Source: a bacterium
GTDB lineage: Bacteria; Chloroflexota; Chloroflexia; Chloroflexales; Kallotenuaceae
NCBI GenBank assembly: GCA_016781505.1
Contig: JADDQF010000039.1
Location: 1-32,771 of the forward strand
Direction of reading: 5' to 3'
DNA length: 32,771 nucleotides
The notes below the pieces were generated by a model. It made no database searches, was not told the DNA's origin, and worked only from the letters and a program-made list of their open reading frames with translations. This document shows positions 1 to 32,771 of the stretch, piece after piece. Made by a program: the position numbers and the translations under genes. Every line of letters begins with the position of its first letter. Position 1 is the first letter of the stretch.

Positions 1-338
1 ATGTCGGCCTGTTTACGGAGGCATTGATTGGTCAAGCCCAGCCGACAACTGCGACAGGTCCCGCAAAAATCCATCAGAAAGATGACACCGGGTGTGCCCA
101 CGGGCGTATGCGTTCCCGGCCCCGTTGCAATCACGACGCCGGCCGCTTCATGGCCCGGCGTTACCGTTGAACCATGCTGCCACTGTCTCCGCTCCGAACC
201 ACAGAGCGCGTTCGCTTTAATTTGAATCAGGAGCTGCCCCGGCCCCGGCTCAGGCACGGGCTTTTCCACAAACTGAATGGTGCCTCGGCCCACAAACTGT
301 GGAACGCGCATCGTTGCGGATGTAACGCGTGGTGTCAT
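1..338 (-). CDS. Zinc-dependent alcohol dehydrogenase (MDR family), N-terminal part
   Basis: Reading the minus strand from ATG 338 gives about 112 codons open to the window edge, so the gene is cut by the window, not broken. The product matches the GroES-like catalytic domain of medium-chain dehydrogenases. It shows the first catalytic-zinc Cys in NALCGSE, the GHE motif in TPGHEAAGVV, and the structural-zinc cluster with spacing C-x2-C-x2-C-x7-C in CGTCRSCRLGLTNQC. The family oxidises alcohols or polyols with NAD(P); the substrate cannot be told because the Rossmann domain lies outside the window. GGGGAG lies about 9 nt before ATG 338, which favours it over an in-frame ATG at 311. The gene is oriented like the neighbouring fatty-acid genes, but the gap to its right holds a degraded gene, so joint transcription is doubtful. 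Confidence 0.85.
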   Translation of the reverse strand, partial: MTPRVTSATMRVPQFVGRGTIQFVEKPVPEPGPGQLLIQIKANALCGSERRQWQHGSTVTPGHEAAGVVIATGPGTHTPVGTPGVIFLMDFCGTCRSCRLGLTNQCLRKQAD

Positions 339-378
339 GCGTTGCGTCTCCCCGACTAAGCATTATCACATCAGACTA

Positions 379-510
379 CTATGCGTTGGAGCCTCCGTCC
401 ACCACGAGTTTCACGACCGTGATGAACTATGCGGCGGCGCAAGCTAAGAACAAGATCGCGATTGCCACTTCGATCGGCTACGCAAATCACCCGTTCGGAG
501 GGCAGGTCAG
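379..510 (-). pseudogene. Decayed 3' end of a short-chain dehydrogenase/reductase (SDR)
   Basis: One minus-strand frame reads PIEVAIAILFLACAAA, a stop, then FITVVKLVVDGGSNA, and ends in a double stop at 376-381. This follows the SDR C-terminal signature (PEE-A-A-LFLAS-A-SFITG---VVDGG) residue by residue. Two further stops sit upstream at places where SDRs usually carry G-x-P and Arg residues. Each stop could be one substitution from a sense codon, which indicates point-mutation decay. No cofactor-binding TGxxxGIG motif or catalytic YxxxK was found further right before the methyltransferase gene. The left and right borders of the remnant are approximate. The assignment rests on this one stretch. 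Confidence 0.58.
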
Positions 511-621
511 CAATCATCGGCGTTCGTCCGATAAGTGATCGAGATCGTCAACTGGGGCACGGCAATCGCGTCCCGCTTGTAAAAGGATTTTGAGAAGATG
601 AGTTTCATCCCAACCTGCCGT

Positions 622-1092
622 TCACAGCCAACGTCGTACGCCGGCTTTGTACTGGAGGTATTCCGCGCCAAACTTACGCTCAAGATACCGCTCCTCACGC
701 TCGATCACACCCCGCTGCATCACAACCAAAACGAAGGGCAGCAACAGCGCGGTCCAGAGCGAGTTGGCTAGGAGGGTAATACCGGCGTAGAGCAGCGTGA
801 AAGACACATAGATCGGGTTGCGGGTGTACTTGAACGGCCCCTCCACCACAATGGCCGTTGTCGGTTGATGAGGATCTAACGCCGTTTTGGCCCGGCGCAT
901 CGCCAGTGCGGCACTCCCAGCCGGCAGGAACGAAACAACGACCAGCGGCCAGCCTACATACTTGGCCCAGCTGCGGGGCAGGAATGTCACGGGCACAAGC
1001 TTTTGCAAGAACAAGCCAAGGCCAAGCGCGCCGGCGAAGATCAGGGGTGGCCGAGCCACCACACCGGCTGTGTCATGAGCAAGGTCATCCAT
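622..1092 (-). CDS. ICMT/PEMT-like membrane methyltransferase
   Basis: A 156-residue protein with several hydrophobic segments. The C-terminal half carries the hallmark of isoprenylcysteine carboxyl methyltransferase and phospholipid N-methyltransferase relatives: GPFKYTRNPIYVSF, then a hydrophobic hairpin, then EREERYLERKFGAEY and a terminal RRWL. In this superfamily these parts bind S-adenosylmethionine at the membrane face. The acceptor is unknown; bacterial members act on lipids or small molecules. ATG 1092 is chosen because GGAGGAG precedes it by about 8 nt; an upstream in-frame start at 1116 has no such site. The gene lies 83 nt downstream of fadA on the same strand and may be co-transcribed with the beta-oxidation genes, but a functional link is not evident. 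Confidence 0.8.
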   Translation of the reverse strand: MDDLAHDTAGVVARPPLIFAGALGLGLFLQKLVPVTFLPRSWAKYVGWPLVVVSFLPAGSAALAMRRAKTALDPHQPTTAIVVEGPFKYTRNPIYVSFTLLYAGITLLANSLWTALLLPFVLVVMQRGVIEREERYLERKFGAEYLQYKAGVRRWL

Positions 1093-1175
1093 AAGCAACA
1101 CTCCTCCAGTAAGCAACTACCCACGCATCGAGCCAGGGCAACTCCACCGTGTCCCTGGCCGATGCTCCCCAACCG

Positions 1176-2357
1176 CTAGCCAAGGTTCTCGAAGATACCG
1201 GCCGCGCCCATACCACCGCCGACACACATCGTGACCAGGCCATACCGACCGTTGCGCCGCTTGAGCTCGTTCAGCAGTGTAACCGTGAGCTTGGCGCCCG
1301 AGCAGCCGAGTGGGTGGCCGAGCGCGATTGCACCGCCGTTGACGTTGACCTTGTCCATGTCGAGCTCAAGCTGCTGCGCAACCGCGAGGGACTGTGCCGC
1401 AAAGGCTTCGTTGAGCTCGATCAGGTCGATATCTTCGAGCGACAAGCCAGCCAGCTTGAGCGCCTTGGGAATCGCCGCTACCGGACCAATCCCCATCACT
1501 TCAGGCGGGACGCCGCCAACCGCATAGCAGACGAAGCGGGCCAGCGGCTTGAGGCCCAGCGCCTCGGCTTTTTCACGGCTCATCACCACCACCGCGGCCG
1601 CACCATCGCTGGTCGGAGATGAATTGCCGGCCGTGACCGACCCGCCAACCGCAAAGACCGGCTTGAGCTTGGCCAGGGTCTCCGCGGATGTATCGCGTCG
1701 CACACCCTCATCCAGGTCAAAGCTAAAGCGCTCGGTCTGCGGCTTGCCAGCATGGCCCACCGCGGTCCGCTCCACCTGCACGGACGTGACTTCATCCCGA
1801 AACTTGCCGCCGTCGATCGCCGCGGCGGCGTTTTGATGTGAGCGCAGCGCAAACGCATCCTGCTCCTCACGCCCGATGCCGTACTGCCGGGCTACGTTTT
1901 CAGCGGTCAATCCCATACCGATATACACTTCCGGATTGATCTCGGCTAAATGGGGGTTGGGCGCGTACACATGGCCGCTCATCGGCACCATGCTCATGCT
2001 CTCGGTGCCACCCGCCACCAGTACATCGCCCATACCCGCCATGATTTGCTGGGCCGCCAGCGCAATCGTTTGCAAGCCCGACGAACAGAAGCGATTAACC
2101 GTCTGCCCGGGCACCGTATGCGGCAGGCCAGCCCGAATCGCGGCGATCCGCGCCACGTTGAGGCCTTGCTCGGCCTCGGGCATGGCGCAGCCCAGGATCA
2201 CATCCTCGATCTCGCCGACATCCAGCCCCTGCGCGCGCTCCACGGCCGCCTTCACCGCCACCGCCGCCAGATCATCCGGCCGCACCGTCCGTAAGCTTCC
2301 TTTATGCGCCCGGCCCACCGCCGTCCGCGCGCCACTCACAATCACTGCTTCTCGCAT
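1176..2357 (-). CDS. fadA: Acetyl-CoA acyltransferase (thiolase)
   Basis: A 393-residue thiolase, the normal family length. The nucleophilic Cys91 lies in VNRFCSSG, His348 in [10 protein letters not shown], and the second active-site Cys378 in MCVGGGMG; all three are at standard positions. The enzyme cleaves 3-ketoacyl-CoA with CoA to acetyl-CoA and a shortened acyl-CoA; the reverse condensation is also possible for the family. It lies downstream of fadN and an acyl-CoA dehydrogenase on the same strand, an arrangement like the Bacillus fadNAE set, which supports a beta-oxidation role. No clear Shine-Dalgarno site precedes ATG 2357, and its immediate leader is made of heptamer repeats. A biosynthetic acetoacetyl-CoA role cannot be excluded from sequence alone. 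Confidence 0.93.
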
Positions 2358-2371
2358 GTTAAGTACCCAAG

Positions 2372-2413
2372 CTGTAAGCTATCAGTCGTCAGCGTTCAGC
2401 CTTCAGCTGTTCG
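2372..2413. repeat. Heptanucleotide repeat tract A1 (about 6 units)
   Basis: Six consecutive 7-nt units on the plus strand: CTGTAAG, CTATCAG, TCGTCAG, CGTTCAG, CCTTCAG, CTGTTCG. They are degenerate forms of the CCGTCAG/CTGTCAG family found again at 2482-2586 and 28762-28817. The tract lies 15 nt upstream of the fadA start codon, inside its presumed untranslated leader. Confidence 0.75.
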
Positions 2414-2446
2414 TACTGAATATTATTGGCAACTAATAGCTGAGCA

Positions 2447-2472
2447 CTAATCCCGTAACGTTTCACCGGTCT
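2447..2472 (-). repeat. Degenerate copy of the last 26 nt of fadN
   Basis: The 26 bases match 2687-2712, the end of fadN, at 23 positions without gaps. Read on the minus strand the copy encodes TGETLRD then a stop, where fadN encodes TGKPLRN then a stop. The copy lies about 240 nt downstream of the true stop, and heptamer tracts fill most of the space between. This suggests a duplication of the gene end followed by divergence, or the remnant of a second fadN-like gene. Confidence 0.6.
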
Positions 2473-2481
2473 CATCTTCGG

Positions 2482-2586
2482 CCGTCAGTCGTCAGCTGGT
2501 AGCCGTCAGCCTTCAGCCGTTAGCCGTCAGTCGTCAGCTGGTAGCCGTCAGTCGTCAGCTGTCAGCTGTTAGCCGTCAGGTGACAG
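2482..2586. repeat. Heptanucleotide repeat tract A2 (15 units)
   Basis: Fifteen uninterrupted 7-nt units on the plus strand. The dominant unit is CCGTCAG, with TCGTCAG, CTGTCAG, CTGGTAG, CCGTTAG, CCTTCAG, CTGTTAG and GTGACAG as variants. A four-unit block (CCGTCAG, TCGTCAG, CTGGTAG, CCGTCAG) occurs twice, at 2482 and 2524, which suggests growth by block duplication. The period is not a multiple of three and no conserved frame runs through it, so it is non-coding. It sits in the fadN-fadA gap; apart from the repeats and the fadN-end copy, I see nothing else in that 329-nt gap. Confidence 0.9.
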
Positions 2587-2617
2587 CCTTTGGTTGCCAG
2601 TTTGAAGTACGCCTACC

Positions 2618-2686
2618 TGATTGCTGATTACTGATTGCTGATTGCTGATTACTGATTACTGATTGCTGATTGCTGATTGCTGATTG

Positions 2687-2687
<1 letters not shown>
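2618..2687. repeat. Heptanucleotide repeat tract B (10 units) touching the fadN stop codon
   Basis: Ten perfect-period units of TGATTGC (7 copies) or TGATTAC (3 copies) on the plus strand. In the sense of the fadN message they read GCAATCA or GTAATCA. The first unit, in mRNA direction, begins with the last base of the fadN TAG stop codon, so the tract starts exactly where coding ends. Compare the tract at 28748, which begins in the same way at another gene's stop. Confidence 0.92.
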
Positions 2688-5107
<2,420 letters not shown>

Positions 5108-5147
5108 GCAGTGCTCCTTTGCACACAACAAGCGCACACAGGTACCG

Positions 5148-5252
5148 CTAGGAGATCGTGGTTAACCGCTCGAATGAGGTCATCACCCGCTCAATCGACG
5201 CGACGTCAAACAGCGTGCCATACGCATCAAACACAACCGCACTGATCGTCAT
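5148..5252 (-). pseudogene. Truncated haloacid dehalogenase (HAD type II) fragment
   Basis: A 34-codon reading frame begins MTISAVVFDAYGTLFDV, which is the N-terminus of 2-haloacid dehalogenase-like HAD hydrolases, including motif I (DxYGT) with the nucleophilic Asp9. The family normally runs to about 220 residues. Here a stop comes after 17 more residues (ending FERLTTIS), so the cap and motifs II-IV are absent. AGGAG lies about 5 nt before the ATG, so the old start region is intact. An internal deletion joining the two ends of a former gene would explain the form. It lies between the acyl-CoA dehydrogenase and fadN and is probably still transcribed with them. A functional peptide is unlikely. 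Confidence 0.65.
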
Positions 5253-5313
5253 GCCACTCCTAGCCTAGGCATCCAGCGCCGCGATCAAGGCAACTTCGTG
5301 GGGCTGGACGGAC

Positions 5314-6495
5314 CTATGCGAAGGCCTGAATACCTGTGATCTCGCGGCCAACAACCAGGGTATTGATCTCGTTCGAGCCTTCATAGGTGTAGACAGCTTC
5401 CATGTCTGCAAAGTGTCGCGCCATGTGATTTTCCAGCAGGACACCGTTGCCGCCCAGAATTTCACGACCTAAAGCAACGACCGAGCGTGCGCGTGCTGCG
5501 CTCTGCTGCTTGGCGAGTGAGGCCATTCCATCGGTCATCCTGCCTTCGTCGCGCAGCCGTGATAGCCGCCAGCACAGGAGCTGGATCGCCGTTACCTCGC
5601 CGAGCATGTGTACCAGCTTTTGCTGGATCAGCTGAAAGCTCGCGATCGGTCGCCCAAATTGCTTGCGCTTCATGGCGTAGTCACGCGCTAGCTCGAAGGC
5701 TGCCATGGCGTGACCGACGCCTTCCCAGGCGACGCCGTAGCGGGTATTCTTGAGGACGTTGGCGGTATCTTTGAATGAGAAGGCCTTGGCCAGACGGTTC
5801 CGCTCGGGAATTTCACAATTGGTCAGCGTAATATCGGCGTTGATCAGCGCACGCTTGGCGATCTTGCCTGCGATCGGCTTGGCCTCGAAACCAGGCGTGT
5901 CTCGCTCCACCAAAAAGCCGCCGACCTGGCCGCTCTCCTCGTCACGCGCCCAGATGATCGTCACATCGGCGAATGTGGCGTTGCCGATCCACCGCTTGGC
6001 GCCGTTGAGTATGTAGCGGTCGCCGACACGCTGCGCCGTGGTTTGGATATGTGAAGCATCCGAGCCGATGTAGGGCTCGGTCAAGCCAAACGCGCCGATC
6101 TTTTCCAGCTTGGCCAGCGCGGGCAACCACTGCTGACGCTGCTCTTCGGAGCCGCAGTAATAGATTGAGCTCATGGCGAGGCCGCTGGTGACGCCAAAAA
6201 AGGTGCAAACACTGCCATCACCACGCGACAGCTCCGCGCCGATCACGCCCGCCGCTACGCTCGACATACCGGGACACCCATACCCTTGAATCGAGCCACC
6301 GGCGATATTGAGCGCCGCCAGCTTGGGCACCAGCTCGTGGGGAAATTCTGCCCGTTCCCAGTACGGATTGATGATCGGAATAACCTCTTCATCACAAAAC
6401 GCGCGTACGCGGTCGCGGTAGTCACGCTCCTCGTCGCTCAGCAGCTCGTCGAAGAGATAAAAATCTAGCGCCTGGGTGATCGCCTGCATCGCCAT
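5314..6495 (-). CDS. Acyl-CoA dehydrogenase (glutaryl-CoA dehydrogenase-like)
   Basis: A 393-residue flavoprotein of usual family length. It has the N-terminal helical domain, the FAD/substrate segment FGLTEPYIGSDASH, the WIGNATFADV stretch, the helical C-domain with RKQFGRPIASFQLIQ, and the end YEGSNEINTLVVGREITGIQAF. Glu372 in YEG is the expected catalytic base. The C-terminus resembles glutaryl-CoA dehydrogenases (YEGTxDIHALILGR), but the position next to fadN and fadA argues for general fatty acyl-CoA oxidation, the first step of the cycle. Electrons would go to an electron-transfer flavoprotein encoded elsewhere. ATG 6495 has AAGGAG 7 nt upstream and a good promoter at 6535-6563, so this is the first gene of the operon. 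Substrate chain length is not decided. Confidence 0.92.
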   Translation of the reverse strand: MAMQAITQALDFYLFDELLSDEERDYRDRVRAFCDEEVIPIINPYWERAEFPHELVPKLAALNIAGGSIQGYGCPGMSSVAAGVIGAELSRGDGSVCTFFGVTSGLAMSSIYYCGSEEQRQQWLPALAKLEKIGAFGLTEPYIGSDASHIQTTAQRVGDRYILNGAKRWIGNATFADVTIIWARDEESGQVGGFLVERDTPGFEAKPIAGKIAKRALINADITLTNCEIPERNRLAKAFSFKDTANVLKNTRYGVAWEGVGHAMAAFELARDYAMKRKQFGRPIASFQLIQQKLVHMLGEVTAIQLLCWRLSRLRDEGRMTDGMASLAKQQSAARARSVVALGREILGGNGVLLENHMARHFADMEAVYTYEGSNEINTLVVGREITGIQAFA

Positions 6496-6534
6496 TGATA
6501 CACTCCTTAATTTCTTGAATAACTTTCAATTTCG

Positions 6535-6563
6535 ATTATAGCAGCCTTTCGGTGGACGTGCAA
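6535..6563 (-). promoter_or_regulatory. Sigma-70 type promoter of the beta-oxidation operon
   Basis: On the minus strand TTGCAC is followed by a 17-nt spacer and TATAAT, with an extended -10 (TGC before TATAAT). The predicted start is near 6528, leaving a leader of about 33 nt before the acyl-CoA dehydrogenase ATG at 6495. Confidence 0.7.
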
Positions 6564-6679
6564 CGGGGGCAACCGAAGGAGCTGGCCTTGCTGCTCCATA
6601 GGCTGATCAGTGTCCCAACAATCCCATACCGCATCGCGCATCCATAGCTGTGCGGTGCAACCGAATCACAGCTTTCGGG

Positions 6680-6685
6680 TATGAT
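6680..6685 (+). promoter_or_regulatory. Possible -10 element of the CBS-domain gene
   Basis: TATGAT lies 43 nt before ATG 6728, at a sensible distance. The matching -35 is weak (TGCAAC at 18 nt), so this call is tentative. Confidence 0.35.
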
Positions 6686-6727
6686 AGGCCATGCAAAGCC
6701 AACGCTGCGGTAGCGAAAGGACTCGGT

Positions 6728-7189
6728 ATGCAAACACTCACAGTTGCCGATGTTATGAACTCGCGCGTCATCTCTATTTCTGATGAAGCGACGCTAGGGG
6801 AAGCGATCGATCAGCTGCGACAAAACAAAATCAGCGCGCTGGTTGTGGTTGACCATTCCGGGCATATGGTGGGGCTTATTTCTCAAACCGACCTTCTGCG
6901 CGCCTTGCAACAAAGCAAAGATAGCCCGTCTATGCTCGCGAGCGCCGTCAGCCAATATATGACGCGCGATGTTGTTTCGGTCGCGCCGCACAAAACGTTG
7001 GATTACGCGATGCGCACCCTGAACGACCACCATATTCACCGTTTGGTTGTGGTGGAAACCCATGACGGTGGCCGCTTTGTCACCGACCGCATGATGCCGG
7101 TCGGAATTTTGTCGCAAACCGATATCGTGCGCGCCCTGATCGGCAAGCTTGGCACAGCCCAAGAGATCGAGGCTACAACCAGCGCCTAA
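6728..7189 (+). CDS. Two-CBS-domain protein
   Basis: A 153-residue soluble protein made of a CBS (Bateman) pair and little else. CBS1 starts at TVADVMNSRVISISDEATLGEAI and ends near VGLISQTDLLRAL. CBS2 starts at YMTRDVVSVAPHKTLDYAM and ends at VGILSQTDIVRAL. Such modules bind adenosine nucleotides (AMP, ATP, SAM or c-di-AMP in known cases) and act as regulators; no effector domain is attached. ATG 6728 is chosen because AAAGGA lies 6-7 nt upstream; an in-frame start at 6650 would add 26 residues outside the CBS fold. The gene is divergent from the beta-oxidation operon and stands alone. A partner cannot be named from context. Confidence 0.88.
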   Translation: MQTLTVADVMNSRVISISDEATLGEAIDQLRQNKISALVVVDHSGHMVGLISQTDLLRALQQSKDSPSMLASAVSQYMTRDVVSVAPHKTLDYAMRTLNDHHIHRLVVVETHDGGRFVTDRMMPVGILSQTDIVRALIGKLGTAQEIEATTSA

Positions 7190-7267
7190 GCCCGGTGTCA
7201 GTGTAGCCGAGCTAGCGCCTCACGCTTACTTACACCACGGCCAGGGCAGGCGCGCTTGATAACGAAA

Positions 7268-7295
7268 CCACCCCGAGACTTTAGCCTCGGGGTGG
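7268..7295. terminator. Hairpin between convergent genes
   Basis: CCACCCCGAG and CTCGGGGTGG form a perfect 10-bp stem with an 8-nt loop. On the minus strand it is followed by TTTCGTTATC, a moderately T-rich tail, so it fits termination of the VanW gene. As a stem it may also stop the CBS gene arriving from the left. Confidence 0.65.
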
Positions 7296-7331
7296 ACGGC
7301 CCTGGTTGCTGGATAATGTAAGCTCGTTGTC

Positions 7332-9353
7332 TCACGTACCTGTGGGCGCAGGCGTGTTGGGATGCTTAAGGTAGATGTTGGGCCACGCTTCGAAGCGGGT
7401 AATAAACGGCCGGTCCGACACGACCACGCCGTCCTGCTTGACGATCCGCCGGATTTCGATGTCCATCCCGCCGCGGGCCACATCCGTCTGCTTGAAGGCA
7501 CCGATCGGCTGCTCGGGATCGTCGATATAGACCGGCTTGGTCGGCGCTGCGGTCTCATTCGTGATTTTGGGCGCGGTGCGCTCCACCGTTCGGCCTGGCA
7601 CCTTGGTGCCGTACAGCTCAAAGGTCACCGTGGCGTCGGCTTCATTGGCGTAACCCTGTACCAGCAGCCAGTTGCCGGTGTCGTTGACAAAGCGCAGGTC
7701 GGGCCCGCCACCGGTAAAGATGGTCGAGTCCATGCCGATTGTATCGTATTTCTCGTACCACGAGATGCGGAACCGATGGGGCGTCCAATCGGTGAAGGGC
7801 AGGCCCGCGTAGAAGGCCGCACGGAACAAGGTTGTCGAGTCCTGGCAAATACCACCGCCCGGCTCCTTTTGCGTCCGGTTGCCAACAATGGCATAGCCTT
7901 CCACAAAGCCATTGGCCGCATCGATACTGCCTACATTCTCGTTGAACGAGAATTCGCCATCGGGCGGCACGAGAATGCCGTGCAGCAGGTTAACCCCCGC
8001 CTTGATGTTCGTGATGCGATATTGGGCCGAGCCAGCAAAGTCGCTCTTGCCCGACGAGACCAGTTCCTTGATCCCTAGAGATTGGAGCGTTTCCGCCGTT
8101 ACGCGTGGCTGCACTTCTTCAACCGGCAAGTCGAGCTCACGCGTGATCGTGGTGACGGCTCCATTGATCATCTCAACGGTACGCTTTACATCGAGCCGGT
8201 AGCCGATTCGGCCTTCGCGGAAAATTTGCAGGTTGCCGCCATTCCAGTTAACGCGCGGCTCCACCGAAGAGCGGCCAATTTTATCGGCCAGCTTGGTCGC
8301 CCATTTTTCGAGCTTGGCTTGATCCATCTGGGCATTGAGGGTGACTCCACCATCCGTCGGCACGCGCTGCAGCACCAGCATGTCGGCCATGGTTTGCTGA
8401 TCGAGCTCAAAGGTCGTATCCTTGAACTTGAGCGTTAGCGGCGTGGAAAGCATCGCCTCGGTCGTGCGTCGCGCTTCGGCAATCGCCTCGGATGAAAGCT
8501 GCGGCCGGAGATCGCTGGTCCGCAGGGTAACAACTTGCGGCTCCAACGACTTCACCTGGCGCACAATCTCGGCGGCCGTCTCATCCAGCAGCACCATCCG
8601 GCCATCCGTGCTGGTGCGCGCTTGGACCTTGGCGTCAACAATTGACAAGATCGCCTCGCTCGGTGGCTGTTCGACTTCCACCGCCAGCCCTTGCAGGTAC
8701 GCTTGCAACGTCTGGCCATCGATCGTGATGCGCAGTGGCAGGTCCAGGCCCCGCTGATAGATCGCCGCCACCTGCTGCAGGTTTTCGATCAGCCCATTGC
8801 TGCGCCCTGCGTTGTAAGCCTCGGCAATGGCGCGCTCGAGATTAACCTTTATGCCAAGCTCGGCGGGCGTTGGCTGCCATGTCTGCCCCTGGTAGTGGAT
8901 GGTCACCGGCTGCTCCAAGAACGGGGCAAACGCAGCCTGCACCGCCTGCTCGGCCTCGGCCCGCGTTTTTTGGCTCAGGTTTACGCCCTGCAGCGCAACG
9001 TTGGGATAGATCCGCTCAGCGTATTGTCGATCCAACCAGGCCAGTCCGGCAATGCCCGCGCCGCCCAGCAACACCAACAGCATCAGCGGTACTTTCCACC
9101 ACCAGCCACCGCCTGAGCGCCGCCGGCCGTAGCTCTGCCCATACCCGCCACGCTGGCTGGCGCGAGTGGGACGTACGGTGTGGGACTGCTCGCGAGGATA
9201 CTGGTCGGCAGCTCCTGGCCGCGGCTGGGCGCGCATGGGAATAGTGGTCCCGGTGTAGGCATCGTCGTTGATTGGCGTGGCCATCGGACGTGACGGCTGT
9301 GTGCCGCGGCGCCGCTGCATGGGACCGTATTCGGGAAAATCTCGGTGAGGCAT
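7332..9353 (-). CDS. VanW-family cell-envelope protein
   Basis: A 673-residue membrane-anchored protein. Residues 1-85 are polar and rich in Arg, Gly, Pro and Gln, likely cytoplasmic. One transmembrane helix lies at about 87-107. An extracellular part follows with two repeated domains (about 115-400) resembling the peptidoglycan-binding domain often paired with VanW. The VanW domain comes next, with SDFAGSAQYRITNIKAG, PPDGEFSFNENVG, and the invariant GGGICQDSTTLFRAAFYAG. A G5-like beta tail ends the protein. VanW was named from vancomycin-resistance clusters, but its biochemical role is not established; wall binding is the usual inference. ATG 9353 has AAGGG 6-7 nt upstream. It lies 12 nt after a 33-codon membrane ORF with a shared promoter. 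Confidence 0.88.
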   Translation of the reverse strand: MPHRDFPEYGPMQRRRGTQPSRPMATPINDDAYTGTTIPMRAQPRPGAADQYPREQSHTVRPTRASQRGGYGQSYGRRRSGGGWWWKVPLMLLVLLGGAGIAGLAWLDRQYAERIYPNVALQGVNLSQKTRAEAEQAVQAAFAPFLEQPVTIHYQGQTWQPTPAELGIKVNLERAIAEAYNAGRSNGLIENLQQVAAIYQRGLDLPLRITIDGQTLQAYLQGLAVEVEQPPSEAILSIVDAKVQARTSTDGRMVLLDETAAEIVRQVKSLEPQVVTLRTSDLRPQLSSEAIAEARRTTEAMLSTPLTLKFKDTTFELDQQTMADMLVLQRVPTDGGVTLNAQMDQAKLEKWATKLADKIGRSSVEPRVNWNGGNLQIFREGRIGYRLDVKRTVEMINGAVTTITRELDLPVEEVQPRVTAETLQSLGIKELVSSGKSDFAGSAQYRITNIKAGVNLLHGILVPPDGEFSFNENVGSIDAANGFVEGYAIVGNRTQKEPGGGICQDSTTLFRAAFYAGLPFTDWTPHRFRISWYEKYDTIGMDSTIFTGGGPDLRFVNDTGNWLLVQGYANEADATVTFELYGTKVPGRTVERTAPKITNETAAPTKPVYIDDPEQPIGAFKQTDVARGGMDIEIRRIVKQDGVVVSDRPFITRFEAWPNIYLKHPNTPAPTGT

Positions 9354-9365
9354 GAGCGGCCCTTT

Positions 9366-9467
9366 TCACTGACCGAAGGCGACAAGAATGGTCGACAGCA
9401 CCAAAACCACGATCAAGACGACCGCGGCAATTTTGGCAATCCGATTCGCAGTACGGCTATCCATCAT
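9366..9467 (-). CDS. Small single-pass membrane protein (33 aa)
   Basis: A 33-residue ORF starts at ATG 9467 with AGGA 4-5 nt upstream. A short polar N-terminus (MMDSRTANRIAK) is followed by a hydrophobic helix (IAAVVLIVVLVLSTILVAFG) that fills the rest. The positive residues before the helix predict an N-in topology. It ends 12 nt before the VanW gene and lies directly behind a promoter at 9514-9542, so it is the first gene of a two-gene unit. I do not recognise a family. Single-helix miniproteins often modulate a membrane partner, here possibly the VanW protein; that is inference. It could instead be only a translated leader. Confidence 0.6.
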   Translation of the reverse strand: MMDSRTANRIAKIAAVVLIVVLVLSTILVAFGQ

Positions 9468-9513
9468 CTTTTCCTAGTTTGGCTAACGTACGCGATACGT
9501 TGATCGTAGCGGT

Positions 9514-9542
9514 AGTGTACCAACTCGGAAAGACTGGAGCAA
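9514..9542 (-). promoter_or_regulatory. Promoter of the miniprotein-VanW unit
   Basis: On the minus strand TTGCTC, a 17-nt spacer and TACACT. The predicted start near 9507 leaves a leader of about 40 nt before ATG 9467. Confidence 0.55.
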
Positions 9543-9700
9543 TACCTACACGATGGTAATTACTTGATTGGAAGCTTATATGCGGCCTGTTGCCGCGCAC
9601 TTCGGTTGCGCTTTCAAGCACCAGCCTCGTGCATGGTCAACTGGTCTTTTCTGCTTTACCGAGTTGACTGGAGCTGCGGGAAGGGACATGTTCGGGGAAC

Positions 9701-9729
9701 AGCGCCGAAACACCCAGTCCCTCGGCGCT
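9701..9729 (-). terminator. Possible hairpin at the rfbC stop codon
   Basis: AGCGCCGA and TCGGCGCT form a perfect 8-bp stem with a 13-nt loop, and the stem includes part of the rfbC stop codon. No T-run follows, so intrinsic termination is uncertain. In the rest of the gap to 9542 I see no gene. Confidence 0.3.
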
Positions 9730-10282
9730 AGCCGCCCCAGATGAAGTCGCGCCCAAGCTCCATCAACGCTGGATGGTGCTGGTCCCGTGACGATAGGATT
9801 GGATCGCGGACCGGCCAGTCAATCCCGACGGTTGGATCATTCCAAGCCATGCCGCGTTCATCCTGGGGCGCATAGTACGAGCTACATTTATAGCTAACAT
9901 CGGCGGTGTCGCTCAGCACACAAAAGCCATGGGCAAACCCAACCGGAATGTACAGCTGTAAAAAATTGTCCGCCGACAGCTCCTGGCCAAACCACTGGCC
10001 GAAGGTTGGCGACCCCCAGCGAATATCGACGGCAACATCAAAGATCGCGCCGGACAGAACCCGCACCAGCTTAACTTGCCCAACACCCACCTGGTAGTGC
10101 AACCCGCGCACGGTTCCCCGCACGGAGCGTGAGTGGTTATCCTGCACAAATGCGGTGGTGATCCCGTGGGCTGCGAGCTCACGCGCAGAATAGCTTTCCA
10201 CAAAAAAGCCGCGCTCATCCCGATGCACCTGTGGCTCAATCACGAGCACGCCAGCCAGCGGGGTGGTACGTACCTGTATCAC
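9728..10282 (-). CDS. rfbC: dTDP-4-dehydrorhamnose 3,5-epimerase
   Basis: A 184-residue cupin-fold epimerase of normal length. Signatures run in order: HRDERGFFVESY, FVQDNHSRSVRGTVRGLHYQ with the catalytic His62, DVAVDIRWGSPTFGQW, LSADNFLQLYIPVGFAHGF, and the segment YYAPQDERGMAWNDP. The enzyme epimerises C3 and C5 of dTDP-4-keto-6-deoxyglucose on the way to dTDP-L-rhamnose. GTG 10282 is chosen because GAGGA lies just upstream and the protein then begins at the usual place; in-frame ATGs at 10324 and 10342 would add 14-20 residues. The other rhamnose genes (rfbA, B, D) are not in the window, though nucleotide-sugar genes lie 2-7 kb to the right. A CDP- or other-sugar epimerase of the same fold is a less likely alternative. 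Confidence 0.9.
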   Translation of the reverse strand: MIQVRTTPLAGVLVIEPQVHRDERGFFVESYSARELAAHGITTAFVQDNHSRSVRGTVRGLHYQVGVGQVKLVRVLSGAIFDVAVDIRWGSPTFGQWFGQELSADNFLQLYIPVGFAHGFCVLSDTADVSYKCSSYYAPQDERGMAWNDPTVGIDWPVRDPILSSRDQHHPALMELGRDFIWGG

Positions 10283-10359
10283 AGCATCCTCAGCCTTCCC
10301 AACAACCAATATACGGCTGCGCATCCAACCCGTGGAGTGCATGATTCCCAGCCGGGCAT

Positions 10360-10368
10360 ATCATACCA
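10360..10368 (-). promoter_or_regulatory. Extended -10 element for rfbC
   Basis: On the minus strand TGGTATGAT, an extended -10, without a good -35. It is back-to-back with the plus-strand element at 10436-10444. Confidence 0.4.
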
Positions 10369-10435
10369 GCAACTGCCTCCGGCGTGATCAGCTGGCTGCG
10401 CAACCGAATTTGTGCCATATTTCTGCCATTGTTTA

Positions 10436-10444
10436 TGCTATACT
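10436..10444 (+). promoter_or_regulatory. Extended -10 element for the DHH-type gene
   Basis: TGCTATACT, a perfect TGn extended -10 hexamer pair, 40 nt before ATG 10484. No convincing -35 is seen, as is common with extended -10 promoters. The same TGCTATACT string occurs in the tRNA-Ser promoter. Confidence 0.5.
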
Positions 10445-10483
10445 CGGATAAATCCCTTTGTGTTAAAAGGCGAACGTGTGGAA

Positions 10484-11287
10484 ATGACCGCTGTGATCGT
10501 GGGTCATCTTAGCCCGGATCTGGACTGTTTGTGTGCAATCTGGATGCTTCGACGCTGGAAAGGTCTCGACCATGCTGTGCTGCGCTTTGTTCCTTCCGGG
10601 CAAACCCTGAATGGAGCGCCGGCTGATAGCGACCCACAGATCATGCATGTCGATACCGGGCATGGGCGCTTCGACCACCATGGCGCCGCCGATCACAGCT
10701 TGTCTGCCACCGAGCTGGTGCGCCGGGCAGTGCAGGCCAATGAGCCGGTGCTGAAGCGGATCGCGCAGGCGGTCACGCAGCTGGACCATGCGCTCGCCGT
10801 GGGTGGCACAGCCCCCGATATTTGTGACCTGATCGAAGGCTACAACGCGTTGTACCCGCAGTCGCCCGAAGCTGTTGCCTTGGCCATGTTCGCCAATTTC
10901 GATGCATGGTACGCCCACGAGGCCAAACAGGTCCGGCTTGAAGAAGCATTTGTTCAACGGCTCGAGTTTGAAACGCCGTGGGGCCTGGGCATTGCCATGG
11001 AAAGCGACGACGGCGCCTCAGCCCGGCTCGCCTACGGCGCGGGCGCTGTGCTGTACGCGTACCGTGACGGCAAAGGCAACATGGGCATCGCCGCCAAGTC
11101 GCGCTCGGCGGTCAACCTCACGCCGGTGCTGCACGACCTCAAGCGGATCGACCTCGAGGCGGATTGGTTTTTGCATCCTTCCAAGCGCCTGCTGTTGTGT
11201 GGCACGCCTAAATCGCCACCCCGCGCACCCTCGAAGCTTTCGCTGGAACAGCTCGCGGGCGTGCTGCGCGGGGATCATTTGTTTTAA
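10484..11287 (+). CDS. Predicted DHH-type phosphoesterase (MYG1/DHH-like)
   Basis: A 267-residue soluble protein without a confident family name. The N-terminus has GHLSPDLDC, which matches DHH motif I (H-x3-D-x-D; His8, Asp12, Asp14), and later HVDTGHGRFDHHG, with Asp57 and the Asp64-His65-His66 triad. Those residues bind two metal ions in DHH phosphoesterases and Mn-pyrophosphatases. The RFDHH context also recalls MYG1-type nucleases. The C-terminal part has a GNMGIAAKSRSAVNLTP segment that may be the substrate-binding half, but no clear DHHA1 GGGH motif. A metal-dependent phosphoesterase or nuclease is the reasonable inference. ATG 10484 is taken; GTG 10478, two codons upstream and behind AAAGG, is equally possible. 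It stands between divergent rfbC and threonine aldolase. Confidence 0.6.
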   Translation: MTAVIVGHLSPDLDCLCAIWMLRRWKGLDHAVLRFVPSGQTLNGAPADSDPQIMHVDTGHGRFDHHGAADHSLSATELVRRAVQANEPVLKRIAQAVTQLDHALAVGGTAPDICDLIEGYNALYPQSPEAVALAMFANFDAWYAHEAKQVRLEEAFVQRLEFETPWGLGIAMESDDGASARLAYGAGAVLYAYRDGKGNMGIAAKSRSAVNLTPVLHDLKRIDLEADWFLHPSKRLLLCGTPKSPPRAPSKLSLEQLAGVLRGDHLF

Positions 11288-11421
11288 TCGCTGTCCTGCG
11301 CTGGCAAGGACTGGCGTCGCAACATCCAGGGTTGGGCCTTCCCAGCTCAAGCGCACAGAACTCGGGTACAATGGTGCGCGTTTCTGCTGATTCACGTATG
11401 TTTGGGAACGAAGGAATACAC

Positions 11422-12471
11422 ATGACTGGAATCATCGATCTGCGCTCTGATACCGTGACACTGCCGTCGCCGGCAATGCGGCAAGCCATGGCCGCTGCGG
11501 AGCTGGGCGACGACGTGTATGGCGACGATCCAACCGTTAATCGGTTGCAAGCGTTGGCTGCGCAGCTGCTCGGCAAGGAGGCCGGGCTGTTTGTGGCGAG
11601 CGGCACGATGGGCAACCTTGTGGCGTTGTTAGCCCACGCCCCACGCGGAGCAAAAGTCATCCTGGGCGATGAGGCACATATTTTCCACTACGAGCAAGGC
11701 GGGGCGGCGGTTGTGGGTGGTTTGGTATACCAGACCCTGCCCACTAATCCCCATGGCGATTTGCCGCTCGACCGCATTCGAGCCGCAATTGAGCATCATG
11801 ACGATGCGCACATCGCGCCGCCCGGCGTGGTGTGTTTGGAAAACACGCATAATCGCTGTGGCGGCACGGTGCTCCCATTAGACTATCTACAGCAGGTCCG
11901 GCAGCTGACCACGGAGCACAACGTACCGCTCCATCTTGACGGCGCTCGCCTGCCCAACGCCGCGGTCGCATTAGGCGTGTCAATGCAGCAGATCGCCGCG
12001 CCGTTTGATTCCGTGCAGCTCGACTTGTCTAAAGGATTAGCCGCCCCCGTAGGTGGCGTGGTGGTAGGCAGCACAGCATTTATCAAGCGCGCGCACCGAG
12101 CCCGCAAGCTGTTGGGCGGTGGGATGCGCCAGGCCGGCGTGATCGCCGCGGCAGGCATTGTGGCGCTGGAACAGATGGTCGAGCGACTGGCCGAAGATCA
12201 TCGGCATGCGCGGCTGCTGGCCGAGGGCTTGGCCGCGCTGCCCGACATCCTGATCGACCTTGCCACCGTGCAAACCAACCTGGTTTTCTTCCGGCTCCAT
12301 GCCGAACGCTGGTCGCCCGCGGCCTTTGTCCATGCGCTGCGCGAGCACAACATTCTGTTGGGCGCTTCCAGCGACGGCCGGCTGCGCTTTGCCACCCATT
12401 ATGGCGTTACGCGCGCCGATATCGACCGGACCCTGCACGCCTGCAAGCAGGTGCTGAGCGCCCAGCCCTAA
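11422..12471 (+). CDS. ltaE: Low-specificity L-threonine aldolase
   Basis: A 349-residue PLP enzyme of fold type I. It has DLRSDTVTLPSPAMRQAM at the start, the GDDPTVNRLQ motif, the cofactor-stacking His region in GDEAHIFHYEQGG, the Asp of HLDGARLPNA, and Lys204 in DLSKGLAAPVG as the Schiff-base lysine. The enzyme cleaves L-threonine or L-allo-threonine to glycine and acetaldehyde. ATG 11422 is chosen because GAAGGA lies 6-7 nt upstream and the conserved region starts at once; the reading frame is open 90 nt further left without a start site. It follows the DHH-type gene by 134 nt and has no obvious pathway partner nearby. Confidence 0.93.
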   Translation: MTGIIDLRSDTVTLPSPAMRQAMAAAELGDDVYGDDPTVNRLQALAAQLLGKEAGLFVASGTMGNLVALLAHAPRGAKVILGDEAHIFHYEQGGAAVVGGLVYQTLPTNPHGDLPLDRIRAAIEHHDDAHIAPPGVVCLENTHNRCGGTVLPLDYLQQVRQLTTEHNVPLHLDGARLPNAAVALGVSMQQIAAPFDSVQLDLSKGLAAPVGGVVVGSTAFIKRAHRARKLLGGGMRQAGVIAAAGIVALEQMVERLAEDHRHARLLAEGLAALPDILIDLATVQTNLVFFRLHAERWSPAAFVHALREHNILLGASSDGRLRFATHYGVTRADIDRTLHACKQVLSAQP

Positions 12472-12537
12472 ACCCTGCTATACCAAGACTGACGGTGAGC
12501 TGCGCTTGCCTGGCGGCAGCGGCACGTCGTAAAGTAT

Positions 12538-12566
12538 TTGCCCCCGTTTCACGACTGCTGTATCAT
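12538..12566 (+). promoter_or_regulatory. Promoter of the GDP-mannose SDR gene
   Basis: TTGCCC, a 17-nt spacer and TATCAT. Transcription should begin at about 12573, only a few bases before ATG 12575, so the message would be leaderless or nearly so. Confidence 0.5.
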
Positions 12567-12574
12567 AGGTGGCC

Positions 12575-13534
12575 ATGCGTGCACTGATCACCGGCATCAA
12601 TGGCTTCGTCGGAGGCCACCTAGCTGAACACCTGCTGGCGACAACCGAATGGCAGCTTTGGGGCATCGTCCGTGAAATGGAGCTTAAGCTCGACGCTCTG
12701 CGTGGCCGGGTAACGCCGTTAAGCGTGGACCTGATGGATGCCGCTGCGGTGCACAATGCTCTGGATCAGGTGCAGCCCGAGATTGTGTTTCATCTGGCAG
12801 CCCAAGCGCATCCACCAACATCTTTTCGCGATCCGGCCGGCACGTTGACCGCCAACATCCTGATGCAGCTCAACATCTTTGAAGCGATCAGAACGCTTGG
12901 GTTAGCGCCCACGATCTTGGTGGTGGGGACCGGCGAGGAGTACGGTGCGGTCCAGCCACATGAGCTGCCCGTCACGGAAGCAGCGGCGCTGCGTCCGGTC
13001 AGCCCGTATGCCGTCAGCAAAGTTACCCAAGACATGCTGGCATATCAGTATCATGTCGCGCATCAGCTTAAAACGATCCGGGTGCGGCCGTTCAACCACA
13101 CCGGCCCACGGCAAGAAGAGCGCTATGTCGCAACCGAGTTTGCGCAGCAAATTGCCCGGATTGAGGCCGGCCGCCAACCACCGGTTGTGCGTGTCGGCAA
13201 TCTAGAAGCGCAGCGTGATTTTACCGATGTGCGGGACATTGCCCGAGCGTACCAGCTGGCCGTAGAATATGGCGAGCCGGGCGCGGTGTATAACATCGGG
13301 TCAAATCGCCCAACCGCCATCGCCACGATCTTGAGCATATTGGTGGGCTTGAGCCAGGTGCCGATCGAGGTTCAACACGATCCCGAGCGGATGCGCCCGG
13401 CCGATGTGCCCGTCATTGTGTGCGACGCAACGCGGTTTCGCCAGCAAACCGGGTGGGAGCCACGTATTCCGCTTGAGCAAACACTGCGCGATATCCTTGA
13501 CGATTTGCGGGCGCGGGTAGCCCAAGAGCCGTAG
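12575..13534 (+). CDS. NAD(P)-dependent sugar epimerase/dehydratase, GDP-6-deoxymannose reductase-like
   Basis: A 319-residue extended SDR. The cofactor motif is TGINGFVGGHL at the N-terminus; catalytic residues are Thr119 in VVGTGEEYG, Tyr145 and Lys149 in SPYAVSK. The region NHTGPRQEERYVATEFAQQIARIEAG and the phrase QRDFTDVRDIARAY resemble GDP-4-keto-6-deoxy-D-mannose reductase (Rmd) and GDP-mannose 4,6-dehydratase. With manC next door, a GDP-mannose-derived sugar such as GDP-rhamnose is the likely product, but the substrate is inferred from context. ATG 12575 is used; GTG 12569 is in frame but lies at or before the predicted transcription start. manC begins 36 nt downstream, so both are probably one transcript. 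Confidence 0.82.
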   Translation: MRALITGINGFVGGHLAEHLLATTEWQLWGIVREMELKLDALRGRVTPLSVDLMDAAAVHNALDQVQPEIVFHLAAQAHPPTSFRDPAGTLTANILMQLNIFEAIRTLGLAPTILVVGTGEEYGAVQPHELPVTEAAALRPVSPYAVSKVTQDMLAYQYHVAHQLKTIRVRPFNHTGPRQEERYVATEFAQQIARIEAGRQPPVVRVGNLEAQRDFTDVRDIARAYQLAVEYGEPGAVYNIGSNRPTAIATILSILVGLSQVPIEVQHDPERMRPADVPVIVCDATRFRQQTGWEPRIPLEQTLRDILDDLRARVAQEP

Positions 13535-13570
13535 CGGTCAGGGCGCTAACCCGGAGCTGATAGGATTTGT

Positions 13571-14635
13571 ATGTACGCACTGATTATGGCCGGCGGCACA
13601 GGCACGCGTTTATGGCCGCGCAGCCGGGTCGCAACACCGAAACAATTTTTGCCGCTTTTGGGCCAGCGCACTATGCTGCAAGAAACCGCCGACCGCATTT
13701 TGCCCCTTGTTCGGCCGGAGCAGATCATCGTGGTCACGGGTCAGCGCTATATCGATCTGGTAGCCGAACAGCTGCCTGATGTGCCAAGGGAGCAGCTGAT
13801 TGGCGAGCCAAGCGGCAGAGGATCGGCGCCGGCAATTGGCCTGGGTGCGCTGGCCATGCTCCCCCATGAGCCTCAGGCCACCATGGTGGTGCTCTCCTCA
13901 GACCACCAAATTCGCAAGGCCGATGTGTTTCGTGCTGCGCTCCAAGCGGCCGAAGAGCTAGCCCAGCAGGGCTATCTTGTCACCCTGGGCATTCAGCCGA
14001 CGGAGCCCCAAACGGGCTATGGCTATATCCAGCGCCGGGCGCCACTTGGCCAATTCAACGGCTTTGCGGCGTACGAGGTCGAGCGGTTCGTGGAAAAGCC
14101 CCAGCGGGCCACGGCCGAAGCATACGTTCAGTCGGGGCAGTATAGCTGGAATGCCGGCATCTTCGTGTGGCGAGTCGACACGATCATGGCTGCGTTTGCC
14201 GAGCATCTGCCGCAGCTCCACGAGGAGCTTGGCGCGATCGAGCGGGCGGGTGGGCCCAGCAATCCTGCGGCCTTCGGCGCTGTGTGGGACGGCATCGAAA
14301 ACATCACCATCGACTACGGCATCATGGAGCGGGCCCGGCGAATTGCGGTGATTCCGGTCGACATCGGCTGGAGCGACGTTGGAGATTGGGATAGTTTGGC
14401 AGAGCTAGCCGCTGAAGATCAAGGGCAGCTTGTGCAGGGCCAGCATGTGGGCATCGACACGGCGAACACGCTGATCTACGGCAACTCCGACCGGCTGATC
14501 GCGACGATTGGGCTCGACAATTTCCTGGTCGTCGATACGGGAGACGCCCTGCTGGTCGCCCCGCGCGACCGCGCGCAGGATGTTAAGCGCATTGTGGATG
14601 AGCTCAAACGGCAGGGGCGGACAGACCTACTCTAG
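13571..14635 (+). CDS. manC: Mannose-1-phosphate guanylyltransferase
   Basis: A 354-residue nucleotidyltransferase of the short GDP-mannose pyrophosphorylase type. The nucleotide-binding signature MAGGTGTRLWPRSR and PKQFLPLLG open the protein. Further signatures are EPSGRGSAPAIGLGA, the substrate-binding VEKP, and the SWNAGIFVWR stretch followed by DYGIMERA and GWSDVGDWDSL. No phosphomannose-isomerase domain is attached. It makes GDP-mannose from mannose-1-phosphate and GTP. AGGA lies 5-6 nt before the ATG. It is placed between the GDP-sugar SDR and another nucleotidyltransferase, with a phosphohexomutase further on that could supply mannose-1-phosphate. Confidence 0.93.
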   Translation: MYALIMAGGTGTRLWPRSRVATPKQFLPLLGQRTMLQETADRILPLVRPEQIIVVTGQRYIDLVAEQLPDVPREQLIGEPSGRGSAPAIGLGALAMLPHEPQATMVVLSSDHQIRKADVFRAALQAAEELAQQGYLVTLGIQPTEPQTGYGYIQRRAPLGQFNGFAAYEVERFVEKPQRATAEAYVQSGQYSWNAGIFVWRVDTIMAAFAEHLPQLHEELGAIERAGGPSNPAAFGAVWDGIENITIDYGIMERARRIAVIPVDIGWSDVGDWDSLAELAAEDQGQLVQGQHVGIDTANTLIYGNSDRLIATIGLDNFLVVDTGDALLVAPRDRAQDVKRIVDELKRQGRTDLL

Positions 14636-14665
14636 GTCCACACACTCCAAAGGTCATACCGCAGC

Positions 14666-15823
14666 ATGAGCCATACAAAACGCCTTGACGCCCAGCAGTC
14701 CCCGGTTGAGCAGCTGCCGCCTAGTTTGCAGGCCGTTGTGCTGGTCGGGGGCCAAGGCACCCGCCTCCGGCCGTTGACGCTGACCACACCCAAGCCGCTG
14801 GTACCGCTCGCCAATCGGGCGGTGATCGAACATATTGTGCGCTGGCTGGAGCGATATGCGATCACCGAAATTTTTTTGGCGACCCAATATCAGGCGGCGG
14901 CGTTTGACCACTGGCTGCGCCGCTGGCAAGGCACGCCGGTGCACGCCGTGGCAGAGCCGGCGCCGCGAGGTACAGCCGGCGCGGTTGCGCACCTCGCCGA
15001 GCGGCTGCACGGCACGACGATTGTGGTCAACGGCGACAATCTGCAGGATCTGGATCTTGCGGCACTGCTGGCAGCGCATCGGGCCCATGCCGGAGTGGCG
15101 ACGATTGCGACGGATCGCGTGGCTGACCCGACTGGCCGCGGTGTGGTCGTCAGCGACCACGCGGGCCATGTTACGGAGTTTCAAGAAAAGCCAGCACCCG
15201 GCACCGCCCGTGCCAATACAGTCAACACCGGCGTGTATGTGCTTGAGCCAGCCGCACTGGCGATGATCCCGCGCGATACGTTTTGCAACTTCGAGCAGCA
15301 GGTCTTTCCGCAGCTGATCGCGGCGGAGGCCGGCTTGTTCGCCTTCCAGTCGGCGCATACCTGGATCGATACGGGCACGCCCGACGGGTATCTGCGGGCG
15401 CAAGCGGCTGTTTTGGGCAGTGGAGCTTCCCAGCCGGCCGGCAGGCCGGTTGCGGGGCGGGACACGGGCAATGAGCTGTGGCAAGCAGACGCGGTGAATG
15501 TGGACAGTGCGGCACAGCTCAGCGGAGGCGTCGCGCTTGGTTTTGGCACGATGATTGCCTCACATGTAAGAATCAACGCCAGCAGCATCGGTCGTGAATG
15601 CCATATCTTGCCTCAGGCTCTGGTTGAGCGGAGCGCCATCTGGGATGGCTGTATGATCGAGCAAGGCGCAGCAATATATGACAGCATTATCGGCTTCAAC
15701 TGTTATATTGGGGCAGAGGCACGGCTTGACGGAGCGGTCGTTGGGGATGGATGTATCATACGATCAGGCGCTGAGGTACCGGCCGGAACACGGCTGCAAC
15801 CCCGTTCAACATATCCCGGTTAA
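14666..15823 (+). CDS. Sugar-1-phosphate nucleotidyltransferase with left-handed beta-helix tail
   Basis: A 385-residue two-domain protein. Residues 22-260 form the nucleotidyltransferase domain, with VLVGGQGTRLRPLTLTTPKPLVPLANRAVIEHI, the metal-binding Asp in VNGDN, FQEKP, and NTGVYVLEP. The rest has hexapeptide-like repeats (for example CYIGAEARLDGAVVGDGCIIRSGAEV), which predict a left-handed beta-helix. This matches the mannose-1-phosphate guanylyltransferase/glucose-1-phosphate nucleotidyltransferase group that is separate from manC. The sugar and nucleotide are not resolved. It starts 30 nt after manC and ends 66 nt before the phosphohexomutase, so all belong to one run of genes. The Shine-Dalgarno site is weak, and an internal start a few codons on is possible. 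Confidence 0.85.
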   Translation: MSHTKRLDAQQSPVEQLPPSLQAVVLVGGQGTRLRPLTLTTPKPLVPLANRAVIEHIVRWLERYAITEIFLATQYQAAAFDHWLRRWQGTPVHAVAEPAPRGTAGAVAHLAERLHGTTIVVNGDNLQDLDLAALLAAHRAHAGVATIATDRVADPTGRGVVVSDHAGHVTEFQEKPAPGTARANTVNTGVYVLEPAALAMIPRDTFCNFEQQVFPQLIAAEAGLFAFQSAHTWIDTGTPDGYLRAQAAVLGSGASQPAGRPVAGRDTGNELWQADAVNVDSAAQLSGGVALGFGTMIASHVRINASSIGRECHILPQALVERSAIWDGCMIEQGAAIYDSIIGFNCYIGAEARLDGAVVGDGCIIRSGAEVPAGTRLQPRSTYPG

Positions 15824-15889
15824 CCTCGGCCATTGCCGGCCAACCCGCTTGAACCGCTGCGAACCAGCAATGGAGGAGGCCTAAACGCT

Positions 15890-17305
15890 ATGCCTACACC
15901 GATTAAATTTGGCACCGATGGCTGGCGCGCCGTGATCGGCGAAGACTATACGTTCGCCAATGTACGGATTGTGACCCAAGCTGTCGCGGATTATCTCAAA
16001 CACGAAAATCTAGCCAGTCGCGGCTTAGTGGTCGGTTTTGATACCCGTTTCGGCTCGGAGCGCTTCGCCATTGCAGCGGCCGAGGTGCTGGCCGCCAACA
16101 ATATTCATGTGTATCTGACGCAAAAAGCCACACCCACTCCGGTGATCTCGTATGCAATTTTGGACAAAAAAGCCGGCGGCGCGGCGATCATCACGGCAAG
16201 TCATAATCCAGGCACCGACAACGGGTATAAGTACAAGCCAGCATATGCCGGCTCGGCGTCGCCCCAAATTGTGAGCAGGCTGGAAGCGAATCTCGAAGCA
16301 ACGCCGGTGCAACGGCTGGAGCTCAAGGATGCCGAGCGGCAAGGCTTGGTCGAGCGCTTTGATGGCACGCCCGTGTATATCCGCCAGGTGAGTGGCCTGG
16401 TCGATCTGGAACAGATTCGCCGGGCCGGACTCACCATTGTTGTTGACGCAATGTATGGCGCGGGCGCTGGATATTATCCCCAGATGCTTGAAGACGGCTC
16501 GACGCGCATCATTCCGATCAACCATGAGCGCAACCCGATCTTTCCGGGCATACGCGCACCCGAGCCGATCGACGCGAACTTGGCGCGGCTGAAAAAGGTG
16601 GTCAAGGAAGGTGGCGCCGATATTGGCATCGCGTTCGATGGCGACGCGGATCGCGTGGGGCTGGTCGACGAAAAAGGGCGCTTTGTTAACCAACTGCAGG
16701 TCTTTGGCCTGCTGGCCTATTATCTGCTCGAAGTGCGCGGCTGGCGCGGCCCCATCGTTAAGTCACTGTCAACCACGTCGATGGTGGATCGCCTGGGCGA
16801 ACTGTACAAAGTACCGATCTTTCAAACGCCGGTGGGCTTTAAGCACATCGGGCCCAAGATGATCGACGAAAAAGCGATCATGGGCGGGGAAGAGTCGGGC
16901 GGCTTTGCTTTTGCAAACCATATTCCTGAGCGCGATGGGATCTTGGCCGGTCTGTTTCTGATTGACTTTATGCTCAAACAGAATAAAACACCTTCTGAGC
17001 TGCTCCAAAGCTTGTTTGACAAAGTCGGCGGGCACTACTACGACCGGCTTGACATGACCTATCCCGCTGCCCAACGCCCCCACATCATGCAGCGCGTCGC
17101 GGACGCCCGGCCGGAATCGCTGGTGGGACAGCGCGTCATAAACATTTCCACCGAGGGCGGTTACAAATACACCCTTGAAGACGGCTCCTGGCTGTTGGTG
17201 CGCTTTTCCGGCACGGAGCCGCTGCTGCGCGTGTACACCGAAACCCGCTCACAAGACGCGGTGCAGCCCCTGCTGGCCGAGGGCCGCGCCCTGACCGGTA
17301 TCTAG
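15890..17305 (+). CDS. Phosphoglucomutase/phosphomannomutase family enzyme
   Basis: A 471-residue alpha-D-phosphohexomutase. All four signatures are present: the phosphoserine loop TASHNPGTDNGYK with Ser104, the metal loop FDGDADR (Asp250, Asp252, Asp254), the sugar-binding GGEESGGF, and the phosphate-binding RFSGTEPLLRVY. The enzyme interconverts hexose 6- and 1-phosphates; whether glucose or mannose is preferred cannot be read, but its place after manC makes supply of mannose-1-phosphate plausible. ATG 15890 follows GGAGGAGG by about 11 nt; longer in-frame forms overlap non-conserved sequence. It is the last gene of the nucleotide-sugar run. Confidence 0.93.
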   Translation: MPTPIKFGTDGWRAVIGEDYTFANVRIVTQAVADYLKHENLASRGLVVGFDTRFGSERFAIAAAEVLAANNIHVYLTQKATPTPVISYAILDKKAGGAAIITASHNPGTDNGYKYKPAYAGSASPQIVSRLEANLEATPVQRLELKDAERQGLVERFDGTPVYIRQVSGLVDLEQIRRAGLTIVVDAMYGAGAGYYPQMLEDGSTRIIPINHERNPIFPGIRAPEPIDANLARLKKVVKEGGADIGIAFDGDADRVGLVDEKGRFVNQLQVFGLLAYYLLEVRGWRGPIVKSLSTTSMVDRLGELYKVPIFQTPVGFKHIGPKMIDEKAIMGGEESGGFAFANHIPERDGILAGLFLIDFMLKQNKTPSELLQSLFDKVGGHYYDRLDMTYPAAQRPHIMQRVADARPESLVGQRVINISTEGGYKYTLEDGSWLLVRFSGTEPLLRVYTETRSQDAVQPLLAEGRALTGI

Positions 17306-17518
17306 TCCACACGACGCGCGGTACTGGCAAGCAACGAGAGCGCTGCCGAGCGATGAACTCTGCTCCCTTTGTCGTACCGACATGCACAAGAGCGCAGATG
17401 CGGTCCACAACTGATCGTGGAGGCTCAGACTGGTGTCTGAGGTTGGGCAGCATCCTTCGAACCAGCCGGACTATCAAAACTTGGCATGGGATGGCATGGA
17501 CAATCGTGGCATTTTTGA

Positions 17519-17547
17519 TTGACAGCTGGCAGCCTGTCTGCTATACT
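17519..17547 (+). promoter_or_regulatory. Near-consensus promoter of the tRNA-Ser pair
   Basis: TTGACA, a 17-nt spacer and TATACT, with TGC giving an extended -10. The start near 17555 leaves only about 8 nt before the first tRNA. It is the best promoter match in the window, as expected for a stable RNA unit. Confidence 0.85.
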
Positions 17548-17562
17548 GCGATCGCCTTGCCG

Positions 17563-17648
17563 GGAGGTGTGGCCGAGTGGTTGAAGGCACCTGTCTTGAA
17601 AACAGGCAAGCTAACGCTTCGTGGGTTCGAATCCCACCGCCTCCTCCA
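17563..17648 (+). tRNA. tRNA-Ser (anticodon UGA)
   Basis: The cloverleaf closes fully. Acceptor arms GGAGGTG and CGCCTCC pair with one G-U. The anticodon stem holds CTTGAAA, giving UGA, and decodes UCA and other UCN codons. A long class II variable arm is present, and the T arm is GTGGG-TTCGAAT-CCCAC. CCA is encoded at 17646-17648. The discriminator base (position 73) is T, where bacterial tRNA-Ser nearly always has G. It is the first of two tRNA-Ser genes 28 nt apart. Confidence 0.95.
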
Positions 17649-17676
17649 CTACAGCAGAGATTAACAACCGAACTTT

Positions 17677-17764
17677 GGAGGAATGCGAGAGTGGTTAATC
17701 GAGCGGTTTGCTAAACCGTGACCGCGTGAGCGGTCCCTGGGTTCGAATCCCAGTTCCTCCGCCA
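17677..17764 (+). tRNA. tRNA-Ser (anticodon GCU)
   Basis: A complete class II tRNA. Acceptor arms GGAGGAA and TTCCTCC pair perfectly. The anticodon loop TTGCTAA gives GCU, which decodes AGC and AGU. The variable arm is ACCGCGTGAGCGGT-like and long, and the T arm is CTGGG-TTCGAAT-CCCAG. Discriminator G and an encoded CCA follow. It is co-transcribed with the tRNA-Ser (UGA) upstream and is followed at once by a terminator. Confidence 0.96.
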
Positions 17765-17765
17765 C

Positions 17766-17795
17766 AAAAAGCGTCGCCATAGCGGCGCTTTTTTT
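17766..17795 (+). terminator. Rho-independent terminator of the tRNA-Ser unit
   Basis: AAAAAGCGTCGC and GCGGCGCTTTTT form a 12-bp stem with one G-U pair and a CATA loop, followed by a run of seven T. It begins two bases after the second tRNA. Confidence 0.92.
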
Positions 17796-17849
17796 GTTGC
17801 CTCCGCGGTCTGCCGCTCGCTGCCGATCGCCTGCGTCCGGCGCCAGAAG

Positions 17850-17888
17850 AGATCAGGAGCGCAGCTCCTGGTGCTGCGCTCCTGATCT
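17850..17888. repeat. Perfect 16-bp inverted repeat
   Basis: AGATCAGGAGCGCAGC and its exact reverse complement are separated by a 7-nt loop. It lies 30 nt past the stop of the glycosyltransferase gene, so it may terminate that gene on the minus strand. No T-run follows on either strand, so the role is open. Confidence 0.6.
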
Positions 17889-17918
17889 GTTGCGGCTACA
17901 AGACGAATTGGTCGTATG

Positions 17919-19694
17919 CTACGCGCTGACCGAGACCAACTTGCGGCTCCGCCAGCGCTGCCACGTTTCGCGCAGCACGCGCACTCCATGCCAGGCTGCA
18001 AACAGCAGCGGCGGCACAATGATCATGACCGCCCGGTAGCGCTGCCACCACACCGGATCGGGCAGCGTGGGGAAGAAGACGTAGGTCAGTGGCGCCAGCA
18101 GCGAAAAAAGAACTGCTGTTCGGCCGGTTACGCGCCAATCCAGCAGCGCCGCCAGCGCAACCAACCAGGTTACGTACCAGGGCCAGAACCAGACGGCTCC
18201 GATTGCGCAGTACACAAAAAAGATCCAGGCTCCCGCCAGCAGTGCCATGCGCAGGTTGCGGGTAACAGCAGCGCCGACCAGACAGGCCGCGCCAAGCAGT
18301 ACCAGCGCAGCCAGCCGAATCTTCCCGTTGAGCCAATCCCGATTCACCTTGGCCAGCGTTTGTTCCGCGCGTATGCGTGCCCGATCACGAATAAACTGGC
18401 TGCGCTGCTTGCTCCACAGCTCATTCGTGCCCGGCTGGCGGAGGGTGCTGCTGGTGATCGACCGAGAAGCAGCGGTGTTATACAGCCCAATCGCATCCAC
18501 CAAGGCCGGATTCGGCCAGCGATTTCGCCGCCACATTTCGCGCTGAATGTCATTCGAGATGACCTCGCCGAGTGAGTTGATCAGCCGTTGCTGGGGCGGG
18601 GCGTCGAACAAGATCTTGAGGGTAGCCTTGCCTTCCCAGTACGGTCGATATAAGCCGACGCACAAGACCGCAACGATGGCGGCGCCGGCCATGGTTTTGC
18701 GCGCGCGGTCCCGCCAAGAAGGCGCCTGCCACAGCAGCGCCAGCCCATACAACGGCAGCAACGGCAACGCAATCCATTTCGTCAACACGGCGAGGGTAAA
18801 CGCGGCGATGGTCCAATACCAGAAGCCGCGCAGATGCAACCATACGCCCAGCAGAATAAAGGTGATCATCAGCACGTCGTTATGGGCGTTGCCCACAAAC
18901 TCGATCAGCGTCAGTGGATTCAGCAGATACAGTGCGCTGCCCCAGGCACGCTGTTCGGGACGCCAGCGGGTTAGGATCGTCCACAGTAGCCAGCCATTAA
19001 CGAAGTGCAGTGTCAGCGCCAACAATTTGTAGGCCAGCAGATAGGTAATGACGTGCGGCTTGATGCTGTTAACAATGATTGTCAGCAGGATGGACGGATA
19101 GATCCAGCCGGGACCGTACACGGACGCAACCTGTTTCCAGTTGACCCAGCGGTAGAGCGGGTCAGACCGAAAGCGCGACGGCGGATCAATAAATGGATTA
19201 CCGCCATGCACCACCGCTACTCGTCCAAACGAAATATTGCTATACACATCGCCGGAAAGCAGATTCGGCAGCGCAACCAGCGGAACACTGGCCAGCACAA
19301 CCAGTCCCAGCAGCACCTGCAGGCGCGGCTGTCGTTCAACGGGCAATGAACGCAGCCAGCGCAACAGCAGCACATAGATCAGGCTGACCAGCGCCAAGCT
19401 GGTCAACAAATAAAATGGATGCAGCGCCGCCAGATCGGAGCGGCGGGCGGCCAGCACGCGCTCCTCCGACAATACGCTGCGATAAAACCATTCCCAGTAC
19501 CAGGGTAACGGCTCAAGCACCTGCCCCGGTGCCCACGCCAAGCTTTTCAGATGCATGACGACAAAAAAGCCGCCATAGGCTAATGTATGGAGCAGCCCGA
19601 GCACAAGCAGCACCCAGTTGCGTTCAACCAGCGCTGCAATGCCCACTCTAAGGCGTGGAAATGCCCACGCCCGCGCACTTTGTCCGAAAGACAC
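17919..19694 (-). CDS. Polytopic membrane glycosyltransferase (GT-C, mannosyltransferase-like)
   Basis: A 591-residue protein with about a dozen hydrophobic segments, typical of polyprenyl-phosphate-sugar-dependent GT-C enzymes. The first large extracytoplasmic stretch is followed by LLSGDVYSNISFGRVAVVHGGNPF, which has the acidic-residue-plus-Tyr pattern near the catalytic loop of MptA/B and GT87-type mannosyltransferases. Later helices include NPLTLIEFVGNAHNDVLM and WFWPWYVTWLVALAALLDWR, also typical. A soluble stretch of about 100 residues lies between late helices. The sugar is unknown; mannose is suggested by the manC cluster on the left. GTG 19694 is chosen because GGAGG lies 5 nt upstream; in-frame ATGs at 19709 and 19727 fall on that site or on the -10 element. 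The gene is divergent from mreB. Confidence 0.78.
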   Translation of the reverse strand: MSFGQSARAWAFPRLRVGIAALVERNWVLLVLGLLHTLAYGGFFVVMHLKSLAWAPGQVLEPLPWYWEWFYRSVLSEERVLAARRSDLAALHPFYLLTSLALVSLIYVLLLRWLRSLPVERQPRLQVLLGLVVLASVPLVALPNLLSGDVYSNISFGRVAVVHGGNPFIDPPSRFRSDPLYRWVNWKQVASVYGPGWIYPSILLTIIVNSIKPHVITYLLAYKLLALTLHFVNGWLLWTILTRWRPEQRAWGSALYLLNPLTLIEFVGNAHNDVLMITFILLGVWLHLRGFWYWTIAAFTLAVLTKWIALPLLPLYGLALLWQAPSWRDRARKTMAGAAIVAVLCVGLYRPYWEGKATLKILFDAPPQQRLINSLGEVISNDIQREMWRRNRWPNPALVDAIGLYNTAASRSITSSTLRQPGTNELWSKQRSQFIRDRARIRAEQTLAKVNRDWLNGKIRLAALVLLGAACLVGAAVTRNLRMALLAGAWIFFVYCAIGAVWFWPWYVTWLVALAALLDWRVTGRTAVLFSLLAPLTYVFFPTLPDPVWWQRYRAVMIIVPPLLFAAWHGVRVLRETWQRWRSRKLVSVSA

Positions 19695-19725
19695 CCCAAC
19701 CTCCAACATGCTTGAACCGGCGCAC

Positions 19726-19734
19726 ATTATACCA
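19726..19734 (-). promoter_or_regulatory. Extended -10 element of the glycosyltransferase gene
   Basis: On the minus strand TGGTATAAT, a perfect extended -10. No TTGACA-like -35 is seen. The start near 19719 excludes the longer 19727 reading as a translation start. Confidence 0.6.
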
Positions 19735-19763
19735 TCTGCGCTTCGGTACGCTCCGGTTCAGCG

Positions 19764-19772
19764 TGTTATAAT
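19764..19772 (+). promoter_or_regulatory. Extended -10 element of mreB
   Basis: TGTTATAAT, a perfect extended -10, 77 nt before the mreB ATG. The -35 is poor. Its upstream half shares DNA with the divergent glycosyltransferase promoter. Confidence 0.6.
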
Positions 19773-19849
19773 GGGGTAAGCAGGTTCCCCGGCCTTGAGC
19801 AAAGTTCTTGCCAAGACTGTGTACGTATTTTTGGGAGATATAGATTTTC

Positions 19850-20926
19850 ATGGCGAACCCATTCACCAGTTTGATGGGCGCGTTTAGTCGTGACCTTGGG
19901 ATCGATCTCGGCACAGCCAACACCTTGGTATATGCGCGCGGCAAAGGCATCATTATCTCGGAGCCTTCCGTGGTCGCTATGGACCGGCGCACCAAACGCG
20001 TGCAAGCGGTTGGCGCCGAAGCTAAGGCGATGGTCGGCAAGACGCCCAGCAGCATCATAGCGGTGCGGCCGCTCAAAGACGGCGTGATCGCCGACTTCGA
20101 TGTTGTGGAAAAGATGCTGAAATATTTTATCGACAAGGCGGCCTCACCCCGTCCACGGGTGGTCGTGGGCGTGCCCTCCGGAGTAACCGAAGTCGAGAAA
20201 CGAGCTGCCAAGGACGCCGCCGAAAACGCGGGCGCGCGGCAGGCCTTTGTGGTCGAAGAACCGATGGCCGCTGCGATTGGCGCGGGACTGCCCGTGGAAG
20301 AGCCGATCGGCTCGATGATCGTTGACATCGGCGGTGGCACGACCGAAGTTGCCGTGATTTCGCTGGGCGGCATCGTGGTTAACCATTCGTTACGCATCGC
20401 CGGCGACGAAATCGATGAGGCCGTGATCCAGTTCGCCCGCCGCGAATACAATCTCCTGATCGGTGAGCGCATGGCGGAAAAAGCCAAGATCGCGGCAGGC
20501 TCGGCCTATCCCCTGGACGAAGAAATTACCGTTGTTTTGCGTGGCCGCGATCTGTTGACCGGACTGCCCAAAGCGATTGAAGTTTCGAGCGTGGAGCTGC
20601 GGGACGGGATGTCGGGACCGGTTTCTTCGATTGTGGAGCAGGTGCGCATGGCGCTGGAAGAAACGCCGCCCGAGCTGGTAGCCGATGTCATGGAACAAGG
20701 CATTATGCTGGCTGGCGGCGGCGCGCTGCTGCATGGTCTGGTACAACGGATCGGCGCCGAAACCAAAATGCCTGTGCATATCGCCGACGATCCCCTCAGT
20801 TGCGTTGCGCGCGGCGCGGGACGCATGGTTGAAGAGTTCAGCAATACCAAGTATCGCCAAATCTTGGAGCGCAGCCAAAACAATGGTCGTCTCCGGGTTG
20901 TTGAAAGCCGGTTTGGACGTCGATAA
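19850..20926 (+). CDS. mreB: Rod-shape-determining actin homologue MreB
   Basis: A 358-residue bacterial actin. Phosphate-1 motif DLGTANTLVYARGKG, phosphate-2 motif VDIGGGTTEVAVISLGG, and adenosine motif LAGGGALLHGL are all present, along with EEPMAAAIGAGLPV. It forms ATP-dependent filaments under the membrane that direct lateral wall synthesis. The gene heads mreB-mreC-mreD-mrdA, the elongasome order. GGGAG lies about 12 nt before ATG 19850, a long spacing; the next in-frame ATG (MGAFSRD) has no better site, so 19850 is kept. A divergent-promoter arrangement with the glycosyltransferase may link their expression. Confidence 0.96.
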   Translation: MANPFTSLMGAFSRDLGIDLGTANTLVYARGKGIIISEPSVVAMDRRTKRVQAVGAEAKAMVGKTPSSIIAVRPLKDGVIADFDVVEKMLKYFIDKAASPRPRVVVGVPSGVTEVEKRAAKDAAENAGARQAFVVEEPMAAAIGAGLPVEEPIGSMIVDIGGGTTEVAVISLGGIVVNHSLRIAGDEIDEAVIQFARREYNLLIGERMAEKAKIAAGSAYPLDEEITVVLRGRDLLTGLPKAIEVSSVELRDGMSGPVSSIVEQVRMALEETPPELVADVMEQGIMLAGGGALLHGLVQRIGAETKMPVHIADDPLSCVARGAGRMVEEFSNTKYRQILERSQNNGRLRVVESRFGRR

Positions 20927-20986
20927 TTTCCCGGCAACGGACTGACCAGCGGTATCTTCGGCTACGGGGGCAGCGTTTTCTCGATC

Positions 20987-21880
20987 ATGCGCACAACATT
21001 CGACGCACCTAACCAGCGCCGGTCCGAGCCGCTCAGCCGCCGCCGCTTCAGCCTGATTTTGCTCCTGCTCTGCGGCGCGCTCGCCTTGATCGCGCTGGAT
21101 CAGCAGGGCTGGCTTGATCCGGTCAAAAGTCGAGCCCAGAGCGTACTCCTGCCGCTAACCCGGCCGCTGACCCAGGCGCGCATCGCCGCTGGCAATGCCG
21201 TGAGCAACCTCGCCGGCCGGGGCGCGCTGCAAGCACAGCTCGAGGCTTACGAGCGGACCATCAGCGCCCTGCGGGAAGAAAACATCCGGCTTAAAGCGAG
21301 CGAGCACAAAGTTAAGCAGCTCGAGCAGCAGCTGCAGATTCAGCAAACCTACGGCTGGAAAACGTTGGATGCGGCAGTGGTGCTCGGCAGCTCGGATACC
21401 GGTCGGCGGATTATGCGCGTCAACCGCGGCAAGGTTGATGGCGTGGCGGTCGGCATGGCCATCGTGGCCAAGGAGGGTGGTAGTCCGGCCGCGCTGATCG
21501 GTGTTGTGGACAAAGTATATGCCCAGACGGCGGATGTGCTGCTGATCATTGATTATGGCTCGACGATCAGCGCTCGCACAGCCGGCACGGAAATTCCTGC
21601 CGATGGTTTGGTCGTCGGGCAATGGCAAGTAGGCAGTCGCTTACAGCTCACCGGCGTTAGTCGGGACGTGCCGCTGCAAGCCGGCCAATACGTGGTCACG
21701 GCCGGGCTGAGCAAAGCGCTCGCAACCGATACACCCATCGCACAGGTTCCACCGGATGTCCCGATTGGCACGATTCTGATGACGGACGAAGCTGGCCATA
21801 GTCAATCGGCGGAGATCCAGCCGTTTGTTGACCCGGATCGCGTGCGCAATGTGTGGGTGATTACGGGCCTTAAACAATGA
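20987..21880 (+). CDS. mreC: Rod-shape-determining protein MreC
   Basis: A 297-residue bitopic protein. A basic N-terminus (residues 1-20) precedes one transmembrane helix (about 21-40), then a coiled coil (around 75-115, rich in Glu, Lys and Gln), then the paired beta-barrel MreC core with NRGKVDGVAVGMAIV, LIGVVDKVYAQTADVLLIID and a KALATDTPIAQV-like end. It scaffolds PBP2 outside the membrane and links it to MreB and MreD. It follows mreB by 60 nt without its own clear promoter. The Shine-Dalgarno site is weak (GGGG at more than 15 nt). Confidence 0.92.
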   Translation: MRTTFDAPNQRRSEPLSRRRFSLILLLLCGALALIALDQQGWLDPVKSRAQSVLLPLTRPLTQARIAAGNAVSNLAGRGALQAQLEAYERTISALREENIRLKASEHKVKQLEQQLQIQQTYGWKTLDAAVVLGSSDTGRRIMRVNRGKVDGVAVGMAIVAKEGGSPAALIGVVDKVYAQTADVLLIIDYGSTISARTAGTEIPADGLVVGQWQVGSRLQLTGVSRDVPLQAGQYVVTAGLSKALATDTPIAQVPPDVPIGTILMTDEAGHSQSAEIQPFVDPDRVRNVWVITGLKQ

Positions 21881-21950
21881 GTCGTGTTGCCGAACAATCG
21901 GTGAGCGTGCTGTGAACTTGCCAACAACTTCAACAGATTAAACTGGAGCC

Positions 21951-22487
21951 ATGCACGAGCAGCGTCCCAAAATCGAACAGCGCGCTCTGCGGCAGCTCGG
22001 GCTTGCGGGCCTGTTGCTGAGCAGCGCACTGCTGCAGACGGCGCTAGCGCCCACACTTTGGCGCTTCAGGGTCGACTGGGTACTGCTGATCGTTTTGAGC
22101 TGGACGCTGTTGCGGGGTTTGCTGCCTGGCCTACGATGGGCCATCTATGGCGGCTTGTCGCTCGACCTGCTGGGAGCGCTGCCCGTCGGCAGCCATCTGC
22201 TGGCTCTGCTGCTGTGTGTGTGCGGTGTTGCGCTCGTTACCGAGCCATTAGACCGGAGCCAGCCCTTGCTCGTCCTGGCGGTGATGCTGGGCGGCGCGCT
22301 GCTGTACCGCGTAACACTCACGCTGATCCTGTACGGCGTGGGGCAGACTATCCCGTGGGCGCAGTATCCGCTCGTGGTGATCGTGCCGACAGCGCTCCTT
22401 GATACCATCATCGCGATCCCCGTATGGGGGCTGATCCGGCGCTTCGAGCAGCGCGGCCAGCCCGCCTTTGCAACAGAGCTGATCTAG
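21951..22487 (+). CDS. mreD: Rod-shape-determining membrane protein MreD
   Basis: A 178-residue integral membrane protein with about five hydrophobic helices, the usual MreD size and make-up. The phrase PGLRWAIYGGLSLDLLGALPVGSHLLAL is the family hallmark (a G-x-x-D-L segment after the second helix). MreD works with MreC in the elongasome; its exact role is unresolved. CTGGAG lies 2-3 nt before the ATG, which is short. Its stop is separated from the mrdA start by only 2 nt, so the two are translationally coupled. Confidence 0.9.
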   Translation: MHEQRPKIEQRALRQLGLAGLLLSSALLQTALAPTLWRFRVDWVLLIVLSWTLLRGLLPGLRWAIYGGLSLDLLGALPVGSHLLALLLCVCGVALVTEPLDRSQPLLVLAVMLGGALLYRVTLTLILYGVGQTIPWAQYPLVVIVPTALLDTIIAIPVWGLIRRFEQRGQPAFATELI

Positions 22488-22489
22488 CC

Positions 22490-24874
22490 ATGGTTTTCAA
22501 CCGCCTCGTCATATTCCGCCTGGTGATCCTGCTGGTCTTCACCAGTCTGGTGTATCAACTCTGGGTGCTGCAGTTCCGCGAAGGCGATGTGTGGTCCGAC
22601 AATGCTCGCGGCAACTATACGCGGCGGGTGTATGAACGACCGCTCCGGGGCGAAATCTACGCCAGTGACGGCAAGACCGTTCTGGCGGAAAGCCAACCCA
22701 GCTATACCATCGCCATTTTGCCCAGTCAACTTCCACCGCCAGGCTGGGCCGAGCGGGAACGCATGTTTGCATGGTTGGACGATCTGCTGCAGTTCCAAAG
22801 CACGCTTACGGTTACACCAACCGAACAGCTCACCTACGAGCCGCGCCTGCAGCAAGATATCGAGCAGTTAACCGGTCCATTCGCCACGCCGGAGCCGCTG
22901 CTGAACACAACCTTCACCATTACCATGCCGGTCGGTGCATCGCTGGAGGCGCTGGCGCTGAGCCGCACCTACACCGATACCCTTATTTTTCAATCGCCGA
23001 TCGAGCGCATCATCGCCAGTGCCGGCTTGCCCGCCTATGAAACCGTGCCGCTGACCACCACGCGTAATCTGGAGATTGGCCGCATCATCGAGGAAAACAA
23101 ATCGATCTCGCCCGGGCTGCCCGGCGTGCAAGTTGAACCGAACTACCAGCGCCATTATCCCCGCAGCGGCGAGGTGTTGTCGCTATCTCATCTGTTAGGC
23201 TACGTCGGGTCGGTTGATCGTTGTGACATTATGCGCCAAAATCCGTATGGCTTGTGGCCGGCCTATATTTTGCGTGACATTCAGGCAAACAAAGACGAGC
23301 TGTTGGAAGCGTGCTACCTGACGGCCGAGGAGCTGGACAAGCTGATCAAGGATGACCAGCGACCGCTGCAGTATTTGCTGACCGACCGCATCGGGAAGGA
23401 TGGGCTGGAGCGAACCTACGAGCGCGACTTGCGGGGCCAGCTGGGCCAAAAGCAGGTTGAGGTTGATGTGGCCGAGCGGCTGGTAGCGCAGCCGAGCGAG
23501 ATCGAAGAAACCAAAGTGGGCAACAACTTGGTGCTGACGATCGACTATGAGCTGCAAAAACAGACCGAGCAGATTTTACGAAAATGGATCGGCGAGGCGG
23601 ATCGCCGCCGCCAAAACTATCCCCGGCTCAAGGGCCAGCCGGATCGCCGTCAGTATTTTCCAATCGAGGCCGGCGTGGCTGTCGCCATGGAAGTCAAGAC
23701 CGGGCGGATTTTGTCGATGGTCTCCTGGCCCGCCTACGACAACAACCTCTTCAACCGGCGGCGCACGGAAGAAGAGGTCAAAGTCATCTTCAACCCCGCG
23801 TATCCAAAGCAGGCGCCGGCTATCAATCAAGCGATTCAAGGGCGCTTTCCGCCAGGCTCGACCTGGAAGCAGTTTTCGGCCGCGGCGGCACTGCAAAACG
23901 GCGTGATCGGTCCCGACAGCAAAATTCGCGATCCGGGCCATATCGACGTTAAGAACAGCTACTTCGAAAATGATCCGCGCAAGGATATTCGTTATCCGAA
24001 CTCGATCAGGCGCGATAACGGCTGGGTCGACGTGCGGAAAGCCTTGGAAGTATCGTCGAACGTCTTTTTCCAATCGGTGATCGGCGGCACCAAATATATT
24101 CGTAACTTGGCCGACGGCGAAAAGATCGATGGGCTGGACGAGACGGGTGAAAAGCTGGCCGACATGGCCTTTGCGTTCGGCTTTGGGCAGGTGACCGGCA
24201 TTCCGCTCCCAGGTGAAATCTCTGGGACCGTGCCTTCACGCTCGTGGAAAAAGGGCCTGCCCGGCGCGAAGGGCCAGGAAGCGTGGACGATCGGCGAAAC
24301 CTACAACACTGCGATTGGCCAGGGTGACTTGCTGGTAACGCCGCTCCAGCTGACGGTGGCTTCGGCGGCGATTGCGAATGGTGGAACGCTGTACCAGCCG
24401 CAGTTGGTCAAGGAGATTACTGACGCGAATGGCCAGTTTGTGCGCGAGATTCAGCCGATTGTGCGGGGAACGCTGCCGGTCGATGAGCATTACCTGCAAG
24501 TGATTCGCGAAGGCATGCGGCAGTCGGTGGTTGGCCCGCAAAGCATCGACAAGTGCGCCGCGCCCGAGGTATCGGGGCTGCAAATTGCCGGCAAGACGGG
24601 TACCGCGGAGTATTTGGAGCGGCTCGACCCCAACAAACCCCCGACCGAAGACAACATCCGCAAGCGCTCGCACGCGTGGTTTGCCGGCTTTGCACCCTAC
24701 GATAATCCCGAAATTGAAGTGGTGGTCTTGGTTGAAGGCGCGGGTGATATGAACGACGGCTCGGCGACGATCGCGATACCGGCCGTGACCGAAATCATGC
24801 AGGCCTATTACAAGGTGACGCCGCCAATCGATCCGGCCATGCCCATTCCGCCGTACAACTTGCCCTGCCACTAA
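22490..24874 (+). CDS. mrdA: Penicillin-binding protein 2 (class B transpeptidase)
   Basis: A 794-residue class B PBP. A signal-anchor helix lies at about 5-25, followed by the dimerisation domain with LRGEIYASDGKTVLAES, a variant of the usual RGxIxDRxG box. The transpeptidase domain carries all three active-site motifs: Ser457-Thr-Trp-Lys in PPGSTWK, Ser522-Ser-Asn524 in VSSNVFF, and Lys702-Thr-Gly in AGKTGTAEY. It cross-links peptidoglycan during elongation, with RodA as glycosyltransferase (not in the window). An insert of about 100 residues between the dimerisation and catalytic parts, with many Gln and Glu residues, is longer than in E. coli PBP2. ATG 22490 lies 2 nt after mreD. Confidence 0.94.
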   Translation: MVFNRLVIFRLVILLVFTSLVYQLWVLQFREGDVWSDNARGNYTRRVYERPLRGEIYASDGKTVLAESQPSYTIAILPSQLPPPGWAERERMFAWLDDLLQFQSTLTVTPTEQLTYEPRLQQDIEQLTGPFATPEPLLNTTFTITMPVGASLEALALSRTYTDTLIFQSPIERIIASAGLPAYETVPLTTTRNLEIGRIIEENKSISPGLPGVQVEPNYQRHYPRSGEVLSLSHLLGYVGSVDRCDIMRQNPYGLWPAYILRDIQANKDELLEACYLTAEELDKLIKDDQRPLQYLLTDRIGKDGLERTYERDLRGQLGQKQVEVDVAERLVAQPSEIEETKVGNNLVLTIDYELQKQTEQILRKWIGEADRRRQNYPRLKGQPDRRQYFPIEAGVAVAMEVKTGRILSMVSWPAYDNNLFNRRRTEEEVKVIFNPAYPKQAPAINQAIQGRFPPGSTWKQFSAAAALQNGVIGPDSKIRDPGHIDVKNSYFENDPRKDIRYPNSIRRDNGWVDVRKALEVSSNVFFQSVIGGTKYIRNLADGEKIDGLDETGEKLADMAFAFGFGQVTGIPLPGEISGTVPSRSWKKGLPGAKGQEAWTIGETYNTAIGQGDLLVTPLQLTVASAAIANGGTLYQPQLVKEITDANGQFVREIQPIVRGTLPVDEHYLQVIREGMRQSVVGPQSIDKCAAPEVSGLQIAGKTGTAEYLERLDPNKPPTEDNIRKRSHAWFAGFAPYDNPEIEVVVLVEGAGDMNDGSATIAIPAVTEIMQAYYKVTPPIDPAMPIPPYNLPCH

Positions 24875-24941
24875 TAAGTGGGCGGAGCAAGGCCCGCGCC
24901 AGGGGCTACTAGCTAATCTGTGGCGGCAGGCGTTGTGCGCC

Positions 24942-24980
24942 GTTGCGCGACCCTTGGCCCAAGGGGCTCGTCTGCGCAAC
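24942..24980. repeat. Nested inverted repeat in the mrdA-minC gap
   Basis: Outer arms GTTGCGC and GCGCAAC enclose an inner stem CCCTTGG-C-CCAAGGG. Further copies of GTTGCGC or GCGCAAC lie near 25014, so the gap can fold in several ways. No T-run follows, so it is not a standard terminator. The 217-nt gap holds no gene. Confidence 0.5.
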
Positions 24981-25053
24981 GTGCGACCAAGCTCTCTGCT
25001 GAAGCCACGCGCTGCGCAACACCAGTCCGAGCTAACGACACTAAGCTGTAACC

Positions 25054-25080
25054 TTGCGCATTTGACTCTTCACGTATAAT
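25054..25080 (+). promoter_or_regulatory. Promoter of minC
   Basis: TATAAT at 25075-25080 with TTGCGC 15 nt upstream, a short spacer. The predicted start near 25087 is about 5 nt before ATG 25092, so the minC message would be nearly leaderless. Confidence 0.45.
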
Positions 25081-25091
25081 CGGTGACAACC

Positions 25092-25763
25092 ATGAGCGCA
25101 CCAATTGCAATCAAGGGCAACAAAGAAGGGCTGCGGCTCATGCTCGCCGAGGATGCCCCGTGGGACGAGGTCATGGCCGCACTCCGAAGCCAGCTCGAGC
25201 GTGGCACCGAGTTCTTCCATGGCGCCGAGCTGACGATCGATGTCGGCGACCGCGCGGTGCAGGACGGCGAGCTGAGTGGGCTGCTCGCGTTGATGCATGA
25301 GCATGGCTTACAGCCAAGCGCATTGGCCACGAACTCGCGTGAAGGCCGGAGCGCGGGTCGCTCGGCCGGCATCGCGACTCGGCCAACCAATCGGCATGTG
25401 CCAACACCCCAGCCGAGCGGCGAGACCGACGCGGCGTTGATGGTCGCGCGGACCCTGCGCTCCGGCCAGGTGCTGCGCCATCACGCCCACGTCACGATTG
25501 TTGGCGACGTTAATCCGGGCGCCGAAGTGATCGCCGGAGGCAGCGTGCTCGTTTGGGGCCGGCTGCGCGGCACCGTGCACGCCGGCGCACTCGGTGATAG
25601 CAGCGCGTTTGTGTGTGCGTTGGAGTTGATGCCGTCGCTGCTGCGCATCGCCGATACCATGGCGCGGCAGCCGGACCAGCGGCCCGCCGGACCGGAAACA
25701 GCCCGCATCAAGGATGGACAGATCGAAGTCGAACAATGGGAAGCCGGCAAAACCAGAGCTTAG
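25092..25763 (+). CDS. minC: Septum-site-determining protein MinC
   Basis: A 223-residue MinC. The N-terminal domain (about 1-85) is followed by a Pro/Gly/Arg linker and the C-terminal beta-solenoid (about 115-200), recognised by LRSGQVLRHHAHVTIVGDVNPGAEVIAGGSVLVWGRLRGTVHAGA. MinC blocks FtsZ polymerisation at the poles when bound to MinD. ATG 25092 is preferred; GTG 25083 is in frame but precedes the predicted transcription start. No Shine-Dalgarno site is seen, which fits a near-leaderless message. A short tail after the solenoid (QPDQRPAGPE onward) is charged and probably flexible. minD follows by 80 nt. Confidence 0.92.
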   Translation: MSAPIAIKGNKEGLRLMLAEDAPWDEVMAALRSQLERGTEFFHGAELTIDVGDRAVQDGELSGLLALMHEHGLQPSALATNSREGRSAGRSAGIATRPTNRHVPTPQPSGETDAALMVARTLRSGQVLRHHAHVTIVGDVNPGAEVIAGGSVLVWGRLRGTVHAGALGDSSAFVCALELMPSLLRIADTMARQPDQRPAGPETARIKDGQIEVEQWEAGKTRA

Positions 25764-25843
25764 CGGTCGGCACAGCTGGATAGTAGCGCTTCCCGCGTGT
25801 AGCCGCGCCGTTCATATTTTCAGTCCGTTGCAAGGAGTGTACG

Positions 25844-26656
25844 ATGGCCCGAGTGATCACCATTACATCAGGCAAAGGTGGCGTCGGCAAGACCACCACC
25901 ACCGCCAACCTGGGAACTGCCCTTGCTATGCAGGGCCAGCGGGTCGTCGCCGTTGACGCCGATATCGGGTTGCGCAACCTGGACGTCGTTATGGGCCTCG
26001 AAAACCGGATTGTGTACGATTTGGTGGATGTGGTCGAGGGTCGCTGCCGATTGCGGCAGGCCCTGATCAAAGATAAACGCTTTCCCGAGCTCTTTTTGTT
26101 GCCCGCCGCCCAGACCCGGGACAAGGATGCCGTCAGCCCCGAAGACATGATCGAGCTGTGCAACAGCCTGCGGCGCGAGTTTGATTTCGTGTTGGTGGAC
26201 TCGCCCGCCGGCATCGAGGGCGGATTTCGCAACGCAATCGCCGGCGCCGACGAGGTATTGATCGTGACCACGCCGGAGGTTTCGGCGGTGCGTGACGCCG
26301 ACCGGATTGTGGGCCTGGTCGAAGCTTTTGAAAAAGGCCATCCCCGACTGATTCTTAACCGCATCCGGCCCCAGATGGTTAATCGGGGCGAGATGATGAG
26401 CAAAGAGGACGTGGTCGAAATTTTGGCGATCGATTTGATCGGGGTAGTGCCAGACGACGAGGTAATTGTGACCTCGACCAACCGCGGCGAGGTGGCAGTG
26501 ATGCAGAAAGGCTCGCAGGCGGGGCGCGCGTACACGGATATTGCCCGACGCTTGCTGGGCGAGGATGTCCCGATGCTAGTGCTGACCGACGATCAAAGCT
26601 TGCTCGACAAATTCATGGGCGCGCTTGGCTTACGACCACGGCGCACAGTGCGTTAA
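25844..26656 (+). CDS. minD: Septum-site-determining ATPase MinD
   Basis: A 270-residue ParA/MinD ATPase. It has the deviant Walker A motif GKGGVGKTT with the signature Lys, VDADIGLRNLDVVMG as switch I, and VDSPAGIEGGFRNAIAGADE as Walker B and switch II. The C-terminal amphipathic membrane-targeting end is basic (LGLRPRRTVR). MinD binds the membrane with ATP, recruits MinC, and is released by MinE. AAGGAG lies 6 nt before the ATG, one of the best ribosome sites in the window. The gene lies between minC and minE, the standard order. Confidence 0.96.
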   Translation: MARVITITSGKGGVGKTTTTANLGTALAMQGQRVVAVDADIGLRNLDVVMGLENRIVYDLVDVVEGRCRLRQALIKDKRFPELFLLPAAQTRDKDAVSPEDMIELCNSLRREFDFVLVDSPAGIEGGFRNAIAGADEVLIVTTPEVSAVRDADRIVGLVEAFEKGHPRLILNRIRPQMVNRGEMMSKEDVVEILAIDLIGVVPDDEVIVTSTNRGEVAVMQKGSQAGRAYTDIARRLLGEDVPMLVLTDDQSLLDKFMGALGLRPRRTVR

Positions 26657-26723
26657 TCGGCCACTGATTGCAAAGCCTGCTTGAGGACGATCTGCAAACA
26701 AACCGTCATCTGAAGGATGTTGT

Positions 26724-26984
26724 ATGGGGTTTTTGGATAATCTGCTGGGCCGAAAACGCGAAACCAGCTCCACGATCGCCAAAGAGCGCCTGCTCACGGT
26801 GCTCGTCCACGACCGCGTGAAGCTCACGCCCGACGACATGGAAGCCATGCGTGCCGAGATCATCGCCGTCATCTCCAAGTATGTTGATATTGCCGATCCG
26901 GAAGCGATCGACGTGTCGCTGCTGCGGGGCGAAGAAAGTGATCATCTCAAAGCAGACATTCCCGTACGTCGTACCCGTAACTAA
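26724..26984 (+). CDS. minE: Cell-division topological specificity factor MinE
   Basis: An 86-residue MinE of normal size. The membrane-targeting N-terminus MGFLDNLLGRK is followed by the MinD-activating helix AKERLLTVLVHDR and the dimerisation half with EIIAVISKYVDIADPEAIDVSLL. It stimulates MinD ATPase and so drives pole-to-pole oscillation. AAGGA lies 8 nt upstream. The full minCDE set is present, so spatial control by oscillation is plausible in this organism. The AI-2E permease gene starts 8 nt after the stop. Confidence 0.95.
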   Translation: MGFLDNLLGRKRETSSTIAKERLLTVLVHDRVKLTPDDMEAMRAEIIAVISKYVDIADPEAIDVSLLRGEESDHLKADIPVRRTRN

Positions 26985-26992
26985 GGCAAAGT

Positions 26993-28225
26993 ATGTACCA
27001 GACGCGGATCATCTTTCCGACTTGGGCCAAAGTCGCCACCGTTGCAATCGTGATTGTGCTATCGATCCTGCTGCTGCGGACTGTGGGCGGTTTACTCAAT
27101 CCGTTTATCTGGGCGATCATCACCGCCTATCTGTTCAACCCCCTGGTAACGGCGTTGCACAACCGGACGCGCATCGGCCGGCTCTGGTGGGTATTGCTGT
27201 TGTACGTGATCGCTGGATTTACGCTGTACCTGGCAGTCAATACCTTGGTGCCGCGCTTAGCCACGCAGTATGGCGAGCTCGTACAAGCGCTGCCCAACTT
27301 TGCCACACGTGTCGAAGAATGGCTCGCCAACAACGGCACCATCACGCTTGGCGGCACGACATTTGATCTCCGGCCGGGCGAGGTGGAGATCGAGAATTTT
27401 TTTGCCGAAATTGGCCGTGAGCTGCCCGCCACAGTGCCGGAGCTGGTGTTCGGCGTATTTGAGCGGATCGTGCTGCTGCTGGTTTATATTGTGGTCACGT
27501 TTTATCTGCTGCTGCAGGCAGAAAGCATCACCGAAAGCATCTATAGCCTGGTACCTGCACCCCAGCGCGCGGAAATCCGGGAGCTTGGCCGTTCGATTGA
27601 CCGGGTCCTGGGCGCGTACATTCGCAGTCAGCTGGTACTGATCGCAATCATGGCAGTGCTGACCTATATTCCGCTCTCGATCCTGGGCGTCCAATACGCG
27701 CTGGTGCTGGCCATTGCAACCGGCTTTTTGGAGATTATTCCGTTTGTCGGGCCATGGACTGCCGCCAGCTCGGCGATGCTCGTGGCGCTGCTCCAATCGA
27801 CGAATACGTTCGGCTGGCACAGCGGCGTGCTGGCGCTGGTCGTCGGCGCGATTTATACCATTTTGCGGCAGGCGGAAGACCATCTGATCATTCCAAATTT
27901 GGTTGGGCGGATCGTTAAGCTGCATCCCGTGATTGTGATCTTTTCGATCTTGGCCGGCGCGGCGATCGGCGGAGCACTGGGACTGCTGATGGCCGTGCCC
28001 ATCGCGGCGACGATCAAGATTATTCTGGCCTATCTGTACTCCAAGCTGGTGGATTCGCCCACGCCGTTGGAAGCCGTGAATGCCCAAGAGCACCACATGT
28101 TGGACGATCCGCCCGCGCCGGTTGCTGCACCCCGCGGCCACGGCGATTTAACCGAGCAGCTCAGCGCTCCACCTAAAGCACCACAGCAGCGTCCAGGATC
28201 AGCGGATGGACATTCGTCAAGCTAG
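26993..28225 (+). CDS. AI-2E family transporter (PF01594-type permease)
   Basis: A 410-residue polytopic protein with about eight hydrophobic segments. It has the AI-2E family pattern: NPFIWAIITAYLFNPLV near the start, a soluble loop, the sequence IRSQLVLIAIMAVLTYIPL, and the typical LEIIPFVGPWTAASSAML and IPNLVGRIVKLHPVIVIFSILAGAAIGGALGLLMAVPIAA. The family includes the TqsA quorum-signal exporter and Na+/H+ antiporters, so the substrate is open. The last 60 residues are Pro- and Ala-rich and probably cytoplasmic. AAGG lies 6-7 nt before the ATG. Its 3' end overlaps the GNAT gene by 20 nt, suggesting coupled translation; a link with the min genes is positional only. Confidence 0.88.
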   Translation: MYQTRIIFPTWAKVATVAIVIVLSILLLRTVGGLLNPFIWAIITAYLFNPLVTALHNRTRIGRLWWVLLLYVIAGFTLYLAVNTLVPRLATQYGELVQALPNFATRVEEWLANNGTITLGGTTFDLRPGEVEIENFFAEIGRELPATVPELVFGVFERIVLLLVYIVVTFYLLLQAESITESIYSLVPAPQRAEIRELGRSIDRVLGAYIRSQLVLIAIMAVLTYIPLSILGVQYALVLAIATGFLEIIPFVGPWTAASSAMLVALLQSTNTFGWHSGVLALVVGAIYTILRQAEDHLIIPNLVGRIVKLHPVIVIFSILAGAAIGGALGLLMAVPIAATIKIILAYLYSKLVDSPTPLEAVNAQEHHMLDDPPAPVAAPRGHGDLTEQLSAPPKAPQQRPGSADGHSSS

Positions 28226-28748
28226 TCCGGATGATCTTGAACGGTGCCAGGCACTGTCACCACGCGTCCGGAACACACATGTTTGGCAATTGCGCCTGGT
28301 CCATGATCCGATGACGCCCCAGGCAACCGACGAGCTCGGCGGCACACTCCACCGTTCACGCTTGCCGCGCTCGATTGTGGTCGGCCCGGCCAGCGGCGAG
28401 TCGCTCCAAGACCTATGGTCGCGGGCGGCTGATGTTCTGGTTGCCGAAGATGGGCCAGATGTTGTGGGGTATGTGATCCTGAACGCCAGCGAACACGGGC
28501 CGCAGGTGGAGATTGCGCGGCTGGTTGTTGCGCCAGCCGCCCGGCAAAACCGCGTCGGCAGCCGGATGCTGAGCGCGGCCGCGCAGTGGGGGATGGCCTA
28601 TCAGCGCCCAACGCTTGTCGGGCATTGCTCAACCCGCAACGACGTGGCCGCGCGCTTTTATCAGCGGTGGGGCTTTCGCTTTGCCGGATACAGTGAAGCT
28701 TTTTATCCCCGCGGCGAGATCGCGCTCTTTTTTTACCGAGCGCTATAG
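28206..28748 (+). CDS. GNAT-family N-acetyltransferase
   Basis: A 180-residue protein. The C-terminal half has the GNAT core: a beta-4 strand VEIARLVVAPAAR and the acetyl-CoA pyrophosphate loop QNRVGSRML (R/Q-x-x-G-x pattern), then NDVAARFYQRWGFRFAGYSEAF, the usual motif B. The N-terminus reads IRQASPDDLERC, also typical. The acceptor (small molecule or protein) is unknown. ATG 28206 lies inside the end of the AI-2E gene and is preceded by AGGA 7 nt upstream. The stop codon runs straight into a heptamer repeat tract. Confidence 0.85.
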   Translation: MDIRQASPDDLERCQALSPRVRNTHVWQLRLVHDPMTPQATDELGGTLHRSRLPRSIVVGPASGESLQDLWSRAADVLVAEDGPDVVGYVILNASEHGPQVEIARLVVAPAARQNRVGSRMLSAAAQWGMAYQRPTLVGHCSTRNDVAARFYQRWGFRFAGYSEAFYPRGEIALFFYRAL

Positions 28749-28817
28749 GCAACAGGCAACAGCTGTCAGCCGTCAGCCGTCAGCTGTCAGGTTTCAGCTG
28801 TCAGCCGTCAGCCGTCA
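28748..28817. repeat. Heptanucleotide repeat tract C (10 units) touching the GNAT stop codon
   Basis: Ten 7-nt units in mRNA sense: GGCAACA twice, then GCTGTCA, GCCGTCA, GCCGTCA, GCTGTCA, GGTTTCA, GCTGTCA, GCCGTCA, GCCGTCA. The first unit begins with the last base of the TAG stop, as in tract B. The tract fills most of the 98-nt gap between the convergent GNAT and guaA genes. Confidence 0.92.
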
Positions 28818-28846
28818 GCTTAGGAACTAGCACCCATGTCTGGGGA

Positions 28847-30391
28847 CTATTCCCACTCGATCGTGGCCGGCGGCTTCGATGTGATGTCATACACAACGCG
28901 GTTAACGCCCTGCACTTCATTCACGATCCGGTTGGCCGCGCGCTGCAGCAGCTCGGCCGGCAGCTTAGCCCAATCGGCCGTCATAAAATCTTCGGTGGTT
29001 ACGGCCCGCAGGGCGATCGCCTCCGCATAGGTGCGGTAGTCGCCCATCACACCGACGCTCTGCACCGGCAGCAGCACCGCAAACGCTTGTTGCACATCGC
29101 GGTACAGCCCGAACCGCTGCAGCTCCTGCTGAAAGATTGCGTCGGCGCGGCGTAACGTTTCGGCGCGCTCGTGCGTCACAGGGCCAAGGATTCGGACGGC
29201 CAGGCCCGGACCGGGGAAGGGATGGCGCCAAACCCACGCTTCGGGTAAGCCCAGCTCCAGGCCGACTGCGCGCACCTCATCCTTGAACAAATAGCGCAGT
29301 GGCTCGACCAGCTGCAGCTGCATATCCGCGGGCAGGCCACCTACATTATGATGCGTTTTGATCTTGGCGGCGACATTGCGATCCGCTGCCGTACTCTCGA
29401 TCACATCGGGATATAGCGTGCCCTGGGCTAAAAACTGCACATTGCCGAGCGCTTGAGCTTCCCGCTCAAAGATGCGGACGAATTTTTCCCCAATGATCTT
29501 GCGTTTCGCTTCCGGATCGGCCACTCCTTCGAGCGCATCCAAGAAATCTTCAGCGGCATTCACGGCCACCAGCGGAATATGCAGGTGGTTGCGGAAAGTC
29601 TCGATCACCTGCTCGGCCTCACCCAGCCGCAACAGCCCGGTATCCACAAAAATACAGGTCAGCTGCTCGCCCACCGCCTTGCCGATCAGCGCCGCCGCCA
29701 CGGCCGAGTCGACTCCGCCGCTGAGGCCGCAGATTACTCGGCCAGCCCCAACCTGAGCCCGAATACGCGCGATCGCCTGCTCAGCAATTGCCTCAGGCGT
29801 CCAGCCACCAACGCAGCCACACACCCGATACGCAAAATTACGAATCAGCTCGCGGCCGTGCGCCGTATGCACCACCTCGGGATGGAACTGGAGGCCGTAC
29901 CAGCGCCGCTGTTCATCGCCCATCGCGGCGTAGGGTGAGTTGGGCGAGTGCGCGATGGGCTGAAAGCCACTGGGCAAGCGCGTCAGCTTATCGCCGTGAC
30001 TCATCCAGACCCGTTGCTGCAGACCCAGGGCGGCGAACAACGGCGACTCCGGATGCGCCACCGTGATATCCGCCGGGCCATATTCGCGCTCCGTTGATGC
30101 TTCCACGCTGCCGTCAAGCGCGTGCGCCATGGCCTGCATACCGTAACAAATCCCCAGCACCGGCAAGTCGCCATTCCGAACCCAGGTTGGCAGCTGGGGC
30201 GCGCCGGGAGCATACACACTTGCGGGTCCACCGGACAGCACGACGCCTTTGGGCTGAAGGGCGGCAGCCTGCGTCCCATCGGCATGAAACGGCAGGAGTT
30301 CGCTATACACACCAGCCTCGCGCAGCCGCCGCACAATCAACTGGCTATACTGCGAGCCAAAATCAAGCACAATAATCGCTTCATCGGGCAT
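28847..30391 (-). CDS. guaA: GMP synthase (glutamine-hydrolysing)
   Basis: A 514-residue two-domain enzyme of normal length. The class I glutamine amidotransferase has Cys82 in [12 protein letters not shown] and His170 and Glu172 in [10 protein letters not shown]. The ATP pyrophosphatase has the PP-loop SGGVDS at 224-229. The C-terminal dimerisation domain ends [17 protein letters not shown], the highly conserved GuaA terminus. It aminates XMP to GMP. GGTGA lies 6 nt before ATG 30391. A promoter is visible at 30440-30468. It is convergent with the GNAT gene and stands alone. Confidence 0.97.
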
Positions 30392-30439
30392 ATATCACCA
30401 TAAGCTCATTCATCAGCAGCACCAGAAAGCGCCGTCCGC

Positions 30440-30468
30440 AGTGTAGCACGCGGGCTGGTGACCGACAA
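30440..30468 (-). promoter_or_regulatory. Promoter of guaA
   Basis: On the minus strand TTGTCG, a 17-nt spacer and TACACT, with TGC giving an extended -10. The start near 30433 leaves a leader of about 42 nt. No purine-riboswitch core was recognised in it. Confidence 0.6.
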
Positions 30469-30482
30469 CAAATGGCGCTTAC

Positions 30483-30511
30483 TTGACACAGATTGCGCGG
30501 TCTCCTAGGAT
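30483..30511 (+). promoter_or_regulatory. Promoter pointing to the DuOB gene
   Basis: TTGACA (consensus -35), a 17-nt spacer and TAGGAT. It diverges from the guaA promoter with 14 nt between the -35 elements. The start near 30518 lies about 290 nt before the DuOB start codon. In the stretch 30518-30804 I see no supported gene or known RNA. Confidence 0.55.
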
Positions 30512-30804
30512 ATGTCACAGATAACGGCTGGCGGCGACCACAGTAGCTGTCCCCTTCTCAGGCGTTGGTGAGTCGTGCTCCTGTATGTGGCGCACATGGT
30601 AGTCGTCGGCAATGTGCAGTGGGCAGTTCGAGCAACAACCGTTGGCGCGGGTACAGGCGCTGCAACGTTCCAGTCCCCAGCAGACGGCGGAAGTTCTGCC
30701 CGGCTGACGAGCAGGTGTACGCGCTGAACCTGACTGCGGCCGGCTGCTACGCCGATAGGTTGCCCACATGTTGTGTGTTATGGTTACATGGTTGGGAGTA
30801 GCGT

Positions 30805-31491
30805 GTGCTGACTGATGTCTTAGTTCTAGGCATCGGGCGCGTCCGCAACAACTACAGTGTTGCAGGCATGACCACCGAGCCGGACCCAATCACCGGGCGA
30901 CGTTGGGTGCGCCCGATCAAGCTTGGCCTGCCGTTGACCCGGGATGACCTCCACTATCAAGACGGGGCGCCGATCCGCCTGGGCGACGTGGTGCAAGTTG
31001 ACGTTGTTGAGCCCCAACCGCAACCACCGCACATCGAAAATGTCGTGGTTAACTGGGACGCGGGCGTGCTCTTTATTCGCGATCTGACCGAGGCCCGCCG
31101 CGCAGCCTTTTTCCCGAAGCATGTGGATCCCGAGCCACTTGCCGTTCTGGGTCGGCAGCCGCGCCGTTCATTATGTCTTCTCAAACCGGACAGTGTCGAA
31201 GCGGTGTTTAGCTATGACGTCGAGACCGAGCGCTTTGAGGCACGCCTGATGCCCCGCATTGGCGGATTGTATAGCGAGGACGGCATTCCCGTCTTTGATC
31301 CCTTCTGGCTGCAATGGGGCCGTGATTATCTCGGCGACAAAGAGTTCGACCAGATCGACAGCGACGATCTCCGCCGTATGTTGGGCGAAATGTATCTGAC
31401 GTTGGCCCTCAATGCCCGTAGCCGCGTGCAAATCATTGGCGTCCACACCGTGCCCAACTACGCGCTCAACGTCGACGAAACGACGTTGTAG
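30805..31491 (+). CDS. Dual OB-fold (DuOB) domain protein
   Basis: A 228-residue protein consisting of the whole DuOB module and nothing else. The first half reads DVLVLGIGRVRNNYSVAGMT, GRRWVRPIK, then LGDVVQVDVVEPQPQPPHIENVVV, which parallels the DuOB pattern (start strand, small-residue AG, W-[IV]-RP, a D-[IV]-V strand and the P-x-x-x-ENV ending). The second half has SLCLLKPDSVEAVFSYD, PVFDPFWLQWGRDYL, then MYLTLALNARSRVQIIGVHTV, like the second OB-fold. DuOB proteins are predicted nucleic-acid or nucleotide binders found near conflict-type genes; no function is proven. GTG 30805 has GGGAG 6 nt upstream. Neighbours give no defence context here. Confidence 0.68.
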   Translation: MLTDVLVLGIGRVRNNYSVAGMTTEPDPITGRRWVRPIKLGLPLTRDDLHYQDGAPIRLGDVVQVDVVEPQPQPPHIENVVVNWDAGVLFIRDLTEARRAAFFPKHVDPEPLAVLGRQPRRSLCLLKPDSVEAVFSYDVETERFEARLMPRIGGLYSEDGIPVFDPFWLQWGRDYLGDKEFDQIDSDDLRRMLGEMYLTLALNARSRVQIIGVHTVPNYALNVDETTL

Positions 31492-31650
31492 CCGCGCATG
31501 AAGACTCCATCGCACAAAGTAACGGCAACTGGCGGCAAACGAGGCTAGCGGTACGTAGCTTGCAAGTCCTGACGATATACCGAGCTCGGCCGAACGGAGG
31601 TGGGCTGCGGTTACGTCCATTGGAACTATGTGCATTCAAAGGAGATTGCG

Positions 31651-31869
31651 ATGAGCGACGCATCAAATCATGAGAACACAGGAGCAACCAATCCGCGCTT
31701 CGACCATTTGGATAACATGGAGCGCGTCTACGCGCCCGAGCAGGTGCCGAATAACGCGATCCCGGAGCATGAAGTTGATGCTGACAAGGGCACGGATGCG
31801 TCCACCGGAGCAGGTGACGCCGGCCCGCTTGGCGGTGGAACGTCCGACGCAACGCGCGGCAACAGCTAG
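31651..31869 (+). CDS. Small acidic hydrophilic protein (72 aa)
   Basis: A 72-residue ORF with an excellent ribosome site (AAAGGAG, 6 nt before ATG 31651), so translation is likely. The sequence is rich in Asp, Glu, Asn, Gly and Thr and lacks hydrophobic stretches (for example PEHEVDADKGTDASTGAGDAGPL), so it is probably disordered. No cysteines or known motif are seen. I do not recognise a family; small acidic proteins of this kind include stress-related ones, but nothing here proves that. It lies 159 nt after the DuOB gene and 86 nt before a 40-bp palindrome. Confidence 0.7.
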   Translation: MSDASNHENTGATNPRFDHLDNMERVYAPEQVPNNAIPEHEVDADKGTDASTGAGDAGPLGGGTSDATRGNS

Positions 31870-31955
31870 GTTCTGCTGACGGTACCCACTGCAGTGCCAG
31901 CTGCATGGGTCCGGCGGCCAGGTGTTGATCCGGTGCGGTGTTCACGACCCAGCTT

Positions 31956-31995
31956 CGCGGCGCAATTGTGTCAGCTGACACAATTGCGCCGCGAG
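31956..31995. repeat. Perfect 40-bp palindrome without a loop
   Basis: The 20 bases at 31956-31975 (beginning TCGCGGCGC, ending TGTGTCAG) are followed at once by their exact reverse complement at 31976-31995. The centre is CAG|CTG. It may act as a bidirectional terminator or as a protein-binding site; it lacks a T-run. Confidence 0.9.
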
Positions 31996-32030
31996 CGGCA
32001 TACATTCGGTAATTTGAGTTTTCCCCGTTA

Positions 32031-32060
32031 GCGGGACGGCAAGGCGTGACCGTCCCGCTG
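32031..32060. terminator. Hairpin downstream of the palindrome
   Basis: AGCGGGACGG and CCGTCCCGCT form a perfect 10-bp stem with a 10-nt loop. The tail GCTTGTTGTC is only moderately T-rich, and on the minus side the flank is AACGGGGAAAA. It probably insulates the upstream small gene from the next promoter. Confidence 0.5.
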
Positions 32061-32065
32061 CTTGT

Positions 32066-32097
32066 TGTCTGGCGTGCGCCAGCGTCAGGTTATACTG
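32066..32097 (+). promoter_or_regulatory. Possible promoter with an operator-like inverted repeat
   Basis: TATACT at 32092-32097 with TTGTCT 20 nt upstream, a long spacer. Between them lies a perfect inverted repeat, CTGGCG-TG-CGCCAG, at 32070-32083, well placed for a repressor or spacer-altering activator. The start codon of the next gene is 62 nt downstream. Confidence 0.35.
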
Positions 32098-32158
32098 GAG
32101 ATGCAAGCAAGTAGCAATGCGCGTAGTTGCGCGGATACGCGAAGGTTAGAGCATTATT

Positions 32159-32771
32159 ATGACAAATCGTGCTTCTCCCAGGCCATCACCCGACCGCCCA
32201 TCACCCCGCCCACCGTCAATCGCGATTGCATTTCGGACGTTTGCCCGTACGCTGCGCCACGGCTATGACAATCTTGGCACGCTCGTGCTGGTAAGCCTAT
32301 GCTGGTACGTTGGCGCGCTGCTGATCGTGCCGCTCGGGGCGGTAACAGCCGGGCTGCACCGCGTTGTGTTGCCGATGACGGAAGAGCGTGTGCCACAATG
32401 GCGCGCATTTTTTGCCAACCTGCGCAGCGATTTCCGCTGGAGCTCGGCGCTGATCGTAACGTTGCTTGGCGGCATCCTGCTGCTGCAAGCCAACATCAAC
32501 TTTTATGCAGGATCTCCAAACCAGATCGTGCGCTGGCTGTCCATTCCATTCAGCACCTTGATGCTGGTCTGGCTGGGCTCCAACCTGTATGCGTTTCCGC
32601 TTGCACTGCGCCAGGAAGATCGCCGTCTGCGCACAACGCTGCGTAACGCCATTGTGCTCGTGATTTCGAATGCACCCGGCGTGCTGGTGTCGATGGTACT
32701 CCTCGTGCTACTGGTGGTTCTGCTCGTCGTGCTGCCGCCGCTGTTTCTGGTATTGCCGGGCGTGGTAGCAC
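32159..32771 (+). CDS. YesL/DUF624-like membrane protein, cut by the window edge
   Basis: From ATG 32159 the frame is open for 204 codons to the end of the window. A polar, Pro/Arg/Ser-rich head (ASPRPSPDRPSPRPPS) is followed by AFRTFARTLRHGYDNLGTLVLVSLCWYVGALLIVPLGAVTAGLHRVV and at least four hydrophobic segments. The order of a first helix, a P-x-GA-x-TAGLHRV stretch and a WRAFFANLRSDFRWS segment matches YesL (DUF624) proteins, often found with sugar-use genes in Firmicutes. The role is unknown. The ribosome site is weak (AAGG about 13 nt upstream). The C-terminus lies outside the window. Confidence 0.65.
   Translation, partial: MTNRASPRPSPDRPSPRPPSIAIAFRTFARTLRHGYDNLGTLVLVSLCWYVGALLIVPLGAVTAGLHRVVLPMTEERVPQWRAFFANLRSDFRWSSALIVTLLGGILLLQANINFYAGSPNQIVRWLSIPFSTLMLVWLGSNLYAFPLALRQEDRRLRTTLRNAIVLVISNAPGVLVSMVLLVLLVVLLVVLPPLFLVLPGVVA

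Follow-up and report, generated by a model that had tools for sequence, protein, structure and literature searches.

Tandem heptamers placed at gene ends have been described in Xanthomonas and Nostoc. The GGGAATC and GGGGA(C/T)T units form G-quadruplexes, occur preferentially in groups of four and lie between aligned open reading frames (ORFs), with the sense strand just after or overlapping a stop codon and the antisense strand just before a start codon (PMC4692102). GTAG-tagged REPs repeat a single palindrome of 20-40 bp that carries a GTAG tag (PMC3733652, PMC3116915). In E. coli, earlier work, as summarized in a later article, reported that REPs lying at most 15 nt from a stop codon slow termination (PMC12306157), and in Beggiatoaceae TAACTGA direct repeats lie upstream of start codons (PMC4679880). 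Here we analysed a window of 32,771 nucleotides from a 4.18 Mb Chloroflexota genome (G000), in which two genes end on heptamer tracts, and followed these tracts through the genome and its relatives.

Results

Two stop codons in the window stand in register with heptad arrays

The relevant features of the window are the following.

1176..2357, minus strand: thiolase gene, downstream of fadN and co-directional with it (ORF and Pfam)
2383..2406, plus strand: outer part of tract A, 25 nt from the thiolase start codon (array call)
2486..2586, plus strand: main part of tract A, opposite-strand heptads, the 3' arm facing tract B (repeat and array calls)
2617..2689, minus strand: tract B, (TAGCAAT)(CAGYAAT)n, the 5' arm, whose unit 1 holds the fadN stop codon (repeat and array calls)
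2687..5137, minus strand: fadN-type gene, 3-hydroxyacyl-CoA dehydrogenase/enoyl-CoA hydratase (ORF; Pfam 3HCDH_N, 3HCDH, ECH_1)
28206..28748, plus strand: GNAT acetyltransferase gene, stop TAG at 28746-28748 (ORF and Pfam)
28746..28818, plus strand: heptad array starting at the GNAT stop, of single type, without an opposite arm, in a convergent gap
28847..30391, minus strand: guaA (GMP synthase), convergent neighbour of the GNAT gene (ORF and Pfam)

At both fadN and GNAT ends, the stop codon is the heptamer with one base changed, TAG for CAG, in register with the units that follow. The 3' end of fadN reads ...GGAATTAG, its stop occupying window 2689-2687. Since the minus strand runs on after the terminal TTAG as CAATCAGCAATCAG..., continuing the heptads, the stop is heptad 1 with T replacing C. 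The unbroken minus-strand tract is TAGCAAT CAGCAAT CAGCAAT CAGCAAT CAGTAAT..., with the register TAG-CAAT-CAG-CAAT..., at a tandem repeat of period 7 called at 2617-2692. Likewise, the GNAT ORF ends ...CTATAG, its TAG at 28746 being followed by GCAACAGGCAACAG...; with the stop as unit 1, the units are TAGGCAA CAGGCAA CAGCTGT CAGCCGT..., in the register TAG-GCAA-CAG-GCAA.... A preliminary description had reported that stop and tract share one base at 2680-2690. The overlap is real and its coordinates are right, but the shared bases are AG or the whole TAG rather than one base. Reading the sequence confirmed the same arrangement, also claimed there, at the GNAT stop (28746-28748).

The 329-nt fadN-thiolase gap, with a predicted fold z of -5.4, holds a single large element, of which tract B (2617-2689) forms one arm and tract A (2383-2586) the other. 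The value for the GNAT-guaA gap is -2.4, and one further convergent gap in our sample carries the same single-array type. A search of window 2300-2760 against Rfam 15 returned nothing above the gathering score (best E 0.38, chance matches), and the fadN-thiolase gap, the one gap scanned for an intrinsic terminator, has no U tract after the hairpin. The nearest named relatives of the window fadN are in Herpetosiphon and Caldilineaceae.

Arrays in G000 tend to be in register with TAG stop codons

The pattern TCAGNNNTCAGNNNTCAG for CAG-heptad arrays gave 117 matches in G000 and 0 in the backward control. Genes were called with a hexamer model in a 1.07 Mb sample (26% of G000), made up of regions around pattern matches and 19 contigs chosen irrespective of matches. 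We assessed register in the 41 genes with an array of at least three CAG-heptad units beginning at most 50 nt from the stop. Twelve of 22 TAG stops were in register with the array, where 1/7, or 3.1, would be expected (P=1.1e-5), and leaving out both window loci the count was 10/20. The suspicion that the two loci are more than coincidence is thereby borne out. Among the same 41 genes, no register excess was seen for TAA (2/14) or TGA (0/5).

Distances from the stop codon pointed the same way. Arrays of at least four units lay at a distance (d) of zero in 6 of 26 cases and within 17 nt in 23 of 26. When arrays were slid within their own gaps, by comparison, 6.9 fell within 17 nt and 0.39 at d=0, with a maximum of 4 in 5000 trials. 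The peak at zero that the preliminary description had predicted against moved positions is thus found in the 1.07 Mb sample. The zero-distance class consists of TAG stops only, which indicates that the sequence AG, and not position alone, matters. The terminal unit is xAG (x = T, A or G) in 82 of 110 arrays, so that an array usually begins at AG. In the d=0 cases observed, the bases after the TAG agree with the array class. The base before the terminal TAG at stops is A in five cases, T in three and G in one; before other terminal xAG units it is A in 22, T in 19, G in 17 and C in 15. The unselected contigs alone showed no stop-lag-7 register excess, as expected if the register belongs to array-bearing genes only; in these contigs, recurrence at 7, 14 and 21 nt is present in gaps and absent from coding sequence.

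Most arrays form inverted pairs between co-directional genes

Most arrays belong to inverted pairs with the layout stop-(AGNNNNC)n-loop-(GNNNNCT)n-start. Co-directional gaps hold 57 of 65 arrays, and the elements, themselves mostly 60-100 bp, fill gaps of ~60-110 nt between such genes; convergent gaps can carry one array without the opposite arm. Wherever a gap holds both arms with three or more units, the order is CAG then CTG, and the reverse was never seen. Four heptads is the commonest arm length (18/41 5' arms and 21/41 3' arms), and the base after CAG, which places an arm in the G or C class, is common to both arms in 37 of 41 elements (37:4). The loops are usually shorter than 35 nt and unrelated in sequence between elements.

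Folding predictions place the elements far ahead of shuffled sequences: the mean fold z is -4.6 for gaps with an element, whereas comparable co-directional gaps lacking heptads average -0.8. In the outer alignment, cross-arm pairing of the middle two bases of the heptads falls below 99.8% of class-matched shuffles. Such poor pairing interrupts the stem at regular intervals, and we therefore make no claim that perfect pairing is under selection. Perfect pairing covariation at all unit positions was ruled out, the middle two bases being anti-complementary.

Eight start-side arrays touch or overlap a start codon. At L110:10531-10553, L116:10140-10189 and L128:2126-2160 (CCTGATG, CTGATATG and CCTGTATG, respectively), the 3' arm runs into the next start codon and so leaves no space for an upstream ribosome-binding site. 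Separately, a 7-unit CAGCCGT array lies within a predicted gene (L106:8737-8781); this heptad is free of stops in all sense frames, and ribosomes could read through it.

Heptads differ between relatives

The inverted-pair pattern CAGGNNNCAGG...CCTGNNNCCTG was found in 23 of 60 relatives, with backward controls at zero except in one genome, and is rare elsewhere in the phylum. G043, an order-level relative from another family, has AGGGGAC as its unit. A search there, with a pattern that did not admit C or, likewise, TAA/TGA at the array edge, gave seven arrays within 60 nt of a stop, six of them at d=0 on TAG. The same TAG register was seen repeatedly at G043 loci chosen by the inverted-pair pattern alone. 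With stop distances peaking at zero in both G000 and this distant relative, the earlier proposal that the repeats are tied to gene ends holds. At L225:4545-4644 of G043, the TAG stops of two convergent genes are the outer units of one AGGGGAC hairpin.

G001 and G003, which belong to the same genus as G000, build their arrays from a different heptamer, AAGAACN; a search there for AAAGAAC arrays locking to TAA gave no signal, with too few cases. The L120 locus has C-class heptads in G000 and G-class heptads in G002, in each on both arms. In several orthologous gaps, the relatives have either plain, unrelated hairpins or arrays built of other heptamers. Among the same-genus genomes, GAGGGRC, CTAGCCC, GAACAAA and GAACCNA were noted in such gaps (L321 and L332 in G002; L324, L323, L331 and L334 in G001/G003). 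The mean fold z of orthologous gaps is -5.9 in G001, -1.9 in G003 and -1.1 in G002, not every gap being a good hairpin.

Origin of the stop codons and of the arrays

The preliminary description had also allowed for a stop codon supplied by the repeats, which would mean that an array spread into the gene end and one of its units, mutated from C to T, became the new TAG. That TAG is one base from the units' CAG, that the bases after it match the array class and that GTAG-REP termini are reported to often give flanking ORFs TAG stops (PMC3733652) all speak for such an origin. Yet the relatives found, array-less genomes included, share both stop position and C-terminal residues with fadN, GNAT and eight further d=0 genes, and several of them already have TAG. 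Across the order, the fadN C-terminus, GKPLRN*, ends at an identical position, and its TAG is already present in G003 and G005, array-less genomes of the same genus and the same family. The GNAT TAG position is kept in G002. In the other eight genes the stop has not moved in any relative found, one of two compared G002 orthologues having one added residue. Conservation of the stop position refutes stop supply at the ten loci compared and indicates that the arrays attached to existing stops; we regard supply of stops by arrays as highly improbable. A change of the codon itself from TAA or TGA to TAG is possible at a few loci.

Insertion of REP/REPIN-like mobile miniature elements by a tyrosine (RAYT) transposase preferring TAG-containing sites would fit palindromic, intergenic elements of about 100 bp that lie close to stops with TAG at the edge, and G000 has two Y1_Tnp matches, one of them sub-cut-off and RAYT-like by eye. 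Neither match (L314, L315), however, has an array within about 1.5 kb; the loops are unrelated, the arms consist of heptads in tandem and do not copy one common sequence, the unit varies between species, the terminal TAG lacks a conserved preceding G, and median gap length is alike with elements (97) and without (96). We therefore consider such insertion unlikely. A neutral origin is also fairly unlikely: the arrays would be slippage products tolerated only in spacers and without hairpin function, their inverted arms arising mutationally by template switching. The lineage-specific abundance (117 matches in G000 vs 3 in G003) and the non-complementary middle bases of the heptads agree with this, as does the heptamer excess that is a general bacterial feature (PMC4692102). 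It accords less well with the class matching of the arms, with the strict CAG-then-CTG order wherever both arms occur, and with the recurrence of hairpins of other origin in some of the same gaps of relatives.

Discussion

The architecture and position of the elements, their TAG-specific register and predicted folding, their turnover between lineages and the prior presence of the stop at the compared loci are best explained, in our estimate with a probability of roughly 0.55, by gap-filling intercistronic hairpins of slippage-prone heptads that nucleated on, or grew to, an AG already in place, the one in TAG included. Replication slippage between AG dinucleotides at a spacing of seven bases would give rise to the arrays and lengthen them, and growth into the gene would be blocked by coding sequence; because of this block, the AG of TAG would be the outermost usable one and would often join unit 1. 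In this view, an element reaches from the stop to just before the next start and could be transcribed as a long imperfect hairpin. Once retained, the hairpin may act post-transcriptionally at the gene junction, by protecting mRNA 3' ends or slowing termination. Judging from position, folding and analogy with stop-close REPs (PMC12306157), such an action is probable. The earlier reading is thus partly supported in a refined form: the spike is TAG-specific, the tract makes up one half of an inverted pair, and the other arms lie near start codons.

More tentatively, the elements might represent a class of intercistronic hairpins that extends across the order and whose defining traits are heptad periodicity and position, not sequence. 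If so, units (CAGGYWW, CAGCYRT, AAGAACN, AGGGGAC) would swap between species while spacing, inverted layout and stop register at TAG genes persist, and translation termination and the hairpin base would have nucleotides in common. The case shows how a class of repeats can hold on to its period and its place although the sequence itself changes. It also offers a concrete link, open to testing, between slippage, stop-codon microhomology and the formation of intercistronic hairpins. For annotation, a repeat adjoining a stop need not have made that stop.

Among known systems, abundant intergenic heptamer arrays are shared with the TAACTGA repeats of Beggiatoaceae (PMC4679880), but the latter are direct repeats and lie upstream of starts. 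The (GATAGRA)n satellites of Chloroflexus aurantiacus are also heptamers and come from the same phylum, but have another unit, and the portion of PMC6749651 drawn on here does not describe inverted pairs or stop association. With GTAG-REPs, BIMEs and REPINs the elements share being intergenic palindromes 3' of genes, between co-directional or convergent ORFs, with termini reported to give TAG (PMC3733652, PMC3116915). Unlike GTAG-REPs, they have tandem-heptad arms of varying sequence, no GTAG tag and a size of mostly 60-100 bp; family membership fails on the tag, no G being conserved before TAG, and on copy structure. The base of the heptad hairpin, 0-17 nt after the stop, resembles that of the stop-close E. 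coli REPs, as described in PMC12306157. The arrays are like those of Xanthomonas and Nostoc (PMC4692102) in being heptamers, most commonly of four units, between aligned ORFs, after the stop or before the start. They differ in lacking tracts of G3-4, since the CAGSNNN units of G000 have as a rule at most GG, with no four G-tracts for a quadruplex, whereas the GGGGACA units of G043 have such tracts and would qualify. They differ further in that arrays of both strands stand in one gap as an inverted pair, and in the TAG-specific register, a stop register not being reported in the portion of PMC4692102 drawn on here. Close precedents are thus already published, both for stop-proximal four-unit heptamers, in Xanthomonas and Nostoc (PMC4692102), and for TAG stops supplied by GTAG-REPs (PMC3733652).
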